A stretch of DNA of 64,000 nt from Verrucomicrobiaceae bacterium (GTDB taxonomy: Bacteria; Verrucomicrobiota; Verrucomicrobiia; Verrucomicrobiales; Verrucomicrobiaceae): assembly GCA_016795485.1 (NCBI GenBank), contig JAEUHM010000040.1, forward strand, positions 186,001 to 250,000, given 5' to 3'. This document shows positions 1-64,000 of this stretch, one piece after another (position 1 is the first letter of the stretch; each line of letters opens with the position of its first letter). Under the pieces are notes generated by a model that was given only the letters and a program-made list of their open reading frames with translations, was not told the DNA's origin and made no database searches. The position numbers were made by a program, and so were the translations under genes.

Positions 1-75
1 GGTCTGCCCAACTCTGACCAAAGTGAAATGCGCCGTGTGCTCCAAAAAGCTGCGGTGGACGCTTTTGGCCGCTGA
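1..75 (+). CDS. C-terminal fragment of a gene that starts before the window
   Basis: Frame 1 is open from the first base to a TGA at 73-75 and encodes 24 residues ending in KAAVDAFGR. It lies 48 bases before the DUF1501 gene on the same strand. DUF1501 genes in Planctomycetes and Verrucomicrobia often follow a DUF1549/DUF1553 cytochrome gene, so this could be such a tail. The fragment is too short to recognise and could also be chance. Confidence 0.4.
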   Translation, partial: GLPNSDQSEMRRVLQKAAVDAFGR

Positions 76-123
76 GTCCCGCTTCAAGCGCAAGATATCT
101 CCCTGCAAAGCAGTTCTCTGGCC

Positions 124-1587
124 ATGCACTTTGAGACCGATCCATCAGCGCCAGAGTTCGTCCAAAGACGGGATTTCATTAAGGCGCTCTCCGCTTCAAC
201 CATCGCGGCTTTAGCCTCCGGTGAGCCGCGACTTTTTGCCGCAGGCACTGGAGAGCATTCCAAGTTAGAGCACCCAAAACCCACCGCCGACTGCTGCATC
301 CTTCTTTGGATGGGAGGAGGCATGGCCGCTCCAGAAACCTGGGATCCCAAACGCTACTTGCCCTTCAAAGTGGGCCAATCCGTGGACCAGATTCTCAGCA
401 CATTTCCCGCCATTGATACCGTGGTGCCAGGATTGCAAATCAGCCAAGGCCTTGAGCATTGCGCTCAGGTCATGGACCGCGCCACGATCATTCGTTCCCA
501 TATCCAGCCAGATCTAGGCAGCATCCTCCACAGCCGACATCAATATCACTGGCACACAGGCTACGTACCTCCACAGACGGTCGCCGCTCCTCACATTGGC
601 GCTTGGATGGCCAAGGTGCTTGGGCCTCGCAATCCTGTCATCCCTCCGTTTATCAATATCGGACAGCGTCTTGAAGGCGTTGGTGAGCAGGAGGAACTCA
701 AGGCATTCACCACCTCAGGTTTCTTTGGCAGCGAGTTTGGCCCGTTCAATCTCCCCTATCCTGACGATGCCGCACGCTCCGTAAAACCACCTCCAGGCAT
801 GGAGCCAGGGCGTTTCAGTAGCCGCTATGCTGCATTCAAAAAGCTCGTTGATGCATCACCCAAACGCGAGTTCATGAGCGATCACCAGCAACAATCCATG
901 CTCCGAAGCATGGAGAACGCGCATCGATTGCTTTCATCCAAAGACAAGGATGCATTCGATATCGGACTTGAGAGCAAAGAAACTCAAGCCAAGTACGGTG
1001 ACAGCCGTTTTGGCAAAGGATGCTTGTTAGCGCGTAGACTCGCAGAAGCAGGTGCTCGTTACATCGAAGTCACCACGGAATACGTGCCTTTCCTGCATTG
1101 GGACACTCATGAAAACGGTCACGACACGCTCGTGCGGATGAAAAAGGAAATTGATCAACCCATCGCCACATTGGTGCGGGAGTTGGAAGAACGCAAATTG
1201 CTCGACCGCACATTGATCATAGTCGCGAGCGAGTTTAGCCGCGACATGATGATCGAAGGTGTGCCTGGAAGTGCCGCCAGAGATCAGAGCCGTGCCAAGG
1301 TCGACAAACTCTCCGAAATGAAACACTACGGGCTGCATCGTCACTTCACTGGCGGCACTAGTGTGGTCATGTTTGGCGGAGGCATGAAGAAAGGTCATGT
1401 TCACGGTGCCACCGCCGATGAACGACCCCTCGTGGCCATCAAAGATCCCGTCACCATCACCGATATGCATGCAACGGTGCTCACTGCCATGGGTATCAGC
1501 CCAAAGACGGTCTACGAGATCGAGAAGCGCCCATTTTACGCCACGGAAGATGGCAAAGGAAAGTCGGTGATGAGCTTGTTCGCCTGA
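124..1587 (+). CDS. DUF1501 family exported protein
   Basis: A 487-residue protein of the DUF1501 family, which is related to the alkaline phosphatase/sulfatase fold and abundant in Planctomycetes and Verrucomicrobia. Its biochemical role is not established. Near residue 15 it has a twin-arginine-like signal (QRRDFIKALSAS) followed by an alanine-rich hydrophobic stretch, so export by Tat is likely. Family-like features include the WMGGGMAAPETWDPK region near residue 62, an HWDTHENGHDTL stretch near residue 327 and a FTGGTSVVMFGGG segment near residue 415. The ATG at 124 keeps the Arg pair about 15 residues from the N-terminus, as expected for Tat substrates. Family assignment is firm; function is unknown. 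Confidence 0.88.
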   Translation: MHFETDPSAPEFVQRRDFIKALSASTIAALASGEPRLFAAGTGEHSKLEHPKPTADCCILLWMGGGMAAPETWDPKRYLPFKVGQSVDQILSTFPAIDTVVPGLQISQGLEHCAQVMDRATIIRSHIQPDLGSILHSRHQYHWHTGYVPPQTVAAPHIGAWMAKVLGPRNPVIPPFINIGQRLEGVGEQEELKAFTTSGFFGSEFGPFNLPYPDDAARSVKPPPGMEPGRFSSRYAAFKKLVDASPKREFMSDHQQQSMLRSMENAHRLLSSKDKDAFDIGLESKETQAKYGDSRFGKGCLLARRLAEAGARYIEVTTEYVPFLHWDTHENGHDTLVRMKKEIDQPIATLVRELEERKLLDRTLIIVASEFSRDMMIEGVPGSAARDQSRAKVDKLSEMKHYGLHRHFTGGTSVVMFGGGMKKGHVHGATADERPLVAIKDPVTITDMHATVLTAMGISPKTVYEIEKRPFYATEDGKGKSVMSLFA

Positions 1588-1620
1588 AGAGGCGTCCACG
1601 GCGCATCACCGCCACCCGCG

Positions 1621-2670
1621 TTACACATCCTTTCGCATGACGTGGTCGTCCATGACGAATCCACCGCCTATGTCTGCCACTAACTCAGACTCGAAGACAA
1701 ATCCTTGCCTCAAATAGGCGCGGATTGCCTTGGAGTTGTGTTTGTTGACTCTCAAAATCACCGAACGGCATCCGCGCGCTCTGGCCATCTCAGCGACCCT
1801 CTGTAAACAAGTTCCTCCCAGACCATTGCCGATGTTCTCCGGCAGCAGGTAGAGTTTATGAAGAGTGAGAACCCTCTCACTCACTTCCAGCCCAACGAAT
1901 CCGCAGGTCACTTCGCCTTGCAGAAGCAAGTAGAACTCAACTCCTCGCTCAAGATCAGCTTCCAGTTGTGTCTGAGAGTACATCCACTCAAGCATGTACG
2001 AAATCTGCTCCTGGCTGATGATGCCGGGATACACTGCTGGCCAGATCTTGCGAGCAAGCATCTCAATGACTGGCAAATCCTCACGGCTGGCCTTCAACCA
2101 CTCCACTGCAGTGCTCGTCATTGGCGCGAACGGCAGCGGATAAGCTGCTTCCCAGCGCTCAACGTCGTCTGCGGGAGACAACCTTGTCAGTGCATCACGA
2201 ATCTGTTCGCGAGTTGGCTCCACAACGCCTTCTTTGCGAATCTGAACGGCATCTCCGGGAAACACGTCCTGCGGGAGCAACGCACGTGAAAGATGCCAGC
2301 ACGCCCACGCCCTCCATGAACGCAGTTCTTTGTTTGGCTCCACCATTCTGGTAGCCAGATGTTGAAAGTGCCTCGTCGGGTTGCCTACAAACTGACCTTC
2401 TCGCCGGTGAGTGATCAACCATGCAATCGCATCATAGGCCAATGGCCACGTCATTTGCTGCTTACTCAACGTGCAGGCGAAAGAGCGATTGATTTGCAGA
2501 ATCGCCTGAGCTGGAAATCCGCAACGCCATTGAGACTGTGCATAGCAGAGCGAGGCTTCATAAAAGGTGGGACTACGCTCATCACCAAATCGTGTCACAT
2601 CACTTGCACGCCACACACGCTGCACTTCCGGCAGCAGAGGGCATGGTTCATTGATGAACAGCTCGCTCAT
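1621..2670 (-). CDS. GNAT acetyltransferase fused to an uncharacterised N-terminal domain
   Basis: A 349-residue protein. Residues from about 195 to the end read as a GNAT N-acetyltransferase: the strand TLHKLYLLPE is followed by the acyl-CoA loop NIGNGLGG, then an RGCRSVILRV strand and an AIRAYLRQGF helix typical of motif B. The first 190 residues are rich in Trp and Arg and match nothing I recognise. GNAT enzymes transfer acetyl groups from acetyl-CoA to amines; the substrate here is unknown. It is the last gene of a minus-strand run and starts 9 bases after the stop of the MoaD-like gene, so co-transcription is likely. Confidence 0.85.
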   Translation of the reverse strand: MSELFINEPCPLLPEVQRVWRASDVTRFGDERSPTFYEASLCYAQSQWRCGFPAQAILQINRSFACTLSKQQMTWPLAYDAIAWLITHRREGQFVGNPTRHFQHLATRMVEPNKELRSWRAWACWHLSRALLPQDVFPGDAVQIRKEGVVEPTREQIRDALTRLSPADDVERWEAAYPLPFAPMTSTAVEWLKASREDLPVIEMLARKIWPAVYPGIISQEQISYMLEWMYSQTQLEADLERGVEFYLLLQGEVTCGFVGLEVSERVLTLHKLYLLPENIGNGLGGTCLQRVAEMARARGCRSVILRVNKHNSKAIRAYLRQGFVFESELVADIGGGFVMDDHVMRKDV

Positions 2671-2679
2671 GAATAAGCT

Positions 2680-2925
2680 TCAACCACCTTGCACGGGCGG
2701 CATGAGCGCCACTTCCGCTCCGTCTTCTACCACGGCATCTCGCTTCACGTAGGTTTGGTTCACCGCCACCAGCAGCGAGTTATCCCAGGCTTCCAACGCT
2801 GGCCACCGCGCAAACGCTAGGCCGAGAACATCCGCGACAGTAGTCACTCCAGTACAATCCCACTCCACAGACGCCGTGCCGGTGATGTCTTGCAGTAAGG
2901 AGAAAAAGAGAACCCTGATCTTCAC
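2680..2925 (-). CDS. MoaD/ThiS-like sulfur carrier protein
   Basis: An 81-residue ubiquitin-fold protein ending in the Gly-Gly tail (PPVQGG) that MoaD-type carriers need for thiocarboxylation. The N-terminus VKIRVLFFSLLQDITGT matches the first beta strand of MoaD, and DGAEVALMPPVQGG matches the family's C-terminal consensus. I chose the GTG at 2925 because it overlaps the TGA of the upstream small ORF (GTGA) and gives the usual family length. An upstream ATG at 3003 would add 26 residues that are only the small ORF read in another frame. No moaE, moeB or other molybdopterin gene lies nearby, so the partner is unknown. Confidence 0.82.
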   Translation of the reverse strand: MKIRVLFFSLLQDITGTASVEWDCTGVTTVADVLGLAFARWPALEAWDNSLLVAVNQTYVKRDAVVEDGAEVALMPPVQGG

Positions 2926-3017
2926 AAGGTGAAAAGCGGTAGCGACTTCATGAGTGACTGATACACGCCCCACGCCAAGGGAATGACCACAACGATCCAG
3001 CAAATGAACATCTTCAT
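2922..3017 (-). CDS. Single-pass 31-residue membrane peptide, probable MFS transporter small subunit
   Basis: The ORF begins with ATG three bases after the stop of the OFA-type transporter and ends in a TGA that overlaps the GTG of the MoaD-like gene. It encodes 31 residues: one hydrophobic helix (FICWIVVVIPLAWGVYQSL) and a short polar tail. The pattern IPLAWGVYQS resembles the tiny conserved proteins annotated as MFS transporter small subunit next to OFA-family carriers. It probably sits in the inner membrane beside the transporter. The evidence is the tight junctions on both sides and the helix pattern; function is inferred. Confidence 0.72.
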   Translation of the reverse strand: MKMFICWIVVVIPLAWGVYQSLMKSLPLFTL

Positions 3018-3020
3018 GAC

Positions 3021-4334
3021 CTACTTTTTGTCCTCCGCATACAGTTTGAGGTGATATTTTTCAGCAACTGGCTTCATGAGCAAATTGGCGACCAATCCAA
3101 CCGCCAACAGCAAACACATTAAGCGCAACGTGCCGTTATACGCCTGATCTTTTGGCACTCCGGCCGCTTTGGCAGCGTCCGAGAGCTTGTTGATGAGCAA
3201 AGGTCCAATCACCGCAGCTGCAGACCATGCCGTGATGAGCCTGCCGTGAATAGCTCCCACCTGATAGGTGCCAAACGTGTCCTTCAAGTAGGCCGGAATG
3301 GTCGCAAAGCCGCCGCCATACATTGAAATGATCACACATGCGATCAGCACGAAAACGAGTCGGCTCTGAGCTTCCTGTGCCATGGGCAGTAAGCTGTAGA
3401 GAATGGCCCCCAAGATGAAGTAAATGCAGTAAACCGTCTTTCTGCCGGTGAGATCCGATGCCGATGACCAAAGGAATCTGCCGCCCATGTTGAACAGTGA
3501 AATCAACCCCACAAACCCGCCACCAATCGCAGCGCCCTCTTCCCCCGTGAGATGAAACATGTCCTGCAACATGTCTGAAGCTCTTCCCAGAATACCTATT
3601 CCGGCACTGACGTTCATGCAAAGCACAACCCAAAGCAGCCAAAACTGCGGCGTCTTCCACGCAACATCTACGCTCACTTGCACCGCAGATGCCGCTTTGG
3701 GGCCAGCTTCCCAGCCTGCAGGCTTCCATCCTTCGGCAGGCACACGAACAATGATTGCACCAAAGATCATGAAGCAAACATAGATCAGTGCCATGATCAT
3801 CATGGTCTCGCTTGGAGCGAAATGCTTCATCAGCATGACCGACAGTGGCCCACCAATCATCGCTCCACTGCCGAAGCCCATGATCGCCATTCCCGTGGCC
3901 ATCCCAGGACGATCTGGGAACCATTTCACCAGTGTGGAGACAGGCGCGATGTAGCCAAGTCCAAGGCCGATGCCACCTATAAAACCATAGGCGAGGAGCA
4001 TCGGCCAAAGCAGCTTCATTTTGACAAACAATCCAGCCAACGCGAGCCCACCACAGAAGCAGGCAGCACTAGCCAGCATCGTTTTGCGTGGGCCACTGCG
4101 CTCCACCCACTTCCCGAACACCGCTGCGGACAAACCGAGCATGATCAGCCCGATGGAGTAAGCCCACGAGAACGTGCTCTTGTCCACACCGAACTCCCCA
4201 GCCAGCGGGATGTTGAACGTGCTGAAGGCATACACTTGGCCAATGCACATATGCACCGCCAGTGCGGCCGGTGGCACCATCCACCGGCTAAATCCCGGCC
4301 CGGCCACTGTTGCTTCACGAGATAGTATGCTCAT
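3021..4334 (-). CDS. OFA (oxalate/formate antiporter) family MFS transporter
   Basis: A 437-residue membrane protein with about 12 hydrophobic helices. The N-terminus (PPAALAVHMCIGQVYAFS) and the loop KWFPDRPGMATGMAIMGFG are typical of the OFA branch of the major facilitator superfamily, which moves small carboxylates across the inner membrane. The substrate cannot be read from sequence: OFA members include oxalate/formate, lactate and pyruvate carriers. It is followed after 3 bases by a one-helix peptide and then by MoaD-like and GNAT genes. A PH-domain gene lies 74 bases upstream on the same strand and may share its transcript. Confidence 0.88.
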   Translation of the reverse strand: MSILSREATVAGPGFSRWMVPPAALAVHMCIGQVYAFSTFNIPLAGEFGVDKSTFSWAYSIGLIMLGLSAAVFGKWVERSGPRKTMLASAACFCGGLALAGLFVKMKLLWPMLLAYGFIGGIGLGLGYIAPVSTLVKWFPDRPGMATGMAIMGFGSGAMIGGPLSVMLMKHFAPSETMMIMALIYVCFMIFGAIIVRVPAEGWKPAGWEAGPKAASAVQVSVDVAWKTPQFWLLWVVLCMNVSAGIGILGRASDMLQDMFHLTGEEGAAIGGGFVGLISLFNMGGRFLWSSASDLTGRKTVYCIYFILGAILYSLLPMAQEAQSRLVFVLIACVIISMYGGGFATIPAYLKDTFGTYQVGAIHGRLITAWSAAAVIGPLLINKLSDAAKAAGVPKDQAYNGTLRLMCLLLAVGLVANLLMKPVAEKYHLKLYAEDKK

Positions 4335-4408
4335 TTTGAACTTTGATGGCCCCGATTAAGGCCGTCTGGAGCCTGCATAGCAAGCAGGAAACGTCCAATC
4401 TGAGCAAC

Positions 4409-5203
4409 TCAGCCGCCACTGCGAGCCTGCATCTGCCGAATCAGCTCCTTGATCTTATGCGCACGCCAGACGTTCTTGAACTGCACTTCGATGTCATCGG
4501 AACCAGCAGACGAAACATTTACGTTGCCGATTCCAAACATTCCCAGCAGCCCACTGGCATCGACATCAATGGAGCGCACATCTTTGATGCGCACTTCCTT
4601 TGAACTCCTGCCGAGAATGCCCCACTCACACTCAATCCGTTCAGTGGATATGGTGTAATCGCGGTGCTGTCGGGCAATGATTACACCACAAATCGTCACC
4701 GAAGCTGCCACCGCACCAGCAGCCATCCAACGCCAGTCAGCGGACATCCCGAGAGCCCCCATGCCCAGCAAAATCACAGCTAACACGATCCAACGTGTGA
4801 ATGAAAACCATGATGGATGGCCATGAAACAACACTACTTGGCCGGTCTCATCGTCATAAACTCCACCCGGGAACTCCTGCCCCTCCACTGGGCGCATGTC
4901 TGCCTCGCCGTCATCATCTTCATCATCTTCTTCGCTCCCAGGCTGTCCAGGGAGTTCCCAGGGCGTGTCCCCGCTAAACTCCTGATAGGCAGGTCGCTCG
5001 ATCCGCACATTGGGCTCGGCAAGCCGTGGAGCTCTCATGCCACTGATCAGTTCTCCGACTTTGTGTGACCGGCCAGTGGTCCTGTCTGTGACAATCTCGC
5101 CACGCCCCAACGAGCCCCTCTCCACGAGCAAATAGAGCTCGTCTTTGGTATGCGGCCCCCCCAACGTGGGATGTTGCGGTATCTGGTAGCGCGCGCCTGG
5201 CAT
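4409..5203 (-). CDS. Membrane protein with GYF-2-like N-terminus and bacterial PH domain
   Basis: A 264-residue protein when started at the ATG at 5203; the longer reading frame to 5317 adds residues that run into the divergent gene's upstream region. Residues 1-55 (QIPQHPTLGGPHTKDELYLL) resemble a GYF-2-like domain with its TKDEL helix. An acidic linker (EEDDEDDDGEAD) follows, then two hydrophobic helices near residues 145-185, then a DUF304/bacterial PH domain (DYTISTERIECEWGILG, VRIKDVRSIDV). The PH domain probably faces the cytoplasm. The partner is unknown. It may share a transcript with the transporter downstream. Confidence 0.8.
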   Translation of the reverse strand: MPGARYQIPQHPTLGGPHTKDELYLLVERGSLGRGEIVTDRTTGRSHKVGELISGMRAPRLAEPNVRIERPAYQEFSGDTPWELPGQPGSEEDDEDDDGEADMRPVEGQEFPGGVYDDETGQVVLFHGHPSWFSFTRWIVLAVILLGMGALGMSADWRWMAAGAVAASVTICGVIIARQHRDYTISTERIECEWGILGRSSKEVRIKDVRSIDVDASGLLGMFGIGNVNVSSAGSDDIEVQFKNVWRAHKIKELIRQMQARSGG

Positions 5204-5292
5204 GTCGTCGCGCCAAAATGGTACCGGAAATGAAATCGGCAAGGTGAGATTGCATCCCGATAACTTCCTATCTTCCAGCCGTAGTCTCCCGC

Positions 5293-6459
5293 ATGACCAG
5301 ACGCGACTTCTCCACACTCACCGCAGCTTCACTGGCTGGATCGACTTTTGGACTCGTTCAAAGTGGCGCCCGCATGAGAGCTGCCATCATCGGGCATACA
5401 GGCCGTGGCGACTACGGACACGGGATGGAAATGGTATTCGCCCACCGAGAGGACATCGAAGTCGTGGCTCTAGCTGACCCAGATGAAGCGGGCCGAGCGG
5501 CGGCGGCGAAACGTTGCGGCGCCCTGAAGACCTATGCTGACTACACAGAGATGCTCGCAAAGGAAAAGCCTCAGATCGTCTCTATCGGCCCGCGCTGGAA
5601 TGACCAGCACCATGCCATGACCAAAGCCGCGCTAATGGCTGGAGCTCATGTCTACTCAGAGAAACCCTTCGTTCGTGCGGCTTCGGAAAGCGATGAACTC
5701 CTCAAGCTTGCACGCGAAAAAGGTCTCAAGATCGGAGTTGCTCATCAGATGCGCTCCACTCCCGGCATTCTTCGACTGAAGGAGAAGTTGGATGAAAACT
5801 CACTCATCGGAGACCTTTGCGAGATGCACGGAGTAGGCAAACAGGACCACCGAGCAGGTGCCGAGGACATGGTGGTGCTGGCATGCCATCTCTACGGTCT
5901 CATGCAGTTCTTTGCTGGCGATCCACTGTGGTGCCATGCTCAGATCGAAACCAAAGATGGGCGTCCGATCACACTCGCGGACAAACGCGGTGCCCTGAAA
6001 GAAAACATTGGTCCAATGGCCGGAGAAAGAGTTTTTGCCTCGTACGGGTTCAAAAACTCCGTCGTTGGCACCTTCTGCAGCCGGGCCGAACTCAAGGAAT
6101 CCACAGGCCCCTACGGAATCACACTTGTCGGCAGCAAGGGCTCGGTTCGCATCCTTGCCAATATTCAGCCGCGCATTCTCGTGCTGACGAAGAACGGCTT
6201 GAATCACGAGTGGAACGACTGGAAGGACGATCCATCGGCTCACCTCCTTGACGCAACCAAGGGTGATCAAGCTCACGTGGGCAACAGATTGACGATTGAC
6301 GATCTCATCTCCGCGATCAAAGAAAACCGCGGGCCTCAGAGCAGTGGGGCAAGTGCAGCGATTGGCAACGAAATGGTCCAAGCTGCATTCGCCAGCGCAT
6401 TGGCCGGACAGCGCTTAAAACTTCCCCTTGAAGAGCGCACTCACCCGTTCGGCGAGTGA
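5293..6459 (+). CDS. Gfo/Idh/MocA family oxidoreductase, probably Tat-exported
   Basis: A 388-residue NAD(P)-dependent oxidoreductase of the Gfo/Idh/MocA family. It begins with a twin-arginine-like sequence (MTRRDFSTLTAASLAG), so the folded enzyme may be exported with its cofactor bound. The Rossmann start is AAIIGHTGRGDYGHG, with Thr-Gly-Arg replacing the usual GxGxxG spacing. The family signature EKPF occurs near residue 125, and GVAHQMRSTPG marks the start of the C-terminal sheet domain. Such exported members are common in Verrucomicrobia and Planctomycetes and are thought to act on sugars or glycosides. It converges with a second family member encoded on the other strand. Confidence 0.85.
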   Translation: MTRRDFSTLTAASLAGSTFGLVQSGARMRAAIIGHTGRGDYGHGMEMVFAHREDIEVVALADPDEAGRAAAAKRCGALKTYADYTEMLAKEKPQIVSIGPRWNDQHHAMTKAALMAGAHVYSEKPFVRAASESDELLKLAREKGLKIGVAHQMRSTPGILRLKEKLDENSLIGDLCEMHGVGKQDHRAGAEDMVVLACHLYGLMQFFAGDPLWCHAQIETKDGRPITLADKRGALKENIGPMAGERVFASYGFKNSVVGTFCSRAELKESTGPYGITLVGSKGSVRILANIQPRILVLTKNGLNHEWNDWKDDPSAHLLDATKGDQAHVGNRLTIDDLISAIKENRGPQSSGASAAIGNEMVQAAFASALAGQRLKLPLEERTHPFGE

Positions 6460-6482
6460 GTGCGCCACAGGATGAACAAAGT

Positions 6483-7826
6483 CTAGCCGTCTAGCGACCA
6501 ACCCTCGCGATACTGCTTGCCCATGAACGCGTTTGCCTCCGGCGTATCCGGGCTTGTACCTGTTTTTGGGTCGTATTGAATCTTCTTCCCAACGCGATAG
6601 GACACCAGACCGAGCAGCATCTGCTCAATCATGTCGGCGCTGTAGCCAAAGTCACACGCGGTCTTCATGCTTGGATTGCGGCAGGCGTCGAGCCATTGCT
6701 TTTGGAAGTGCCCCACGGGCGGCAGAAGCTTGTCCTTGGACCTTGGCTTGTAATAGGTCATGTCCGCTTCGTCCCCGAAGGGCAAGATCATGCGCGACTC
6801 GAAGTCAGCGATAATGAATCCCTTGCTGCCGGTAAACATCGCTCCATGGCCGATCTTGGTCAGGTCGATGAAAGGTTTGGGCGCGCGCGGCATGGGCCCG
6901 CCTTGATACCAACTCACCGTGATGGGGCCGCGCCAGTCATTGGCTGGATGCTCAAAGCGTGACTCGCACTCCACAGGCGTGACATCCGAGTTCATGGCTT
7001 CACCTTTAGCCTCAGCGGAGGTTGGAAGTTTGGCATCAACGACGTTCCAGACGATGTCCATGGTGTGGCTGCCCATGTCGCCGATTTGGCCCGCTCCGAA
7101 GTCCCAGAACATGTTCCAAGAAAGGCAGTTCGCACCTGCTCCACCGGAAAAGTAGCCGGGATTGTATGGGTGGAACGGAGCAGGCCCAAGCCAGAGGTCA
7201 TAATTGAATCCGGCAGGCGGCTCACCTTCTCCCGGCAGATAACCTGGTCTGCGGATCTGCCGATTGCCCCAAGCATAAGCCGCCTTGAGATCGCCAATCG
7301 CACCATCTTGCACAAGTTCGCGGAGACGATTGAAATTAGCATGAGCGTGGCGCTGCATTCCCACCTGAGTGGCCAGTTTTCCTTTCTTGGTTTCCCAAGT
7401 AGCACGCACTGTCCGAGCTTCATTCACCGTGATGGCCAAGGGCTTCTCGCAATAGATGTGGAGATCACGCTTGAGTGCCCAGTTGGCGATAAATGCATGG
7501 GTGTGGTCCGTGGTGCAAATAACGACTGCGTCCAAATCCTTGTGGTCCAAGCACTTCCGCCAATCTACATACGTAGTAGCTCCGGGGAATCGTTTCAGCG
7601 CGTCAGGGAATCGCTTTTCGTTCACATCACATAGAGCAACAACGTTCTCCGCAGAGATGGAGTCATAGTGAGCAAGTCCCCTTCCCCAAACGCCGATCAG
7701 CGCTAAGTTGAGTTTGTTGCTCGGAGCATCTTGGCCAAACAAAGGCCGGGTAATCATGCGGCCGGCCACAAGACCGGCAGCACCTACGAACTTACGACGT
7801 GATAGGGCAGTTGGAGTGTTCATCAT
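6483..7826 (-). CDS. Gfo/Idh/MocA family oxidoreductase, probably Tat-exported
   Basis: A 447-residue protein starting at the ATG pair at 7826/7823, just before a Tat-like signal (SRRKFVGAAGLVAG). An ORF extension to 7859 adds 11 residues before the signal and is unlikely. The nucleotide-binding strand is LNLALIGVWGRG, the family motif EKPLAITVNEA lies near residue 130, and the YDLWLGPAPFHPYNPGYF region is typical of the longer planctomycete/verrucomicrobial subgroup. Substrate unknown; sugar or polyol oxidation is the family expectation. It converges with the shorter family member at 5293-6459 with 23 bases between stops. Confidence 0.86.
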   Translation of the reverse strand: MMNTPTALSRRKFVGAAGLVAGRMITRPLFGQDAPSNKLNLALIGVWGRGLAHYDSISAENVVALCDVNEKRFPDALKRFPGATTYVDWRKCLDHKDLDAVVICTTDHTHAFIANWALKRDLHIYCEKPLAITVNEARTVRATWETKKGKLATQVGMQRHAHANFNRLRELVQDGAIGDLKAAYAWGNRQIRRPGYLPGEGEPPAGFNYDLWLGPAPFHPYNPGYFSGGAGANCLSWNMFWDFGAGQIGDMGSHTMDIVWNVVDAKLPTSAEAKGEAMNSDVTPVECESRFEHPANDWRGPITVSWYQGGPMPRAPKPFIDLTKIGHGAMFTGSKGFIIADFESRMILPFGDEADMTYYKPRSKDKLLPPVGHFQKQWLDACRNPSMKTACDFGYSADMIEQMLLGLVSYRVGKKIQYDPKTGTSPDTPEANAFMGKQYREGWSLDG

Positions 7827-7933
7827 GGGAATGCAATCAGGATTACGACACCTTGGCAAGGCTTGGATGAATGAAGGTGTCTAGCTTTTGTAAAACATTC
7901 ATCCCGGAAATAGATCGTAGCGCCCAAGACGAA

Positions 7934-8962
<1,029 letters not shown>

Positions 8963-9069
8963 AAGAAACAAAATGAAGATTCAGAGGAAGTCGCAGCACT
9001 AGAGATACAGGCCTTGTCCTCACGTGAGTTGCTGAAGTGGTTAGACATAAAGATCAGACTCCAAAAAGA

Positions 9070-10260
9070 TCACAACGACACGACCTTGCTCACTTCGACA
9101 AAAGCATCGACCGCTTGCTTCAAATCTTCACGCGTGTGGGCAGCACTTATCTGTGTCCGGATGCGTGCCCTTCCCTCTGGCACCACTGGATAGCTGAACC
9201 CGATCACGTACACCCCACGCTCCAGCATCGCATCTGCAAATCTCGCTGCGAGTGCCGCATCTCCTAACATAACAGGGACAATGGGGTGCTGCCCGGGCAA
9301 GATATCAAAGCCTACCGTCTCCATCTCCCGACGAAAATACCGTGTGTTTTCTTCCAATTGGTCTCGCAACTTCGTCGAGGCGGAGATGAGATCCAACGCA
9401 GCAATGGAAGCGCCGGCAATGCTTGGGCAAAGCGTGTTACTGAAGAGATACGGGCGTGACCGCTGCCTAAGCAGTTCAATAATCTCCTTCTTCCCGCTAG
9501 TGTATCCACCGCTGGCACCACCAAGTGCCTTGCCCAGCGTTCCTGTCAGAATATCAACGCGCCCCATCACTTCACAGTGTTCGTGTGAGCCACGCCCGGT
9601 CCGCCCCACGAACCCAACAGCATGTGAATCATCCACCATCACCAACGCATCATACTTGTCCGCGAGATCGCAAATAGCCCTCAACGGAGCGATATAGCCA
9701 TCCATCGAAAAGACCCCATCGGTCGCAACGAGCTTGTGCCTCGCTCCATTTGCATCTGCTTCCTTGAGTCTGTGCTCAAGCTCTTCCATGTTACAGTTCT
9801 TGTAGCGATAGCGTCTGGCCTTGCATAGCCGGATGCCGTCAATGATCGATGCGTGGTTCAATTCATCACTGATCACTGCATCCTCAGGGCCGAGGATGGT
9901 TTCAAATAAGCCACCATTCGCATCAAAACACGAGCCGTAGAGAATCGTGTCCTCGGTCCCAAGGAAATCCGATAGTTTGCTCTCCAAAGCCTTGTGAACA
10001 TCCTGCGTGCCACAAATAAAGCGCACGCTAGCCATGCCATATCCCCAGTGCTCCAAGGCTTCGTGAGCAGCCTGTCGGACTTTGGGATGCTGGGCCAGCC
10101 CAAGGTAGTTATTTGCACACAGATTGAGGGTCGCTTTGCCGCCATTCGCTCGAATCACCACTCCTTGAGGCGTGGTGATCGTCCGTTCCTTCTTGTAGGT
10201 TCCGGCGGAGCGGATCGCATCAAGCTGAGATTTTACGTGTGCCTCGAACTTCTTGTTCAT
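9070..10260 (-). CDS. kbl: 2-amino-3-ketobutyrate CoA ligase (glycine C-acetyltransferase)
   Basis: A 396-residue PLP enzyme that cleaves 2-amino-3-ketobutyrate with CoA into glycine and acetyl-CoA. The length matches the family. Visible motifs: [33 protein letters not shown], the aspartate contacting PLP in [11 protein letters not shown], and the Schiff-base lysine in [12 protein letters not shown]. It is first in a kbl-tdh operon. The start codon lies only about 12 bases from a promoter-like -10 element inside a symmetric operator shared with the divergent XRE-cupin regulator gene. Confidence 0.95.
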
Positions 10261-10271
10261 GATCGTTCACC

Positions 10272-10301
10272 ATAATGGACGCACTTCCGGTAAAATGACA
10301 A
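10272..10301 (-). promoter_or_regulatory. Candidate kbl promoter
   Basis: On the minus strand TTGTCA (10301-10296) is separated by 18 bases from CATTAT (10277-10272), a fair sigma-70 match. The kbl ATG is at 10260, so the leader would be very short. Boxes 1 and 2 of the operator fall on the -10 and in the spacer, so protein binding there would block this promoter. Confidence 0.5.
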
Positions 10302-10338
10302 ACGAAACTTTCTATTTTACCGGATTCATGTCCGTTAT
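10272..10338. promoter_or_regulatory. Symmetric four-box operator between kbl and the XRE-cupin regulator
   Basis: The core is a perfect 11-base inverted repeat, TCCGGTAAAAT at 10286-10296 and its complement ATTTTACCGGA at 10314-10324, with 17 bases between. Five bases outside each arm is a second box, ATAATGGAC at 10272-10280 and GTCCGTTAT at 10330-10338, also in inverted orientation. All four boxes fit TCC(G/A)(G/T)TA on alternating strands. Over 25 bases the two halves match at 19 positions. A TATATT element at 10336-10341 is a possible -10 for the regulator gene. Binding by the XRE-cupin protein is inferred. Confidence 0.7.
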
Positions 10339-10350
10339 ATTGTTCCCGAC

Positions 10351-10953
10351 ATGCCCACCAAACGCCCACAACCTCAAAACACCGTGTCGGATCCAGACTC
10401 GATCAACGAAAACCTCGGTAGACGGGTCAAGAAGCTTCGGACCGATCGCGGATGGTCTCTTGAGGAGCTCTCGCAGGCCAGTGGTGTAAGCCGAAGCATG
10501 CTAAGCGAAATTGAACGGGAGAAGGCAAACCCGACATTGACGGTGACTTTCCGCATCGCACGGGCCTTTGGCCTTAGCCTGCAAGAAATCATCGAAAGCG
10601 CAGAAAGTCTCGTCTCCAGGATTCAAGTCATCCGCGCCGACGACCCCGCACAAGTCTACCGCAGTGATAAACAGTGCGAGATACGCACCCTTTCGCCCAT
10701 CAATCTCGAAAAAGACGTCGAGTTCTATCAACTCACCCTGCGTCCGGGTGGCTCGTTGAAAAGTCAGGCCCATTTTGATGGCACCCGCGAGTTCATTGTC
10801 ATCGAGCAGGGTCGCGTTCGCATCGAATCAGACTCAGATCAAAGTGAACTGACCAAAGGCGATAGCGGAACTTACCGTGCTGACGTGCCTCATGCCATCA
10901 TCAATACAGGCAAGGGCGAGGCAATCGCTTTTCTCGTCGTGATCTACCGCTGA
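10351..10953 (+). CDS. XRE-type transcriptional regulator with C-terminal cupin domain
   Basis: A 200-residue regulator. Residues 20-78 form an HTH of the XRE/Cro type (NLGRRVKKLRTDRGWSLEEL, GVSRSMLSEIEREKANPTL). Residues 110-195 form a small cupin domain (EFYQLTLRPGGSLKSQAHFD, FIVIEQGRVRIES, HAIINTG) that usually binds a small effector. The gene is divergent from kbl-tdh across a 90-bp gap filled by a symmetric operator, so the likely role is control of threonine-to-glycine conversion together with its own expression. The effector could be threonine, glycine or a derivative; that is inference. A metallopeptidase gene follows after 14 bases and may be co-regulated. Confidence 0.9.
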   Translation: MPTKRPQPQNTVSDPDSINENLGRRVKKLRTDRGWSLEELSQASGVSRSMLSEIEREKANPTLTVTFRIARAFGLSLQEIIESAESLVSRIQVIRADDPAQVYRSDKQCEIRTLSPINLEKDVEFYQLTLRPGGSLKSQAHFDGTREFIVIEQGRVRIESDSDQSELTKGDSGTYRADVPHAIINTGKGEAIAFLVVIYR

Positions 10954-10967
10954 AAACTACTACCACC

Positions 10968-13172
10968 ATGAAACTCATCAACCTTGCTCTCGGCGTGATC
11001 GCCGTTTCGACAGCATCCGCTCAGATGCCCGATGAACTGGCGAGCGCTGAACGCGCCAAACTTCTCAGTGGAGTGACTTCCATTCCAAAGATTGGCTCTC
11101 CTGGTCCGGTCGCTATCTGGGGCGAGTTTGCATTCCCAATACTCTCTGCTCCTGACAAAGATGGCGTAGAGATTCCTCTGGCCGCGGCAGCCGGACATGG
11201 GCAAGGCCGCATCATCTTGTTCGGTCAGAATGGTTATCTTAAAGGAAGCACTAACAAGGATACTGAACGCTTACTGGAGAACTGCATGCTGTGGGCGTCC
11301 GGTGGAAAGTCCAATCCGCGAGTTGGTCTTTTTGATGTCAGTTTGGAAACAATTCCAAAAGCAAGAGTTCGCGTCGAGAAACTTCCTGAAATCAATCTCA
11401 GATCCCTGAATGGCTTCGACGTGGTGGTCATCAATATGCAAGGGACCTTGGAACCGGACATGGGGGCAGCACTCCTCGATTTTGCAAAGAAAGGCGGCGG
11501 TATCATTGGCGGCATGACCGGCTGGGCTTTTGAATCAACTAGCGGAGGAAAGAACCTCGTCGTCTCCCACGGTGTAAATCAGGCGCTCCTTACAGCTGGC
11601 ATTGCGTTTACCGATCTAAGTGCGTTTGATTCTGTTAGCTCTTTTCAGGCAAGAACGGAGATCCCCTCGCTAGTTAATGCCGCAGTGGCCATAAACGCTA
11701 TTCGTGCAAACTCTCAAGGAACACGCCAGTTGAAGCCTGAGGAAACCAAGCAGGCGATGAATGCCATCCAGTTGGCTCTTGCTGTTCAACCACCCGGCCG
11801 CACTGGTCTCCAAGCTGCCGTTTATGCGGCTCTCGGCAACTCGGGCCTGGACACCACAGTTCCCAGCCCCTCGTCGCCTCTCACCACCGCTACGCATCAA
11901 TCGCAGCGCCTACGTCTTGGCATGGAAACTCGCAGTGCACGCCTTATGTCAGTCGATCAGATTAAAGCGCATCCAGCTCACGAAGCTTTTCCTGGGAAGA
12001 TTGCGGCAGACGCACAGCGGACGAGTGTTGAGATTGAGATCAATCCATCCGTTCAGGGCTGGCATAGCACCGGCATGTATGCAGCTGCAGGAGACATCAT
12101 ATCTGTGACAGTTCCTGAATCGGCGGTCAATGCAGGTTACGCTGTTCGAATCGGCTGCCATACCGACAGCCTTTATCATCTCGACTCTTGGAAGAGGGCA
12201 CCCGAGATCACTCGCAAGGATTCCATCGTGGCTGTCAAAACCAGAACAGCCAGCGCCTTCGGCGGACTGATCTATTTTGACGTTCCTTCCAGGACAAAAG
12301 ACGCTACCAGCTTCAATATCAAGGTGGAGAACGCAGTGCCTGCACCACTCTTTGTTCTTGGTCGCGATGATGACACTACCTGGAAGCAAATACGCGAGCG
12401 TCCGGCTCCATGGGCAGAGTTGGCATGTGACAAAATAGTCATCTCTTGCCCCTCAGAAGCCGCTCGCACCATTAACAACCCCACCCAGCTCATGCACTTC
12501 TGGAAATCAGTTGTAGAGGCTCAGGACGAGATCTCAAATCAAGCATTGGAGCGCCGCAGACCTGAACGAATGGTGGCAGATGTTCAGATTAGCGCGGGCT
12601 ACATGCACAGTGGTTACCCCATTATGGTTCCAACAAGTGCAGCCATGGAAATGGTCACATTTACCCGACTCAAGTTCCCTGGTTGGGGCTTCTACCACGA
12701 GATCGGTCATAATCACCAGCGCCCCTGGTTCACCTTCGAGGGAACTGGAGAGGTAACTAACAACGTACTCGCACTCTACTGCTACGATGCCGTATTGAAG
12801 AAGGCCAAGGAGATTGGTCACGATGGCGTAACCAAAGAACACCAGAAAACTCACATTCAAAAGATTAAAGAAGCCACCAACAAGTGGGACCTTTGGAAGA
12901 GCGACCCATTCCTTGCTCTTACCATCTACATTCAACTGATCGACGAGTTTGGCTGGGAACCTTGGCGCAAGTATTTGCATAGCTTCGATGACAAAGCCTT
13001 CGGCCCCAAACCTGCAAATAGTGACGCAGCAAGAGACCAGTTCCTCGTCCGCTATTCCCAGATTGTCGGGAAGGATCTATCCCAACTTTTTGATTTCTGG
13101 GGTATCCCAGTTAGCAGCAGCGCCAGATCGCAAGTGACCAAGCTGGAGCCGTGGATACCAGACAGCATGTAG
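10968..13172 (+). CDS. Secreted M60 (enhancin-like) zinc metallopeptidase
   Basis: A 734-residue exported protein with a short signal peptide (MKLINLALGVIAVSTASAQ). The zinc motif HEIGHNHQ starts at residue 577, and a Glu in FEGTGEVTNN follows at the spacing expected for M60 gluzincins. A beta-rich segment at about 360-450 (HSTGMYAAAGDIISVTVPE) is the usual M60 N-terminal domain. Residues 20-330 are a separate region with an amidotransferase-like look (GFDVVVINMQGTLEPDMG, IGGMTGWAFES) that I cannot assign firmly. M60 enzymes often cut glycoproteins such as mucins. It follows the XRE-cupin regulator by 14 bases and is probably co-transcribed with it. Confidence 0.85.
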   Translation: MKLINLALGVIAVSTASAQMPDELASAERAKLLSGVTSIPKIGSPGPVAIWGEFAFPILSAPDKDGVEIPLAAAAGHGQGRIILFGQNGYLKGSTNKDTERLLENCMLWASGGKSNPRVGLFDVSLETIPKARVRVEKLPEINLRSLNGFDVVVINMQGTLEPDMGAALLDFAKKGGGIIGGMTGWAFESTSGGKNLVVSHGVNQALLTAGIAFTDLSAFDSVSSFQARTEIPSLVNAAVAINAIRANSQGTRQLKPEETKQAMNAIQLALAVQPPGRTGLQAAVYAALGNSGLDTTVPSPSSPLTTATHQSQRLRLGMETRSARLMSVDQIKAHPAHEAFPGKIAADAQRTSVEIEINPSVQGWHSTGMYAAAGDIISVTVPESAVNAGYAVRIGCHTDSLYHLDSWKRAPEITRKDSIVAVKTRTASAFGGLIYFDVPSRTKDATSFNIKVENAVPAPLFVLGRDDDTTWKQIRERPAPWAELACDKIVISCPSEAARTINNPTQLMHFWKSVVEAQDEISNQALERRRPERMVADVQISAGYMHSGYPIMVPTSAAMEMVTFTRLKFPGWGFYHEIGHNHQRPWFTFEGTGEVTNNVLALYCYDAVLKKAKEIGHDGVTKEHQKTHIQKIKEATNKWDLWKSDPFLALTIYIQLIDEFGWEPWRKYLHSFDDKAFGPKPANSDAARDQFLVRYSQIVGKDLSQLFDFWGIPVSSSARSQVTKLEPWIPDSM

Positions 13173-13188
13173 TCAAAGGGACGTCTGA

Positions 13189-13854
13189 CTATTGGCTAAG
13201 CGCCTTCATCAAAGCCAGTGAGATAGCCGCCATGCCTTTGTCGCCTGGATGATTCGCCACTCCCGCATTCTTGAACTCTCGCTCCGCTTTGCCATACAGA
13301 GTCTTGTCAGTGGTCATGTGACTGATGTCACAATAAGTCCCGCTCACCTCCCCACAAGCGCTTCGGAGAACTGCGTCCTTAGCCGCGTTTGCCCAGAAGC
13401 AACTGCGCACAAGGATCACCGGCTTGCGGTTACCTTGAAGCGACTTCAGAAGCGCGATCACATTAGCCTGAAGGTCTTTTGTCTCGTCAGCTGTTTTCGG
13501 TGTGGAAATATTCTCCCCGATGGCTAACACGATGAGGTCCGCATGAAAATCGATGGCATCTTTGAGCTTGGCCGCAATGTCGTAGCCCTGATGTGACCGT
13601 TCGAAGTCAGCGACATTCTTGACCAATATCTCTGGCTCGGAACCCTGCTTCTCAGCCAACGCTCTCGTGAAAAGATGAACGTAGTCTTTCGACTCTGCGC
13701 TCGCTGCCATTCCCCAGTTGCCCGACCAGTCGATGTCGGCTTTTGGGCCGTGCTTAGTAATGCTGTTCCCAACGAAAAGTACTTTAGCAAATCCTGTCTG
13801 TGCTTGTAGGGGGAGACTTGCTAAAGCGGAGAGAATCAAAAGTACTACCTTCAT
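13189..13854 (-). CDS. Secreted SGNH/GDSL-type hydrolase
   Basis: A 221-residue exported protein. The ATG at 13854 starts a clean signal peptide (MKVVLLILSALASLPLQAQ); the reading frame to 13911 adds 19 unlikely residues. SGNH blocks are visible: the nucleophile Ser in LFVGNSITKHG, a Gly in WSGNWGMAAS, an Asn in VLAIGENIS, and a C-terminal His in NHPGDKGM. The order Pro-Gly-Asp after His differs from the usual DxxHP, so the Asp/His geometry is not certain. Likely an esterase or carbohydrate deacetylase in the periplasm. It converges with the M60 gene, 16 bases between stops. Confidence 0.82.
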   Translation of the reverse strand: MKVVLLILSALASLPLQAQTGFAKVLFVGNSITKHGPKADIDWSGNWGMAASAESKDYVHLFTRALAEKQGSEPEILVKNVADFERSHQGYDIAAKLKDAIDFHADLIVLAIGENISTPKTADETKDLQANVIALLKSLQGNRKPVILVRSCFWANAAKDAVLRSACGEVSGTYCDISHMTTDKTLYGKAEREFKNAGVANHPGDKGMAAISLALMKALSQ

Positions 13855-14029
13855 GGTCCAACTCTCTCCAGCGAAGATCTGATGGCACCAAATATCTTTT
13901 TGCGACAGCAACTTCGACTACGGTGCCGCTGTCGCTGCTATATAGCTAGCTAACGACTTCAAAAAACCACTCCAAGGATACAAACCAATGGGCTTGACCC
14001 AACCGCACAAAAGCTGTCCCCCTTTCGCT

Positions 14030-15583
14030 ATGTCAGACTCCTTATCCGCCGCACCTTCCCCCATGCCGCTGGCTTTGCGCGGCTCTGTGCTCGCTTTGTT
14101 CTGTTGGGCAGTGGGCTGGATGGCCATGGCCAAGCTCGGTCTGGGCATCGTGGCAGGCTGGGTCATCGGTGGTGCGACGTTTGGGATAGGCCTCTACGCC
14201 ATAGCGAATCTTCGTGGTGCTCCTTCGGGCTTGTGGGTGACCTTTGGGCTCAAACTGCTCAGTGTCACCGGCTACAAGATCATGATGGTCGTCATGGTGT
14301 CCTATCTGATGAAGGACTGTGGCCTGAGCGACTCCGATGCGCAGTTTGGTTATTTGTTGCTAGGCCTGATGATGTCGAGTTGCACGCTGCTGGCCGGTTC
14401 AATTACCGACGCCATCGGATTGCGGCGCACACTCGCCATCGGCGTCACACTCAGCGTGCTCGCTCGCATCATCATGATCTCCGTTTCAAGCCCGTGGTTG
14501 GCTCTGACCGCCGGCCTGATCCCTGTGGCGGTGGGCGAGGCACTCTGCACACCAGTGCTCGTCGCCGCGACACGCAAGTTCAGTACGTCCGAGCAACGAA
14601 GCGTGGCATTCTCCGTTTTCTACGCCCTGCTAAACCTCGGCTTCATGGCCGGCTACTTCATCTTCGATGGCATCAAGCAAGGCGGAGGTGGCGGTGCCAC
14701 GATTCATCTCCTCGGTGGTGACTGGAGTACGCAGAAGGTGCTTTTCGCCGTCAGCGCTGGAATTGAGCTCTTCATGCTGCCAACACTGCTTCTCCTGCGT
14801 GAACGCGATGCTCAAAACAACGCCGTTCCGGAGAAAAATCTCACCGTGGGTGGTGCCATCAAAGAATCCGCGCGGCTGTTTTCCATGCTGCTGCGTCACC
14901 CGGGCTTTCACCGGCTGCTGATGTTCCTGGCGGTGATCGGGCTGCTAAAAATCGTCTTCAGTATCATGGACGGCGTGCTGCCCACCTTCCTTGAGCGTGA
15001 ACTCGGAGTGGAAGGCGGTAAACGTGCCGGTCGCGCAAATGCGGTGAACAGCGTGCTCATCCTCATCCTCGCGCCCATCGCGGGCATCCTGACGCGAAAG
15101 ATCCCCGCGTATCCGATGGTCATCTTCGGCGGCTTCATCACCGCGTTGTCATTTGTTTTTCTCGCGCTGCCGCAATCCACCTTCCAAGGTCTGGCCGATG
15201 GGCCGCTCGGCCAGTGGATCATCCGTGGCTACTTCGACTGGCAGGGCACTGCGCATCCTCTTTTCCTCACCGTCGTGCTGTGGCAGGTCGTCTTCTCGAT
15301 TGGCGAGGCCTTCTATTCGCCACGTGTTTATGAATACGCCGTCTCCATCGCTCCCAAAGGCCAAGAGGCCAGCTACGCGGCCCTTTCCGCAGTGCCCCTG
15401 CTGATGGGAAAGATCACCACCGGAGCCATATTCAGCTGGCTGCTCACCCGCTATTGCCCCGCCGAAGGCCCACGCGACACCGTGACCATGTGGAGCATCG
15501 TCGGTGGCCTCGTCTTGATGGCTCCGCTGCTGCTCCTCGTACTGAAGCCCCTCATTCGCATGCAGGAAGAGGGAAAATCATAG
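14030..15583 (+). CDS. MFS transporter
   Basis: A 517-residue inner-membrane protein with about 12 to 14 hydrophobic helices, by eye. I use the ATG at 14030 (MSDSLSAAPSP) because the longer frame from 13988 only adds a polar leader. MFS-like features are the loop GSITDAIGLRRTLAIG between helices 2 and 3 and a long central loop near residue 275 (LRERDAQNNAVPEKN). The substrate is not readable; the overall look recalls peptide or sugar carriers. It is divergent from the SGNH hydrolase over 175 bases and ends 6 bases from the convergent cytochrome gene. Confidence 0.8.
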   Translation: MSDSLSAAPSPMPLALRGSVLALFCWAVGWMAMAKLGLGIVAGWVIGGATFGIGLYAIANLRGAPSGLWVTFGLKLLSVTGYKIMMVVMVSYLMKDCGLSDSDAQFGYLLLGLMMSSCTLLAGSITDAIGLRRTLAIGVTLSVLARIIMISVSSPWLALTAGLIPVAVGEALCTPVLVAATRKFSTSEQRSVAFSVFYALLNLGFMAGYFIFDGIKQGGGGGATIHLLGGDWSTQKVLFAVSAGIELFMLPTLLLLRERDAQNNAVPEKNLTVGGAIKESARLFSMLLRHPGFHRLLMFLAVIGLLKIVFSIMDGVLPTFLERELGVEGGKRAGRANAVNSVLILILAPIAGILTRKIPAYPMVIFGGFITALSFVFLALPQSTFQGLADGPLGQWIIRGYFDWQGTAHPLFLTVVLWQVVFSIGEAFYSPRVYEYAVSIAPKGQEASYAALSAVPLLMGKITTGAIFSWLLTRYCPAEGPRDTVTMWSIVGGLVLMAPLLLLVLKPLIRMQEEGKS

Positions 15584-15589
15584 TACCGC

Positions 15590-18430
15590 CTATCTGCCAC
15601 GCACCTCGCGGAACTGCCTGCTCTGCACAACAAGCTCCACCAGCGTGCCAAAACGCAGATCACTCTTCATCATCGCTTCGATGAGCGGCTTGTCGGAAAG
15701 CTGCACGCTTCGTCCGAGAGCATAGCCGAGGAGTTTGCGGCAAAACTGGCGCGTGAAATCATCGCGACGCTTCGTGAGCAGATAATCACGCAAGCCAGCG
15801 AGGCCATCGACGGCGGTGCCATCGGGCAAAACGGTCTTCGTGTCGGCTTTGCGTGCTCTTCCGATGGCATCGAAGCCTTCCAGCGCGAAGCCGTAAGGAT
15901 CAATGCGCTTGTGGCAGCCCATGCAGTTCTCATCGCGGCTGTGTCGCTCGACGAGCTGACGCTCGGTTAGGTTCGCTGGGGCTTCTTCTGGCAAAACGGG
16001 CACGCCTTTAGGTGGAATGGGAAGTTTCTCGCCCAGTATGACTTCCGTGAGCCATGTTCCGCGCAGGATGGCGCTATTACGCGAAGCTCCGGCCTGCTTG
16101 GCAAGAGTGGCCGCGAAGCCGAGGATGCCGCCACGGCCTTTTTCATGCAGCCCAGCGATGCGTTGCCAGTCGCCTTTGCTTTCGAAGCCGTAGTGTCTGG
16201 CAAGTTCCGCGTTCACGAAGGTGTGGTCGGCATCCAGCAGGCTGACGATGCTACGGTTGTTCTGGATGAGGTCGATGAAGAAGCGGGTGACTTCCTCCTG
16301 CATGTCATCGCGGAGATCGAGGAAGGTGGGGAAGTGGCGCTCGCTCTTTTCGTCGAGCATGGCGACATCGCGGACGTGGAGGTATTGGCAGCCGAACTCG
16401 AGAGCGAGGCGGCGCACTTTGTCGCTCTTCAACATTCGGCGAGTCTGGTCATTAAGGTCACTCAGGTCGCTGGATCGCAGTTCTTCGTCCGGCGCTGAAG
16501 ACCACAAGAAGTAGCTAAGCCGCGTCGCAAGCTCCTGCGGGCTCACGGGGCCGGTTTTCGCCAGTGCTTTCTCACCGCGATACAAAAACGCGGGCGAGGT
16601 AAGCACACGAACGAGCATCAAACGCGGATCGAAGGCGCGGAGGCTTGCTTGCTCTTTTTCGATGAGCGGTCGTCGCCAGGCTTTTTCGGCGAAAGCAAGC
16701 ACAGCAGCCTTCTGCGGCTCGATGGCGGCTTTTTGATGCTCTTTGAACTTGGCGGCGGCTTGCAGGATCGGCTCGCGCATCGGTTCGAAGGCGCTGGGCT
16801 TCGCATCCTGCGTGGCGAATTGATAAAGCTGCTCAAAGGCATCGACCTGCTTGAGTGGTGCCTCGCTCACAAACAGCAGCTCGTCCCAAGCTTGGTCGAG
16901 TTCGCGTGTCTCGGCCTCGGAGAGCATCAAACGCCGCAAAACCTCGTCCTCGCGATAAACCAGCGTCAGTGTGACCACCTCATCCACCGGCACGATGCGC
17001 TCGTAGCACAACGCGATGGGGAAAAGTGCGCGGAACTCATCGAAGGCAGCTTCGAGCTGCTTTGTCGTCGCCGAATCATCCGCGATGAGAATCGGCGCGC
17101 TGTGAGAGGTGCGCAGATTGTTGTCACTCCATTGGCCGGTGACTTGAAAAGCCGCCGCATGGCCGCTTCGCAGGCCTGTGAGCACCGAAGGTGCGGAATC
17201 GAGCACTTGGATCTGCACGCTGCCCGCGTTCAGCTTCGCCGTGACGACAAATTCGGCGTCTTTGACGATGCTGGCCGCTGGAACGGTGATTTCGATGACT
17301 TGCGGCGTTTTCGTCATCGCCAGATCGAGCAGTTTCACGTCAGGACGGCCTTTGGCGACGACGCGGCCATTTTGCCAGAAAGCGGCATCGCCATTGCTCC
17401 CGTCGCCTGCATCCGTGGCGACGAGAAATAGGCGACGATCTGCTCCAGGTGTGAGTTTGACCCGCAACTCATGCTGCGTGCCGAGCGGCGTCACGGGCTC
17501 CTGCCACGCCTTCGGGCCGTTTTGTTTGCCGATGTGGCCGACACTCGCGAAACGCCATAAAACCTGCTGCCAGGGCTCGATATCGGCCGCCGTGAGCTTG
17601 TTCTCGCGGAACTTCGCACGCAGTGGATCGAGCAAAACGGACTTCTTCGTGCTCGTGAGTGCTTCGCGGAGGATTTGCAGGTATTTCGGGCTCAAGCCGT
17701 CAGCACTGCCTCGGCCTTGCAGCGCATCGAGATACTTTGCGAGCGGCAAACGTCCGCCACCTGTGCCAGTGTCGAGCTTGATGCCTTGCGCGACCGTTTG
17801 CGAGGCCGCGCCCTTGGTCGTGTGCTTGGCGTAGATGCCCCGAATCCGTGCGAGGGCCTCATCTGTCCAATCCTGTGACGAAGTGCTCGCCGACCAGCGC
17901 AAGCCATGCGGCGTAAAGACCGCATGCGCGGCCACTTCCTTCGCCGCGTCGAGATACTTCGTGAGCAAAGCAGGCGACATCACCAGCGCCGCGCCTGCAT
18001 TGGTGAATCCTTCGCCAGCCGCGCCATCGACGGGAAACTCACGCGCGGGATCGAGCGACTCCACGCCGGTCAAATCGCGCAGGGTGTAGGTGTATTCCAT
18101 GTTCGACAGCCGCCGCAGCACCACGGGTCCGGGATCACCCGCATTCGCCAGCGCGATCTTATCCAAGGTGCTGCGCACCCAGTCGGTGAGTTGTTTTTGC
18201 TCCGCCGCGGGGAGTTGTTTCTCTTTCTTCGGCGGCATCTCGCCGAGTTGCATCTGGTCGAGCACGTTTTCCCAGACGTGAGGCTCTTTTTGAATGTCTG
18301 AGGCTTCGAGATCGATGTCGCCCTTCTGCTTTTCGGTCGAGTGGCAGTTCAGGCAGTAGGTTTGGAGGATGGCGCGAGTCTCGATGGCCTGAACAGAACC
18401 CGCGAAAAGGAGCGGAAGCAGAAAACGCAT
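15590..18430 (-). CDS. DUF1592-type planctomycete cytochrome c protein
   Basis: A 946-residue exported protein with signal peptide MRFLLPLLFAGSVQA. The first heme site is YCLNCHSTEKQKGDI near residue 25 and a second CxxCH (NCMGCHKRIDPYGFALE) lies near residue 855. Between them are the RRLSNMEYTYTLRDLTG segment of DUF1587, a cellulose-binding-like middle part, and [15 protein letters not shown] of DUF1592/DUF1588. Its ATG overlaps the stop of the upstream DUF1552 gene (TGATG), so the two are translationally coupled. The longer frame to 18928 is only that gene in another frame. The pair is widespread in Planctomycetes and Verrucomicrobia; its exact role is unknown. Confidence 0.9.
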   Translation of the reverse strand: MRFLLPLLFAGSVQAIETRAILQTYCLNCHSTEKQKGDIDLEASDIQKEPHVWENVLDQMQLGEMPPKKEKQLPAAEQKQLTDWVRSTLDKIALANAGDPGPVVLRRLSNMEYTYTLRDLTGVESLDPAREFPVDGAAGEGFTNAGAALVMSPALLTKYLDAAKEVAAHAVFTPHGLRWSASTSSQDWTDEALARIRGIYAKHTTKGAASQTVAQGIKLDTGTGGGRLPLAKYLDALQGRGSADGLSPKYLQILREALTSTKKSVLLDPLRAKFRENKLTAADIEPWQQVLWRFASVGHIGKQNGPKAWQEPVTPLGTQHELRVKLTPGADRRLFLVATDAGDGSNGDAAFWQNGRVVAKGRPDVKLLDLAMTKTPQVIEITVPAASIVKDAEFVVTAKLNAGSVQIQVLDSAPSVLTGLRSGHAAAFQVTGQWSDNNLRTSHSAPILIADDSATTKQLEAAFDEFRALFPIALCYERIVPVDEVVTLTLVYREDEVLRRLMLSEAETRELDQAWDELLFVSEAPLKQVDAFEQLYQFATQDAKPSAFEPMREPILQAAAKFKEHQKAAIEPQKAAVLAFAEKAWRRPLIEKEQASLRAFDPRLMLVRVLTSPAFLYRGEKALAKTGPVSPQELATRLSYFLWSSAPDEELRSSDLSDLNDQTRRMLKSDKVRRLALEFGCQYLHVRDVAMLDEKSERHFPTFLDLRDDMQEEVTRFFIDLIQNNRSIVSLLDADHTFVNAELARHYGFESKGDWQRIAGLHEKGRGGILGFAATLAKQAGASRNSAILRGTWLTEVILGEKLPIPPKGVPVLPEEAPANLTERQLVERHSRDENCMGCHKRIDPYGFALEGFDAIGRARKADTKTVLPDGTAVDGLAGLRDYLLTKRRDDFTRQFCRKLLGYALGRSVQLSDKPLIEAMMKSDLRFGTLVELVVQSRQFREVRGR

Positions 18431-19761
18431 CACACTTCCTCCAGCATGAGTTTGGCATCGCCGAAGGTCTTCGGGCGCACGTCCATCTTGTCCATCATCG
18501 ACATGAAGAGGCGGCAGAGCTGGCGCTCGGGCTTGTCTTTGTAGTCGAGCACGCGACCACTCTTCAAACGACCGCCCGCGCCGCCAAGCACGATGATGGG
18601 CAGTTCCTCGTTGTTGTGCTTCGCGCCGACCATCATGCTGGAGCAGTGCATGAGCATGGTGTTGTCGAGCAGCGTGCGCTCGCCCTCGCGGATGCTGTCC
18701 ATCTTCCGCGCTAGATAGGCGAGCTGCTCCATGAAGAGCTGGTTCACTTTGAGATAGTCCTCGCCGTCGCTGTGGCTGAGGAGGTGGTGGATCATGTAGT
18801 CGATGCCGTGGCCGGGCTGCTGCACGCTGGAAAGATTCGGGAAACGCAGGGCGCTGTGGTCGTTGTTGAGCTTCAGCGTAGTGATGCGCGTGGTGTCGGT
18901 CTGGAAACCGAGCACGAGGATGTCGCACATGAGCCGCATGTGCTCGGCGATGTCCTGCGGGATGCCGTCGGCGGGGCGCTGCATGTTCGGTTTGTCCAAC
19001 GTGGGCCGCCAGCCTTGCAGCTCGCCGCGTTTGCCGGCGTTTTCGATGCGCTTCTCCACTTCGCGCACGCTGTCGAGATACTCGTCGAGCTTCCGCTGGT
19101 CGCTGGCGCTGATGTCGCGGCGGAGGTCCTGCGCATCGGCCAGCACGGCATCAAGCACGCTCTTGTCCGCAGGCGAGGATTCGTCTTTGAAGAGGCGATC
19201 AAACGCGAGCGCGGGATATAGCTCCAGCGGTGTAGGCGTGGTGGGCGAAGACCACGAGATGTGCGAGCTGTAGAGCATCGAGTAGTTCTTGTGCACGCTT
19301 GGGTTCGATTTCTCGCAGGCCAGCACGAGGCTGGGCACCTTTGTGGATCGTCCGTAGGTCTGCGCGAGCATTTGATCGAAGCTCGTGCCGCTGCGAATCT
19401 CGCCACCGGAGGCGATGGGTGCGCCGGAGAGCATGTTGCCGGTCTGCGAGGAGTGGATGTTGCCTTTGCGAGCCTCCTCATGATACAGGCCGCGCACGAA
19501 GAGCAGGCGCTCGCGGAAGTCCTTCAGCGGCTCCAGCACGCGACCGAGCTCCATCGCCTTGCCCTCGCCCTTCGCCCACCATTCCTTCGATTGGAAGCCG
19601 TTGCCCGAGAAGGTCACGCACAAGCGCACGGGTGCCTCGCTGGCCGGTTTGTTTTTCTTCGGCTCATCGCCCCAGACATTGACGGATTCCATCCACGGCA
19701 GCGCCATGGTGACGCCTGCGCCACGCAGGAAAGTCCGGCGGTTGAAACGGTGGTTGGGCAT
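18430..19761 (-). CDS. DUF1552 family exported protein
   Basis: A 443-residue member of DUF1552, a family with no known activity that is distantly similar to DUF1501. It starts with a Tat-like signal (NRRTFLRGAGVTMALP). Family segments are visible: VTFSGNGFQSKEWW, LLFVRGLYHEEARKGN, a histidine-rich DYMIHHLLSHSDGED and the C-terminal ERQLCRLFMSMMDKMDV. It overlaps the downstream cytochrome gene by one base and starts 31 bases after the LRR-like gene. A second DUF1552 gene lies at 23715-25088, so this cluster has two such pairs. Confidence 0.9.
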   Translation of the reverse strand: MPNHRFNRRTFLRGAGVTMALPWMESVNVWGDEPKKNKPASEAPVRLCVTFSGNGFQSKEWWAKGEGKAMELGRVLEPLKDFRERLLFVRGLYHEEARKGNIHSSQTGNMLSGAPIASGGEIRSGTSFDQMLAQTYGRSTKVPSLVLACEKSNPSVHKNYSMLYSSHISWSSPTTPTPLELYPALAFDRLFKDESSPADKSVLDAVLADAQDLRRDISASDQRKLDEYLDSVREVEKRIENAGKRGELQGWRPTLDKPNMQRPADGIPQDIAEHMRLMCDILVLGFQTDTTRITTLKLNNDHSALRFPNLSSVQQPGHGIDYMIHHLLSHSDGEDYLKVNQLFMEQLAYLARKMDSIREGERTLLDNTMLMHCSSMMVGAKHNNEELPIIVLGGAGGRLKSGRVLDYKDKPERQLCRLFMSMMDKMDVRPKTFGDAKLMLEEV

Positions 19762-19792
19762 AGTGATGTCTCGTTGGAGACCACTACGGCCT

Positions 19793-21055
19793 TCACTTCA
19801 CAAACTTCACATCCACCTTTGGCAGCAGCGTTTTCACTTTGGCCTGAGTTTCGTCAGGGTAACCTTTGCCGTAGCGGACGAGTGCGAGCGACTTGAGATG
19901 AGTGAAAGCTTTAAACTGCTGAAGGTGGGCATCGGGTAACTCGAGATTCGAGAGGGATAGTTCCTTGATCTGAGTGACGCCAGCCACGGCGGTGAGATCG
20001 GCGTCGGTGAAGGCTTTGGCATCCAGCGAGAGTTTGCGAAGGGCTGGAATGGCTTTGACGGTGGCGATGGCTTCTGCGGCCGGACTGCACACGCCATACT
20101 CGAGTGCCACGTATTCCATCGGCAGCTCGCGCAGGTGCTTCATGAGGCCTGCGGTGGCCTTGGCGCAGCTAATTTCGATGCCGGTGAGGTGCTTGAGCTT
20201 CTTGAAGTGCTCCGCACCGGCGTCGGTGAGCTGCTTCGAGTGCCAAAGCTTGATGAACTCGAGATTGGGGAACTGTTCACACACATAGCCGAGGCCTTCG
20301 TCATCGAGGCTGTTGCTGTGGAAGTTGATGCGCTTCAGCTTCGTCCACCCATCGAACTTCGCGAAGAAGTGACCTGGATACCCGGCACCTCGTGGTGTGA
20401 ACGACTCCAGGTTCTTCAGGCCCGCCAACTTTTCCCAGCCTGCATCGGTGGCTTTGCCAAAATAGGCCAGTTCGAGGTTGGTGAGATCAGGACACTCGGT
20501 GAGTTGCTGGAGTTGGGCCAGGCTGGCATCGCCCAGTCTGCCAAAGCCGCTCACACTCAGGCTCTTCAACTTCTTGAGCTTGAGCAGCGAAGCCACCCAA
20601 GCGTCCTCGATTCCCGACGCCTCCAGCTTGACCGACTCGAGCGACGCAATGTGTCCGAGGTGCTCGATGAATGCGGCGTTGTAGGGATCGGCGTTCTCCT
20701 TGCGGTGATCGTGAGCTTTGCCTCCCAAAATGTTGGTGCTGACCTGGGTGAGCGTGTCAAAGATCGCGATGTCACCGCCAGCCGCCTTCTTCAAGGCATC
20801 GGGCGTGGTGTTGACCTTCGTGAAGGCGCCCGGTGCGCTCTCGATCGTGCGGATGACGGCTGCGACATGCGGATGCTGCTGTGCGGTGGTGACAATAGTG
20901 GCCGCATGGTCGCTGAGTGCTTGCTTCAATGCCGCATCGCTGGTGGCCGTGATGACGGCATCGAGATCGGCGCGCGAGGTGATCCGGGAAAGATCGGGCG
21001 CGGCAGCATGCAACATGCTGAGCGAAGCGAGGAGGAGGGCGAAGAGGAGTCTCAT
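19793..21055 (-). CDS. Secreted leucine-rich-repeat-like protein
   Basis: A 420-residue exported protein with signal peptide MRLLFALLLASLSMLHAA. From about residue 125 it shows repeats of the ribonuclease-inhibitor/LRR type: LESVKLEASGIED, LKSLSVSGFGRLGD, LTNLELAYFGKATD, LKRINFHSNSLDDEG, LEFIKLWHSKQLTDAG. Repeats are about 24-28 residues. The first 125 residues are alpha-helical by composition and unassigned. LRR proteins of this kind usually bind other proteins or glycans in the periplasm. The ATG at 21055 sits 13 bases after the stop of the upstream paralogue gene, which suggests one operon with the DUF1552 and cytochrome genes. Confidence 0.78.
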   Translation of the reverse strand: MRLLFALLLASLSMLHAAAPDLSRITSRADLDAVITATSDAALKQALSDHAATIVTTAQQHPHVAAVIRTIESAPGAFTKVNTTPDALKKAAGGDIAIFDTLTQVSTNILGGKAHDHRKENADPYNAAFIEHLGHIASLESVKLEASGIEDAWVASLLKLKKLKSLSVSGFGRLGDASLAQLQQLTECPDLTNLELAYFGKATDAGWEKLAGLKNLESFTPRGAGYPGHFFAKFDGWTKLKRINFHSNSLDDEGLGYVCEQFPNLEFIKLWHSKQLTDAGAEHFKKLKHLTGIEISCAKATAGLMKHLRELPMEYVALEYGVCSPAAEAIATVKAIPALRKLSLDAKAFTDADLTAVAGVTQIKELSLSNLELPDAHLQQFKAFTHLKSLALVRYGKGYPDETQAKVKTLLPKVDVKFVK

Positions 21056-21068
21056 GTTTTTTCCTGGT

Positions 21069-22391
21069 TCAATACTTCGGGAAGATGGCGGGCGTGGGGA
21101 AGCGTTCGTCCATGTTGGCGCCGTCTTGGAGGTATTCTTCGCGGGGGACTTGGACTTGTGGCCAGGTGCTGGGACGGATGCGGACGACGCGGGCGGGGCG
21201 GATGCCTTCGATGATGAGATCGGTGTCGAACTTGATCTGGATACCACTGCTGCCGAGCGGGGCATTTCCGGGTGCCTTGATGACTTCAAAGAGGGTGCCA
21301 CGCGAGGCCATGTGCGCAGGGCCATAGGCACCGTGCGTGTGCTTGAGCGTGTTTTCGACGGCGTTCATCATGGCGGAGGTGCCTTTGGTGAAGTCGGCGT
21401 AGAGCGATGGGTCCATGCCGCCGAACAAAGTGGCGGTCACGGTGGCACGGCCGAACTTGCCATACTCGACCGCGTCGATCCACGCGGGCATCCATCGGCT
21501 GCGGAGGAAGGCTATGTGTGTCTCGGTCTGGTTTTTGGCTGCGCGTTGCATGGCGGTGTCGTCGAGCCAGATGTCGGAAATGTGAAAGCGGGTGAAGATG
21601 CCATCCGGTGTGGGCCTCCAAGTGATGCCGAGGAGCACCGACTGGCCGTTGAGCGGTTTTTTGCCATCTTTGGGCCAAGCGCCTTCGGTGACGAGGTCTT
21701 CGATGCTGAGGCTTTCGCGGCCACGCCACACGCGGGTGGCGGCATCGAAGGTCAGCTTTTCCTCGGTGGCCTTGGCGTTGCCACCTTGTTTCGGCTCGCA
21801 CGTGGCGAGGATGATGCCCGCGTTGTCTTTGATCTCGATCTCTTTGAGCTTCCAGGTCAAACCCTCACGCTGGCAGTGGCTGGGCTCGTCTTCGAGGAGC
21901 AGGACGTGGTTTTCTGGCGGGAAGATGCCTGCGCCGCGATTGTGGTTCGCGTCCTTTTTACCGCTATCGAGTGCCAGCACCGGCACGGCGGAGGTCTTTG
22001 GGTCTGGCGGGAGAAACGCATGCACATGCAGCACGGTGCCGAGCGGGATGTCACGAAGGTCCGCCGGTGCGCCGTGATACCGCACGATGCCATACGGCAG
22101 CATGGCGAAGGGATGCGGATCATTGCGGAAAAACATGCCCGAGCCCTGCACGCGGATGCTGCCACGGCGGTTTGCATGATCGACAAAGACGAGTTCACCA
22201 CGGTAGGTGTGGGCTTTGTCCAAAGGTGGGAACTTGCCAGCTTCGGGGCGGAAGGGGGTGGTTCCTTGTTCTTGGTTCTTGGTGCTTGGTTCGTTGTTGG
22301 CGGCGTTTGCCTGGATGGCGAACGAACACGAAAGAGCAAGGCATGCTGAAGGAACAAAGAACCAGGAACGAGGAACAAAGAACGGCTTCAT
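21069..22391 (-). CDS. Exported protein of unrecognised family, tandem paralogue A
   Basis: A 440-residue protein of unknown function, closely similar along its length to the next gene (22399-23718). Shared blocks include [60 protein letters not shown] and [19 protein letters not shown]. The His-rich [10 protein letters not shown] block and the many Trp residues suggest a binding or redox role, but I recognise no family. The first 45 residues are unusual: [12 protein letters not shown] and [10 protein letters not shown] are encoded by the two arms of a GTTCTTGG-type repeat, with the hydrophobic signal core between them. The gene starts 7 bases after the upstream stop. Confidence 0.8.
22260..22383 (-). 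repeat. GTTCTTGG-type inverted repeat pair A, inside the 5' end of paralogue A
   Basis: Two arms, 22349-22383 and 22260-22293, flank a 55-base spacer. Read on the coding strand the first arm begins GTTCTTTGTTCCTCG and the second is roughly its reverse complement, ending CCAAGAACAAGGAACC. In the mRNA they could pair into a long stem whose loop codes for the signal-peptide core. Most differences between the arms are C/T, which still pair as G-U. Confidence 0.75.
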
Positions 22392-22398
22392 AAGTGTG

Positions 22399-23718
22399 TC
22401 AGTATTTCGGAAAGATGTCGGATGTTGGGAAGCGCTCTTCGATGCTGCCCTGGTTGATGTATTCCTCGCGTGGCAGGTGGACGTCCGGCCAGCTCGCTGG
22501 GCGCACGCGGACGATGCGCGTGGGGCGCATGCCTTCGGTGATGAGGTCGGTCTCGAAACGAATCTGGATGCCGCTGCTGCCGAGCGGAGCTTTGCCGGAT
22601 GTCTGGATGACCTCGTGAATGGTGCCGCGTGCAGCCATCTGCGTGGGACCGGCACTGCCGCCTTCGATATGCTTCAGCGTGTTTTCGACGCTGTTCATCA
22701 CGGCGGGGACGCCCTTGCGAAACTCCGCGTAGAGCGTGGCATCCATGCCGCCAAAGAGCGTCGCGGTCACGGTGGCGCGGCCGAACTTGCCATACTCGAC
22801 CGCATCGACCCATGCGGGCAACCAGCGGCTGCGCATGAAGGCCTTGTGTGTCTCCGTCTGGCGCAGCGCGGCGTTTTGCACCGCTGCATCGTCCAGCCAG
22901 ATGTCCGAGACATGAAAACGGGTGAATACACCTCCGAGCGTGGGCTTCCAGGTGAGACCGAGCATGACGGCTTGCCCGCCGAGCGCCTTTTTGCCCTCCG
23001 CAGGCCATGCGCCGTCGTCGATCAGATGTTGAACGAGAAGGCATTCGCGACCACGCCACACGCGCGTGGCGGCATCGAAGGCCAGCGTTTCGTCCTCGGT
23101 CTTGCCTTTGGAGCCTGATTTTGCCTCGCACGTCGCGATGAGCATGCCTTCGCGGTTTTTGACCTCCACTTCCTTCAGCTTCCAGCTCAAACCTACGCGC
23201 TGACAGCGGCTGATTTCGTCTTCGAGCAGCAGGACGTGGTTTTCAGCGGGGAAGATGCCCGCGCCGCGATTGTGATTCGCGTCCTTGTCCTTGTTGTTCA
23301 CCGGCAGCACGGGCACCGCAGAGGTCTTCGGGTCCGGCGGGAGAAACGCATGCACATGCAGCACCGTGCCGAGCGGGATGTCGCGTAAATCCGCCGGCGC
23401 TCCGTGATACCTCACGACGCCATACGGCAGCATCGCAAAGGGATGCGGATCATTCTTTCGAAACATGCCCGATCCCGCCACGCGAACGCTGCCACGGCGA
23501 TTCGCATGATCGACGAAGACCAGCTCGCCGCGATACGTGTGCGCTTTTTCGAGAGGCGGGAACTTGCCGGGTTCGGGGCGAAAAACCTCTGTTCCTGGTT
23601 CTTTGTTCTTGGTGCTTGGTTGTTCGGCGGCCGCGTTTGCCAGGATGACAAAGGAGCACGCGAGCACTGCCAATGGAGGCCAAACAAAGAACGACGAACC
23701 AAGAACAAAGAACCTCAT
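22399..23718 (-). CDS. Exported protein of unrecognised family, tandem paralogue B
   Basis: A 439-residue protein, the second copy of the same unknown family. It shares long exact stretches with paralogue A, for example [20 protein letters not shown] and [20 protein letters not shown], and both end in IFPKY. This suggests a fairly recent duplication with both copies under selection. The N-terminus again contains repeat-derived sequence ([15 protein letters not shown] and [11 protein letters not shown]). Its ATG overlaps the TGA of the upstream DUF1552 gene (ATGA), so it is translationally coupled to it. Function unknown; cell-envelope location is inferred from the signal peptide. Confidence 0.8.
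23591..23714 (-). repeat. GTTCTTGG-type inverted repeat pair B, inside the 5' end of paralogue B
   Basis: Arms at 23681-23714 and 23591-23621 flank a 59-base spacer. They have the same order and orientation as pair A: a GTTCTTTGTTC arm just after the start codon, then a CCAAGAACAAAGAACC arm. The arms encode the FVLGSSFFV and STKNKEPG stretches of the protein. Confidence 0.75.
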
Positions 23719-25088
23719 AGCGCGATCACCTTGTTGCTATCGCCGAACTTGTCCGTCTCCACGCCCATGCGCTGGGCCATGAGGAGGAGGAGATTGCTCA
23801 TGTGGGCGTCGGAGTTCACCGGACGGCTGCAGACTTGATAGTGGGCCGTGGTGAGGGCGCCGTCCTGGCCGAGCGAGTAGCCTGCGAAGCCTTTGGCCTG
23901 CTTGTTGAAGTCGAGATGGCTGCCGTGCTTCAAGCCGAGGCCGGAGCCGCCGGCGAGCACGAGCGGGAGGTTCGCATTGCCGTGGCTGTGGCCGTAGCAC
24001 ATGCCGCTGCCGAAAAGCGACATCGTGGTGTCGAGCAGCGGCTTGCCGCCGAGGTCCTTCGTCTCCGAAAGGCGCGTGAGGAAGTAGCTGAACTGCTCGA
24101 TCGCGAAGGCATCGTAGTTCGTGAGCTTTTCCATGTAACCGGCATCGCCGCCGTGATGACTGAGCTGGTGGCGCGATTCGGTGATGCCGATCTCGGGGAT
24201 GGAAAAAGCATCGCCCTCGCCGCCGAGGCTGAAGGTGGCCACGCGGGTCACATCCGTCTGAAACGCGAGCACCATGAGGTCATACACCGTGCGGAAGTAA
24301 TCGCCCGCCATCGTCTGCGCGACATCGCGGTTCGTGCGCTTGCGGTCGGCATCGGAAATGATCGGCAGCGGCGTGTCGAGCCACGCATCCGCACGGCGCG
24401 TGCGGATCTCCGCCTCGCGCACGGAGGTGAGGTATTGCTCCATGCGCCCTTTGTCCTCCGCGCCCATCTTTTTCTCCAAACTGCGCACTTCGGCGAGGTT
24501 CGCATCGAGCACACTGCCCTTGCGACGCAAAGCACGTCGCTGGGCCATTTTGCCGCCTTTCGGTTCTTCAAATAGCGAGGCGAAAATCTCGCTGCAACGA
24601 CGCAGCGCGGGCAATTGCACGCCATCGGCCGTCCAGGCCAGCGAACCCTGCGTGAGCGCGACTTCCATCGACGGATAACGCGTGTGCGGCGCGGTGATCT
24701 CCGCCATTTTTTGGTCCACGGAGATCGTGTTGCGATCCGAAGGCCCCAGCTTCCCACCCGTGAGCCACACGGAGATGCAGTTGTGATGATGTGATAGGCT
24801 GCCCGGGTGATGCAGGCCGCTGATCGGCGTGATCACATCGCGATGCTTCTCCAACGGCTTCAGCGAGCGGGAGAACTCGTAGCCTTTGCCTTCCTTCAAA
24901 ATCTGGTAGTTCAGCGAGTGCACCCCATTCGCGAGGTAGATGAAAGCGCTGCGCTTTGGCGTCACAGTCGCACTCTCAGCCGCGCGGAGTGGAACCATGC
25001 ACTCGAGCATCGGCAGTGAGATGAAGCTGCCGAGGGCTTTGAGCGCATGGCGGCGATTGAGGAGCCAGGATTGAGTTTGGATGTTCAT
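23715..25088 (-). CDS. DUF1552 family exported protein, second copy
   Basis: A 457-residue DUF1552 protein. I chose the ATG at 25088 ([20 protein letters not shown]), which gives a Tat-like RRHALKALG signal of normal length; the frame to 25439 only reads through the repeat and antisense to the four-helix-bundle gene. Family segments: [35 protein letters not shown], a histidine pair in [13 protein letters not shown], and [20 protein letters not shown]. It is more diverged from the first copy than a simple recent duplication would give. It overlaps paralogue B by ATGA. A repeat arm lies 4 bases before its start codon. Confidence 0.88.
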
Positions 25089-25092
25089 GAAA

Positions 25093-25123
25093 GTTCCTTG
25101 TTCTTGGTTCTTTGTTCTTGGTT
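25093..25123 (-). repeat. GTTCTTGG-type repeat, single arm between the four-helix-bundle and DUF1552 genes
   Basis: A 31-base arm reading GTTCCTTGTTCTTGGTTC and onwards on the plus strand. It starts 4 bases before the DUF1552 ATG and ends 8 bases from the stop of the four-helix-bundle gene. On the coding strand it is of the CCAAGAAC type. Confidence 0.75.
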
Positions 25124-25131
25124 GAAGGCGC

Positions 25132-25506
25132 TCAGCGTGGATTTGGGGTGTTGAGGAGGTAACGAATAAATCCGCCGACTTTGGCGTGAGTGAGAGCGGC
25201 TTGATTGTAGATGGCATCAAACTCCTCCGGGCTGATGTAGGACTGATCCAAAGCGATGTAGAGCTGGCTCTGAACCTCTGAACATGAACGCTGGGAGTAG
25301 CGCAGAAACTTGACGAACTCCGCATTGCTTCCGCCATCGAAGCCTTCCGCGATGTTGTGCATGGCAGAGCCTGATGCGCGTGTGATCTGGTCCCGCAGTC
25401 CGAAGTCCTTCGCAAACATTCCGCGCATGGCCACGGCATAGACCTGCCGCGTCAGCTCTCTCGCTAACTGCCAGCCTTCAATGTCTTCGAAGCGGGTTAT
25501 TTTCAT
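25132..25506 (-). CDS. Four helix bundle protein (23S rRNA intervening-sequence protein / S23 family)
   Basis: A 124-residue protein with the signature of the TIGR02436/S23 family: [48 protein letters not shown] and [11 protein letters not shown]. Family members form pentameric four-helix bundles, occur in intervening sequences of 23S rRNA genes in spirochaetes, and are related to Avd proteins of diversity-generating retroelements. No 23S gene or reverse transcriptase is present here. The gene is bracketed by repeat arms: the 5' repeat touches its ATG and the 3' repeat lies 8 bases after its stop. It sits between a cytochrome gene and a DUF1552 gene that would otherwise be neighbours, so it looks like an insertion into an operon. 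Confidence 0.9.
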
Positions 25507-25612
25507 GTTCTTTGTTCTTGGTGCTTAGTTCTTTGTTCCTGGTTTAGGCGCTTGGTTCGGGGTTTTGGCTTCTTGCTGGGCAACAAAGAACCAAGAACAA
25601 GGAACCAAGAAC
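25507..25612 (-). repeat. GTTCTTGG-type inverted repeat pair D, upstream of the four-helix-bundle gene
   Basis: Arms at 25581-25612 and 25507-25560 are separated by 20 bases. On the coding strand the first arm starts one base after the cytochrome stop codon (GTTCTTGGTTCCTTG) and the second, longer arm ends directly at the ATG (ACCAAGAACAAAGAAC then ATG). The whole gap between the two genes is therefore repeat. Confidence 0.78.
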
Positions 25613-25613
25613 T

Positions 25614-28061
25614 TCACCGCTTCCTCATCAGCTCCGACGCCGCCACCGCACGCACGATGTCCTTGATGCGGTAACCGCTCTTCTTCGCCTCGTTCGCGAT
25701 GGCCTGGAGATCATCTTGATCATCAAAGGCGACGGGGCGGCGGAGGGCGTAGGTGCAGAGGTGGTCGATGAAGGCGCGGGCGAGTTTGTCGCGGTCTTCG
25801 AGGAGGCGTTGTTTGAACTCGTTGACGTCTTTGAAGGCGCGGCCGTCGGGCATCGCGCCGCTGGAGTTGATCACGGGGTCCTCGCCGACACCTGCGGCGA
25901 CTTTTTCGCGGGTGCGCCACTGGCCGATGGCGTCGTAGTTGTCCCAGGCGAGGCCGAGCGGGTCGATCTTGGCATGGCAGGCGGCACAGTTCGGGTCTTC
26001 GCGGTGGGCTTCGATCTTCTGGCGCAGCGTGGCTTTGGGGCTTTGGGGCGTCGGTGGCTCGATGGCGGGCACGTTCGCAGGCGGTGGAGGTGGCGGCTTG
26101 CCGAGCACGACCTCGCTCAGCCACACACCGCGATGCACGGGACGATGCCGCGTGCCATCGGAGGTAAGGCCGAGCACGGCGCCCATCGTGAGCAGGCCGC
26201 CGCGATGATGGTCGGGCTTCAAGGACACACGCTGGAAGCCGCCCTTCTGCGGCTCTGGCAGGCCGTAAAAGTCGCACAGGCGAGCATTCGCGATGGTCCA
26301 GTCGGATTCGATGAAGCCGTCGATGGGGGCGTTCTTGGCAAACATCTCGCGGAAGAACTCCACCGGTTCGTTGCGCATGCTTTCCTCAAGCCACGCGTCG
26401 TAGGTCGGATAGAGCTTCTTGTCCGGTGGGAACATGCCCACGCGGTTCAGTTGCAGCCACTGACGCGCGAAATCGTCGATGAAGCGGCTGGCTTTGCCAT
26501 CGGCGAGCATGCGGTCGATCTCCTTCTTCAAAGCATCGCCGTTCAGCGTGCCGGATTTCGCGGCGGTGAAGAGCGCCTCATCCGGCATCGAGCTCCACAG
26601 GAAATACGACAGCCGCGTGGCGAGCTCGGAGTCCGTGAGTTCCTCCCGAGCCACCGGATCGCCCTCGACGATGTAGATGAAGTGGCGCGAGGTCAGCACG
26701 CCCTGCAAGGCCACGCGATAGGCATCGACGAGCTTTTCGCCCGCGTCGCGCTCCTCGCGATACGACTTCAAATACTGCTCCAGCTCCTCCAGCTTCACCG
26801 GGCGACGCCACGCCCGCTCCGAGAACCTTTGCAAATGCGCCGCCACCACCTCCGGCGTGGCATCATCGGGCGGCACCACGTCCTTGCGCTGTGCTTTCTC
26901 CGCGTCGGAGACCAGCGGGCCTTCCCACTCGATCCAGTCCAGTAGCACGGTGGAGAAGATGCCATTGCCCTTCTCGTCGAACATCTGCGGCGCGTTCGGA
27001 TTGAGCAGCATCGTCTCGCTGCTGTGCGTGAAAATGTAGCCACCGCGGCTGCCGAGCGCATTGCGAAAGGCCGCGCCCTGCCGGCGATCCACCACATCCG
27101 TGGCCACCACGCAAAAGTGCAGTGTCGCGGGCATTTCGAGGAAGACCTCAAACTCATACACCTGCGGCTTGTCCTCCGGCGCGGTGATGTCGAACTCGAT
27201 CATGCCGTCCACCGTCTCCTCGCCGGTCTTCGTGCCGATGCTCAAATGAGCCGTCTGGCCGCCGGGTGGACGCGTGCCACTGGCCTGGATGCGCAGTTTG
27301 TAGAGGCCGCTGTGCTCCGGCCCCGTCTTGCCAAACCAATTCGGCGCGAGAGCATTCTGCACCGTGCCGGGGAACATCAGGTAACGCAGCGGCCGCTTGA
27401 TGCCAAAGCGGTCCAGCGCCGCCTGCTGCTCCTTGCCTCCGCCGTAGCGCAGGTCCGCCGCGCTCATGCGCACTTTACGTGCCTCGCTCGTCGCCGTCGG
27501 AAACGCACGATCCAGCACCAGTTCCGCCGCGCGGTAGTAGCGGTCCACATGCGAGGGCGAGAGCGACAGCTCGGAGCCGATGCGCTCAAAGCCATGCCAC
27601 AGGTTGTCCTCGTTTAACTCGCCCGGCTTCGCGGGATCGTAGCGCACGCCGAGCAGGTCATAGACCGTGTTTTGATACTCCTTCCGGCTCAGCCGGTAAT
27701 GCGCCACCGCCGGCCGCTGCGCCATGCGTGCCGCGCGGCCCTGCTTCATCAGCCCGTCCAGATTCGTCACAAAGGCCGCGATCTCCGCCTGCGTCGGTTT
27801 CGTCTCCTTGTCCTTCTTCGGCGGCATCTCGCCCGAGTTCACGTTTTCGATCACCTCCGCCCAATGATGCGTGTCAGCGCCGAGCTGGAAATCGCGCGAG
27901 AGCTCATCAATGCGCAGATCCCCCTTCTCCTTCTCCGGCCCATGGCAGCGGAGGCAGTGGGTTTTCAAAAACGCCTCAAAAGGCTCCTTCGCCGCAGCGG
28001 AAGCGGCAGTGAGCAGGCTGGCAAAGGCAAACAAAGTCCGGGAGCGAAAACAGGAAAGCAT
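25614..28061 (-). CDS. DUF1592-type planctomycete cytochrome c protein, second copy
   Basis: An 815-residue exported protein with signal peptide ending TAASAAAK. Heme sites are [15 protein letters not shown] near residue 35 and [17 protein letters not shown] near residue 697. Between them are the [18 protein letters not shown] segment (DUF1587), a beta-sandwich middle region, [18 protein letters not shown] (DUF1592) and [16 protein letters not shown] (DUF1588). The C-terminus ([15 protein letters not shown]) fits DUF1585. It is the first gene of the minus-strand cluster and is followed by the repeat-flanked four-helix-bundle gene and the second DUF1552 gene. It probably works as a periplasmic redox partner or enzyme; the reaction is unknown. 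Confidence 0.9.
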
Positions 28062-28109
28062 GATGACGGCGATAACTACGCCACCCCGCCCCCATCCTTA
28101 GCGCTGAGT

Positions 28110-28131
28110 CACCCCCGAAAACTCGGGGGTG
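28110..28131. repeat. Hairpin 1 in a divergent intergenic region
   Basis: CACCCCCGA and TCGGGGGTG form a perfect 9-base stem with loop AAAC. It has no T-run and lies upstream of two divergent genes, so a terminator is unlikely. It shares the core GAAAACT with hairpin 2. Confidence 0.6.
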
Positions 28132-28150
28132 GGCTAGGCTCCGGCGGGTT

Positions 28151-28172
28151 CGTCCACAGAAAACTGTGGACG
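28151..28172. repeat. Hairpin 2 in a divergent intergenic region
   Basis: CGTCCACAG and CTGTGGACG form a perfect 9-base stem with loop AAAA. It lies 19 bases after hairpin 1, has the same stem length and loop size, and contains the same GAAAACT core. A looser similar sequence (GCCCACAGTTTATTGTG) follows at about 28182. Confidence 0.6.
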
Positions 28173-28218
28173 AGTCAGATTAGCCCACAGTTTATTGTGA
28201 CCACGTTCACTCTGGAAA

Positions 28219-28575
28219 ATGAAATGGCCCGATCTCGCATCCTTTGAGGCAACTGTTGGTCGCCTTGCAACTGCAGAAGACACCCGCGCGAATCGGGCTT
28301 CATTTCTTCTGGAAGTCGATGGAGTCAGAATAGGAACACCAATCAATATGCCCCTTCCTTGCTTCGCTTTTTATCGTGACGAAGATGCGAACGAGTCCAA
28401 GCGAGCCGTTGTCTTTCAGGCTGAGGAGGCCGACGGGATAATATACTTCGGAGGATGGCTTATAGACGATAAGACCCAGATCGTTGGATTCGAGGGCGAC
28501 TTCGACCTCCTCAGCAGAGAACAAATCCAAAGCGAACAAGGCGCGGATGCCACCCATTCAGAATCATCTCGTTGA
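28219..28575 (+). CDS. Hypothetical protein
   Basis: A 118-residue soluble protein that I do not recognise. It starts MKWPDLASFEATVGRL and contains FLLEVDGVRIGTPINMPLP and a Trp/Gly-rich GIIYFGGWLIDDKTQIVGF stretch that look like beta strands of a small folded domain. No signal peptide or membrane helix. An opposite-strand reading frame at 28300-28557 is less protein-like. The gene is divergent from the cytochrome at 25614-28061 and is followed by 256 bases in which I see no gene. Confidence 0.5.
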   Translation: MKWPDLASFEATVGRLATAEDTRANRASFLLEVDGVRIGTPINMPLPCFAFYRDEDANESKRAVVFQAEEADGIIYFGGWLIDDKTQIVGFEGDFDLLSREQIQSEQGADATHSESSR

Positions 28576-28831
28576 GCTTCAAGCGGCTAGTTTCCATGTC
28601 GGGATCGGCGCAGGTGTTACCGATGTCCTGACCGAGCCCCCCTCTGAGTCATTCTTTTGCCACCATTGTTCTGTCATTCCTATCTCCGTGGTCTCCGCGT
28701 CTTCCGTGCGAGCTGATTTCCAATCGTTTGAGGTGTGGCGCATTCTGGTGGGCTCGACTAGCCTTTGTCCTGGAAGGTTGAGCGGTTTGAGGCGTTATTC
28801 TCTTCCCCCCCCACAAACCCCTTTAAACCAC

Positions 28832-31800
28832 ATGTTCGTCCGCTCCATCATCGCGTGGGCCGGTCTGCCCTTGGCATTGGCCTCGGCAGCCCCGTTCCCG
28901 CCTGATCAAGTTGAGTTCTTTGAGAAACAAGTCCGCCCGCTGCTCGCCGAGCGTTGCTACGACTGTCACGGCAGCCACCGCCATGAGAACGGACTGCGTC
29001 TGGACTCCCGCGATGGCGTGATTCGTGGCTCAGACTATGGCCCCGTGGTCAAAGCGGGTGATCCAAACAACTCCAAGCTCCTCAAAGCGGTCAAACACGC
29101 AGCGGGTGTGGAGGCGATGCCCAAAAAGGGTGCCAAGCTGAATGCCACTGAAGTGGCGGCGTTGGAAAAATGGATCACGCTCGGCGTGCCATGGCCGGAG
29201 GAGAAGGCGGTAGTAGCAGCGAAATCTGACAAACCGCACTGGGCGTTCCAAAAAGTGCCGCCCGTCAAACCAGGCACCACGCTGGACGGGATCGTGGATG
29301 CGAAACTCGTTAAGGCTGGCCTGAAGCGGGCAGAGCAGGCGCCTGCCGACCTGCTTTGCCGCAGGATCTACCTTGCCATCACCGGACTGCCCCCGACGTG
29401 GGAACAGATGCAGGCGTTCGTGAAGGATGCGGCTCCTGACCGCACGCAACGGCTCGTGGATGAACTGCTGAAATCGCCGCGCTTCGGTGAGCGGTGGTCG
29501 CGCTACTGGCTAGACGTGGCCCGCTACTCGGACACGGAGGGCTATCAGGTGGCGGGGAAGGATATTCGTTATCCGTTCGCCTACACGTATCGCGACTGGG
29601 TGATCCAGGCGCTGAACGATGACATGCCGTATGATCAGTTCATCACCCGGCAACTCGCCGCGGATCGCCTGGAGGGCTCACCGGACTCTCCGCATCTCGC
29701 CGCGCTCGGGTTCCTGACGGTGGGAGATACATTTATTGGCAGCAGAGACCTGCAAATCGACGACCGTATTGATGTCGTGACGCGCGGCATCTTGGGTCTG
29801 AGCGTGGGTTGTGCGCGCTGCCACGATCACAAGTACGACCCCATCCCGAGCAAGGACTACTATTCGCTCTACTCTGTCTTCAACAGCAGCCAGATGCCCG
29901 ATGAGTTCCCCGTGATCGGCAGATCCAAGGATGCAGCGGCAGCAGCAGCTTATGACAAGGCTGCGGGGGACATCCATGCACGCATCACGGGCTTCAAGGC
30001 ACAGGTCCATAGCGAGATCCGCACATCGGACGCGATCGTGGCCTATCTCAAGTTCGTCCGTGACGCGCAACAGCAAAACTGGCCTGAGAATGAGTTCCGA
30101 GGGAAAGCTGGGCAGGCGAAACTGCGAGATCGCGTTGCCACACGCTGGCAGCGGCTGCTCGCACAAGAGTCACCAGTGAGTGTTGCCTTGATTCGCATGG
30201 CCGCACTGAAGGATGCTGAGTTTGGCGCCAAGGCACCGGAGGTGCGCGCTGCTCTGCTAAGCCCTGGCGTGAAGGTTAACGATGCTGTGCGAAACGAACT
30301 CGACAAGCGGGGCGCACCAAAGTCCTTCAACGACATCGCTCGCATCTACGGTGACGTGTTTGCAGCAGCCCTGAGTGGCCAGGTGCCAAACAATCCCGCG
30401 TGGGACGAAGTGAAGGCGTATCTGAAGCGCCCTACTTCACCAATGAGCCTGGAAGTGGACAACATCGACGACCTCTTCACCCGCAAAGACGCAGAGTCTC
30501 TGGTGAAACTCCGCAACGAGCTGAAGAAACTGGACGTGACGGCCCCAGGCGCACCGCCGCGTGCGATGGTGATGTATGACAAGCCCAAGCCAGACGACGT
30601 CTCGGTGTTCATTCGTGGGAATCCGGCTAGACGCGGTGCTGCGGCTCCCCGTGGCAACCTTACAGCACTCGGCGGACAACGTTTCAATGATGGCAGTGGT
30701 CGCCTAGAACTGGCGCGGGCCATAACTGGCAGAGACAATCCATTGACCGCTCGGGTCTTTGTGAACCGCGTGTGGATGCAGCTCTTTGGAGCGCCCTTGG
30801 TGAATCAGCCGAGTGACTTTGGTGTGCAAACACCATCACCTGAGCAACTGGAGCTGCTGGACTACCTGTCTGCACGTTTCATGGACGAAGGCTGGAGTGT
30901 GAAGAAGCTCATCAAGACCATCGTCACCAGCGGCACTTACTCCCAAAGCTCTGCCACCACTCCAGAGAAGGAACTCAAGGACGCTGAGAATGCTTTGCTG
31001 AGCCGCTTCAAGCGTCTCCGGCTCGACTATGAGAGCATGCGTGATGCGGTGAACGCTACGGCTGGCACTCTGGACCTGAGCACGGTGGGCGGTAGGCCTG
31101 TGGACTTCAAGACTGAGGCCGCAAACACACGGCGAACCGTTTATCACTTCGTGGATCGCTATGAGCAGCCCACGGTGCCTGCGATGTTCGACTTTGCGAA
31201 CCCCGACTCACACAGTCCACAGCGCTACACCACCACTGTGCCGCAGCAGGCGCTGTTCTTGATGAACAGTCCATTCATGGCCTCTCAAGCAGCGCGGATC
31301 ACTCAGAAGTCCCAAACGGTAGAAGCTCTCTATCAGCGCATCCTGCTGAGAAATCCCAAGCCCGAAGAGCGCGCTAGAGCGGAGCAGTTCATCGCCCAGT
31401 CGGAAGCGTTGCTAAAGGAACCATCCGCCGTCTCTTGGCGCTATGGGTGGTCGCCCGTGATCAAGGAAGGGAACGCGTGGAAGCTCCAGGAGTTCAAACC
31501 CATGAGCCACTACAACGACAAGCGCCAAATGTGGACACCTGGTCCCGAGATGCCCATGAAGCCATGGGGTCACTTGTTGATCAGGCCAAATGGCGGCCAT
31601 CCCGGTGCCAACGCGGCAGCAGTGATGCAGTGGACGAGCCCGTTCTCGGCAAAAATAGCCATCTCAGGACAATTAAAGCGCGATAGCGATCAAGGGAATG
31701 GCGTCCGCGTTCTCATCCTCAGCAGCCGCCAAGGCATGGTGAAGGAGATCGTAACCAAACCGAACGACCAAGTGTCCGTCAATGCGACCCTGAACGTGGA

Positions 31801-32044
31801 GCGTGGCGAGGTGATCAGCTTTGTGGTGGATGCTAATGACGGTAACACCAACAACGACGGTTACTCGTGGGTGCCTCGAATTGATCAGGTGGATGAGTCT
31901 GGCAAAAGAGAGCTCATCACCGCAGCGGATCGCGACTTCTGTGATGCTCAAGGCTGGCCGTTCAACCGCGCAAAACCTCAACAACCTCTCTCGCAACTGG
32001 CTCAAGTGCTACTAATGAGCAACGAGTTCATGTTTGTTGACTAA
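28832..32044 (+). CDS. PSCyt1-DUF1549-DUF1553 cytochrome c protein
   Basis: A 1070-residue exported protein. I chose the ATG at 28832 because it begins a signal peptide (MFVRSIIAWAGLPLALASAA). Domains in order: planctomycete cytochrome C with heme site RCYDCHGSHRHENGLRLDS near residue 48, DUF1549 (LCRRIYLAITGLPPTWEQM, RYWLDVARYSDTEGYQ) containing a second CxxCH (GCARCHDHKYDPI), and DUF1553 (TARVFVNRVWMQLFGAPL). A beta-rich segment near residues 860-1030 (WGHLLIRPNGGHPGANAAAV) is inserted before the C-terminal end of DUF1553 (LSQLAQVLLMSNEFMFVD). No DUF1501 partner follows; a cupin gene comes next after 28 bases. Confidence 0.92.
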   Translation: MFVRSIIAWAGLPLALASAAPFPPDQVEFFEKQVRPLLAERCYDCHGSHRHENGLRLDSRDGVIRGSDYGPVVKAGDPNNSKLLKAVKHAAGVEAMPKKGAKLNATEVAALEKWITLGVPWPEEKAVVAAKSDKPHWAFQKVPPVKPGTTLDGIVDAKLVKAGLKRAEQAPADLLCRRIYLAITGLPPTWEQMQAFVKDAAPDRTQRLVDELLKSPRFGERWSRYWLDVARYSDTEGYQVAGKDIRYPFAYTYRDWVIQALNDDMPYDQFITRQLAADRLEGSPDSPHLAALGFLTVGDTFIGSRDLQIDDRIDVVTRGILGLSVGCARCHDHKYDPIPSKDYYSLYSVFNSSQMPDEFPVIGRSKDAAAAAAYDKAAGDIHARITGFKAQVHSEIRTSDAIVAYLKFVRDAQQQNWPENEFRGKAGQAKLRDRVATRWQRLLAQESPVSVALIRMAALKDAEFGAKAPEVRAALLSPGVKVNDAVRNELDKRGAPKSFNDIARIYGDVFAAALSGQVPNNPAWDEVKAYLKRPTSPMSLEVDNIDDLFTRKDAESLVKLRNELKKLDVTAPGAPPRAMVMYDKPKPDDVSVFIRGNPARRGAAAPRGNLTALGGQRFNDGSGRLELARAITGRDNPLTARVFVNRVWMQLFGAPLVNQPSDFGVQTPSPEQLELLDYLSARFMDEGWSVKKLIKTIVTSGTYSQSSATTPEKELKDAENALLSRFKRLRLDYESMRDAVNATAGTLDLSTVGGRPVDFKTEAANTRRTVYHFVDRYEQPTVPAMFDFANPDSHSPQRYTTTVPQQALFLMNSPFMASQAARITQKSQTVEALYQRILLRNPKPEERARAEQFIAQSEALLKEPSAVSWRYGWSPVIKEGNAWKLQEFKPMSHYNDKRQMWTPGPEMPMKPWGHLLIRPNGGHPGANAAAVMQWTSPFSAKIAISGQLKRDSDQGNGVRVLILSSRQGMVKEIVTKPNDQVSVNATLNVERGEVISFVVDANDGNTNNDGYSWVPRIDQVDESGKRELITAADRDFCDAQGWPFNRAKPQQPLSQLAQVLLMSNEFMFVD

Positions 32045-32072
32045 TCCAGCCGCCGCTTGCATTCGTGCGAGC

Positions 32073-32399
32073 ATGAGCAATCACTACGAGTCCCTCGTTG
32101 GCCACAAAGAAGGTGCCAGGAGGCTGCACATTCATCGCACGGTGATCCCTGACACGAGCGCTCATGCACCGTATCAGCATGAGCATGTGTCTGAGGAGGT
32201 CTTCTACATTCTAGAGGGGCGTGCAGAGTATCGGTTCGGCGGAAAGACGATCACTGCGGGACCGGGTGAGACGGTATTCATTCCCTCTGGGGTCCGGCAC
32301 GCAGAGATCACGTATCTCTCACCAAGCATGACCTACTTGACGATCCGGACCGTGGAGCCAGAAGATGAGGCTTGTTGCTGCGGAGAAGACCGCGCTTAA
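32073..32399 (+). CDS. Cupin domain protein
   Basis: A 108-residue single-domain cupin. The metal-binding motif is visible in PYQHEHVSEEVFYILEG and GPGETVFIPSGVRHAEI, so it probably binds a divalent metal through two His, a Glu and a third His. It ends in an odd tail with three adjacent cysteines (EACCCGEDRA). The ATG at 32073 was chosen because the longer frame from 32034 only overlaps the previous gene. Reaction unknown; small cupins include isomerases and dioxygenases. The HAD gene follows after 12 bases. Confidence 0.85.
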   Translation: MSNHYESLVGHKEGARRLHIHRTVIPDTSAHAPYQHEHVSEEVFYILEGRAEYRFGGKTITAGPGETVFIPSGVRHAEITYLSPSMTYLTIRTVEPEDEACCCGEDRA

Positions 32400-32411
32400 A
32401 CTGAAGAATCC

Positions 32412-33071
32412 ATGGCTCTGCGTGCCCTTATTTTTGATTTTGACGGTTTAATCATCGACACCGAAAGCGCGATCTATGATGCGTGGCGTGAGTTTTATGA
32501 AAGCCACGGACAGCAGCTGGAAATGGCGACCTGGGCGCAGTGCGTTGGCACGGATTTTGGCGCGTATGACCCGAAGGCAGAGCTAGAGAGCTTCACGGGA
32601 AAGTCCTTCGACTGGAAGAAGATCGATCGCGAGTTAGAAGCACGTGTGCGCGAGCTACTCACCGGTTACGAAGCACTGCCTGGAGTTCGTGAGTTGCTCT
32701 CGGATGCGTTGCAGTCAGGTCTGCCCTGCTCTGTCGCGTCCAGCAGCCCTTTGTCTTGGGTAGAAGGCTGGCTAAACCATCTCGACCTCAAAGGACACTT
32801 CGCTAACGTGTCATGCCGAGACCACGTGCAGCGCATCAAGCCTGCTCCCGATCTCTTTTTGGATGCGGCAAAGAAACTGGGAGCCGCTTCAGACGAGGTC
32901 GTCATCTTTGAGGACTCACTCAACGGACTACGAGCAGCAAACGCAGCCGGGATGCGGTGCATCACCGCCCCAGGGCCACTCACGCGGCATCTGGATCTGA
33001 GTTCATCCTGGCGGCGGGTAAACTCGCTCGCCGATGTCGCACTCATCGAGCTACACGAGAGTTTCGCATGA
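32412..33071 (+). CDS. HAD-superfamily hydrolase, beta-phosphoglucomutase-like
   Basis: A 219-residue HAD phosphatase with all four motifs: DFDGLIIDTES (nucleophile Asp and the acid/base Asp), ASSSPLSW, KPAPDLFLDAAKKLG and FEDSLNGLRAANAAGM. The helical cap after motif I places it in the phosphoglycolate phosphatase / beta-phosphoglucomutase subgroup. It probably removes or moves phosphate on a small sugar phosphate in the cytoplasm. Its TGA overlaps the ATG of the DUF2851 gene (ATGA), so the two are translationally coupled. Confidence 0.9.
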   Translation: MALRALIFDFDGLIIDTESAIYDAWREFYESHGQQLEMATWAQCVGTDFGAYDPKAELESFTGKSFDWKKIDRELEARVRELLTGYEALPGVRELLSDALQSGLPCSVASSSPLSWVEGWLNHLDLKGHFANVSCRDHVQRIKPAPDLFLDAAKKLGAASDEVVIFEDSLNGLRAANAAGMRCITAPGPLTRHLDLSSSWRRVNSLADVALIELHESFA

Positions 33072-34489
33072 ACGCAGAGCACAAGCTTCCTCTGGCAGGC
33101 CGCTACGAGAGCTTTCACGCCTCGGTGTTCACCTCATTGGAAGAACCGCTGCCGCTGGAGTCCGGGATTGCCTCTTGGCCAGAGCTGGAACTCCAAAGTC
33201 ACTGGTATGCAGGCGAGTTTGGCACCGATTTCGTGACGTCGGATGGCGGACGAGTGAAGGTGCGTGATTGGGGCATCTGGAACTCAGGAGCGGGCCCAGA
33301 CTTCCTCCAGTGTGCCATAGAGTTGGATGGCAAAACGATCCAGGGCGACATCGAACTTGATCCTGATGTGCGAGATTGGGAGCGACACTCGCATGGCACG
33401 AACGCTGACTACAACGGCGTGATCCTTCACTTATTTGTTCGCCAACCTGAGGACGCGCGATTCTACACAAGGACGGCTGAACATCGTGAGGTGCCACAGG
33501 TGCAACTTGTAGATGGCATGCTGGATGCCGGGCTCGGAAGGCCGTCCGGTCAAGCCGCTGCGAGACTGGGGCGCTGCTCGACACCTCTGTCCGAGATGTC
33601 TGATGCTGCGGTGAGGACTTTGCTAGAGTCTGCGGCCCAGTTTCGATTGAAGCGCAAGTCCGTGCGGCTGCATCGCTGGGTGGAGGCTCATGGCTGGGAG
33701 CAGGCTATCTTTCAGGCACTTGCCCAAACGCTCGGCTATCGCAGGAATGCCCAGCCGTTTCTGATGCTGGCCCAGCGGCTGCCGCTGAAGTTTCTGCTCA
33801 AGCACACCGATGATGAACGGGAGGCACTGCTATTCGGGGCGAGTGGTTTTCTTGAGTCAGTGGTGTTCGATGAAACGAGAGCCGACACGCGGGGCTACTT
33901 GCGCGGGCTGTGGGAGAACTGGTGGAAACTCCGCGAGGAGTATGCCCGTTGGCGAGCGCCCGCCTACGCCCTGAAGTGGAAACTCGCTGGAACACGTCCG
34001 GGAAATCACCCTCAGCGAAGACTAGCAGCCCTGTGCGCGATCTTGCGGCAGTGGAAGGCCGTCTCTGCTCCGCTTGTGAAGCCGCAAACGTGGAACGCTA
34101 AGTCTTGGCGGAAGGTTTTGGATGCACTCAGTGACGATTACTGGGACACGCGCTACACTTTGCTGGCTGATCCGGCAAAACGTCCGCTGGCACTGCTGGG
34201 CGGCACACGTGTTCAAGAGATGCTGGCGAATGTGGTCTACCCGCTGCTGATACCCGATCATGAAGTGCTCTGGCAAGAGTACCTGGAGCTACCCACGCTG
34301 CTGGAGAATGAAAAAGTCACCAGAGCAGCCACGCGATTGTTTGGACTCACGCCGCGCGCAAAAGACTTCCAACGCAAGCTGCATCAACAACAGGGCCTGC
34401 TGCAGCTGTATGAGGATTTCTGCCTGGAAGATGACTCCAATTGTGCCGACTGCCCCTTCCCTGAGCGTCTCAGGGAGTGGGGCGCTTGA
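33068..34489 (+). CDS. DUF2851 family protein
   Basis: A 473-residue protein of family DUF2851, function unknown. The ATG at 33068 overlaps the HAD stop. Family traits are ELELQSHWYAGEF and WGIWNSGAGPDFLQCAIELD near the N-terminus, the HLFVRQPEDARFYTRT strand, and a cysteine pair at the C-terminus (NCADCPFPERL) that could bind metal. The N-terminal part has the D/E-x-K-like look of a nuclease fold (GDIELDPDVRDWERHSH), which is my inference only. No signal peptide, so cytoplasmic. Confidence 0.82.
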   Translation: MNAEHKLPLAGRYESFHASVFTSLEEPLPLESGIASWPELELQSHWYAGEFGTDFVTSDGGRVKVRDWGIWNSGAGPDFLQCAIELDGKTIQGDIELDPDVRDWERHSHGTNADYNGVILHLFVRQPEDARFYTRTAEHREVPQVQLVDGMLDAGLGRPSGQAAARLGRCSTPLSEMSDAAVRTLLESAAQFRLKRKSVRLHRWVEAHGWEQAIFQALAQTLGYRRNAQPFLMLAQRLPLKFLLKHTDDEREALLFGASGFLESVVFDETRADTRGYLRGLWENWWKLREEYARWRAPAYALKWKLAGTRPGNHPQRRLAALCAILRQWKAVSAPLVKPQTWNAKSWRKVLDALSDDYWDTRYTLLADPAKRPLALLGGTRVQEMLANVVYPLLIPDHEVLWQEYLELPTLLENEKVTRAATRLFGLTPRAKDFQRKLHQQQGLLQLYEDFCLEDDSNCADCPFPERLREWGA

Positions 34490-34545
34490 TTCCGTGTGCA
34501 TCTTCAGTTGAAGAACTGCCGCGCCTGCTTTTCTGAGAGGGAGTC

Positions 34546-35430
34546 ATGCAGATCATCGAAGGAGCAAAAGTCGCCGCCCAAGTTTTAGAAGAATGCCGCC
34601 AGGACATCGCACAACTGGCCAGCCGTGGATTAAAGCCAGGCTTGGCTGTGATCCTCGTGGGCAGTGACCCAGCATCACAAGCCTATGTGAGAAGCAAAGA
34701 CAAGAAGTGCAAAGAGCTGGGTCTGCACTCGGTGAAGCTAGAACTTCCAGCTTCTACCACCCAAGAAGAACTTCTGGCTAAAGTCCGTGAGTTTAACGCC
34801 GATCCGGCGATCCACGGCATTCTGGTGCAAAGTCCTCCGCCCAAGCACATCGACGAAGCGGCTGTCGTGCGTGCAATTGACCCCGCCAAAGACGTGGATG
34901 GGTTTCACCCGGTCAATGTGGCCAAGCTAGCGCTGGAAGACACGTCTGGGTTCGTCCCTTGCACCCCACTCGGATGTCAGCGGCTGCTGCTCGCTGCCGG
35001 AGTGGAGACGGCGGGCGCAAAAGTCGTCGTGGTGGGCCGTAGCATGATCGTTGGCAAGCCAATGGCTTTGTTGCTGATGGCAAAAGGTGTGGGAGGCGAT
35101 GCTACGGTGACCGTTGCGCACTCACGCACTCGTGATTTGCCATCATTGACTCGCCAAGCTGACATCATCATCGCAGCGATTGGCCGTCCTGAGTTCATAC
35201 GCAAGGAGCACGTGCGTGAAGGCGCGGTGGTGATCGATGTAGGCATCAATCGCGTCGATGATTCAAGCTCGCCGAAAGGCTACAAGCTCGTGGGCGATGT
35301 GGCCTATGATGAAGTAGCGCCTTTGTGCAAGGCCATCACACCTGTGCCAGGAGGCGTGGGCCCTATGACGATCGCCATGCTGATGGCTAACACCGTGAAG
35401 GCGTGCAAACTCCTTCACGGGGCGGTCTAA
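34546..35430 (+). CDS. folD: Bifunctional methylenetetrahydrofolate dehydrogenase / methenyltetrahydrofolate cyclohydrolase
   Basis: A 294-residue enzyme of one-carbon metabolism that interconverts 5,10-methylene-, 5,10-methenyl- and 10-formyl-tetrahydrofolate with NADP. Motifs: [13 protein letters not shown] with the catalytic Lys, [47 protein letters not shown] and the C-terminal [14 protein letters not shown]. Length is normal. A good ribosome-binding site (GAGAGGGAG) precedes the ATG. It is last in the plus-strand run and converges with the pseudo-protease gene, 11 bases between stops. Glycine made by kbl-tdh elsewhere in the window would feed the same folate pool. Confidence 0.96.
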
Positions 35431-35441
35431 GCGTTTACTGG

Positions 35442-36956
35442 TTACTCGATGCGACTGAGCTTACCGATGCGGAAAGCTCCAGCGCGCATGGCAGCATTGT
35501 CCTTGTCAGACTGAGCTGCGTCCAAGTAAAGGAAGCGCGGGAAGTCATTCAGCTCGATGGTGTGGACACCATCCTTCGGTGATTTGAAGGCTTCCACTGC
35601 GTCAGCAAGTTGCAGGATAGGCTTGCCATTGATCTTGTTGATCACATTGCCGCCGAGATTGGTGTAACCCTGAGCACTGGGCGTGGGCAAGACCATGCTG
35701 AGGAACACCAACTTCTTCCTGCCCTGCTCTTCCATCGCCTCTGGGTGCTCAGCGAGATAGGATAGACGCGAGACATCCGCGTTTTGATTCTCACGGAATC
35801 CCTCAAGGTAGGGCTTGGAGAGCTCCTGGAAGACCAGTCCACCGTGAACAAGGTAGTTCGGGCCGCGATCGAACAGATACGGCCACACGAGATTGTCTTG
35901 AGGGAGTTTGCGAATGAGCTTGCCCTTCAAAGTCTCCTCTTTGCCATCGCGGAGGACTTTCACTTCGAGCGAGTCGCCCACGTAGGCACGTCCACGAACG
36001 ATGTGACTCATGTTCAACCGGCCATACTGCGGATCCAGGTAGTCGCCACGAGAATCAATCTCGAATCCATTCATTGAGAGCACGATGTCACCTTCTTTCA
36101 TGCCCATCTTATCGGCCGTATTTCCTTTTACCACGGCACTGACATACATGCCGCCTTGCTCAGGCTTGAGACCCAGGTAATCGCGAAACTGATCGTCCAT
36201 CGTCGACTGGAACTGTGCTCCAAGGCTCGGGAAGCCTTCGACATTTCCGTCTGCTACGTCCTTTAGGAAGTGCTCGATGATCATTCCAGGGAGCACGGTG
36301 GTCACTTGGTTCTTTTGATCGTAACGCAGAAGCAAGCCAACGAGCTTGCCTCCCTTCACCAATGGAAGCGTGAAGCTATTACCTTCCGAGCGGAGGATGC
36401 CTTGGCATTCGTAGACCAAGTAGTTGCTGCCCTCCACGACATAGGCACTGGTCATGATCTTGCTAACTCTCAATGGAGTCACAATGAGATCGCCCACACG
36501 GTCTGATTGCCAAATGTTCAGATTATCGCCTTTGGCAACGTTCGTCTCAACTTCCAGCGGCTTCAGACCGGCAAAGAAGGCTGTGACGCGTTTCTCATCG
36601 GCAGCTCCTGCCAGCAGCGCGAGGTTGGCCTCATAGTCGATGCCCACCACTTTGGCGGGAATCTTTGCTTCCGTATCTGGCATCTCAAGTTCCAAATAGG
36701 TCGCGTCCGCAGCCATCTGAGCCGTGACGAGCACCCGCTGACCGGGCATGACCACACCAAGACCTCGACGTCCACCGGGACTCTGCTTCTGCCATGGAAG
36801 GTAAGGGTTGTACTGCTGAATCGTGGCATTCACTTTCACCAACGCATCCGTGCGGATAACTGCTGGACGCTGAGGCGCTTTGGTCGCTGGTGCTTTAGGT
36901 GCCTGAGCTTGCAGAGCTACTGCGGTGAGGCTGAGGATAAAGAAAATCGTCTTCAT
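35442..36956 (-). CDS. Exported HtrA-like protein with lost catalytic residues, two PDZ-like domains
   Basis: A 504-residue exported protein (signal MKTIFFILSLTAVALQAQ) with the same layout as the HtrA-like protease encoded just upstream: trypsin-like domain, PDZ domain (GGMYVSAVVKGNTADKMG), a middle region (YLVHGGLVFQEL) and a second PDZ-like domain (GGNVINKINGKPI). The catalytic His position reads TAQM (Gln 80), the Asp position reads EANLALL (Asn 111) and the Ser site reads GNSFTLP instead of GNSGGP. It is therefore probably not a protease. It could regulate or scaffold its active neighbour, which ends 23 bases upstream. Confidence 0.85.
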   Translation of the reverse strand: MKTIFFILSLTAVALQAQAPKAPATKAPQRPAVIRTDALVKVNATIQQYNPYLPWQKQSPGGRRGLGVVMPGQRVLVTAQMAADATYLELEMPDTEAKIPAKVVGIDYEANLALLAGAADEKRVTAFFAGLKPLEVETNVAKGDNLNIWQSDRVGDLIVTPLRVSKIMTSAYVVEGSNYLVYECQGILRSEGNSFTLPLVKGGKLVGLLLRYDQKNQVTTVLPGMIIEHFLKDVADGNVEGFPSLGAQFQSTMDDQFRDYLGLKPEQGGMYVSAVVKGNTADKMGMKEGDIVLSMNGFEIDSRGDYLDPQYGRLNMSHIVRGRAYVGDSLEVKVLRDGKEETLKGKLIRKLPQDNLVWPYLFDRGPNYLVHGGLVFQELSKPYLEGFRENQNADVSRLSYLAEHPEAMEEQGRKKLVFLSMVLPTPSAQGYTNLGGNVINKINGKPILQLADAVEAFKSPKDGVHTIELNDFPRFLYLDAAQSDKDNAAMRAGAFRIGKLSRIE

Positions 36957-36979
36957 GGCTGAAAAGAGGCTGTGAGAGG

Positions 36980-38527
36980 TTACTTGAGTTCCTGACCGAT
37001 GAAGGCAGCCTCTTGAATGTTGTAGTTCTGCATGATTCGCGGATGTGCTTCGTCTGCGAGAGAACGCTTGAGGATGATCGGACGCCCTTTGTCGAGCAGC
37101 TTGACCACGATGAAGCCTGGCTTGTCGCCGTCTTTCTTGAGCGCCTCTGCCACGTCAGCCAATCGTTTGATCTTCACTCCGTTGATCTCCTCCACCAGGC
37201 CGGGGAATGTGCTTTGCAGATACGTCGTCGCTTCATCCGGCAGGATGGTCGTGAGCACCACTGGCTCAGGAATATCCACGTAGAACTTGCTGTTGAGGTA
37301 GTTGTCAAAAACATGGACCACCGTGCGGTCAGTGATGCGGTGAGCATCCATCAGATTGCGATCCAGCGGCTGAAAAAGCAACCCGGCATACATCAGATAA
37401 CGCGGTCTCTCATCATACGTAGCCCCAAGTTTCACATATGGTGCAAACCGCTTGAGCGTGACTTCGGCCTTTTGCTTTTTTCCATCGCGGATGAACTCAA
37501 GCGCTACTTTATCGCCAGCGAACTTGCGCTCGACGACTTCATTCATGTCAACCAGATCACCATCCACACGAATGAGGCCATTGTTGTAAACAGGATTGCC
37601 TCCCAAACTTAGAAGCACGTCACCTGGCTTCAGCACGTCCGATACCGAACCGGAAATCGACACATCACCGATCATGACGCCCACTCCTGGCTCCTCAAGC
37701 TTGAGTGCCTTCACTTGTGCTGGGTTTTCGATCGGGAAGTCATCGACCGACAAGTCAACGTAGTAGTCATAGCTGCCGTCTTCCACGTCCTTCAGGAAGC
37801 GCTTGATCACAGGAGTCGGGATCATGTAGCCAACGTTCTGTGCCACGCGACCGGAGTAGCCCTGGAACGCCACTCCTACGACCTTTCCATCCTGCAATAC
37901 TGGGCCGCCGCTGTTGCCAGGGTTGATCGCCGCATCGACTTGGATAGCCAAATGCGAATCCACGCTCGTGTGGCTGTAAGGCCTGAAATCGATCCGCGAA
38001 ACCACGCCGCGCGTTACTGAAATCCGATCTCCTCCAATCGGATAGCCAAGCACATTGACTTCTGTGTTCAGTTTTGGAACTCCTCCAATCGCTAGCGGCT
38101 TCAATTTGGCAAAGTGCTCTGGATTGACGGCCTCGATGATGGCCAAGTCGCAATCGTGCGCGATGAATACGATCTTTGCAGGATGAGGCTCAGGATCGTT
38201 CGTGGTCCGGATCATCACCCTTGTGGCATTGCTCACCACATGCGCGTTGGTCATGAAACGATTGGGTGCGATGAGGAAGCCCGTGCCACTACCACCGGAC
38301 GGCTGCCCAGCGTTCCATGGCTCCCGGTAGTCGGGAAAGAGAACGGATACCTCAATGTTGATCACATTATCCCACGCACCGGAAGCAAGGTCGATGGCGT
38401 CCGCAGTGCCATTCAACCTGGGAGGTCTTGGGGCCGGGGCCGGAGCTGCCTCCTGAGAGTGGAGATTGAGCGTCAGCGAGGTCGCCACGAGAGCACCAGA
38501 AAAAAGAAGAGACCGGGACAGGTTCAT
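36980..38527 (-). CDS. HtrA/DegQ-like serine protease with two PDZ-like domains
   Basis: A 515-residue periplasmic S1C protease. The ATG at 38527 starts a signal peptide (MNLSRSLLFSGALVATSL). The triad is intact: His 96 in TNAHVV, Asp 127 in HDCDLAII and Ser 206 in NPGNSGGP. A PDZ domain follows (GVGVMIGDVSISGSVSDVLK) and a second near the C-terminus (VEEINGVKIKRLADV). It probably degrades or holds misfolded envelope proteins. A catalytically degraded relative follows in the same operon. The gene is divergent from uvrA across 177 bases. Confidence 0.9.
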   Translation of the reverse strand: MNLSRSLLFSGALVATSLTLNLHSQEAAPAPAPRPPRLNGTADAIDLASGAWDNVINIEVSVLFPDYREPWNAGQPSGGSGTGFLIAPNRFMTNAHVVSNATRVMIRTTNDPEPHPAKIVFIAHDCDLAIIEAVNPEHFAKLKPLAIGGVPKLNTEVNVLGYPIGGDRISVTRGVVSRIDFRPYSHTSVDSHLAIQVDAAINPGNSGGPVLQDGKVVGVAFQGYSGRVAQNVGYMIPTPVIKRFLKDVEDGSYDYYVDLSVDDFPIENPAQVKALKLEEPGVGVMIGDVSISGSVSDVLKPGDVLLSLGGNPVYNNGLIRVDGDLVDMNEVVERKFAGDKVALEFIRDGKKQKAEVTLKRFAPYVKLGATYDERPRYLMYAGLLFQPLDRNLMDAHRITDRTVVHVFDNYLNSKFYVDIPEPVVLTTILPDEATTYLQSTFPGLVEEINGVKIKRLADVAEALKKDGDKPGFIVVKLLDKGRPIILKRSLADEAHPRIMQNYNIQEAAFIGQELK

Positions 38528-38704
38528 GATGGGTAATAACGATGGGCACAGCTCGAAGAAATCGAGCAAAAATCTAAAAATCAGGGAAATCATAGCATTA
38601 AGACTTCATTTGGACACTAGATAAAGCTCCAGAAAGTGGCCCTATCCGGTTTTGGTGTTCACTCGCGTCCAAGCATGGCTAAGGACCGTTCCTTCCCCCA
38701 TCCA

Positions 38705-41700
38705 ATGTCATCCGATATTATTCGCATCAAAGGCGCGCGCCAAAATAACCTCAAAGGCATCAGCGTCGATTTGCCGCTCAATCAACTGACGGTAATCACA
38801 GGACCAAGCGGAAGTGGTAAGTCTTCGTTGGCTTTTGATACCATCTACGCTGAAGGCCAGCGGCGCTACGTAGAGACTTTCTCTCCGTACACGCGGCAGT
38901 TCTTCGAACGAATGGATAAGCCAAAAGTAGACGCCATCGAAGGCATCCCACCAGCGATTGCCATCGAACAAGTCAACAACGTCCGCAGCACACGCTCAAC
39001 CGTGGGGACGATCACAGAGATCAATGATTACCTCAAGATGCTCTTCCCAAGGCTGGCGGAAGGTCATTGTCCAGAATGTGGGAAACCAGTGCGACCGGAC
39101 ACTGCTGAGAGCATCGTCACGTCATTGATAGAGAAGCATTCAGGCGAGAAAGCGCTCATCGTCTTCCCCGTTCCTGTGCCCAAGAGTGCCGTCACCGAAG
39201 ACTTTGCTTCATTCCTTCAGTCCCAAGGCTTTCTGCGGGTGTGGCTTTACGGTGAAGTCGTTCGTGTGGATGAACTGGGCTCCCGCAAATTGCCGGCTCA
39301 GGTCTCTGTCGTTCAAGATCGCGTCACTCTAATAGCAAAAGATCGCGCTCGACTCTCTGAGTCTGTCGAGACGGCTTTACGACTTGGAAAGGGCAAGATG
39401 ACTGCCGTGCTTGAGCAGATTCAAAAGCCAGAGTCAAAGGTGCAGAACTTCAGCACCGGATGGCACTGCGCTCATTGCGACATCACGCTCGCTTCACCCA
39501 CGCCTGGACTCTTCAGTTTCAACAACCCTATCGGCGCGTGTCCGACTTGTCGTGGTTTTGGCAAGACGCTGGGCCTCGACATGCGCAAAGCGATACCTGA
39601 CGAGTCACTCAGTATCGCGGATGGTCTCGTCCGTGCCTTTGGTGGCAATACGTATGCGGAGTGTCAGACCGACCTCATCACTGCAGCAATCAAGAAGGGT
39701 GTCGACATCCACAAACCGTTTGATCAGTTCAGTGAAAAAGATCGCAAGTGGTTGATTGAAGGCACGCGGGATGATCCAGAAGCCGCCTACAAAGCAGGTG
39801 AGTGGTATGGGGTGCGTGGCTTCTTCAAATGGCAGGAGTCACGAGCGTACAAGATGCACGTTAGGGTGTTTCTAAGCCGCTACCGAGCCTACACCGATTG
39901 TCCGGACTGCTCGGGAGGTCGCCTGAAGAAAGAGGCATTTCATTTTCGCATCAACGAGCTCAGTATTCACGATCTGTGGCGCTTACCGATTACGCGGCTG
40001 CTCCCAGAAGTACAAAGCTGGCCTGTAAACGCCAAGGACCAGGCTGCACGACTGCTCCAAACGGAGATCGTCTCTCGCTTGAGCTACTTGGAACGAGCAG
40101 GCTTGGGCTATCTGAATCTAGATCGTCAAACCCGAACCCTTAGCGGAGGAGAGTTACAGCGCGTAAACCTCACGACGTGCCTGGGCGCATCTCTGGTGAA
40201 TACGCTTTTCGTATTGGATGAGCCTAGCATCGGATTGCACCCCAGAGATATCGGCAAGCTCATCGGCGTGATGGAAGGCCTGCGAGACAAAGGCAACACC
40301 CTCCTAGTAGTAGAGCACGAAGAGAGTGTGATGCGTGCCGCAGACAACATCATCGACATCGGGCCGGGTCGCGGCGAAAAAGGTGGCGAACTCGTCTTCA
40401 GCGGGAAGCTAAGCGCACTCTTGAAACAAAAGGGCTCTCTCACTGGCGAGTATCTCAGCAAGCAGAAATCGATACCTGTGCCGGCCAGTAGACGCGCACC
40501 CAAGAGGCATTTGTCGATTCGTGGTGCCCGTCACAACAATCTCAAAAGTCTATCCGTGGACATCCCACTCGATCGCTTTGTATGCATCACCGGCGTTAGC
40601 GGCAGCGGGAAAAGCACTCTGGTCCATGATGTGTTGTACCGCAATCTTCAGCGGTTGCGTGGAGAGGTGTGCGAGGAAGAGCCGGGGCTCGTAAAGAGCA
40701 TCACTGGTTATGAAAAACTTGGCTCCGTGGTCATGGTGGACCAGTCACCATTGGCACGCACACCACGAAGCACGCCCGCTGTGTTCGTAGGAGCATTCGA
40801 TGCGATTCGCGCAATGTTTGCGGAGACAGAGGACTGCAAGGCAGCGGGCGTGACGCCTGGCTTCTTCAGCTTCAACAGCGGAGATGGCCGGTGCGAGCGT
40901 TGCTGGGGCAACGGCTTCGAGAAGATTGAGATGCAGTTCCTCAGTGATCTCTACGTCACCTGCCCGGAGTGTGAAGGGAAGCGCTACCAGAACCACGCGC
41001 TGAAGTATCAGCTTCAAGGCAAAAACATTCACGAAGTGCTTGGTTTGACGGTCGAAGAGGCAGTCGCGTTCTTCCGCACAGTAGAGTCACGAAAAGCGAC
41101 CAGCGTGGTTCACTCGCTTGAGCTTATTGCAGAAGCGGGACTCGGTTATCTCAAACTTGGCCAACCACTGAACACCTTGTCCGGTGGAGAGGCACAACGT
41201 CTCAAGCTCGTGGGGCATTTGCTAGAGCCAAGCGGCAAAAGTTTGCTTTTGTTGGATGAACCAACGACGGGACTTCACTTTGACGACATTGCGCTCCTGG
41301 TGAAGCTCCTGCAGCGGCTTGTCGATGAGGGCCACAGCCTTGTGGTGATTGAGCACAATGTAGAAGTCATCAAGTGTGCCGACTGGATCATTGATCTCGG
41401 TCCCGAAGGCGGCGAACAAGGTGGAGCGCTCGTCTTTGCAGGAACGCCAGAAGACATTCAGACATGTGAAGCGTCCCACACAGGAAAGTTTCTTCAAGAA
41501 GGTGCAAGCACATCGCGCGCTACGAGCTCAGCGAAGAAGCAGCCTAACGCAAAACAGAAAAAGGAAATAGAGAGCGCATCCTGCATCAGCATTCGAGGAG
41601 CGCGTGAACACAACCTCAAAAACATCTCCGTCGAGATTCCTCGTGATGAGTTTGTGGTTGTGACGGGACTCAGTGGCAGCGGCAAGTCCTCGCTAGCGTT

Positions 41701-44173
41701 TGATTTGGTTTTTGCCGAGGGCCAACGGCGCTTCTTGGACTCCATGTCGGTGTATGCGCGGACATTTGTGGAGCAAATGGAGAAGCCTGATGTGGATCTG
41801 ATCTCTGGCGTGCCGCCGACCGTTGCGATCGAACAACGAATCTCGCGTGGGGGTGGCAAGTCCACTGTGGCGACCGTGACCGAAGTCTACCACTTCCTGC
41901 GGTTGCTGTTCGCTAAGCTGGGGACTCAGCACTGTCCCAAATGCGATGTTCCAGTGAAAAAACAGAGCACTCAAGCTATTGTCCAGGCGGTGGCCGAGCT
42001 CGCCAAAGACGGAGGCTTCCACCTGATGGCACCGTTGATCAAAGCCAGGAAGGGATTTCACAACGAGGTCGCTGAGCATGCACGTAAACAAGGCATTGAG
42101 ACGCTGCTAGTCGATGGCGCCTTCAAGGACACGGCGAACTTTAAGCGCCTGGAGCGATTCAAAGAGCACACGATTGATGCGGTGATCGCGAAGGTGGAGA
42201 AGAACACCAAACCGGAGGCTCTACGCCCCCTGGTGGAGAGGGCTCTCAAGATGGGCAAAAACACGCTCAGGCTCCTCATGCGTGACAAATCCATCCACGT
42301 GCTGAACACGGAAATGAGCTGCCCAAGTTGCGGCTGGAGCTTCGAGGAACTGGACCCGCGATTGTTCAGCTTCAACAGCCCTCACGGCTGGTGCAAAACG
42401 TGCCGTGGTTTCGGTGTCGTGACCGGAAACGCACCCGCAGAGGCAGATCGCAGCAGCGATGTGTCAATGCTGGAGATGGAGATGCTAGAGGAGCGCCGAT
42501 TTAGCTCCGACGATGACGAAGCTGGTCCACGTGAGTTGTGCAAGGTTTGCAATGGCTCACGAATCAATGAGGTGGGCCGTGCAGTGAGGTTACAGGGCGT
42601 GAAGATTGCCGACTTTGGGGCGCATAGCGCTGCCAGTGCGGCCAATTTGATGAGTAAGTTCAAGTTCAGCGGAACTGAGGCAGTCATTGCACGAGACATC
42701 ACCACTGAGATCACTCAGCGACTTAAGTTCATGCAGGAGGTGGGACTTGGCTATTTGCAACTCAACCGTAGCGCCGACACGTTGAGCGGTGGTGAGGCTC
42801 AACGCATACGGCTCGCAGCTCAACTTGGCAGCAATCTGCGCGGGGTGTTGTATGTGCTCGACGAACCGACCATCGGACTGCATCCACGCGACAACGAGAA
42901 GCTCTTGGACACACTGACGGCTCTTCGTGACAAAGGAAACTCTCTGCTCGTCGTGGAGCACGATGACGAAACCATGCGGCGTGCGGATACGATTCTCGAT
43001 CTCGGCCCTGGTGCAGGCCGACTCGGAGGAGAAGTCATCGCCAAAGGCACCTTGGAGCAGATCCTAAAGAACAAAAAGAGCGTGACTGGCATCTCGCTCA
43101 AGGAAGGCATTCCTCATCCAGTGCGCGGCAAGCGCCGTCCTCTTCCCAAAGCAGAGTGGATGATGCTCAAAGGTGCCTCGGCCAACAATCTGAAGAACAT
43201 CGATGTCAAAATCCCTCTCGGTAGGCTGACGATCATCACTGGTGTCAGCGGTAGCGGCAAAAGCTCTCTCATGCATGGCTGCTTGCTGCCCGCAGCGAGA
43301 TCCGTGGTGAAGAAGGAAAAAGCCAAAGAGCCAACTTGGAAGTCAATCAGTGGACTGGAATCGATTGAGCACATTCACGAAGTCGATCAATCACTGATTG
43401 GCAAGACCTCGCGCTCATGTCCAGCCACTTATGTGGGGATCTTTGATGACATAAGAAAGCTGTTTGGCCAAGTGCCGCTAGCACGTGCCCGCGGCTACAC
43501 GCAAAGCCGATTCTCCTTCAATACCGAAGGGGGCCGATGCGAGGTTTGCCAGGGTAACGGAGAGATCAAAGTGGAGATGAACTTCCTTCCCACCACTTCG
43601 GTGCCTTGTGAGGCCTGCAAAGGAGCACGATTCAATGCCGCTACGCTCGAAGTAGAGTACAACGGCAAAACGATCGGGGATGTGTTGCGCATGAGCATCG
43701 ACGAAGCCGCTGTGTTCTTTGAGTCGGTACAGAAAATAGCGCGACCGCTGAAGTTGCTAGCGGATACGGGGCTCGGTTATCTTCAACTCGGCCAGCCAAG
43801 TCCGACTCTAAGCGGCGGGGAAGCCCAACGCATCAAGTTAGTGACGGAGTTGAGGTCAGGTGCTGGACGCACAGTGAAAGAGCAGCTCAAAGGCATCACC
43901 AAAGCCGGAAAGAGGAATCTCTACCTCATCGAGGAACCCACCATCGGTCTCCACATTCGGGATGTGGCGCGCTTGATCGATGTTCTGCATCGCTTGGTCG
44001 ATGAAGGTCATACCGTCATCGTGATTGAGCACCACCCTGACATCTATCAGGAAGCTGACTACCTCATCGACATCGGCCCAGAAGCCGGAGAAGAAGGAGG
44101 CCAACTCGTCGCAGCAGGAACACCGGAGGAAGTGAAAAAAGTGAAAAACAGCAGGACAGCGCGGTTTTTGTGA
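38705..44173 (+). CDS. uvrA: Tandem double-length UvrA, excinuclease ABC subunit A
   Basis: An 1822-residue protein made of two complete UvrA units in one chain. Four Walker A motifs are seen: GPSGSGKSS (about residue 33), GVSGSGKST (about 630), GLSGSGKSS (about 988) and GVSGSGKSS (about 1512). Four LSGGE signatures lie near residues 477, 826, 1360 and 1701. Walker B reads [27 protein letters not shown] and, in the last, EEPTIGLHI. Zinc-finger cysteines include [29 protein letters not shown] and CEVCQGNG. UvrA finds bulky DNA lesions with UvrB; normal UvrA is about 940 residues and acts as a dimer. Double-length UvrA is known in Chlamydia. Start at 38705 fits the usual N-terminus. Confidence 0.95.
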
Positions 44174-44249
44174 GGCGGTCTGGCAGTTCCCCTTGGGCGC
44201 TGATGCTAATTGCGATCAGGCCCAGTTGACGTTTGGCATAGTTTTAGGA

Positions 44250-44272
44250 CTCCTTTGGCAAGGAGAGCTTTT
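44250..44272 (+). terminator. Weak candidate terminator after uvrA
   Basis: CTCCTT and AAGGAG form a 6-base stem with loop TGGC, followed by GCTTTTGG. The stem is short and the T-run only four bases. Confidence 0.3.
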
Positions 44273-44457
44273 GGTTGGGCAGGCTGCCGCTTCCCAAGGC
44301 TTCTCACGGCCAGAGTCAGATCCGGATCGGCAGACTGTGACCTACCCACGCCTTATTCTTTGGCTGAGACATATTTGTATCCTTTGGGAGTCAGCTGGGC
44401 TTGTCAGCCCACCCCATTGTTGCCATGGCTCCCCGATTGGGGCGGCAGGATGATGAT

Positions 44458-44488
44458 TTGAAGACATTATGTTTGTAAAACATAATGT
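44458..44488 (+). promoter_or_regulatory. Promoter covered by an 11-base palindrome, upstream of the DUF234-type ATPase gene
   Basis: TTGAAG (44458-44463) and CATAAT (44481-44486) are spaced by 17 bases, a good sigma-70 pattern. The inverted repeat ACATTATGTTT / AAACATAATGT (44464-44474 and 44478-44488, 3-base centre) covers the spacer and the -10 exactly. The ATG is 37 bases further on. This is how an autorepressor site would look; the ATPase itself carries a winged-helix-like part and could be the binder. Binding is inference. Confidence 0.6.
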
Positions 44489-44525
44489 TTGAAGTGATGC
44501 AAGATGGCGGGTATCCTTCTGAGGA

Positions 44526-45797
44526 ATGAACTTGGACTTTGTGAATCGCGTCAAGGAGCAAGAGGAGCTGGCTGCGGCGGCTCGGAAGGGCGGACTGTTG
44601 GTCATTTTTGGCCGTCGGCGGGTGGGGAAAAGCCGGTTGTTACGGCAGTGGCTGGCTGTTAATGGCGGGATGTACAGTCAGGCGATTGAGGGTCCACAGG
44701 ATATGCAGATCAAGCAGGTGTTTGAGGACATCAAAGGGCAATTGGGCACTCAGATCATGCCCAAGACGTGGCCGGAGATGTTTGAGGTGCTTTCTTTGCA
44801 AAAGAAGCCGTGGGTGCTGTGCCTGGATGAGTTCCCGTATCTCACAGCTACGGATGGCTCTCTGCCCAGCCAGTTGCAGCGGTGGATTGACCAGGCATTG
44901 CCAAAGGGTTGCTTGCTCATTTTGGCTGGTTCGAGCACGCGGATGATGAATGATTTGTTTCTGAACCGGTCCGCACCGCTGTATGGCCGCGCTCACAAGC
45001 TTTTGCAGGTGAAGCCGATGGACTATGAAGCCTTTTGCCAAGCCTGTGGCTTGAAGGCTGCTGCCATGGCTTCCTTTGATCAATTTTCTCTTGTTGGAGG
45101 GATTCCGAAGTACTGGGAGTTCGTGGAGAAGGGCGCGGATGCCATAGCGCTGGCAGAGGCGCTCTACTTTGACTTTGCGCCCTACATGGAGCAGGAGCCG
45201 CAGCGCATTCTACGGGATGAAGGGGTCATCGGTGCCAATGCAGTGTCTGTTTTGGAGGCCGTGGGCCGTGGTGCTGAACGCCCGTCAGAGATCGCTATGC
45301 GGTTAGGTACCGCGCAGACAAACCTTTCGCGCCTGCTGCAACAATTGCTTGATGCTTCGGTGCTGGAGCGTGAGCTGCCTTATGGCGAAAGTGTGCGGAC
45401 TACGAAGAAGATTCTTTACCGGATAGCGGACCCTACGATGCGCTTTTGGTTCCGCGTGTATTCACCTCACAGGAGCCGTTGGATGACCTATACGGAGGAG
45501 GAAAAGCAGAAGCTGATTCACGACCATGCGTCCACGGTGTTTGAGGACATGTGCCGCGCTCGTTATCCAGGGGCTAGTCGCTATTGGGAGAAGAACTTTG
45601 AGTTGGACCTTGTGGCTCCGGACCCCGAGCATGAAAGGCACCTACTGGTGGCTGAGGTGAAATGGCACAAGCTCTCCGCGTCCGAGCGCCGTCAGATTCA
45701 AAGCCAACTCGAGAACAAGTGGCAGCGTTGTGCACTGGCAACAAAGTACCCCAAAGTACGGGTTGAGGTGTTTGATGCCTCAGCACTTGTCACGTGA
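44526..45797 (+). CDS. Archaeal-type ATPase with DUF234 C-terminal domain
   Basis: A 423-residue STAND-like ATPase. The first 200 residues fit the archaeal ATPase family: FVNRVKEQEEL, Walker A GRRRVGKSRLL, Walker B WVLCLDEFPYL and LAGSSTRMM sensor. Residues 240-300 look like a winged helix (RPSEIAMRLGTAQTNLSRLL), and the C-terminus (MRFWFRVYSPHRSR, LVAEVKWHKLSA) fits DUF234, whose last part resembles a PD-(D/E)xK nuclease with the E-x-K in VAEVKW. Such proteins are common in mobile or defence contexts but their role is unsettled. The gene follows a palindromic promoter and precedes a second ATPase gene by 56 bases. Confidence 0.88.
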   Translation: MNLDFVNRVKEQEELAAAARKGGLLVIFGRRRVGKSRLLRQWLAVNGGMYSQAIEGPQDMQIKQVFEDIKGQLGTQIMPKTWPEMFEVLSLQKKPWVLCLDEFPYLTATDGSLPSQLQRWIDQALPKGCLLILAGSSTRMMNDLFLNRSAPLYGRAHKLLQVKPMDYEAFCQACGLKAAAMASFDQFSLVGGIPKYWEFVEKGADAIALAEALYFDFAPYMEQEPQRILRDEGVIGANAVSVLEAVGRGAERPSEIAMRLGTAQTNLSRLLQQLLDASVLERELPYGESVRTTKKILYRIADPTMRFWFRVYSPHRSRWMTYTEEEKQKLIHDHASTVFEDMCRARYPGASRYWEKNFELDLVAPDPEHERHLLVAEVKWHKLSASERRQIQSQLENKWQRCALATKYPKVRVEVFDASALVT

Positions 45798-45853
45798 TCG
45801 ATTCACAAGACTGGCCTTGAGGTTCGTGATGGGGTGAGGGATGATCTCTCGCT

Positions 45854-46630
45854 GTGGGATCATCGCTTCATGCCTCGCATTTTATAAACTCTATCACCAT
45901 TGATCGCCCTGAGGGCCAGATTGGGGAGCGATTTCCTTTTTCGGTGCCGTCGATACGTTCGATCGACTCGATTGAGTTACACCCAAAGGTGACGTTTTTT
46001 GTTGGGGAGAATGGCTCTGGCAAATCCACGTTATTGGAAGCCATTGCGGACAAACTGGGCTTCTCTCTCCAAGGCGGCGGCAGGAATAAGAACCCGATGC
46101 TCGATGGCTATCAGACAGAGCTAGCCAGCTACCTGTCTCTTCGGAGGACGCCCAATCGACCCATGGATGCGTTTTTCCTTCGTGCAGAAAGTTACTTCAA
46201 TCATGCTTCTGAATTGGATGAACTGGAGCGCACTCCGTTTTGTGATGGGGCGTTGCGATCTTATGGGGGCAAGAGCTTACATGAGGTGTCGCATGGAGAG
46301 GCGTTCTTTGCGACCTTGGTGCATCGGCTGGGCGGGCATGGGGTCTACCTGTTTGACGAGCCTGAGGCAGCGCTTTCACCACAGCGGCAGCTTTCTATGC
46401 TGGTGCGCATTCACGATCTGGTGGCTGAGTTCTCGCAGTTCATCATTGCTACCCACTCGCCACTGATCATGGCGTATCCTGATGCATTCATTTACCACTT
46501 CAGCGAGACGGGCATTGAACGGATAGCGTATGAGGACACGGAGCACTTCCAGGTGACGCGAAACTTTTTGCGTGATCCGAGTGGAATGACGCGGAAGCTT
46601 TTGACGGACCCAGAAGCGGACAGAGATTAG
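45854..46630 (+). CDS. Small AAA/ABC-type ATPase
   Basis: A 258-residue ATPase of the SMC/RecF-like class that occurs alone in many bacteria. It has Walker A VGENGSGKSTLLE near residue 51, a signature-like EVSHGEAFFATL, Walker B VYLFDEPEAALSP and the switch His in IATHSPLIMA. No coiled coil or extra domain. The start is GTG at 45854, the first start codon after an in-frame stop at 45842. Cellular role unknown; relatives have been proposed in defence and in nucleic-acid transactions. The next gene starts 6 bases downstream. Confidence 0.88.
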   Translation: MGSSLHASHFINSITIDRPEGQIGERFPFSVPSIRSIDSIELHPKVTFFVGENGSGKSTLLEAIADKLGFSLQGGGRNKNPMLDGYQTELASYLSLRRTPNRPMDAFFLRAESYFNHASELDELERTPFCDGALRSYGGKSLHEVSHGEAFFATLVHRLGGHGVYLFDEPEAALSPQRQLSMLVRIHDLVAEFSQFIIATHSPLIMAYPDAFIYHFSETGIERIAYEDTEHFQVTRNFLRDPSGMTRKLLTDPEADRD

Positions 46631-46636
46631 TTGCTT

Positions 46637-47353
46637 ATGCTCATAAAGGTTTGTCTCACTTTCATCCTGGTGTTCGGCATGAACACGTTGAAGGCCACAC
46701 CAAAGTCGATTCGTGTGTTCGTCGCGCTGTGTGACAATGCCACTCAGGGGATTGTGAAAGTGGGTGCGCGGATTGGCGATGGTGACAAGCCGGATGAGAA
46801 TCTCTATTGGGGTTGTGATGATGGGCTGAAGCGTTACTTCGGAAAGAGCAAGAAGTGGAAGTTGATCAGCAAAAGCGCATCACCAGGTCCGGTGCTTGAA
46901 ACGCTGGAGTTTACCCACACACAAACTGACATCAGATTGAAGGCGGAGGCATATCGTGGCTCATGCATGAAGGATTGCCTGTCCGCCTTTGAGGCATGCG
47001 TGCGTGAAGGCAAAGAAGATCTCATCGCTTTCATCGGTCACAACGGACTCATGGATTTTGCCCTGCCGTATGAGGCTGCAAGTCCTGCACGGAAGGCTGA
47101 TGTGGCAGTCCTGTGTTGCATGAGTGAAGCGTGGTTCAAAGACCGCATCACCCAACAGGGCGGGCAACCTTGGCTAATGACCACCCAACTTATGTACCCG
47201 GGATCATTCATCCTCCACGAGGGCATAGAGGCATGGCGCACTGGCGGTGATTTGTCCGCGACCCGATCTGCTGCAGCCGCAGCCTATGCCAAAAACCAAC
47301 GCATCTCCCAAAAAGCAGCACTTGGGATCTTTTCCCGACTGGAAACGAAGTGA
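46637..47353 (+). CDS. Exported protein of uncharacterised family with a possible His/Cys dyad
   Basis: A 238-residue protein. I chose the ATG at 46637; a TTG at 46631 is possible. It has a signal peptide-like start (MLIKVCLTFILVFGMNTLKA). Conserved-looking blocks are VFVALCDNATQGIV, ENLYWGCDDGLKRYF, IAFIGHNGLMDFALP and VAVLCCMSEAWFKDR. A His-Asn-Gly after a hydrophobic strand and a Cys-Cys after the next strand recall the dyad of caspase-like clan CD peptidases, but this is only pattern similarity. It follows two ATPase genes on the same strand with 6 bases spacing. Family not recognised by name. Confidence 0.75.
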   Translation: MLIKVCLTFILVFGMNTLKATPKSIRVFVALCDNATQGIVKVGARIGDGDKPDENLYWGCDDGLKRYFGKSKKWKLISKSASPGPVLETLEFTHTQTDIRLKAEAYRGSCMKDCLSAFEACVREGKEDLIAFIGHNGLMDFALPYEAASPARKADVAVLCCMSEAWFKDRITQQGGQPWLMTTQLMYPGSFILHEGIEAWRTGGDLSATRSAAAAAYAKNQRISQKAALGIFSRLETK

Positions 47354-47360
47354 ATGATCT

Positions 47361-48296
47361 TCACTTTAGCTCAGGATCGGCCACAGCATCTGCTTTTCGG
47401 TAGAGCTTGGTGGGAATGAGGGTCTGAGGCGGCACATCGAGGCCCTCGGAGTAAGCGGCAATCGCTTTGGCGATCTCGATTCCCATCTTGTCAGGAAACT
47501 GAATGGGATCGACGTAGATTTTTCCTTCCTTGATAGCCTGCTTGCCTTCTGGTTGACCGTCAAACCCGATCAGCACGACATTCTCTGCCTTTCCTGCCTT
47601 TTCGAGGGCCGCACGAGCACCCAGGGCTGAAGGATCGTTGATAGCAAAGATTCCTCGCAGATCAGGATGGGCCTGAAGCATGTCCTCGGCGGCCTTGAAG
47701 CCTTTGTCTTTGGCTCCACCGCCATCTAGCTCACTCACGATGTCGATCTTTGCATCCGGCTTGGCAGAGTTGTGAGCGGCGATTACCTCTTTGAATCCAT
47801 TCACCCTCAGAATGCATGATTCGACCTGCTTGAGGTCAAGAATCGCTACTTTGGAAGGACGCCCTGCCAAGGCTTCGATCATGGCGGCGGCTGCTTCTTT
47901 GCCTCCACCGTAATTGTCTGTGGCGATCTGGGTGACGATCTGCACTCCCGGTTCGTTACAGGGAATGTCGACCGTGAACACTGGGATGCCAGCTGCGTTT
48001 GCCTCCTTAATGACAGGCACGATTGCCTTTGAGTCAGCAGGCGAAAGCACGATTGCCACACACTTTTTGACGATGAAGTCCTTCACCTGATGACTCTGGC
48101 GAGCCACATCATTGTCGGCGCTAACGACGAGCGTCTCATAGCCTTTTTTGGTTGCTTCCACGGTCAACTGATCGCCAATGACCTTAAAGAATGGGTTCTG
48201 CAAGGTGAGCAAAGAGGCTCCGATAAGACCACGCTCTGCGGAATAACTGGGAAAGACGATCAGAAGCGCACTGAGGATGACAGAGAAGAACCTCAT
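47361..48296 (-). CDS. Periplasmic sugar-binding protein (RbsB-like)
   Basis: A 311-residue periplasmic binding protein of the ribose/galactose class (Peripla_BP_4). The signal peptide ends SYSAERG. Family blocks: IGASLLTLQNPFFKVIGD, LVVSADNDVARQ, CVAIVLSPADSKAIVPVI, IPVFTVDIPCNEPGVQI and IFAINDPSALGARAALE. The C-terminus VDPIQFPDKMG replaces the usual ATVAQ-type loop. No ABC permease or ATPase gene lies beside it; the upstream neighbour is a Sel1-repeat protein, 3 bases away on the same strand. The sugar cannot be read; a transport or sensory role is possible. Confidence 0.88.
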   Translation of the reverse strand: MRFFSVILSALLIVFPSYSAERGLIGASLLTLQNPFFKVIGDQLTVEATKKGYETLVVSADNDVARQSHQVKDFIVKKCVAIVLSPADSKAIVPVIKEANAAGIPVFTVDIPCNEPGVQIVTQIATDNYGGGKEAAAAMIEALAGRPSKVAILDLKQVESCILRVNGFKEVIAAHNSAKPDAKIDIVSELDGGGAKDKGFKAAEDMLQAHPDLRGIFAINDPSALGARAALEKAGKAENVVLIGFDGQPEGKQAIKEGKIYVDPIQFPDKMGIEIAKAIAAYSEGLDVPPQTLIPTKLYRKADAVADPELK

Positions 48297-48299
48297 GGC

Positions 48300-49454
48300 T
48301 CAGGCAGCGTTGTCCTTCTTGTTCTTGCTAGGCTTGTTGGAGCGCGGCGGCGTCTGAGGGGTGCGGGGATCGTCCTTCTCACCCTGATTTCCATCTTGGA
48401 GAATGGTGTCATTGTATAGGGGTTCAGCATCCTGGCTGGGCTTGGATGGCTTGTCCGCATAGGCCTTCTGAGCCTTGTAGAGAGTGAGTCGCTCAGCGAA
48501 CTCTTTGGAAAGTTTATCTCGCTCCTCTGCGGCAATGTCTTTGTCTTCCTCAAGGAGCTTCACGCATCGCTTTTGCCACACGAGGGCCTCGGCGAACTGA
48601 TTATTGCGGGCAAGCGCTGCGGCCATGGTATCGATAATCTCATGCCGCTGTTCGCCGGCATTGACCTCCAGCGCCATGACTGCCGCTTTTGCGAGTTCCG
48701 CCGCCTCTTCTCCGCGGTGATACTTGGGGTCTGGGCACGTGGCAAGGAACCATGCGAGGTCATTCATAGCCCAGGGATCTTCTGAGATGCGAGCAGCGCG
48801 CTGATACCAAGCTTGGCAACGCTCATAGTCGAGCGGAACTCCATTTCCAGTGTAGTAGAGGTAAGCGAGTTGGCGCTGAGCGTACGGGTTGTCTTGCTTG
48901 GCAGCTTTCAGGAACCAGAGTGCAGCTTTGGCCGCGTTCTTGTCCACACCGTCACCCTGGACCAGTTTGGAGGCATAAAGCGTTTGAGCAGGCGCATAGC
49001 CTAACGAAGCACCGGCTTTGGCCAAGTCAGTAGCCTTAACCGGATCTTTTTTCACTCCCCGACCATTTTGATACAATAGCGCGAGTCTGAACATGGCGTC
49101 TTTCTCTTCCTTATCGACTGCCTTCTGATACCAGACTGCCGCCTTGGCCGGATCTTCTTCCACACCTTCTCCTTGGTCGTAAAGCGACCCGAGGACGTTC
49201 ATGGCCTTCACATGCCCTGAGTTGGCAGCCTTCTCCAGCCATTTGGCGCCTTCTACTGCATTCTTTTTGAGTCCCTCGCCCAACGTGAGCCTCAGTCCGA
49301 GCTGAAACTGAGCTTCCGCGTCTCCACTCTGCGCCATTTGTCGCAAGCCCGAATCATCGACACCAAACTGATCAAACTGGGCAAATGCTGTCGAGAAAGC
49401 ACCCCCAAACACAGCGACAAGGAGGCAGAAGGCTTGAGTGAAACGGTTCATCAT
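48300..49454 (-). CDS. Exported Sel1-repeat protein
   Basis: A 384-residue protein with signal peptide (MMNRFTQAFCLLVAVFGGAFS) and about five Sel1 repeats between residues 40 and 220, for example AEAQFQLGLRLTLGEGLKK, KAMNVLGSLYDQGEGVEED and DAMFRLALLYQNGRGVKKD. A helical region follows and then a charged, Pro/Lys/Asn-rich tail (SKPSQDAEPLYND, KPSKNKKDNAA). Sel1 repeats bind other proteins. The start is one of two adjacent ATGs at 49454 and 49451. It probably forms an operon with the sugar-binding protein downstream (3 bases). Confidence 0.85.
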   Translation of the reverse strand: MMNRFTQAFCLLVAVFGGAFSTAFAQFDQFGVDDSGLRQMAQSGDAEAQFQLGLRLTLGEGLKKNAVEGAKWLEKAANSGHVKAMNVLGSLYDQGEGVEEDPAKAAVWYQKAVDKEEKDAMFRLALLYQNGRGVKKDPVKATDLAKAGASLGYAPAQTLYASKLVQGDGVDKNAAKAALWFLKAAKQDNPYAQRQLAYLYYTGNGVPLDYERCQAWYQRAARISEDPWAMNDLAWFLATCPDPKYHRGEEAAELAKAAVMALEVNAGEQRHEIIDTMAAALARNNQFAEALVWQKRCVKLLEEDKDIAAEERDKLSKEFAERLTLYKAQKAYADKPSKPSQDAEPLYNDTILQDGNQGEKDDPRTPQTPPRSNKPSKNKKDNAA

Positions 49455-49530
49455 ATAAAACCTAAACGTCTGTCGCCGCGCGTTCCAACGCAAAAACCAA
49501 ACTTAGGGCAACTGTGCGGCGGAAAGATGT

Positions 49531-49563
49531 ACAAAAAGAAAGCCCGTGGGGGCACCACGGGCT
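49531..49563 (-). terminator. Rho-independent terminator of rpsU
   Basis: AGCCCGTGG (49541-49549) pairs perfectly with CCACGGGCT (49555-49563) around a 5-base loop. Read on the minus strand the stem is followed by TTTCTTTTTG. It lies 22 bases after the rpsU stop and separates it from the Sel1-repeat gene. Confidence 0.88.
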
Positions 49564-49585
49564 AAAACTCAAAACGGCTGCCGGA

Positions 49586-49819
49586 CTACTCCGCAGTTGG
49601 AGCGCCTTCAGCGGGAGCAGGCTTATTTGCCACGTAACGGAAGCGAATCTTGCCACGCTTAGCAGTGGCGCGGGCCTTACGGCGAGTACGCTCTTTCGGA
49701 GTTTCGTGGGCGCGCAGGCGGCGGACTTCCTCAAGGATGCCTTCCATCTCAAGCTTGGTTTTAAGACGCTTCAGAGCACGGTCAACGGGCTCACCTTTGC
49801 GGACGGAAACTTCGGGCAT
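49586..49819 (-). CDS. rpsU: 30S ribosomal protein S21
   Basis: A 77-residue basic protein of the small ribosomal subunit. MPEVSVRKGEPVDRALKRL and GILEEVRRLRAHETPKERT match the S21 family. The C-terminal tail (ANKPAPAEGAPTAE) is a short Ala/Pro-rich extension. A strong terminator follows, so it is probably transcribed alone. Confidence 0.95.
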   Translation of the reverse strand: MPEVSVRKGEPVDRALKRLKTKLEMEGILEEVRRLRAHETPKERTRRKARATAKRGKIRFRYVANKPAPAEGAPTAE

Positions 49820-49983
49820 ACTGCTGTAGCTGGCTAAATGGGGTTAGAAAAAGGGCGCAGAGGCTAAACCGACCTCTCGAATAGTCAACATTGAACTTTT
49901 TAGCGCCAGATGATTCTAAATATGGTATTTTTAGAAAATCCTTTTGATTTAACCTGGGATTGCTTTAGATTACTTAATTATTT

Positions 49984-50973
49984 ATGTTTACCCCGCGATT
50001 TCTACCTCGAACCAGAGGGCTAGGATTGGCCACTGCCCATCTCGTGGTCCTGGGTCTCGCCGCTTTCTTCACAGGAAGCAGCGCAAAGGCCGATTCCACT
50101 ACGGGCGTTGTCGGCTTTTACCCTGTGTCCCTGCCATCAGGGAACTCCGCTTGGGTATGTGGCTTGGTGACTCAAGAAGCGTTCGTGGGTGCCCCCACAA
50201 CTGTAACTTCGGACGTTAACGGGAAAGCTGTAGTGACCTTCTCCGACGTCGATTGGGCAGTTGGAACATTTCCTCTTCACTATGCGGAGCCGCAATCTGG
50301 GATCTGCCAAGGCTTGGCCATAGACATTCTGTCCCACACTGCCAACTCCATCACTCTCGATACAACCCCCGCCGCAGCAGGTTTGTCGACATCGGTCGTT
50401 CTGACAGTGAGAAAGCACGCAACCATCGGTGGATTACTGCCCACCAGCGGAGGGTTAACGCCTTTCTCCGACAGTATCAGCATCATCAACTCCAGCGGGC
50501 TGCAGCAGACTTATTACTTCAACAACATTGCGGGTTACTGGATCACAGGAGCGAACGTCAACAGCACCAATGCGGTGATCCGACCAGGTCAAGGGATGAT
50601 CATCCAGGTAAATACCGCCAAGACTCTCATGCTGGGCACCGGAGAGGTCTGCCACGTGAAATCAACCCCGTCGAAGACTCGGGCTTATCCAGGTGTGCCG
50701 AACATCCTTGGACCCATCAATCCTTTGGGAAATAACACCACCCTCGGAGCACTTGGCGTCCGCACTTCCCTTCTGGCCTGGAGCGATACGCTTGTGACTC
50801 TGGCACCTGGCTCGCTGCTTCAGACCGGACTATACGTCAACACAGGGTCTTACTTGATGAGCAGTCTGGGACAGAACGGTGAGGGGCACACCTTACCAGC
50901 AGGATCAGGTGTGGTGATCGGTGTGAACGCTGCCAAAAACATTTCGCTCAGCCCAGTGACAGTAAGCCCATGA
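49984..50973 (+). CDS. Exported TIGR02597-like protein
   Basis: A 329-residue exported beta-rich protein. The signal peptide spans about residues 15-37 (LGLATAHLVVLGLAAFF). TTGVVGFYPVSLPSGNSAW near the start, the YWITGANVNSTNAVIRPGQG segment and the repeated DTLVTLAPGS block are what I expect for TIGR02597, a family found mainly in Verrucomicrobia and of unknown function. It heads four plus-strand genes for surface proteins. The 60 bases upstream are very AT-rich, unlike neighbouring DNA, and probably hold its promoter. Its TGA overlaps an ATG of the next frame. Confidence 0.72.
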   Translation: MFTPRFLPRTRGLGLATAHLVVLGLAAFFTGSSAKADSTTGVVGFYPVSLPSGNSAWVCGLVTQEAFVGAPTTVTSDVNGKAVVTFSDVDWAVGTFPLHYAEPQSGICQGLAIDILSHTANSITLDTTPAAAGLSTSVVLTVRKHATIGGLLPTSGGLTPFSDSISIINSSGLQQTYYFNNIAGYWITGANVNSTNAVIRPGQGMIIQVNTAKTLMLGTGEVCHVKSTPSKTRAYPGVPNILGPINPLGNNTTLGALGVRTSLLAWSDTLVTLAPGSLLQTGLYVNTGSYLMSSLGQNGEGHTLPAGSGVVIGVNAAKNISLSPVTVSP

Positions 50974-50984
50974 CTCCCGAGATC

Positions 50985-51944
50985 ATGAAAACTTCTATTT
51001 CCTCATTCATCGCGGCTGTGGGCCTTTTCGTTTGCCACCCAGTTTCTGGCGGGACCGTGACACTATCTAGCGCGGGTGGTAGCCAATTTGCCAACAAGTC
51101 CGGGAACACCCTCGAGAGCGGAGCGCTGGTGCGCGTGGGCACATTCGATCTGCCATCAGCCACAAGAGAAGCGACATTGTCGACCACCAAGGACTATCAC
51201 CAACTCAAGGCGTGGTTTCGTCCCCTGGGAGAGGGTCTAGTTGGCAGAGGGAGCGTCCTCCAAGCTGGAACGACAGGAACAAGCTCAGGCTTGCGAATCA
51301 ATGACCTGCCTGGAGACGGCGGAGTATTTGGAACGATTCAGAGCATCAATGAAACTCAATTGCCTGTGGGAACGCAGTTGTTTGTCTGGGTTTTCAACCA
51401 AAGCACGCCGGAGGCCTCCGACCAATGGGGCATCTTCACGGCAGACACATGGACAGCGCCTCCATCACTAGGGAACAATACCCTTTCTACCGCATCTACA
51501 GTGCGTGCTCTCCATGGGACCTCGGCTCTCAATCAACTGCAACTAAAGGCCATCCCACCAACATTCGCCAACTGGGCATGGAAAACTTGGCCTAACCATG
51601 CGAATCCAGAACAAACTTCTCACTCCGCCGATAACGATGGCGATCATATCCCCAATCTCGCCGAATATGCCTGGGGTCTGAATGCTGCGGGACGGGATAC
51701 ACCCCGAAGTTCAGTGAATCCATCTTCGGTGCCCGGCCAAGGCGCCTCGTTCTCATTCGATGTGCCCAAGCAGCGGCCCGACGTGGTTGTATCCGTTGAA
51801 AGATCGGTCGACCTCCAGACCTGGGTGCCTGCCGCTTCTGTAGTCACGTCATCAAATGCCGAGTTTGACACCCATACCTGCACCGCAGCCGCTGGAACCA
51901 AATGCTTCTGGCGGGTCATTTTCACATCCGCAGCAAACAATTAA
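50985..51944 (+). CDS. Exported surface protein with the same N-terminal domain as its PEP-CTERM neighbour
   Basis: A 319-residue protein from the ATG at 50985 (MKTSISSFIAAVGLFVCHP); an ATG at 50970 overlapping the previous stop is an alternative. Residues 20-180 align with the next gene product: both have RVG-F-L, a PLGEG/PLAEG turn, Q-AG, and a VWVFNQSTPEASDQWGIF-like block. After it comes a calcium-site-like DNDGDHIPNLAEYAWGLN and a C-terminal beta module with SVERSVDLQTWVPA and FWRVIF. It lacks the PEP-CTERM tail. Function unknown. Confidence 0.78.
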   Translation: MKTSISSFIAAVGLFVCHPVSGGTVTLSSAGGSQFANKSGNTLESGALVRVGTFDLPSATREATLSTTKDYHQLKAWFRPLGEGLVGRGSVLQAGTTGTSSGLRINDLPGDGGVFGTIQSINETQLPVGTQLFVWVFNQSTPEASDQWGIFTADTWTAPPSLGNNTLSTASTVRALHGTSALNQLQLKAIPPTFANWAWKTWPNHANPEQTSHSADNDGDHIPNLAEYAWGLNAAGRDTPRSSVNPSSVPGQGASFSFDVPKQRPDVVVSVERSVDLQTWVPAASVVTSSNAEFDTHTCTAAAGTKCFWRVIFTSAANN

Positions 51945-51957
51945 CACGCCACACGCT

Positions 51958-52632
51958 ATGAGAACTATCCCAAGTCTTCTTTCAATACTCCTACTGGCAT
52001 GTGGTCTGTGCCAGCGCGCCGAAGCAGCCACGGTGAGTATTGCCGTCAATAGCAACGGAGGCTTCATGTATACAACCAGTTCAGGTCAGGCACTCGCCTT
52101 TGGTTCCACGGTGCGAGTAGGTTACTTTAACTTGTCAGACTCTGCTGTTCTGAGCACTCTACAGACTTCCAACAACTTCCTGGAGGTAAATGCCCTGTTC
52201 AAGCCCCTGGCCGAAGGCATTGCTGACGCTGGGCAAGTAAGTCAGGCAGGCAACTCCAGCCAGACGCTATTCATCAACGATATTGGGAGCACTGGACACA
52301 TTTTTGGTGCGATTACTAACGCTCAGGACGACTACATTCCAGAAGACGCCCGACTCTCAGTGTGGGTGTTCAACGACTCCTCACCAGAGAAAGCGACCGA
52401 ATGGGGAATCTTCAGTGCGGCTTCAGGCTGGGAATACCCACCATCGCTTGGGACAGCATCCGTCAGCACCATGGCAATCCAGAGTGAGAGCGAGGCTATT
52501 CGCGGCAGATACGACAGCGGCACTCAGCAGCTTCAACTGGCCCAAATCTCAGTAGTGCCAGAGCCCAGCTCGCTCTTGTTGCTCACTGGGACGTTAGCTT
52601 TAGTCACCCGCCGCCGCAGAAAGGAATCCTGA
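51958..52632 (+). CDS. PEP-CTERM sorted surface protein
   Basis: A 224-residue exported protein (signal MRTIPSLLSILLLACGLCQ). It ends with a PEP-CTERM sorting signal: VVPEPSSLLLLTG, a hydrophobic helix and the basic end RRRRKES. Such proteins are processed by an exosortase and usually reach the surface or extracellular matrix. Its main domain is a homologue of the N-terminal domain of the upstream protein. It starts 13 bases after that gene and ends 3 bases before the haloperoxidase-like gene. No exosortase gene is in the window. Confidence 0.85.
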   Translation: MRTIPSLLSILLLACGLCQRAEAATVSIAVNSNGGFMYTTSSGQALAFGSTVRVGYFNLSDSAVLSTLQTSNNFLEVNALFKPLAEGIADAGQVSQAGNSSQTLFINDIGSTGHIFGAITNAQDDYIPEDARLSVWVFNDSSPEKATEWGIFSAASGWEYPPSLGTASVSTMAIQSESEAIRGRYDSGTQQLQLAQISVVPEPSSLLLLTGTLALVTRRRRKES

Positions 52633-52635
52633 GCC

Positions 52636-55600
52636 ATGAGCCGCTTCCTAGCTCTTCTCTTTCTTGCCGGAAGTCTAGCACCAGCTCTCCAGGGTCAGCA
52701 GTCTGTCGCCCGCACCTGGAATGAGCGTCTGCTGGGTGCTATCCGGTTAGATGTGCCTAACCCGCCGGGTCATGCGCGCAACCTACACCATACTGCCATA
52801 GCCATGTACAACGCATGGGCGGCATATGACTCCACCGCAGTGGGGTATATCTTCAACGAGAAAGTCAGCCCACTCCCGCCCGACATCGAAGCTGCTCGCC
52901 ATGAAGCCATCAGCTATGCTGCCTACCGCGTCATTCGTGCAAGGTTTCTCTCCAGCGTGGGTGCAGCCACCACGCTCCCAGCTTTGGACAACCAGCTAGT
53001 CAGCCTTGGCTATAATGTGACCATCGCACAAGATGCTGTGACTAACGGCACTTCACCGGCTGAAGTAGGACGCCGCATCGGCCAGATGATACTCACCTGG
53101 GGCACCACGGACGGCTTCTCTGGCACCACCTACCCCCAAGCCTACAATAGCGCCGTCAATCCTAACATGGCGGTGCCACTTCCGGCACTTGGTACTAACC
53201 TCGCGTTTCAAATCAATATGCCGCTTGGCTTTGGGATTCCGACAGGGACGAATCCAAACTTTTGGCAACCGCTGGCCATGTCTACGAGTGTCAGCCAGAA
53301 TGGCCTGCCCCTTCCGGGTGGACCTCAAGGATTCGTCGGTGTCCAAGGCTTAAGTACCAAAGCCTTTGCCCTCACACGGTCAGACCCCACCAAGCCCTGG
53401 CTTGATCCTTTTGGTGGTCCATCAAAACTCGGCACCGCCACTGACGCAGCCTACAAAGACAACTTCATGGATGTCCTTCGCAAAAGCGCCAGGCTCAATG
53501 ACCAAACCGTGATCGATATCTCCCCGGCGAGTATCGGGAACAATCCCCTCGGTGAGGACACCGGCACTGGCTTTGCCACCAATCCAGTTACATCGGGCAC
53601 TTATGCACCCAACCCGGCCAAAGTCGGTGACTACGTGCGAGTTCTGGCAGAGTACTGGGCAGATGGCCCGCACAGCGAGACACCTCCAGGCCACTGGCAT
53701 GTGATGGCAAACGAAGTTGCGGACATGCCTGCACTGAACAAGCGCATTGGCGGCACTGGTCCCACGGTTACCCCTTTGGAGTGGGACGTGAAGACTTACC
53801 TAGCACTCTCCAGCGCCACGCATGATGCAGCGTGTGCGGCATGGAGCTTAAAGCGCTACTACTCAGGCACACGCCCGATTACTGCCATTCGCTACATGTG
53901 CAGCAAAGGCCAGTCTAGCAATCCAGCTGGGCCATCCTACGATGTCGAAGGCATCCCGCTGGAAACCGATGTGGTGGAAGTGATCACGGCCACAACGGCT
54001 GCTCCGGGCGGCAAGCATGAACTCATCTGGGACGTGGCTAACGGGGGGCAACGGCCGGGAGTAGACTATATTGGCATGATAGCGGTGAAGTCATGGCCAG
54101 GAGAGCACCCGAGCAACCAGCCTGCCCCGTCCATCGCCACCAACCAATCCATGGTTCAATGGATGCTGGGCAAGGACTGGCTGCCGTTTCAGCGCAAAAC
54201 CTTCAATACACCAGCTTTCCCCGGCTACGTGTCAGGTCACTCCACTTTCTCCCGCGCCGCAGCAGAAGTCCTCACTCTTATCACTGGCAGCCCTTACTTC
54301 CCCAATGGCTTCCATCATCACACCGTCGATGCTGAGTCACTTCAGATCGACTTAGGCCCGAATGACCCCGTGGACCTCCAGTGGGCAACCTACTACGATG
54401 CCGCAGATCAGGCTGGCCAAAGCCGCCGCTGGGGAGGCATTCACCCGTATGAGGACGATTTCCACGGACGCGTCATTGGTTCCACCGCAGGACTTTCCGC
54501 CTACCAAAAGGCGCAGAAGTATTGGAACGCATCCATTCAAAATGAAGCCATCCAGCCAAGCGTAACCTATGATGCGGCCGGTAACGCGGTGATCTCGTTC
54601 CCTGCTACTCTCGGCAAACTTTATCGGATTCAAAAATCTACAAACCTCTCGTCGTGGTCGCCAACTGGTTACGGCATCGTTGCTAACCGTACCACCGAGT
54701 CTTACACAGACGTGGGTCCATCTGCGGGCACATTCTATCAGGTGATTGAGTCCACACCCTCCGCGGCTCGAGTCTGGAATGAGCAACTCATGGAAGCCAT
54801 CCGGCTCAATGTGCCGAACCCACCCGCTCACGCTCGCAATCTATTTCACACCGCGGCTGCGATGTATGACGCTTGGGCTGCCTACGATCCCGTGGCGGTG
54901 GGTTACATGCGGAATGAAAAAGTCAGCCCGCTGCCGCCCGACGTTGAGTCAGCGCGGCATGAAGCTGTAAGCTATGCAGCGTACCGCATTCTGCGTGCTC
55001 GTTTTGCTTCGGGTGCGGGCAGTGGAACCACCCTGCCGGCACTGGACGCTCAAATGACGCAGTTCGGGTACTCGCCCTCTATCGGGCAAGCGGCCTTGAC
55101 CAATGACCCCTCCCCCGCAGAACTGGGCAAACGCATCGGACAGGCGATTCTCAACTGGGGTAGCACGGATGGATTTTCCAACGTCAATTACCCCCAGCCC
55201 TACAACTCTTTGGTGAACCCGAACATGGACTACCCATTGAGTGTCCTTGGCACCAACCTAGCCTTCCAAGGCTTTATGCCGCTCGGATACGGCATTCCAG
55301 AAGAGACCCATCCAAACTTTTGGCAACCACTTGACCTCTCTACAAGCGTTGCACAAAACGGACTCCCCCTACCGGGTGGACCTCAAACCTTCGTTGGCGT
55401 CCAGGGACTCTCCACATTCCCATTCAGCCTCACACGCACGGATCCTACCAAACCTTGGCTCGATCCATTTGGTGGCCCGTCCAAACTCTCCACTCCCGGT
55501 AATCCGAGTACCACGGACGAAGACTATAAGCAGCAAGCTCTCGGCGTTCTCCGGGCTAGCAGCCAACTGAACGACAACACGCTCATCGATATCTCTCCTG

Positions 55601-56844
55601 GTGCCATTGGCAATAATCCCCTTGCACAAGACAGCGGCACCGGCTTTCCAACCAACCCCATCACAGGTGGAGCCTATGCGGCCAACATGGTCAAAAGAGG
55701 AGACTACAGCCGCGTGCTAGCAGAGTTTTGGGCAGATGGTCCAAAATCCGAGACACCTCCCGGTCACTGGCACGTCCTAGCCAATCAAATATCCGATCAC
55801 CCACTCACTCAGAAACGGATTGGTGGTACAGGACCCGTCGTTAGTGACTTGGAGTGGGATGTGAAGACGTACTTTGGACTTTCTGCTGCCACTCACGATG
55901 CAGCGTGTGCCGCTTGGTCGCTCAAGCGCTACTACTCAGGACCTCGGCCGATAACGATGATTCGCTACATGGGTAGCAAAGGCCAATCATCTCAACCCGC
56001 AGGACCTTCCTATCACACTCAGGGCCTGCTTTTAGAGCCCGGTGTGGTGGAAGTCATCACCTCAGCCAGTGTCGCAGCGCACCACGCTCAGATCTGGGAT
56101 GTTGCGCTCAACGACTATGCTCCGGGAGGAGATTATCTTGGCCAAATCGCCGTTTACTCGTGGCCGGGCGAGCACCCTAGCAATCCGCCACAGCAACTGC
56201 CTCCAGTAGCAGCCACCCACCAGAGCACCGTGCGCTGGATGCTCGCCAAAGACTGGCTGCCCTTCCAGCGCAAAACCTTCAACACTCCTGCTTTCCCAGG
56301 CTACGTCTCAGGCCACTCCACATTCTCACGAGCTGCTGCCGAGGCCCTCACTCGCCACACTGGCACCCCATACTTCCCAGGAGGTTTCGGTTATCACAGT
56401 TTCTCCGCCAACTCACTTCAAATGGACCTCGGCCCAAGCACCAACGTCCAACTCCAATGGTGCACCTACTACGATGCAGCTGATCAAGCGGGTCAATCTC
56501 GGCGGTTTGGCGGCATTCATCCGAGCGAAGATGACTTTGACGGACGCTACATAGGGTCCATAGCCGGTGTCTCAGCTTATACCCTGGCCCATAGGTATTG
56601 GACGGGTGAAATCATGACCGAGAGCGTGCAGCCGCAATTGGTAATGCTTGGCGGCGGGCAAGTCCAAGTCCGCACCTCTGCCCGCCGTGGCCTCTATTAT
56701 CAGTGGGAATACACCACCGACCTCCAAACCTGGATTCCGATGTCCGGCAGCACTCAAGCCACCGACACCACACTCACCATCACGGACACCCCACCAGCCA
56801 ACCAACGCCGCTTCTACCGCGCCCGCTGGGTAGCTGCTCCGTAG
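52636..56844 (+). CDS. Tandem-duplicated vanadium haloperoxidase / PAP2-like exported protein
   Basis: A 1402-residue exported protein (signal MSRFLALLFLAGSLAPALQ) made of two homologous halves of about 700 residues. Each half begins ARTWNERLLGAIRLDVPNPP-like sequence. Each half carries the three anion-binding motifs of vanadium haloperoxidases and acid phosphatases: KRYYSGTRP or KRYYSGPRP (KX6RP), GYVSGHSTF (SGH) and SRRWGGIHPYED or SRRFGGIHPSED (SRX5HX3D). So both halves could be active. Each half ends in a beta module with a DLQTW or NLSSW motif and FYQV/FYRA. Reaction (halide oxidation or dephosphorylation) not decidable from sequence. Confidence 0.88.
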   Translation: MSRFLALLFLAGSLAPALQGQQSVARTWNERLLGAIRLDVPNPPGHARNLHHTAIAMYNAWAAYDSTAVGYIFNEKVSPLPPDIEAARHEAISYAAYRVIRARFLSSVGAATTLPALDNQLVSLGYNVTIAQDAVTNGTSPAEVGRRIGQMILTWGTTDGFSGTTYPQAYNSAVNPNMAVPLPALGTNLAFQINMPLGFGIPTGTNPNFWQPLAMSTSVSQNGLPLPGGPQGFVGVQGLSTKAFALTRSDPTKPWLDPFGGPSKLGTATDAAYKDNFMDVLRKSARLNDQTVIDISPASIGNNPLGEDTGTGFATNPVTSGTYAPNPAKVGDYVRVLAEYWADGPHSETPPGHWHVMANEVADMPALNKRIGGTGPTVTPLEWDVKTYLALSSATHDAACAAWSLKRYYSGTRPITAIRYMCSKGQSSNPAGPSYDVEGIPLETDVVEVITATTAAPGGKHELIWDVANGGQRPGVDYIGMIAVKSWPGEHPSNQPAPSIATNQSMVQWMLGKDWLPFQRKTFNTPAFPGYVSGHSTFSRAAAEVLTLITGSPYFPNGFHHHTVDAESLQIDLGPNDPVDLQWATYYDAADQAGQSRRWGGIHPYEDDFHGRVIGSTAGLSAYQKAQKYWNASIQNEAIQPSVTYDAAGNAVISFPATLGKLYRIQKSTNLSSWSPTGYGIVANRTTESYTDVGPSAGTFYQVIESTPSAARVWNEQLMEAIRLNVPNPPAHARNLFHTAAAMYDAWAAYDPVAVGYMRNEKVSPLPPDVESARHEAVSYAAYRILRARFASGAGSGTTLPALDAQMTQFGYSPSIGQAALTNDPSPAELGKRIGQAILNWGSTDGFSNVNYPQPYNSLVNPNMDYPLSVLGTNLAFQGFMPLGYGIPEETHPNFWQPLDLSTSVAQNGLPLPGGPQTFVGVQGLSTFPFSLTRTDPTKPWLDPFGGPSKLSTPGNPSTTDEDYKQQALGVLRASSQLNDNTLIDISPGAIGNNPLAQDSGTGFPTNPITGGAYAANMVKRGDYSRVLAEFWADGPKSETPPGHWHVLANQISDHPLTQKRIGGTGPVVSDLEWDVKTYFGLSAATHDAACAAWSLKRYYSGPRPITMIRYMGSKGQSSQPAGPSYHTQGLLLEPGVVEVITSASVAAHHAQIWDVALNDYAPGGDYLGQIAVYSWPGEHPSNPPQQLPPVAATHQSTVRWMLAKDWLPFQRKTFNTPAFPGYVSGHSTFSRAAAEALTRHTGTPYFPGGFGYHSFSANSLQMDLGPSTNVQLQWCTYYDAADQAGQSRRFGGIHPSEDDFDGRYIGSIAGVSAYTLAHRYWTGEIMTESVQPQLVMLGGGQVQVRTSARRGLYYQWEYTTDLQTWIPMSGSTQATDTTLTITDTPPANQRRFYRARWVAAP

Positions 56845-56853
56845 AGGAGGGAG

Positions 56854-58650
56854 TTACGGCAACAAAGTCAGCGTCACACGGCGCACATCCATGACAGACT
56901 GGCCTGGGACCTTTAATGCTCTCAGTGTCAGCGGTCCCTGCCCTGCAGGAAGCGTAATCTCGCCAAGTTTCAGAGACTTGAACTCCTTCATCTGACTTTC
57001 TCCATCGGGACGAGGGAGGGTGTCTTGATTGGTGTTCAGCGGCGGGTCCCAGCCTTGCTCTACTTTGCCCGTTAGTGATGCTCCATTGAAACTGAGTTCG
57101 ATCGTAGAGCCCACGTCAGCAAGTTTGCAGGTGTAGTCGATCATCACTTCGTAGCGTCCAGCAGTGTGGACGTCCAAGAGCCAAACCATGCTGTCATCAG
57201 TAGTTGTCCAGTCGACAAAGTAAGAGCAGTTCGGTGCACCGCTACTGCGCTTCACTCCGCCCCTTGGCTCGCCATCTCTCGCGGGCAACATCGTGATCGG
57301 GAACTCGCGATACCCCACGGTGAGCGGCCTCGGATCAACGGCATTGCCGCCGTCTTTCTTGCCTTTTGCCTTCCCTTTGCCCTTTCCCGCTATCACAGAC
57401 GCCAGACCGACATCCTTACGCCATGCAGCAACCGCCTCAGTCAGTTCCGCCGTGAGTTTTGCGTCGTCTACGGCCTTCGTTTGGCCTGGATCAGCCACCA
57501 TGTCATAGAGGCGTCCTTCGCCATCAAGTCGATGAGTTTGAGTTCTCGCACTCACCTTGCCAGCCCAGGTTGAGAAGATCGTTCTCGGCTGCCAATCGTT
57601 CGTTTCGCCCTTTAGAAGAGGCGTCAGATCGCGTCCATCCAGCGGCTTGTCCCCTACCCTAGGCACACTGGCCAAAGCAGTCAGCGTGGGCATCAAATCC
57701 ATCGCACCAGAGATCTGTGTGACGGTGCGTCCTTCTGGCAACACTCCCGGCCACATGACGTAACAAACCGAACGCACACCACCCTCATCCACAGTGCCCT
57801 TCTTCCCGCGCATCCCACCCGTCCAGCGATTGCTGTTGGGTCCGTTATCAGAAAAATAGACGACGATGGTGTTCTGATTGAGCCCAAGCTCCTTCAGTTT
57901 GCCCAAGACGCGGCCAACATTCATGTCCTGGTTCTCCAACATCGCCAAGGCACAACGGGTTTCATCCGCCACCTCTGCCGCTGCATTTGTGGCTGTTTGG
58001 GTGATCGGCATCGACTTGAACTTGGACCAGTTGCTTTCCGGTGCTGCCCACGGCGAGTGTGGCGTCGTGAAGGGGACGTAGCAGAAGAAGTTCTTGTCTC
58101 TATTGCGATCAATGAACGCTAGCGCCTTATCCGTGCAGACATCCACGATGTAACCCTTCGTTTCGATCATACGTCCGTTCTCTTCCAGCGGCGGATCAAA
58201 ATACTCGCCCCAGTGACCCGAAGTGTGTCCGAAATACTCATCAAATCCGCGCGCCATCGGATGATACGGCCACTGCGAGCCATTGTGCCACTTCCCAAAA
58301 GCACCCGTGACATATCCCGCTCCCTTGAATGCATCGGCGATTGTCTTCTCGCTCAAGTCGAGCCGCTCTTGGCCTGTGGATACCCCTTTTACACCTCCAC
58401 GCGGATGATAGCGGCCCGTCAGGAACTCAGCACGAGTAGGACTGCAAACGGGACACACGAAGAACCGATCCATGGAAACACCACCACGCGCTATCGAATC
58501 AATGTTGGGCGTGTTAGCCATCTTGTTGCCCGAGTAACCGTAGTCACCCCAGCCAGCATCGTCCGCCAAGAACACCAGAACATTGGGGCGTGACGCAGCC
58601 TGTGCCGTCATCAACGCGCACATCAAAAGAACAAAGAGAAGATACTTCAT
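56854..58650 (-). CDS. Exported sulfatase with C-terminal beta domain
   Basis: A 598-residue type I sulfatase (signal MKYLLFVLLMCALMTAQA, start at ATG 58650). The formylglycine site is CSPTR with Cys 69. Metal and substrate residues are visible: LADDAGWGDYG, FGKWHNG, TTPHSPW and FSDNGPNSN. It probably removes sulfate esters from polysaccharides in the periplasm. After a Lys/Gly-rich linker (GKGKGKAKGKKDGG) there is a beta domain (WLLDVHTAGRYEVMIDY, STIELSFNGASL) like those found at the end of many verrucomicrobial sulfatases. Maturation needs a formylglycine-generating enzyme, not seen here. It converges with the haloperoxidase gene. Confidence 0.93.
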   Translation of the reverse strand: MKYLLFVLLMCALMTAQAASRPNVLVFLADDAGWGDYGYSGNKMANTPNIDSIARGGVSMDRFFVCPVCSPTRAEFLTGRYHPRGGVKGVSTGQERLDLSEKTIADAFKGAGYVTGAFGKWHNGSQWPYHPMARGFDEYFGHTSGHWGEYFDPPLEENGRMIETKGYIVDVCTDKALAFIDRNRDKNFFCYVPFTTPHSPWAAPESNWSKFKSMPITQTATNAAAEVADETRCALAMLENQDMNVGRVLGKLKELGLNQNTIVVYFSDNGPNSNRWTGGMRGKKGTVDEGGVRSVCYVMWPGVLPEGRTVTQISGAMDLMPTLTALASVPRVGDKPLDGRDLTPLLKGETNDWQPRTIFSTWAGKVSARTQTHRLDGEGRLYDMVADPGQTKAVDDAKLTAELTEAVAAWRKDVGLASVIAGKGKGKAKGKKDGGNAVDPRPLTVGYREFPITMLPARDGEPRGGVKRSSGAPNCSYFVDWTTTDDSMVWLLDVHTAGRYEVMIDYTCKLADVGSTIELSFNGASLTGKVEQGWDPPLNTNQDTLPRPDGESQMKEFKSLKLGEITLPAGQGPLTLRALKVPGQSVMDVRRVTLTLLP

Positions 58651-58719
58651 GCGGAAGCGTGAACGCCATCCGCCGACACTTCTGTCCAGCGTTGCCCCTT
58701 TTCCTCCAGGCAGCACCCC

Positions 58720-60954
58720 TTAGCGCCTGAAGAGGCGGCGGAACATGCCACGCAGACCACGTTCTGAAGAGGGTGGCGGGGCTTGTTGCTCTGGAGGGGC
58801 TTCTTCAGCGGGTTTGGCTTTCGCAACCTGGTCTCCGGCAGAAACGTCGGAATCGTCTGCAAGCAGAGCTTTGGGAGCTTCCTCTGCCGCCTTGAGCAGC
58901 GGGTCATCGGGGGCTGCTCCTTCGTAGATGTTGTTGAACACTTCCTGGACAATAGGCGCTGCTACCCGTCCACCGGAAACGTTCTCGCCAGGGGCACCTT
59001 CGTACACCGCAGCAAAGGCATACACTGGATTGTTAGCAGGAACGAAACCTGTGAACCAGGCGAGGTTGCGGTTCTTGCTGTCGTCCTTGTAGATCTTCCA
59101 CTGGGCCGTTCCGGTCTTTCCGGCGATTTGAGCGTGCTTGATGGAGGCGCCTTTGCCCGTGCCGCCGTCACCACTCACGACGGCGATCATGCCGCGCACC
59201 ACCGTATCTCGGGCTTTCTGATCCAAGGCGATCCTGGACTTTACTTCAGGCTCCCATGCTTGCACAACACGGTCATTAAGGTCTTGAATCTGCTTCACAA
59301 GACGTGGCTGGGACATGTTCTGACCGTCCGCGACTGCAGCCATGCACTGAGCTGCCTGAAGGGGGCTGCACGTCACAATTTGACCGATTGAGATCGAGCA
59401 GAGGAAACCAGGGAGGATCTTGTGACCGAAACGCTGCATGTAGTAGGCGTCCGTTGGGACAAATCCGCGTGCTTCACCACTGATGGGAATGCCAGTTGGT
59501 TGGCCAAAGCCTAGGCGCTCGGCCATTGCGATGACCTTGTTCGAGCCTGTATCCAGACCTGCCTGATAGAACCATGTGTTGCAGGAGCGCTTGATAGCAT
59601 CCACGACGGTCATCGGGCCTTCCCCTTCGGAGTGCCAGTTGCGGAAACTCTCTTTGCCGATGTTAAAGTAGCCATCGCAGTCGTAGGTCGTCCCAGCGGT
59701 GACGGTGCCACTCTCAAGAGCAGCGAGCGCAGTCACGACCTTGAACGTCGATGCAGGGAAGTAGTTTGACTGAAAGGCACGCCCGAAGAGCGGCGACTTC
59801 TCATCATCACGCAGTGCTGCATACCGCTCGTTGGAGATGCCGGGGATGAACTCATTGAGGTCAAAGCCAGGATTGGACGCCATGGCTAGGATCTCACCAT
59901 TACGCACATCCATGATGACCATGGCTCCACCATTGCGTGCATGGGAACGAAGTGCGCTCTCTGCATAACGCTGCATTTTGTAGTCCAAGGTCGTGACCAC
60001 ATTGTGCCCAGGCACTGGTTTGCGGAGAATCTCGTCCTCTATCAACTCACCCGTGGCATTAAACACGAGACTGATAGCCCCAGGTGTACCGCGTAGTTGC
60101 TGCTCAAACGAAAACTCCAAGCCAGAACGCCCCATTGGCTCCTCCGCAAAGGGTTCGCCCTCCACAATTTCTTTGGTCGGCAGAGGTTGCCTTCTACCGG
60201 TATAACCGATGATGTGGCACGCCGTCTGTCCAAGCGGGTATTCGCGTTGGTAGGTGGGATGCAACATCACGCGCTTGGCAAACAGTGGCTTGAGCTTCTC
60301 TTGCTCCGAGTTGGTTAGCTCAACATTCATGTCGTTGCTGGTGGAGAAGATGAGCGGAAGCCACCGACGGTATTTGTAGTGGTTGAGGATGCGCTCATCT
60401 GATAAGCTCCATGTCTTGCCCAGCAGCTTGTTAGCCTCGTCAATGCGTTCCTTGGCAAAGCTCAGGATCGCCTCTGGCGTATCAGGCTGAAGCAGCGGAA
60501 AGTTGAGAGACGCAAAATAGACCACGCGATTGCGCGCGAAAGCCTTCCCGTTGCGATCCACAATCTGTCCACGAGGTGCAGGAATCTCCAGCCGAAGCGG
60601 ACGGGCGTCCTTTTGAACCTGCCAGGTAGCGAAGATGTCCTTTTTTGGTTTCGGGGGCGGCGGCGGCTCCTCAACTAGAGGCACGATCGGCTTAGGCTTC
60701 GGTTTTGGCTTTTCTTCGGGAGCCGGAGTGGTGGGTTTTGTCTCAGACTCCTCCACAGGCACAGCTTTAGGCACCATAGTGGGCTCATCTTCCACTGGCT
60801 CTGCCCTTGGGGGCTTCACGGGTAGAGCCGCTGGTGGTGGCGTGGGTTCATCCTCCACAGGAACAGCCTTTGGCACCTGGGCGGTCAAATCCGGTGCCCA
60901 GTAAGCGGCTAAGCCTACCAAAGCCAAAAGCCCCATGTGGAAATTAAACTTCAT
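58720..60954 (-). CDS. Penicillin-binding protein 2-type transpeptidase with long proline-rich segment
   Basis: A 744-residue class B PBP that cross-links peptidoglycan. Active-site motifs: PASTFKVV with the nucleophile Ser near residue 402, RSCNTWFY (SxN) near 455 and AGKTGTAQWK (KTG) near 613. The dimerisation domain begins PRGQIVDRNGKAFARN. The first 110 residues are unusual: a short hydrophobic segment, then a proline/glutamate-rich stretch with repeats of PVEDEPT and KAVPVE and a KPKPKPKP run. The tail after about residue 685 is Ala/Pro-rich and ends in basic FRRLFRR. The segment could space the enzyme from the membrane. No rodA is next to it. Confidence 0.92.
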   Translation of the reverse strand: MKFNFHMGLLALVGLAAYWAPDLTAQVPKAVPVEDEPTPPPAALPVKPPRAEPVEDEPTMVPKAVPVEESETKPTTPAPEEKPKPKPKPIVPLVEEPPPPPKPKKDIFATWQVQKDARPLRLEIPAPRGQIVDRNGKAFARNRVVYFASLNFPLLQPDTPEAILSFAKERIDEANKLLGKTWSLSDERILNHYKYRRWLPLIFSTSNDMNVELTNSEQEKLKPLFAKRVMLHPTYQREYPLGQTACHIIGYTGRRQPLPTKEIVEGEPFAEEPMGRSGLEFSFEQQLRGTPGAISLVFNATGELIEDEILRKPVPGHNVVTTLDYKMQRYAESALRSHARNGGAMVIMDVRNGEILAMASNPGFDLNEFIPGISNERYAALRDDEKSPLFGRAFQSNYFPASTFKVVTALAALESGTVTAGTTYDCDGYFNIGKESFRNWHSEGEGPMTVVDAIKRSCNTWFYQAGLDTGSNKVIAMAERLGFGQPTGIPISGEARGFVPTDAYYMQRFGHKILPGFLCSISIGQIVTCSPLQAAQCMAAVADGQNMSQPRLVKQIQDLNDRVVQAWEPEVKSRIALDQKARDTVVRGMIAVVSGDGGTGKGASIKHAQIAGKTGTAQWKIYKDDSKNRNLAWFTGFVPANNPVYAFAAVYEGAPGENVSGGRVAAPIVQEVFNNIYEGAAPDDPLLKAAEEAPKALLADDSDVSAGDQVAKAKPAEEAPPEQQAPPPSSERGLRGMFRRLFRR

Positions 60955-61033
60955 CCCGCCAAAGTGCGGTCACGGAGCCGATTGGTCAAGCTCGTGTCAT
61001 TGTGCTCAAGTCTCGCACGTATTATCGGAACAC

Positions 61034-63898
61034 ATGCACCGACTGCTACCCTTTTTCCTGGCTTCTACCTCACTCCTTCATGCCGAAGGAGGGTTTCTCT
61101 CAAACATCAGGCAGCTCACCTTTGATGGAAAGCGCGCCGGTGAGGGCTATTTCAGTGCGGATGGCTCCAAAATGATCTTCCAGTCTGAGCGGGAAGAGGG
61201 CAATCCCTTCTACCAAATCTACCTGATGGACCTCGAGACCGGAGACCAGGAGCGTATCTCGCCTGGAATGGGCAAGACCACTTGCGCTTGGATTCATCCA
61301 GACGGCAAACGTGTTCTATTTGCCAGCACTCATCTGGACCCGCAATCCAAGGCACTTCAAGAGGCCGAGATTGCGGACCGCAAATCTAACCGGGTGCGGA
61401 AATACTCCTGGGACTATGATGAGCACTACGACCTCTTTGAGTACTCACTGGTAGACAAAACCACTCGTCAGTTAACAAGAGAGCGCGGCTACGATGCTGA
61501 GGGCTGCTGGTCACCCGATGGCACCAAGGTCGCTTTTGCGTCCAATCGTGCTGCCTATCAGGAAAAACTCTCTGAAGCAGACCAGAAGCGGATGGAAATA
61601 GACAAGTCCTACTTCATGGACATCTACATTGCCGATGCTGACGGCTCGAACGCCAAGCGACTCACCAACGTACCCGGTTACGATGGAGGTGTATTTTTCA
61701 GCCCGGATGGCAACCGTCTTTGCTGGAGGAGATTCGACGAGAAGGGCATGATCGCTGAGGTCTGGACGATGAACGTCGATGGCACTGATCAAAAGCAGAT
61801 TACCAAGCTCGGCGCGATGAGTTGGGCTCCGTATTTCCACCCCAGCGGTGAGTATTTGATCTTCACCACCAACTTGCACGGGTTCGATAACTTTGAGCTC
61901 TATATCGTAGATGCACAGGGAACTGGAAAACCCGTGCGTGTCACCAACGAGCCGGGATTCGATGGCCTGCCTGTGTTTGCTCCTAATGGTAAGCAACTCG
62001 CGTGGACCATAGATCGCACCAACAACAAAGCCGGGCAGATTCATCTGGCAGACTGGAATCACGAAGCTGCTCTGCAGGCGCTGAAGTCGTCCAGTAGCCC
62101 AGAGGTCAAAGCAGAAGACCTCCGGTCCCACGTGGAATACCTCGCATCCGACAAGCTGGATGGCCGCCTTACCGGCACCGAAGGCGAAAAGCTAGCCACA
62201 CAGTACGTTGCTGACTTTTTTGCCTCGCTCAAACTCGTACCCGCGGGGGACAAAGACACATGGTTCGATGACTTTGATTTCACTGCCGGAGTCGCGCTCG
62301 ATGACGGGAACACTCTGACGCTCGGCAGCAAGTCATTGAAGACAGATGCCGACTGGCGACCTCTGAGCTTCTCCCAGACAGGAGAGTTGAAACCTGCTGG
62401 TGTCGTCTTTGCGGGTTATGGCATTGAAACCCCAGAGGAGGCGATGAATGCCGACGGCAAGAAGATTGAGACGTACAGCAGCTATGCTCACCTGGAAGTG
62501 AAGGACAAGTGGGTGCTCGTCTTCCGCTACCTGCCAGAGGGAATCACCAGCGAGCGGCGCAACGAACTCAATCGCTATGCCAGCCTGAGGCACAAGGCGC
62601 TCATCGCGCGGCAAAAAGGTGCGCGCGGTATCATTGTGGTCAGTGGACCTAACAGCAAGGTGGTAGATCAGCTCGTTCCGCTGGCATTTGACGCATCTCT
62701 CGCGTCCTCTGGAATCGCAGCCATCAGTGTCACGGATGCAATCGGCAACGAAATGCTCAAGGCCGTCGGCAAGGACCTGAAAAGCCTCCAGGACAAACTC
62801 GACACGGGTGATCTCATGGGCGGCATTGAACTTGCCGGAGTCGCCCTTGGAGGCAAGATTGCCATCAAGCAAGAACGCAAGATGGGCCGCAATGTCCTGG
62901 CCATTCTTCCAGCAAAGGCCGAACCAGATCCACACATCCCACCGCTCATTATTGGTGCTCACGTCGATCATCTCGGCAGCAAAGGAGGCTCAAACTCACG
63001 CGCCAAGGGTGATGAAGCAGACAAGATTCACCATGGTGCCGACGACAATGCTAGTGGTACGGCAGGTATGATGGAGATCGCTCAGTGGCTGGCTGACCAA
63101 AAGGCCACTGGCAAGCTACAGATGAAGCGGGACATCATCTTTGCAGCCTGGAGCGGCGAGGAACTTGGGCTCTTGGGTAGCGGACATTTTGTGGAGAGCT
63201 TTGCTAAAATGATCACTGGCAAACCAGATGCCCAATTGAAGGGCATGTTCGCCGCCTGTCTCAACATGGACATGATTGGCCGCTTCCATCGCACCGTTGT
63301 GCTTCAAGGAGTTGGCTCTAGCACCTGGTGGCCCGGTGAAATCGAGAAGCGGAATGCACCCATCGGTCTACCCATCACCATCCAAACGGATGCTCATCTC
63401 CCAACTGACAGCACCACTTTTTACACACGGGGTATCCCAACTCTAAATGCTTTCACGGGCAACCACGGCGACTACCACATGCCCAGTGACACTGCCGACA
63501 AGCTCGACTACGAAAAGGCAGCCCAAGTCAGTAAGCTCATGGGCCTGATCGCGCGCGGAATAGTCATCAGTGACAAAGCACCTGACTACGTGGCGATGGA
63601 AGCCCCGAAAAACCAAGCACGCGGAGGATTCCGCGTATACTTAGGCACCATCCCAGACTACTCACAGGGTGACACCAAAGGCGTGAAGCTCAGTGGCGTG
63701 TCTCCAGTAGGTCCAGCAGCCAAAGCTGGCGTCAAAGGTGGTGATATCATCATCAAGCTAGGCGGTAAAGACGTGCTCAACATCTACGACTACACGTCTA
63801 TCATGGCCGAACTCAAAGTCGGCGTCCAAACTTCCATCATCGTCCAACGCGAGGGCAAAGAAGTGGAGATGAAGGTGATCCCGAGCTCACGAGACTGA
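61034..63898 (+). CDS. Exported beta-propeller / PA / M28 zinc peptidase / PDZ protein
   Basis: A 954-residue exported protein (start ATG 61034, signal MHRLLPFFLASTSLLHA). Six PD40/TolB-like repeats form the first part, for example FSADGSKMIFQSE, HPDGKRVLFAST, SPDGTKVAFASN and SPDGNRLCWRRF. A protease-associated region follows (about 450-570). The M28 peptidase domain has all zinc ligands and the catalytic Glu: GAHVDHLG near residue 641, ADDNASGTAG, GEELGLLGS, LNMDMIGR and HGDYHMPSDT. A PDZ domain ends the protein (VSPVGPAAKAGVKGGDIIIK). Probably an aminopeptidase acting on external peptides. Divergent from the PBP gene over 79 bases. Confidence 0.92.
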   Translation: MHRLLPFFLASTSLLHAEGGFLSNIRQLTFDGKRAGEGYFSADGSKMIFQSEREEGNPFYQIYLMDLETGDQERISPGMGKTTCAWIHPDGKRVLFASTHLDPQSKALQEAEIADRKSNRVRKYSWDYDEHYDLFEYSLVDKTTRQLTRERGYDAEGCWSPDGTKVAFASNRAAYQEKLSEADQKRMEIDKSYFMDIYIADADGSNAKRLTNVPGYDGGVFFSPDGNRLCWRRFDEKGMIAEVWTMNVDGTDQKQITKLGAMSWAPYFHPSGEYLIFTTNLHGFDNFELYIVDAQGTGKPVRVTNEPGFDGLPVFAPNGKQLAWTIDRTNNKAGQIHLADWNHEAALQALKSSSSPEVKAEDLRSHVEYLASDKLDGRLTGTEGEKLATQYVADFFASLKLVPAGDKDTWFDDFDFTAGVALDDGNTLTLGSKSLKTDADWRPLSFSQTGELKPAGVVFAGYGIETPEEAMNADGKKIETYSSYAHLEVKDKWVLVFRYLPEGITSERRNELNRYASLRHKALIARQKGARGIIVVSGPNSKVVDQLVPLAFDASLASSGIAAISVTDAIGNEMLKAVGKDLKSLQDKLDTGDLMGGIELAGVALGGKIAIKQERKMGRNVLAILPAKAEPDPHIPPLIIGAHVDHLGSKGGSNSRAKGDEADKIHHGADDNASGTAGMMEIAQWLADQKATGKLQMKRDIIFAAWSGEELGLLGSGHFVESFAKMITGKPDAQLKGMFAACLNMDMIGRFHRTVVLQGVGSSTWWPGEIEKRNAPIGLPITIQTDAHLPTDSTTFYTRGIPTLNAFTGNHGDYHMPSDTADKLDYEKAAQVSKLMGLIARGIVISDKAPDYVAMEAPKNQARGGFRVYLGTIPDYSQGDTKGVKLSGVSPVGPAAKAGVKGGDIIIKLGGKDVLNIYDYTSIMAELKVGVQTSIIVQREGKEVEMKVIPSSRD

Positions 63899-63987
63899 CA
63901 TAAACGCGGCTGCTCACAGCTTTGGGAGAGTATCGATCTAAACTGCAACCTCCAAGGTAAACAACGAGTCTAATCTGAGAATGGTTT

Positions 63988-63997
63988 AAGGAGGGAG
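63988..63997 (+). promoter_or_regulatory. Ribosome-binding site of a gene beyond the window
   Basis: AAGGAGGGAG is a near-perfect Shine-Dalgarno sequence 3 bases from the window end. A start codon would lie just outside, so a plus-strand gene probably begins there. Confidence 0.5.
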
Positions 63998-64000
63998 CTG

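Follow-up and report, generated by a model that had tools for sequence, protein, structure and literature searches.

An S23/IVP gene enclosed by inverted heptamer arrays in Verrucomicrobiaceae: a probable transposase-less mobile element related to 23S rRNA intervening sequences

The S23/IVP gene located between two operon genes in a 64,000-nucleotide stretch of a Verrucomicrobiaceae genome (contig JAEUHM010000040.1; the whole stretch is called here the window) is, together with the repeat arrays that enclose it, probably one copy of a mobile element of ~0.42–0.7 kb, which is similar to intervening sequences (IVS), lacks a transposase, and encodes a four-helix-bundle protein recognizing its own array. 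As judged from genome comparisons, the gene is inserted, lost, and decays at fixed junctions, and the arrays travel with it. The repeat unit is specific for each protein subfamily, the arrays have a fixed polarity, and gene-less arrays are dispersed. We infer both the recognition of the array by the protein and the route of movement.

Proteins of the S23/IVP family, for which no function has been established, are very common and occur in 57 of 59 genomes of the Verrucomicrobiaceae. The 124-aa protein of the window belongs to this family, since it passes the curated cut-offs of the PF05635 profile (23S_rRNA_IVP; E 5.7e-29; 100.9 bits, cut-off 33.8) and the TIGR02436 profile (E 4e-27; 94.6 bits, cut-off 24). 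Its AF2 model (pLDDT 95.7) is a four-helix bundle like that of Xanthomonas campestris XCC0516 (PDB 2gsc), the nearest solved structure to the S23 family (TM 0.86/0.91; Z 19.4; rmsd 1.2 over 114 residues), which is a homopentameric ring of five chains (PMC4990558). The match of the model to Avd of diversity-generating retroelements (DGRs) gave Z 14.4 and exceeds only slightly that of unrelated helical bundles, a pectin methylesterase inhibitor giving Z 13.1. An insertion sequence encodes a transposase; the sole ORF of the element described here is the S23 gene, which matched no transposase among Pfam and TIGR02436 profiles and matched PF05635 alone in Pfam, with no match to a Y1 HUH transposase. 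The genome of the window contains nine TIGR02436 genes, located apart from one another. Two divergent S23-like genes of the same genome (L008 and L009; C7 and C28; longer frames of 221–285 aa) have no clear edge arrays and possibly a different function.

The repeats consist of tandem arrays of the 7-nt unit GTTCYTK and its inverted form (Table 1). Read along the sense strand of the gene, a G-type array comes first, followed by the spacer, a C-type array, the ORF from its ATG to its stop codon, 8 nt, and a second C-type array. The preliminary description of this DNA had reported repeats touching the ATG, a further arm 8 nt past the stop codon, a gap to the previous gene made up entirely of repeat, and a cytochrome and a DUF1552 gene as neighbors. 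All of these observations hold: the two arrays of the same orientation occupy exactly these places, the gap to the cytochrome gene is filled by an array, a degenerate ~37-nt spacer, and an inverted array, and the neighbors matched a PSD/cytochrome-c protein and DUF1552/PF07586. The repeats themselves are real and enclose the gene, but their unit is a 7-mer in tandem and not, as had been described, copies of an 8-mer. The array past the stop codon has an exact inverted match of 24 nt at 25582–25605, compared to a maximum of 18 for a local exact inverted repeat in 300 shuffles. When basic periods of 4–13 were scanned at the first threshold, arrays were found in the window only at period 7; at the lower threshold, four lag-7 arrays were found in 64 kb (mean of shuffled sequences, 0.067), all of them inside 3.3 kb of each other. 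In the predicted fold of the element transcript, a stem of ~25 bp joins the outermost arrays around the ORF (z -2.88).

Table 1. Location of the S23 element, its arrays, neighboring genes, and gene-less mini-elements in the window
Feature	Position	Strand	Remarks
Whole element, between cytochrome stop and DUF1552 start	25090–25612	-	missing as a block in ~16 relatives; identity to G042 jumps at the edges
S23/23S_rRNA_IVP four-helix-bundle gene (ORF, 124 aa)	25132–25506	-	PF05635, TIGR02436, AF2, PDB 2gsc
Heptamer array past the stop codon	25093–25123	+	lag-7 score 12; plus strand GTTCYTK; in the sense of the gene, CAAGAAC type
Heptamer array abutting the ATG, oriented as 25093–25123	25507–25544	+	clear to 25538, degenerate at the far end
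Spacer/hairpin loop, degenerate repeat, ~37 nt	25545–25581		well conserved in G042
Inverted heptamer array, outer upstream end of the element	25582–25612	-	pairs with 25093–25123 in the RNA fold
Upstream ("left") neighbor, PSD/planctomycete-type cytochrome c protein gene	25614–28061	-	used for the empty-site comparison
Right neighbor, DUF1552 (PF07586) gene	23715–25088	-	profile match
Gene-less mini-element: array 22261–22295 and inverted array 22349–22383	22261–22383		paired inverted arrays
Gene-less mini-element: array 23591–23618 and inverted array 23686–23713	23591–23713		in the 5' end of gene 22399–23718

The association of arrays with S23 genes extends far beyond the window. It was followed in 186 distinct S23 ORFs from Verrucomicrobiaceae, its phylum, and 80 named genomes, in samples chosen by similarity, with threshold-based array calls and with related genomes counted separately. 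Lag-7 arrays occur at 1.96 per kb within 100 bp of these ORFs and at 0.05 per kb at a distance of 3.2–8 kb, a 38-fold difference; for lag-8 arrays, the densities are 0.60 per kb near and 0.006 far (~100-fold), and no period other than multiples of 7 and 8 reaches 0.14 per kb. This distance profile, together with the shuffles, rules out a chance origin of the arrays. At least one array was called at the lower threshold for 113 of the 186 ORFs; the remaining 73, including four of the nine in the genome of the window, had none at the threshold used, which weighs against the mobile element. The named loci span Bacteroidota, Planctomycetota, Acidobacteriota, Clostridia, Lentisphaerota, Fibrobacter, and candidate phyla, and in Gammaproteobacteria arrays accompany 29 of 35 S23 genes. 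Arrays flank the gene on both sides in 52 cases, and there the downstream array is built of the same unit as the upstream one, inverted: the inverted comparison was better in 49 (scores: inverted 17.7, direct 4.3, shuffled partners 4.3). Read on the sense strand, upstream arrays are mostly G-rich (64:20) and downstream arrays mostly C-rich (13:77). The median length of the 7-mer arrays is 4.4 units, and in minimum-free-energy folds the outer arrays are joined by at least 10 bp in 45 of the 52 elements.

The unit changes with the protein. Several S23 genes of the genome of the window have edge arrays of other units, namely the 8-mer TGTCTGAT, GATTTTG, and GATGCGT. At non-orthologous sites, a common unit was found for 29% of S23 pairs at least 60% identical and for 0.2–1.1% of pairs below 40% identity, and matches in the wrong orientation were almost absent. 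The preliminary description expected one repeat consensus beside family members; arrays do lie at the edges of many of them, but the unit follows the protein subfamily and not the family as a whole. Array flanks are also not a general trait of small insert genes: in the same genomes, lag-7 arrays were present at one of 30 GxxExxY genes, compared to 26 of 74 S23 genes (p 0.0004). Three GxxExxY (TIGR04256) genes (L310, L314, and L317) have the same 9-mer array, TTCCGYGTG, at ~115 bp, and this family may have a repeat of its own.

The junction between the cytochrome and DUF1552 genes was compared in 30 relatives. It is empty in ~16 of them, with gaps of 20–60 bp, including the closest relative, G055 (cytochrome 93% identical), in which the gap is 20 nt. 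An S23 gene with heptamers occupies it in G000, G028, G042 (where it is frameshifted), and G006; a decayed S23 remnant is left in G041; another S23, with the 8-mer unit TGGAGTAG, is found in G030, G056, and G011; and G049, G016, and G039 contain other small inserts. These states are distributed patchily on the cytochrome tree. With no transposase in the element, and with a junction that is empty, occupied, decayed, or taken by another S23, the earlier suggestion of a small insertion element without a known transposase is supported, and the empty sites it called for exist, both here and as 3-nt junctions in Nostoc plasmids. Between G000 and G042, the dS of S23 is 0.29 compared to 1.09 for the flanking cytochrome gene, and nucleotide identity rises exactly at the element edges, which indicates that the element was exchanged between lineages; alternatively, conversion limited to the element may account for this. 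In most other occupied pairs, the dS of S23 is close to that of the cytochrome, and thus many copies are old and movement at this junction is rare or old. From the variety of its contents, the junction looks like an insertion hotspot. One of the other inserts, in G039 (L252), is a GxxExxY-like gene with the inverted repeat CCCACAGATTCAGGGAGGCCCACAGATT ahead of it, and another, of ~650 bp, is found in G049 (L251) and G016 (L262).

The heptamer pattern also recurs through the genome of the window, with 44 hits against six of the reversed pattern, a weak control. The two mini-elements in Table 1, which the preliminary description did not include, repeat the arrays of the S23 element as inverted pairs. 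In gene 22399–23718 and its tandem paralogue (L328–L347), the signal-peptide/N-terminal region is encoded by repeat arrays, of the GTTCTTG type in some relatives and of the 8-mer ACTCCACC type in others at the equivalent place; solo arrays have thus apparently been built into the coding sequence. Across family f1, GTTCYTK counts were set against the presence of the cognate S23, and several genomes without it have many hits; because of these genomes, and because the reversed pattern used as a control is almost identical to the pattern itself (GTTCTTG is unchanged on reversal), this comparison is not decisive.

The control is clean for GGGAWT, the pattern relevant to Xanthomonas. In X. campestris, 186 GGGAATC arrays were described, in 70 cases in convergent pairs, and left unexplained (Rehm et al., PMC4692102); the same organism carries the S23 protein XCC0516. 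The occurrence of GGGAATC beside XCC0516-type genes was predicted in writing before the test. GGGAATC-type (GGGANTN) arrays were found at all 24 XCC0516-like genes, 23 of them by the strict pair pattern, in a sample of genes 62–70% identical to XCC0516 (68–70% in the nearest genomes) that does not contain XCC0516 itself. They were found at none of six S23 genes less than 60% identical to it. Genomes with an XCC0516-like gene have a median of 147.5 GGGAWT tandem hits, and at least 17 hits are present in 24 of 24 such genomes, compared to 37 of 170 genomes without the gene (p 2e-14, uncorrected for kinship). The XCC0516 query had no match in phage records. The 37 genomes without the gene, together with the several of family f1, constitute a point against the mobile element, as arrays are dispersed there without a matching S23.

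The abundance of dispersed arrays could also be explained by a domesticated regulator. It would be assumed that S23 binds heptamer arrays in mRNA, the arrays of its own gene serve autoregulation, the dispersed arrays are regulatory, and movement is incidental. The position of arrays at start codons and intercistronic junctions, the strong stems, and the ratio of one XCC0516-like gene to tens or hundreds of array hits in a genome fit this explanation. However, a conserved regulator would not be expected to show patchy occupancy, different S23 elements at a single junction, transfer limited to the element, or decayed copies, and we regard this explanation as unlikely.

Cleaner evidence of insertion comes from plasmids of Nostoc; in cyanobacterial plasmids, a lag-7 array was found near the S23 gene at 10 of 10 loci and is weak at one. 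At the first Nostoc junction, three plasmids have a gap of 3 nt, two others contain the S23 element, and a sixth contains a broken element. At the second, next in this row of genes, the gap is 3, 2, or -1 nt in four plasmids, and pNsp_c has a different S23 with a different unit. No array is present at the empty Nostoc junctions; the arrays therefore arrived with the gene, and their role as pre-existing landing sites is excluded. A Nostoc and an Aulosira copy at unrelated sites share 81% identity over the stretch bounded by their outer array edges, where the similarity ends, and one copy (L426) has lost the middle of the S23 gene. A 6-bp duplication at a Nostoc junction (TTCTAA/TTCTAG) is a candidate target-site duplication of the kind known from insertion sequences, but it resembles the array unit and could be array sequence. 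Two plasmids of Calothrix brevissima NIES-22 (L348 and L349) have in common a near-identical ~3.5-kb block that carries S23 and an integrase-family gene, in otherwise unlike surroundings; because the common block is that long, this pair was dropped as a case of movement of the element alone. In Nostoc edaphicum (L350), an S23 gene with (AGTAGGG)n arrays lies between nrdB and nrdA, where a Calothrix plasmid (L431) has a gap of 40 nt. In type I-D CRISPR loci of cyanobacterial plasmids (L354 and L357), S23 elements are also found between cas6 and cas4, a placement that may explain the listing of 23S rRNA IVP among CRISPR-linked domains (PMC10910872).

These plasmids also bear on the possibility that S23 is a passenger of slippage-born arrays, moved when these recombine with each other through homologous recombination or single-strand annealing. 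Arrays differ in length, one array type replaces another at the starts of gene B, and one Nostoc junction has a candidate microhomology. Nevertheless, the array-free empty sites show that arrays came with the gene, the covariation of unit and protein and the fixed inverted polarity require a link to the protein, and the GxxExxY control family lacks this association. Such a passive cassette is quite improbable.

The closest known system is the IVS of 23S rRNA. In Coxiella burnetii, the IVS of ~430 nt contains an S23 ORF, a 28-bp terminal stem, and tandem GACAGAT heptamers ahead of the ORF; RNase III excises it, and earlier authors suspected that it is mobile (PMC4990558). The element in the window shares with the IVS an S23/IVP ORF enclosed by terminal inverted repeats that fold into a stem (as do the 45 folded elements of the survey), tandem heptamers before the ORF as reported for Coxiella, patchy presence, and a decaying ORF. 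However, an IVS is defined by insertion into 23S rRNA, whereas the window copy lies between two protein genes and its unit-specific arrays occur genome-wide; none of 40 other S23 loci checked overlapped rRNA. Being outside rRNA, the element is therefore classified as a variant of the IVS kind and not as an IVS.

The second system to consider is RAYT (TnpA_REP), whose gene is flanked by its own repeat type and accompanied by dispersed gene-less copies, often inverted pairs (PMC3116915; PMC8266576). The likeness to RAYT/REPIN lies in the repeat type being found both beside the gene and in many gene-less copies through the genome, and in the covariation of repeat and protein, and concerns the way of working, not membership. 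RAYT is a Y1 HUH nuclease and REP a palindrome, whereas S23 is a four-helix bundle with 7/8-nt tandem arrays. By analogy, the element resembles RAYT/REPIN in function, with an unrelated and apparently non-catalytic protein.

Heptamer repeats of Nostoc, GGGGA(C/T)T, and of Xanthomonas, GGGAATC, were published with an unexplained origin and no partner gene (PMC4692102), and none was published for the short TAACTGA heptamer arrays of Beggiatoaceae (PMC4679880). Like the arrays described here, these repeats and the cyanobacterial STRRs are short and mostly intergenic, and in Xanthomonas often form convergent pairs; in contrast to the published accounts, GGGAATC is now found as the unit beside XCC0516-like S23 genes. 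Among the full texts searched, with most subscription journals outside the search, there was no link between S23/IVP genes and dispersed heptamers, with the exception of the Coxiella IVS heptamers.

Avd (PDB 4dwl, 8ube) is required for retrohoming together with the reverse transcriptase (RT). The modeled fold of the window protein is that of Avd, Avd and PF05635 have been treated as homologous, and PF05635 is common near DGRs (PMC10053308). Nevertheless, it is scarcely credible that the gene is an orphan accessory gene of Avd type, as Avd sits in RT/TR/VR loci and no RT was found among the six neighboring proteins profiled, DGRs are not built on 7-mer arrays, and the nine S23 genes of this genome stand apart.

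For the mobile element, the following mechanism can be proposed. An S23 gene within inverted tandem arrays of the 7/8-nt unit specific to its subfamily would insert as a whole and without encoding a transposase, in many cases into the few nucleotides that separate two operon genes. By analogy with solved relatives, the homopentameric S23 ring may bind one array with approximately one 7-nt register per subunit; arrays mostly of 4–5 units are offered as a fit to about five registers per pentamer. The transcript would fold into a long stem around the ORF, as in 23S rRNA IVS, and this stem may be the form that is handled. Action of the protein on repeat hairpins, the second suggestion of the preliminary description, would fit both the enclosing stem and the covariation of unit and protein. 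To our knowledge, the S23 family has no catalytic residues, and other enzymes would therefore have to do the chemistry: S23 may pass this RNA, or single-stranded DNA, on to host enzymes that carry out the insertion. More speculatively, the RNA might be copied by an RT supplied in trans, by analogy with Avd in DGRs.

A more general form of this proposal, to which we give even chances, makes S23/IVP proteins the mobilizing partners of a large transposase-free class, in which each subfamily would recognize its own 7–8 nt unit, move itself, and spread solo arrays, having produced Xanthomonas GGGAATC, the cyanobacterial heptamers, and the 23S rRNA IVS. The link between subfamily and repeat gives S23/IVP a function that can be tested. 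Three separate puzzles could share a single origin, namely the intervening sequences of 23S rRNA, the dispersed heptamer repeats, and the small orphan genes found interrupting operons, and several bacterial short-repeat families of unexplained origin could stem from such gene-plus-repeat elements. If this is true, a nuclease-free element with a small ring-forming protein matched, subfamily by subfamily, to a 7-nt repeat would represent a new way of DNA movement.
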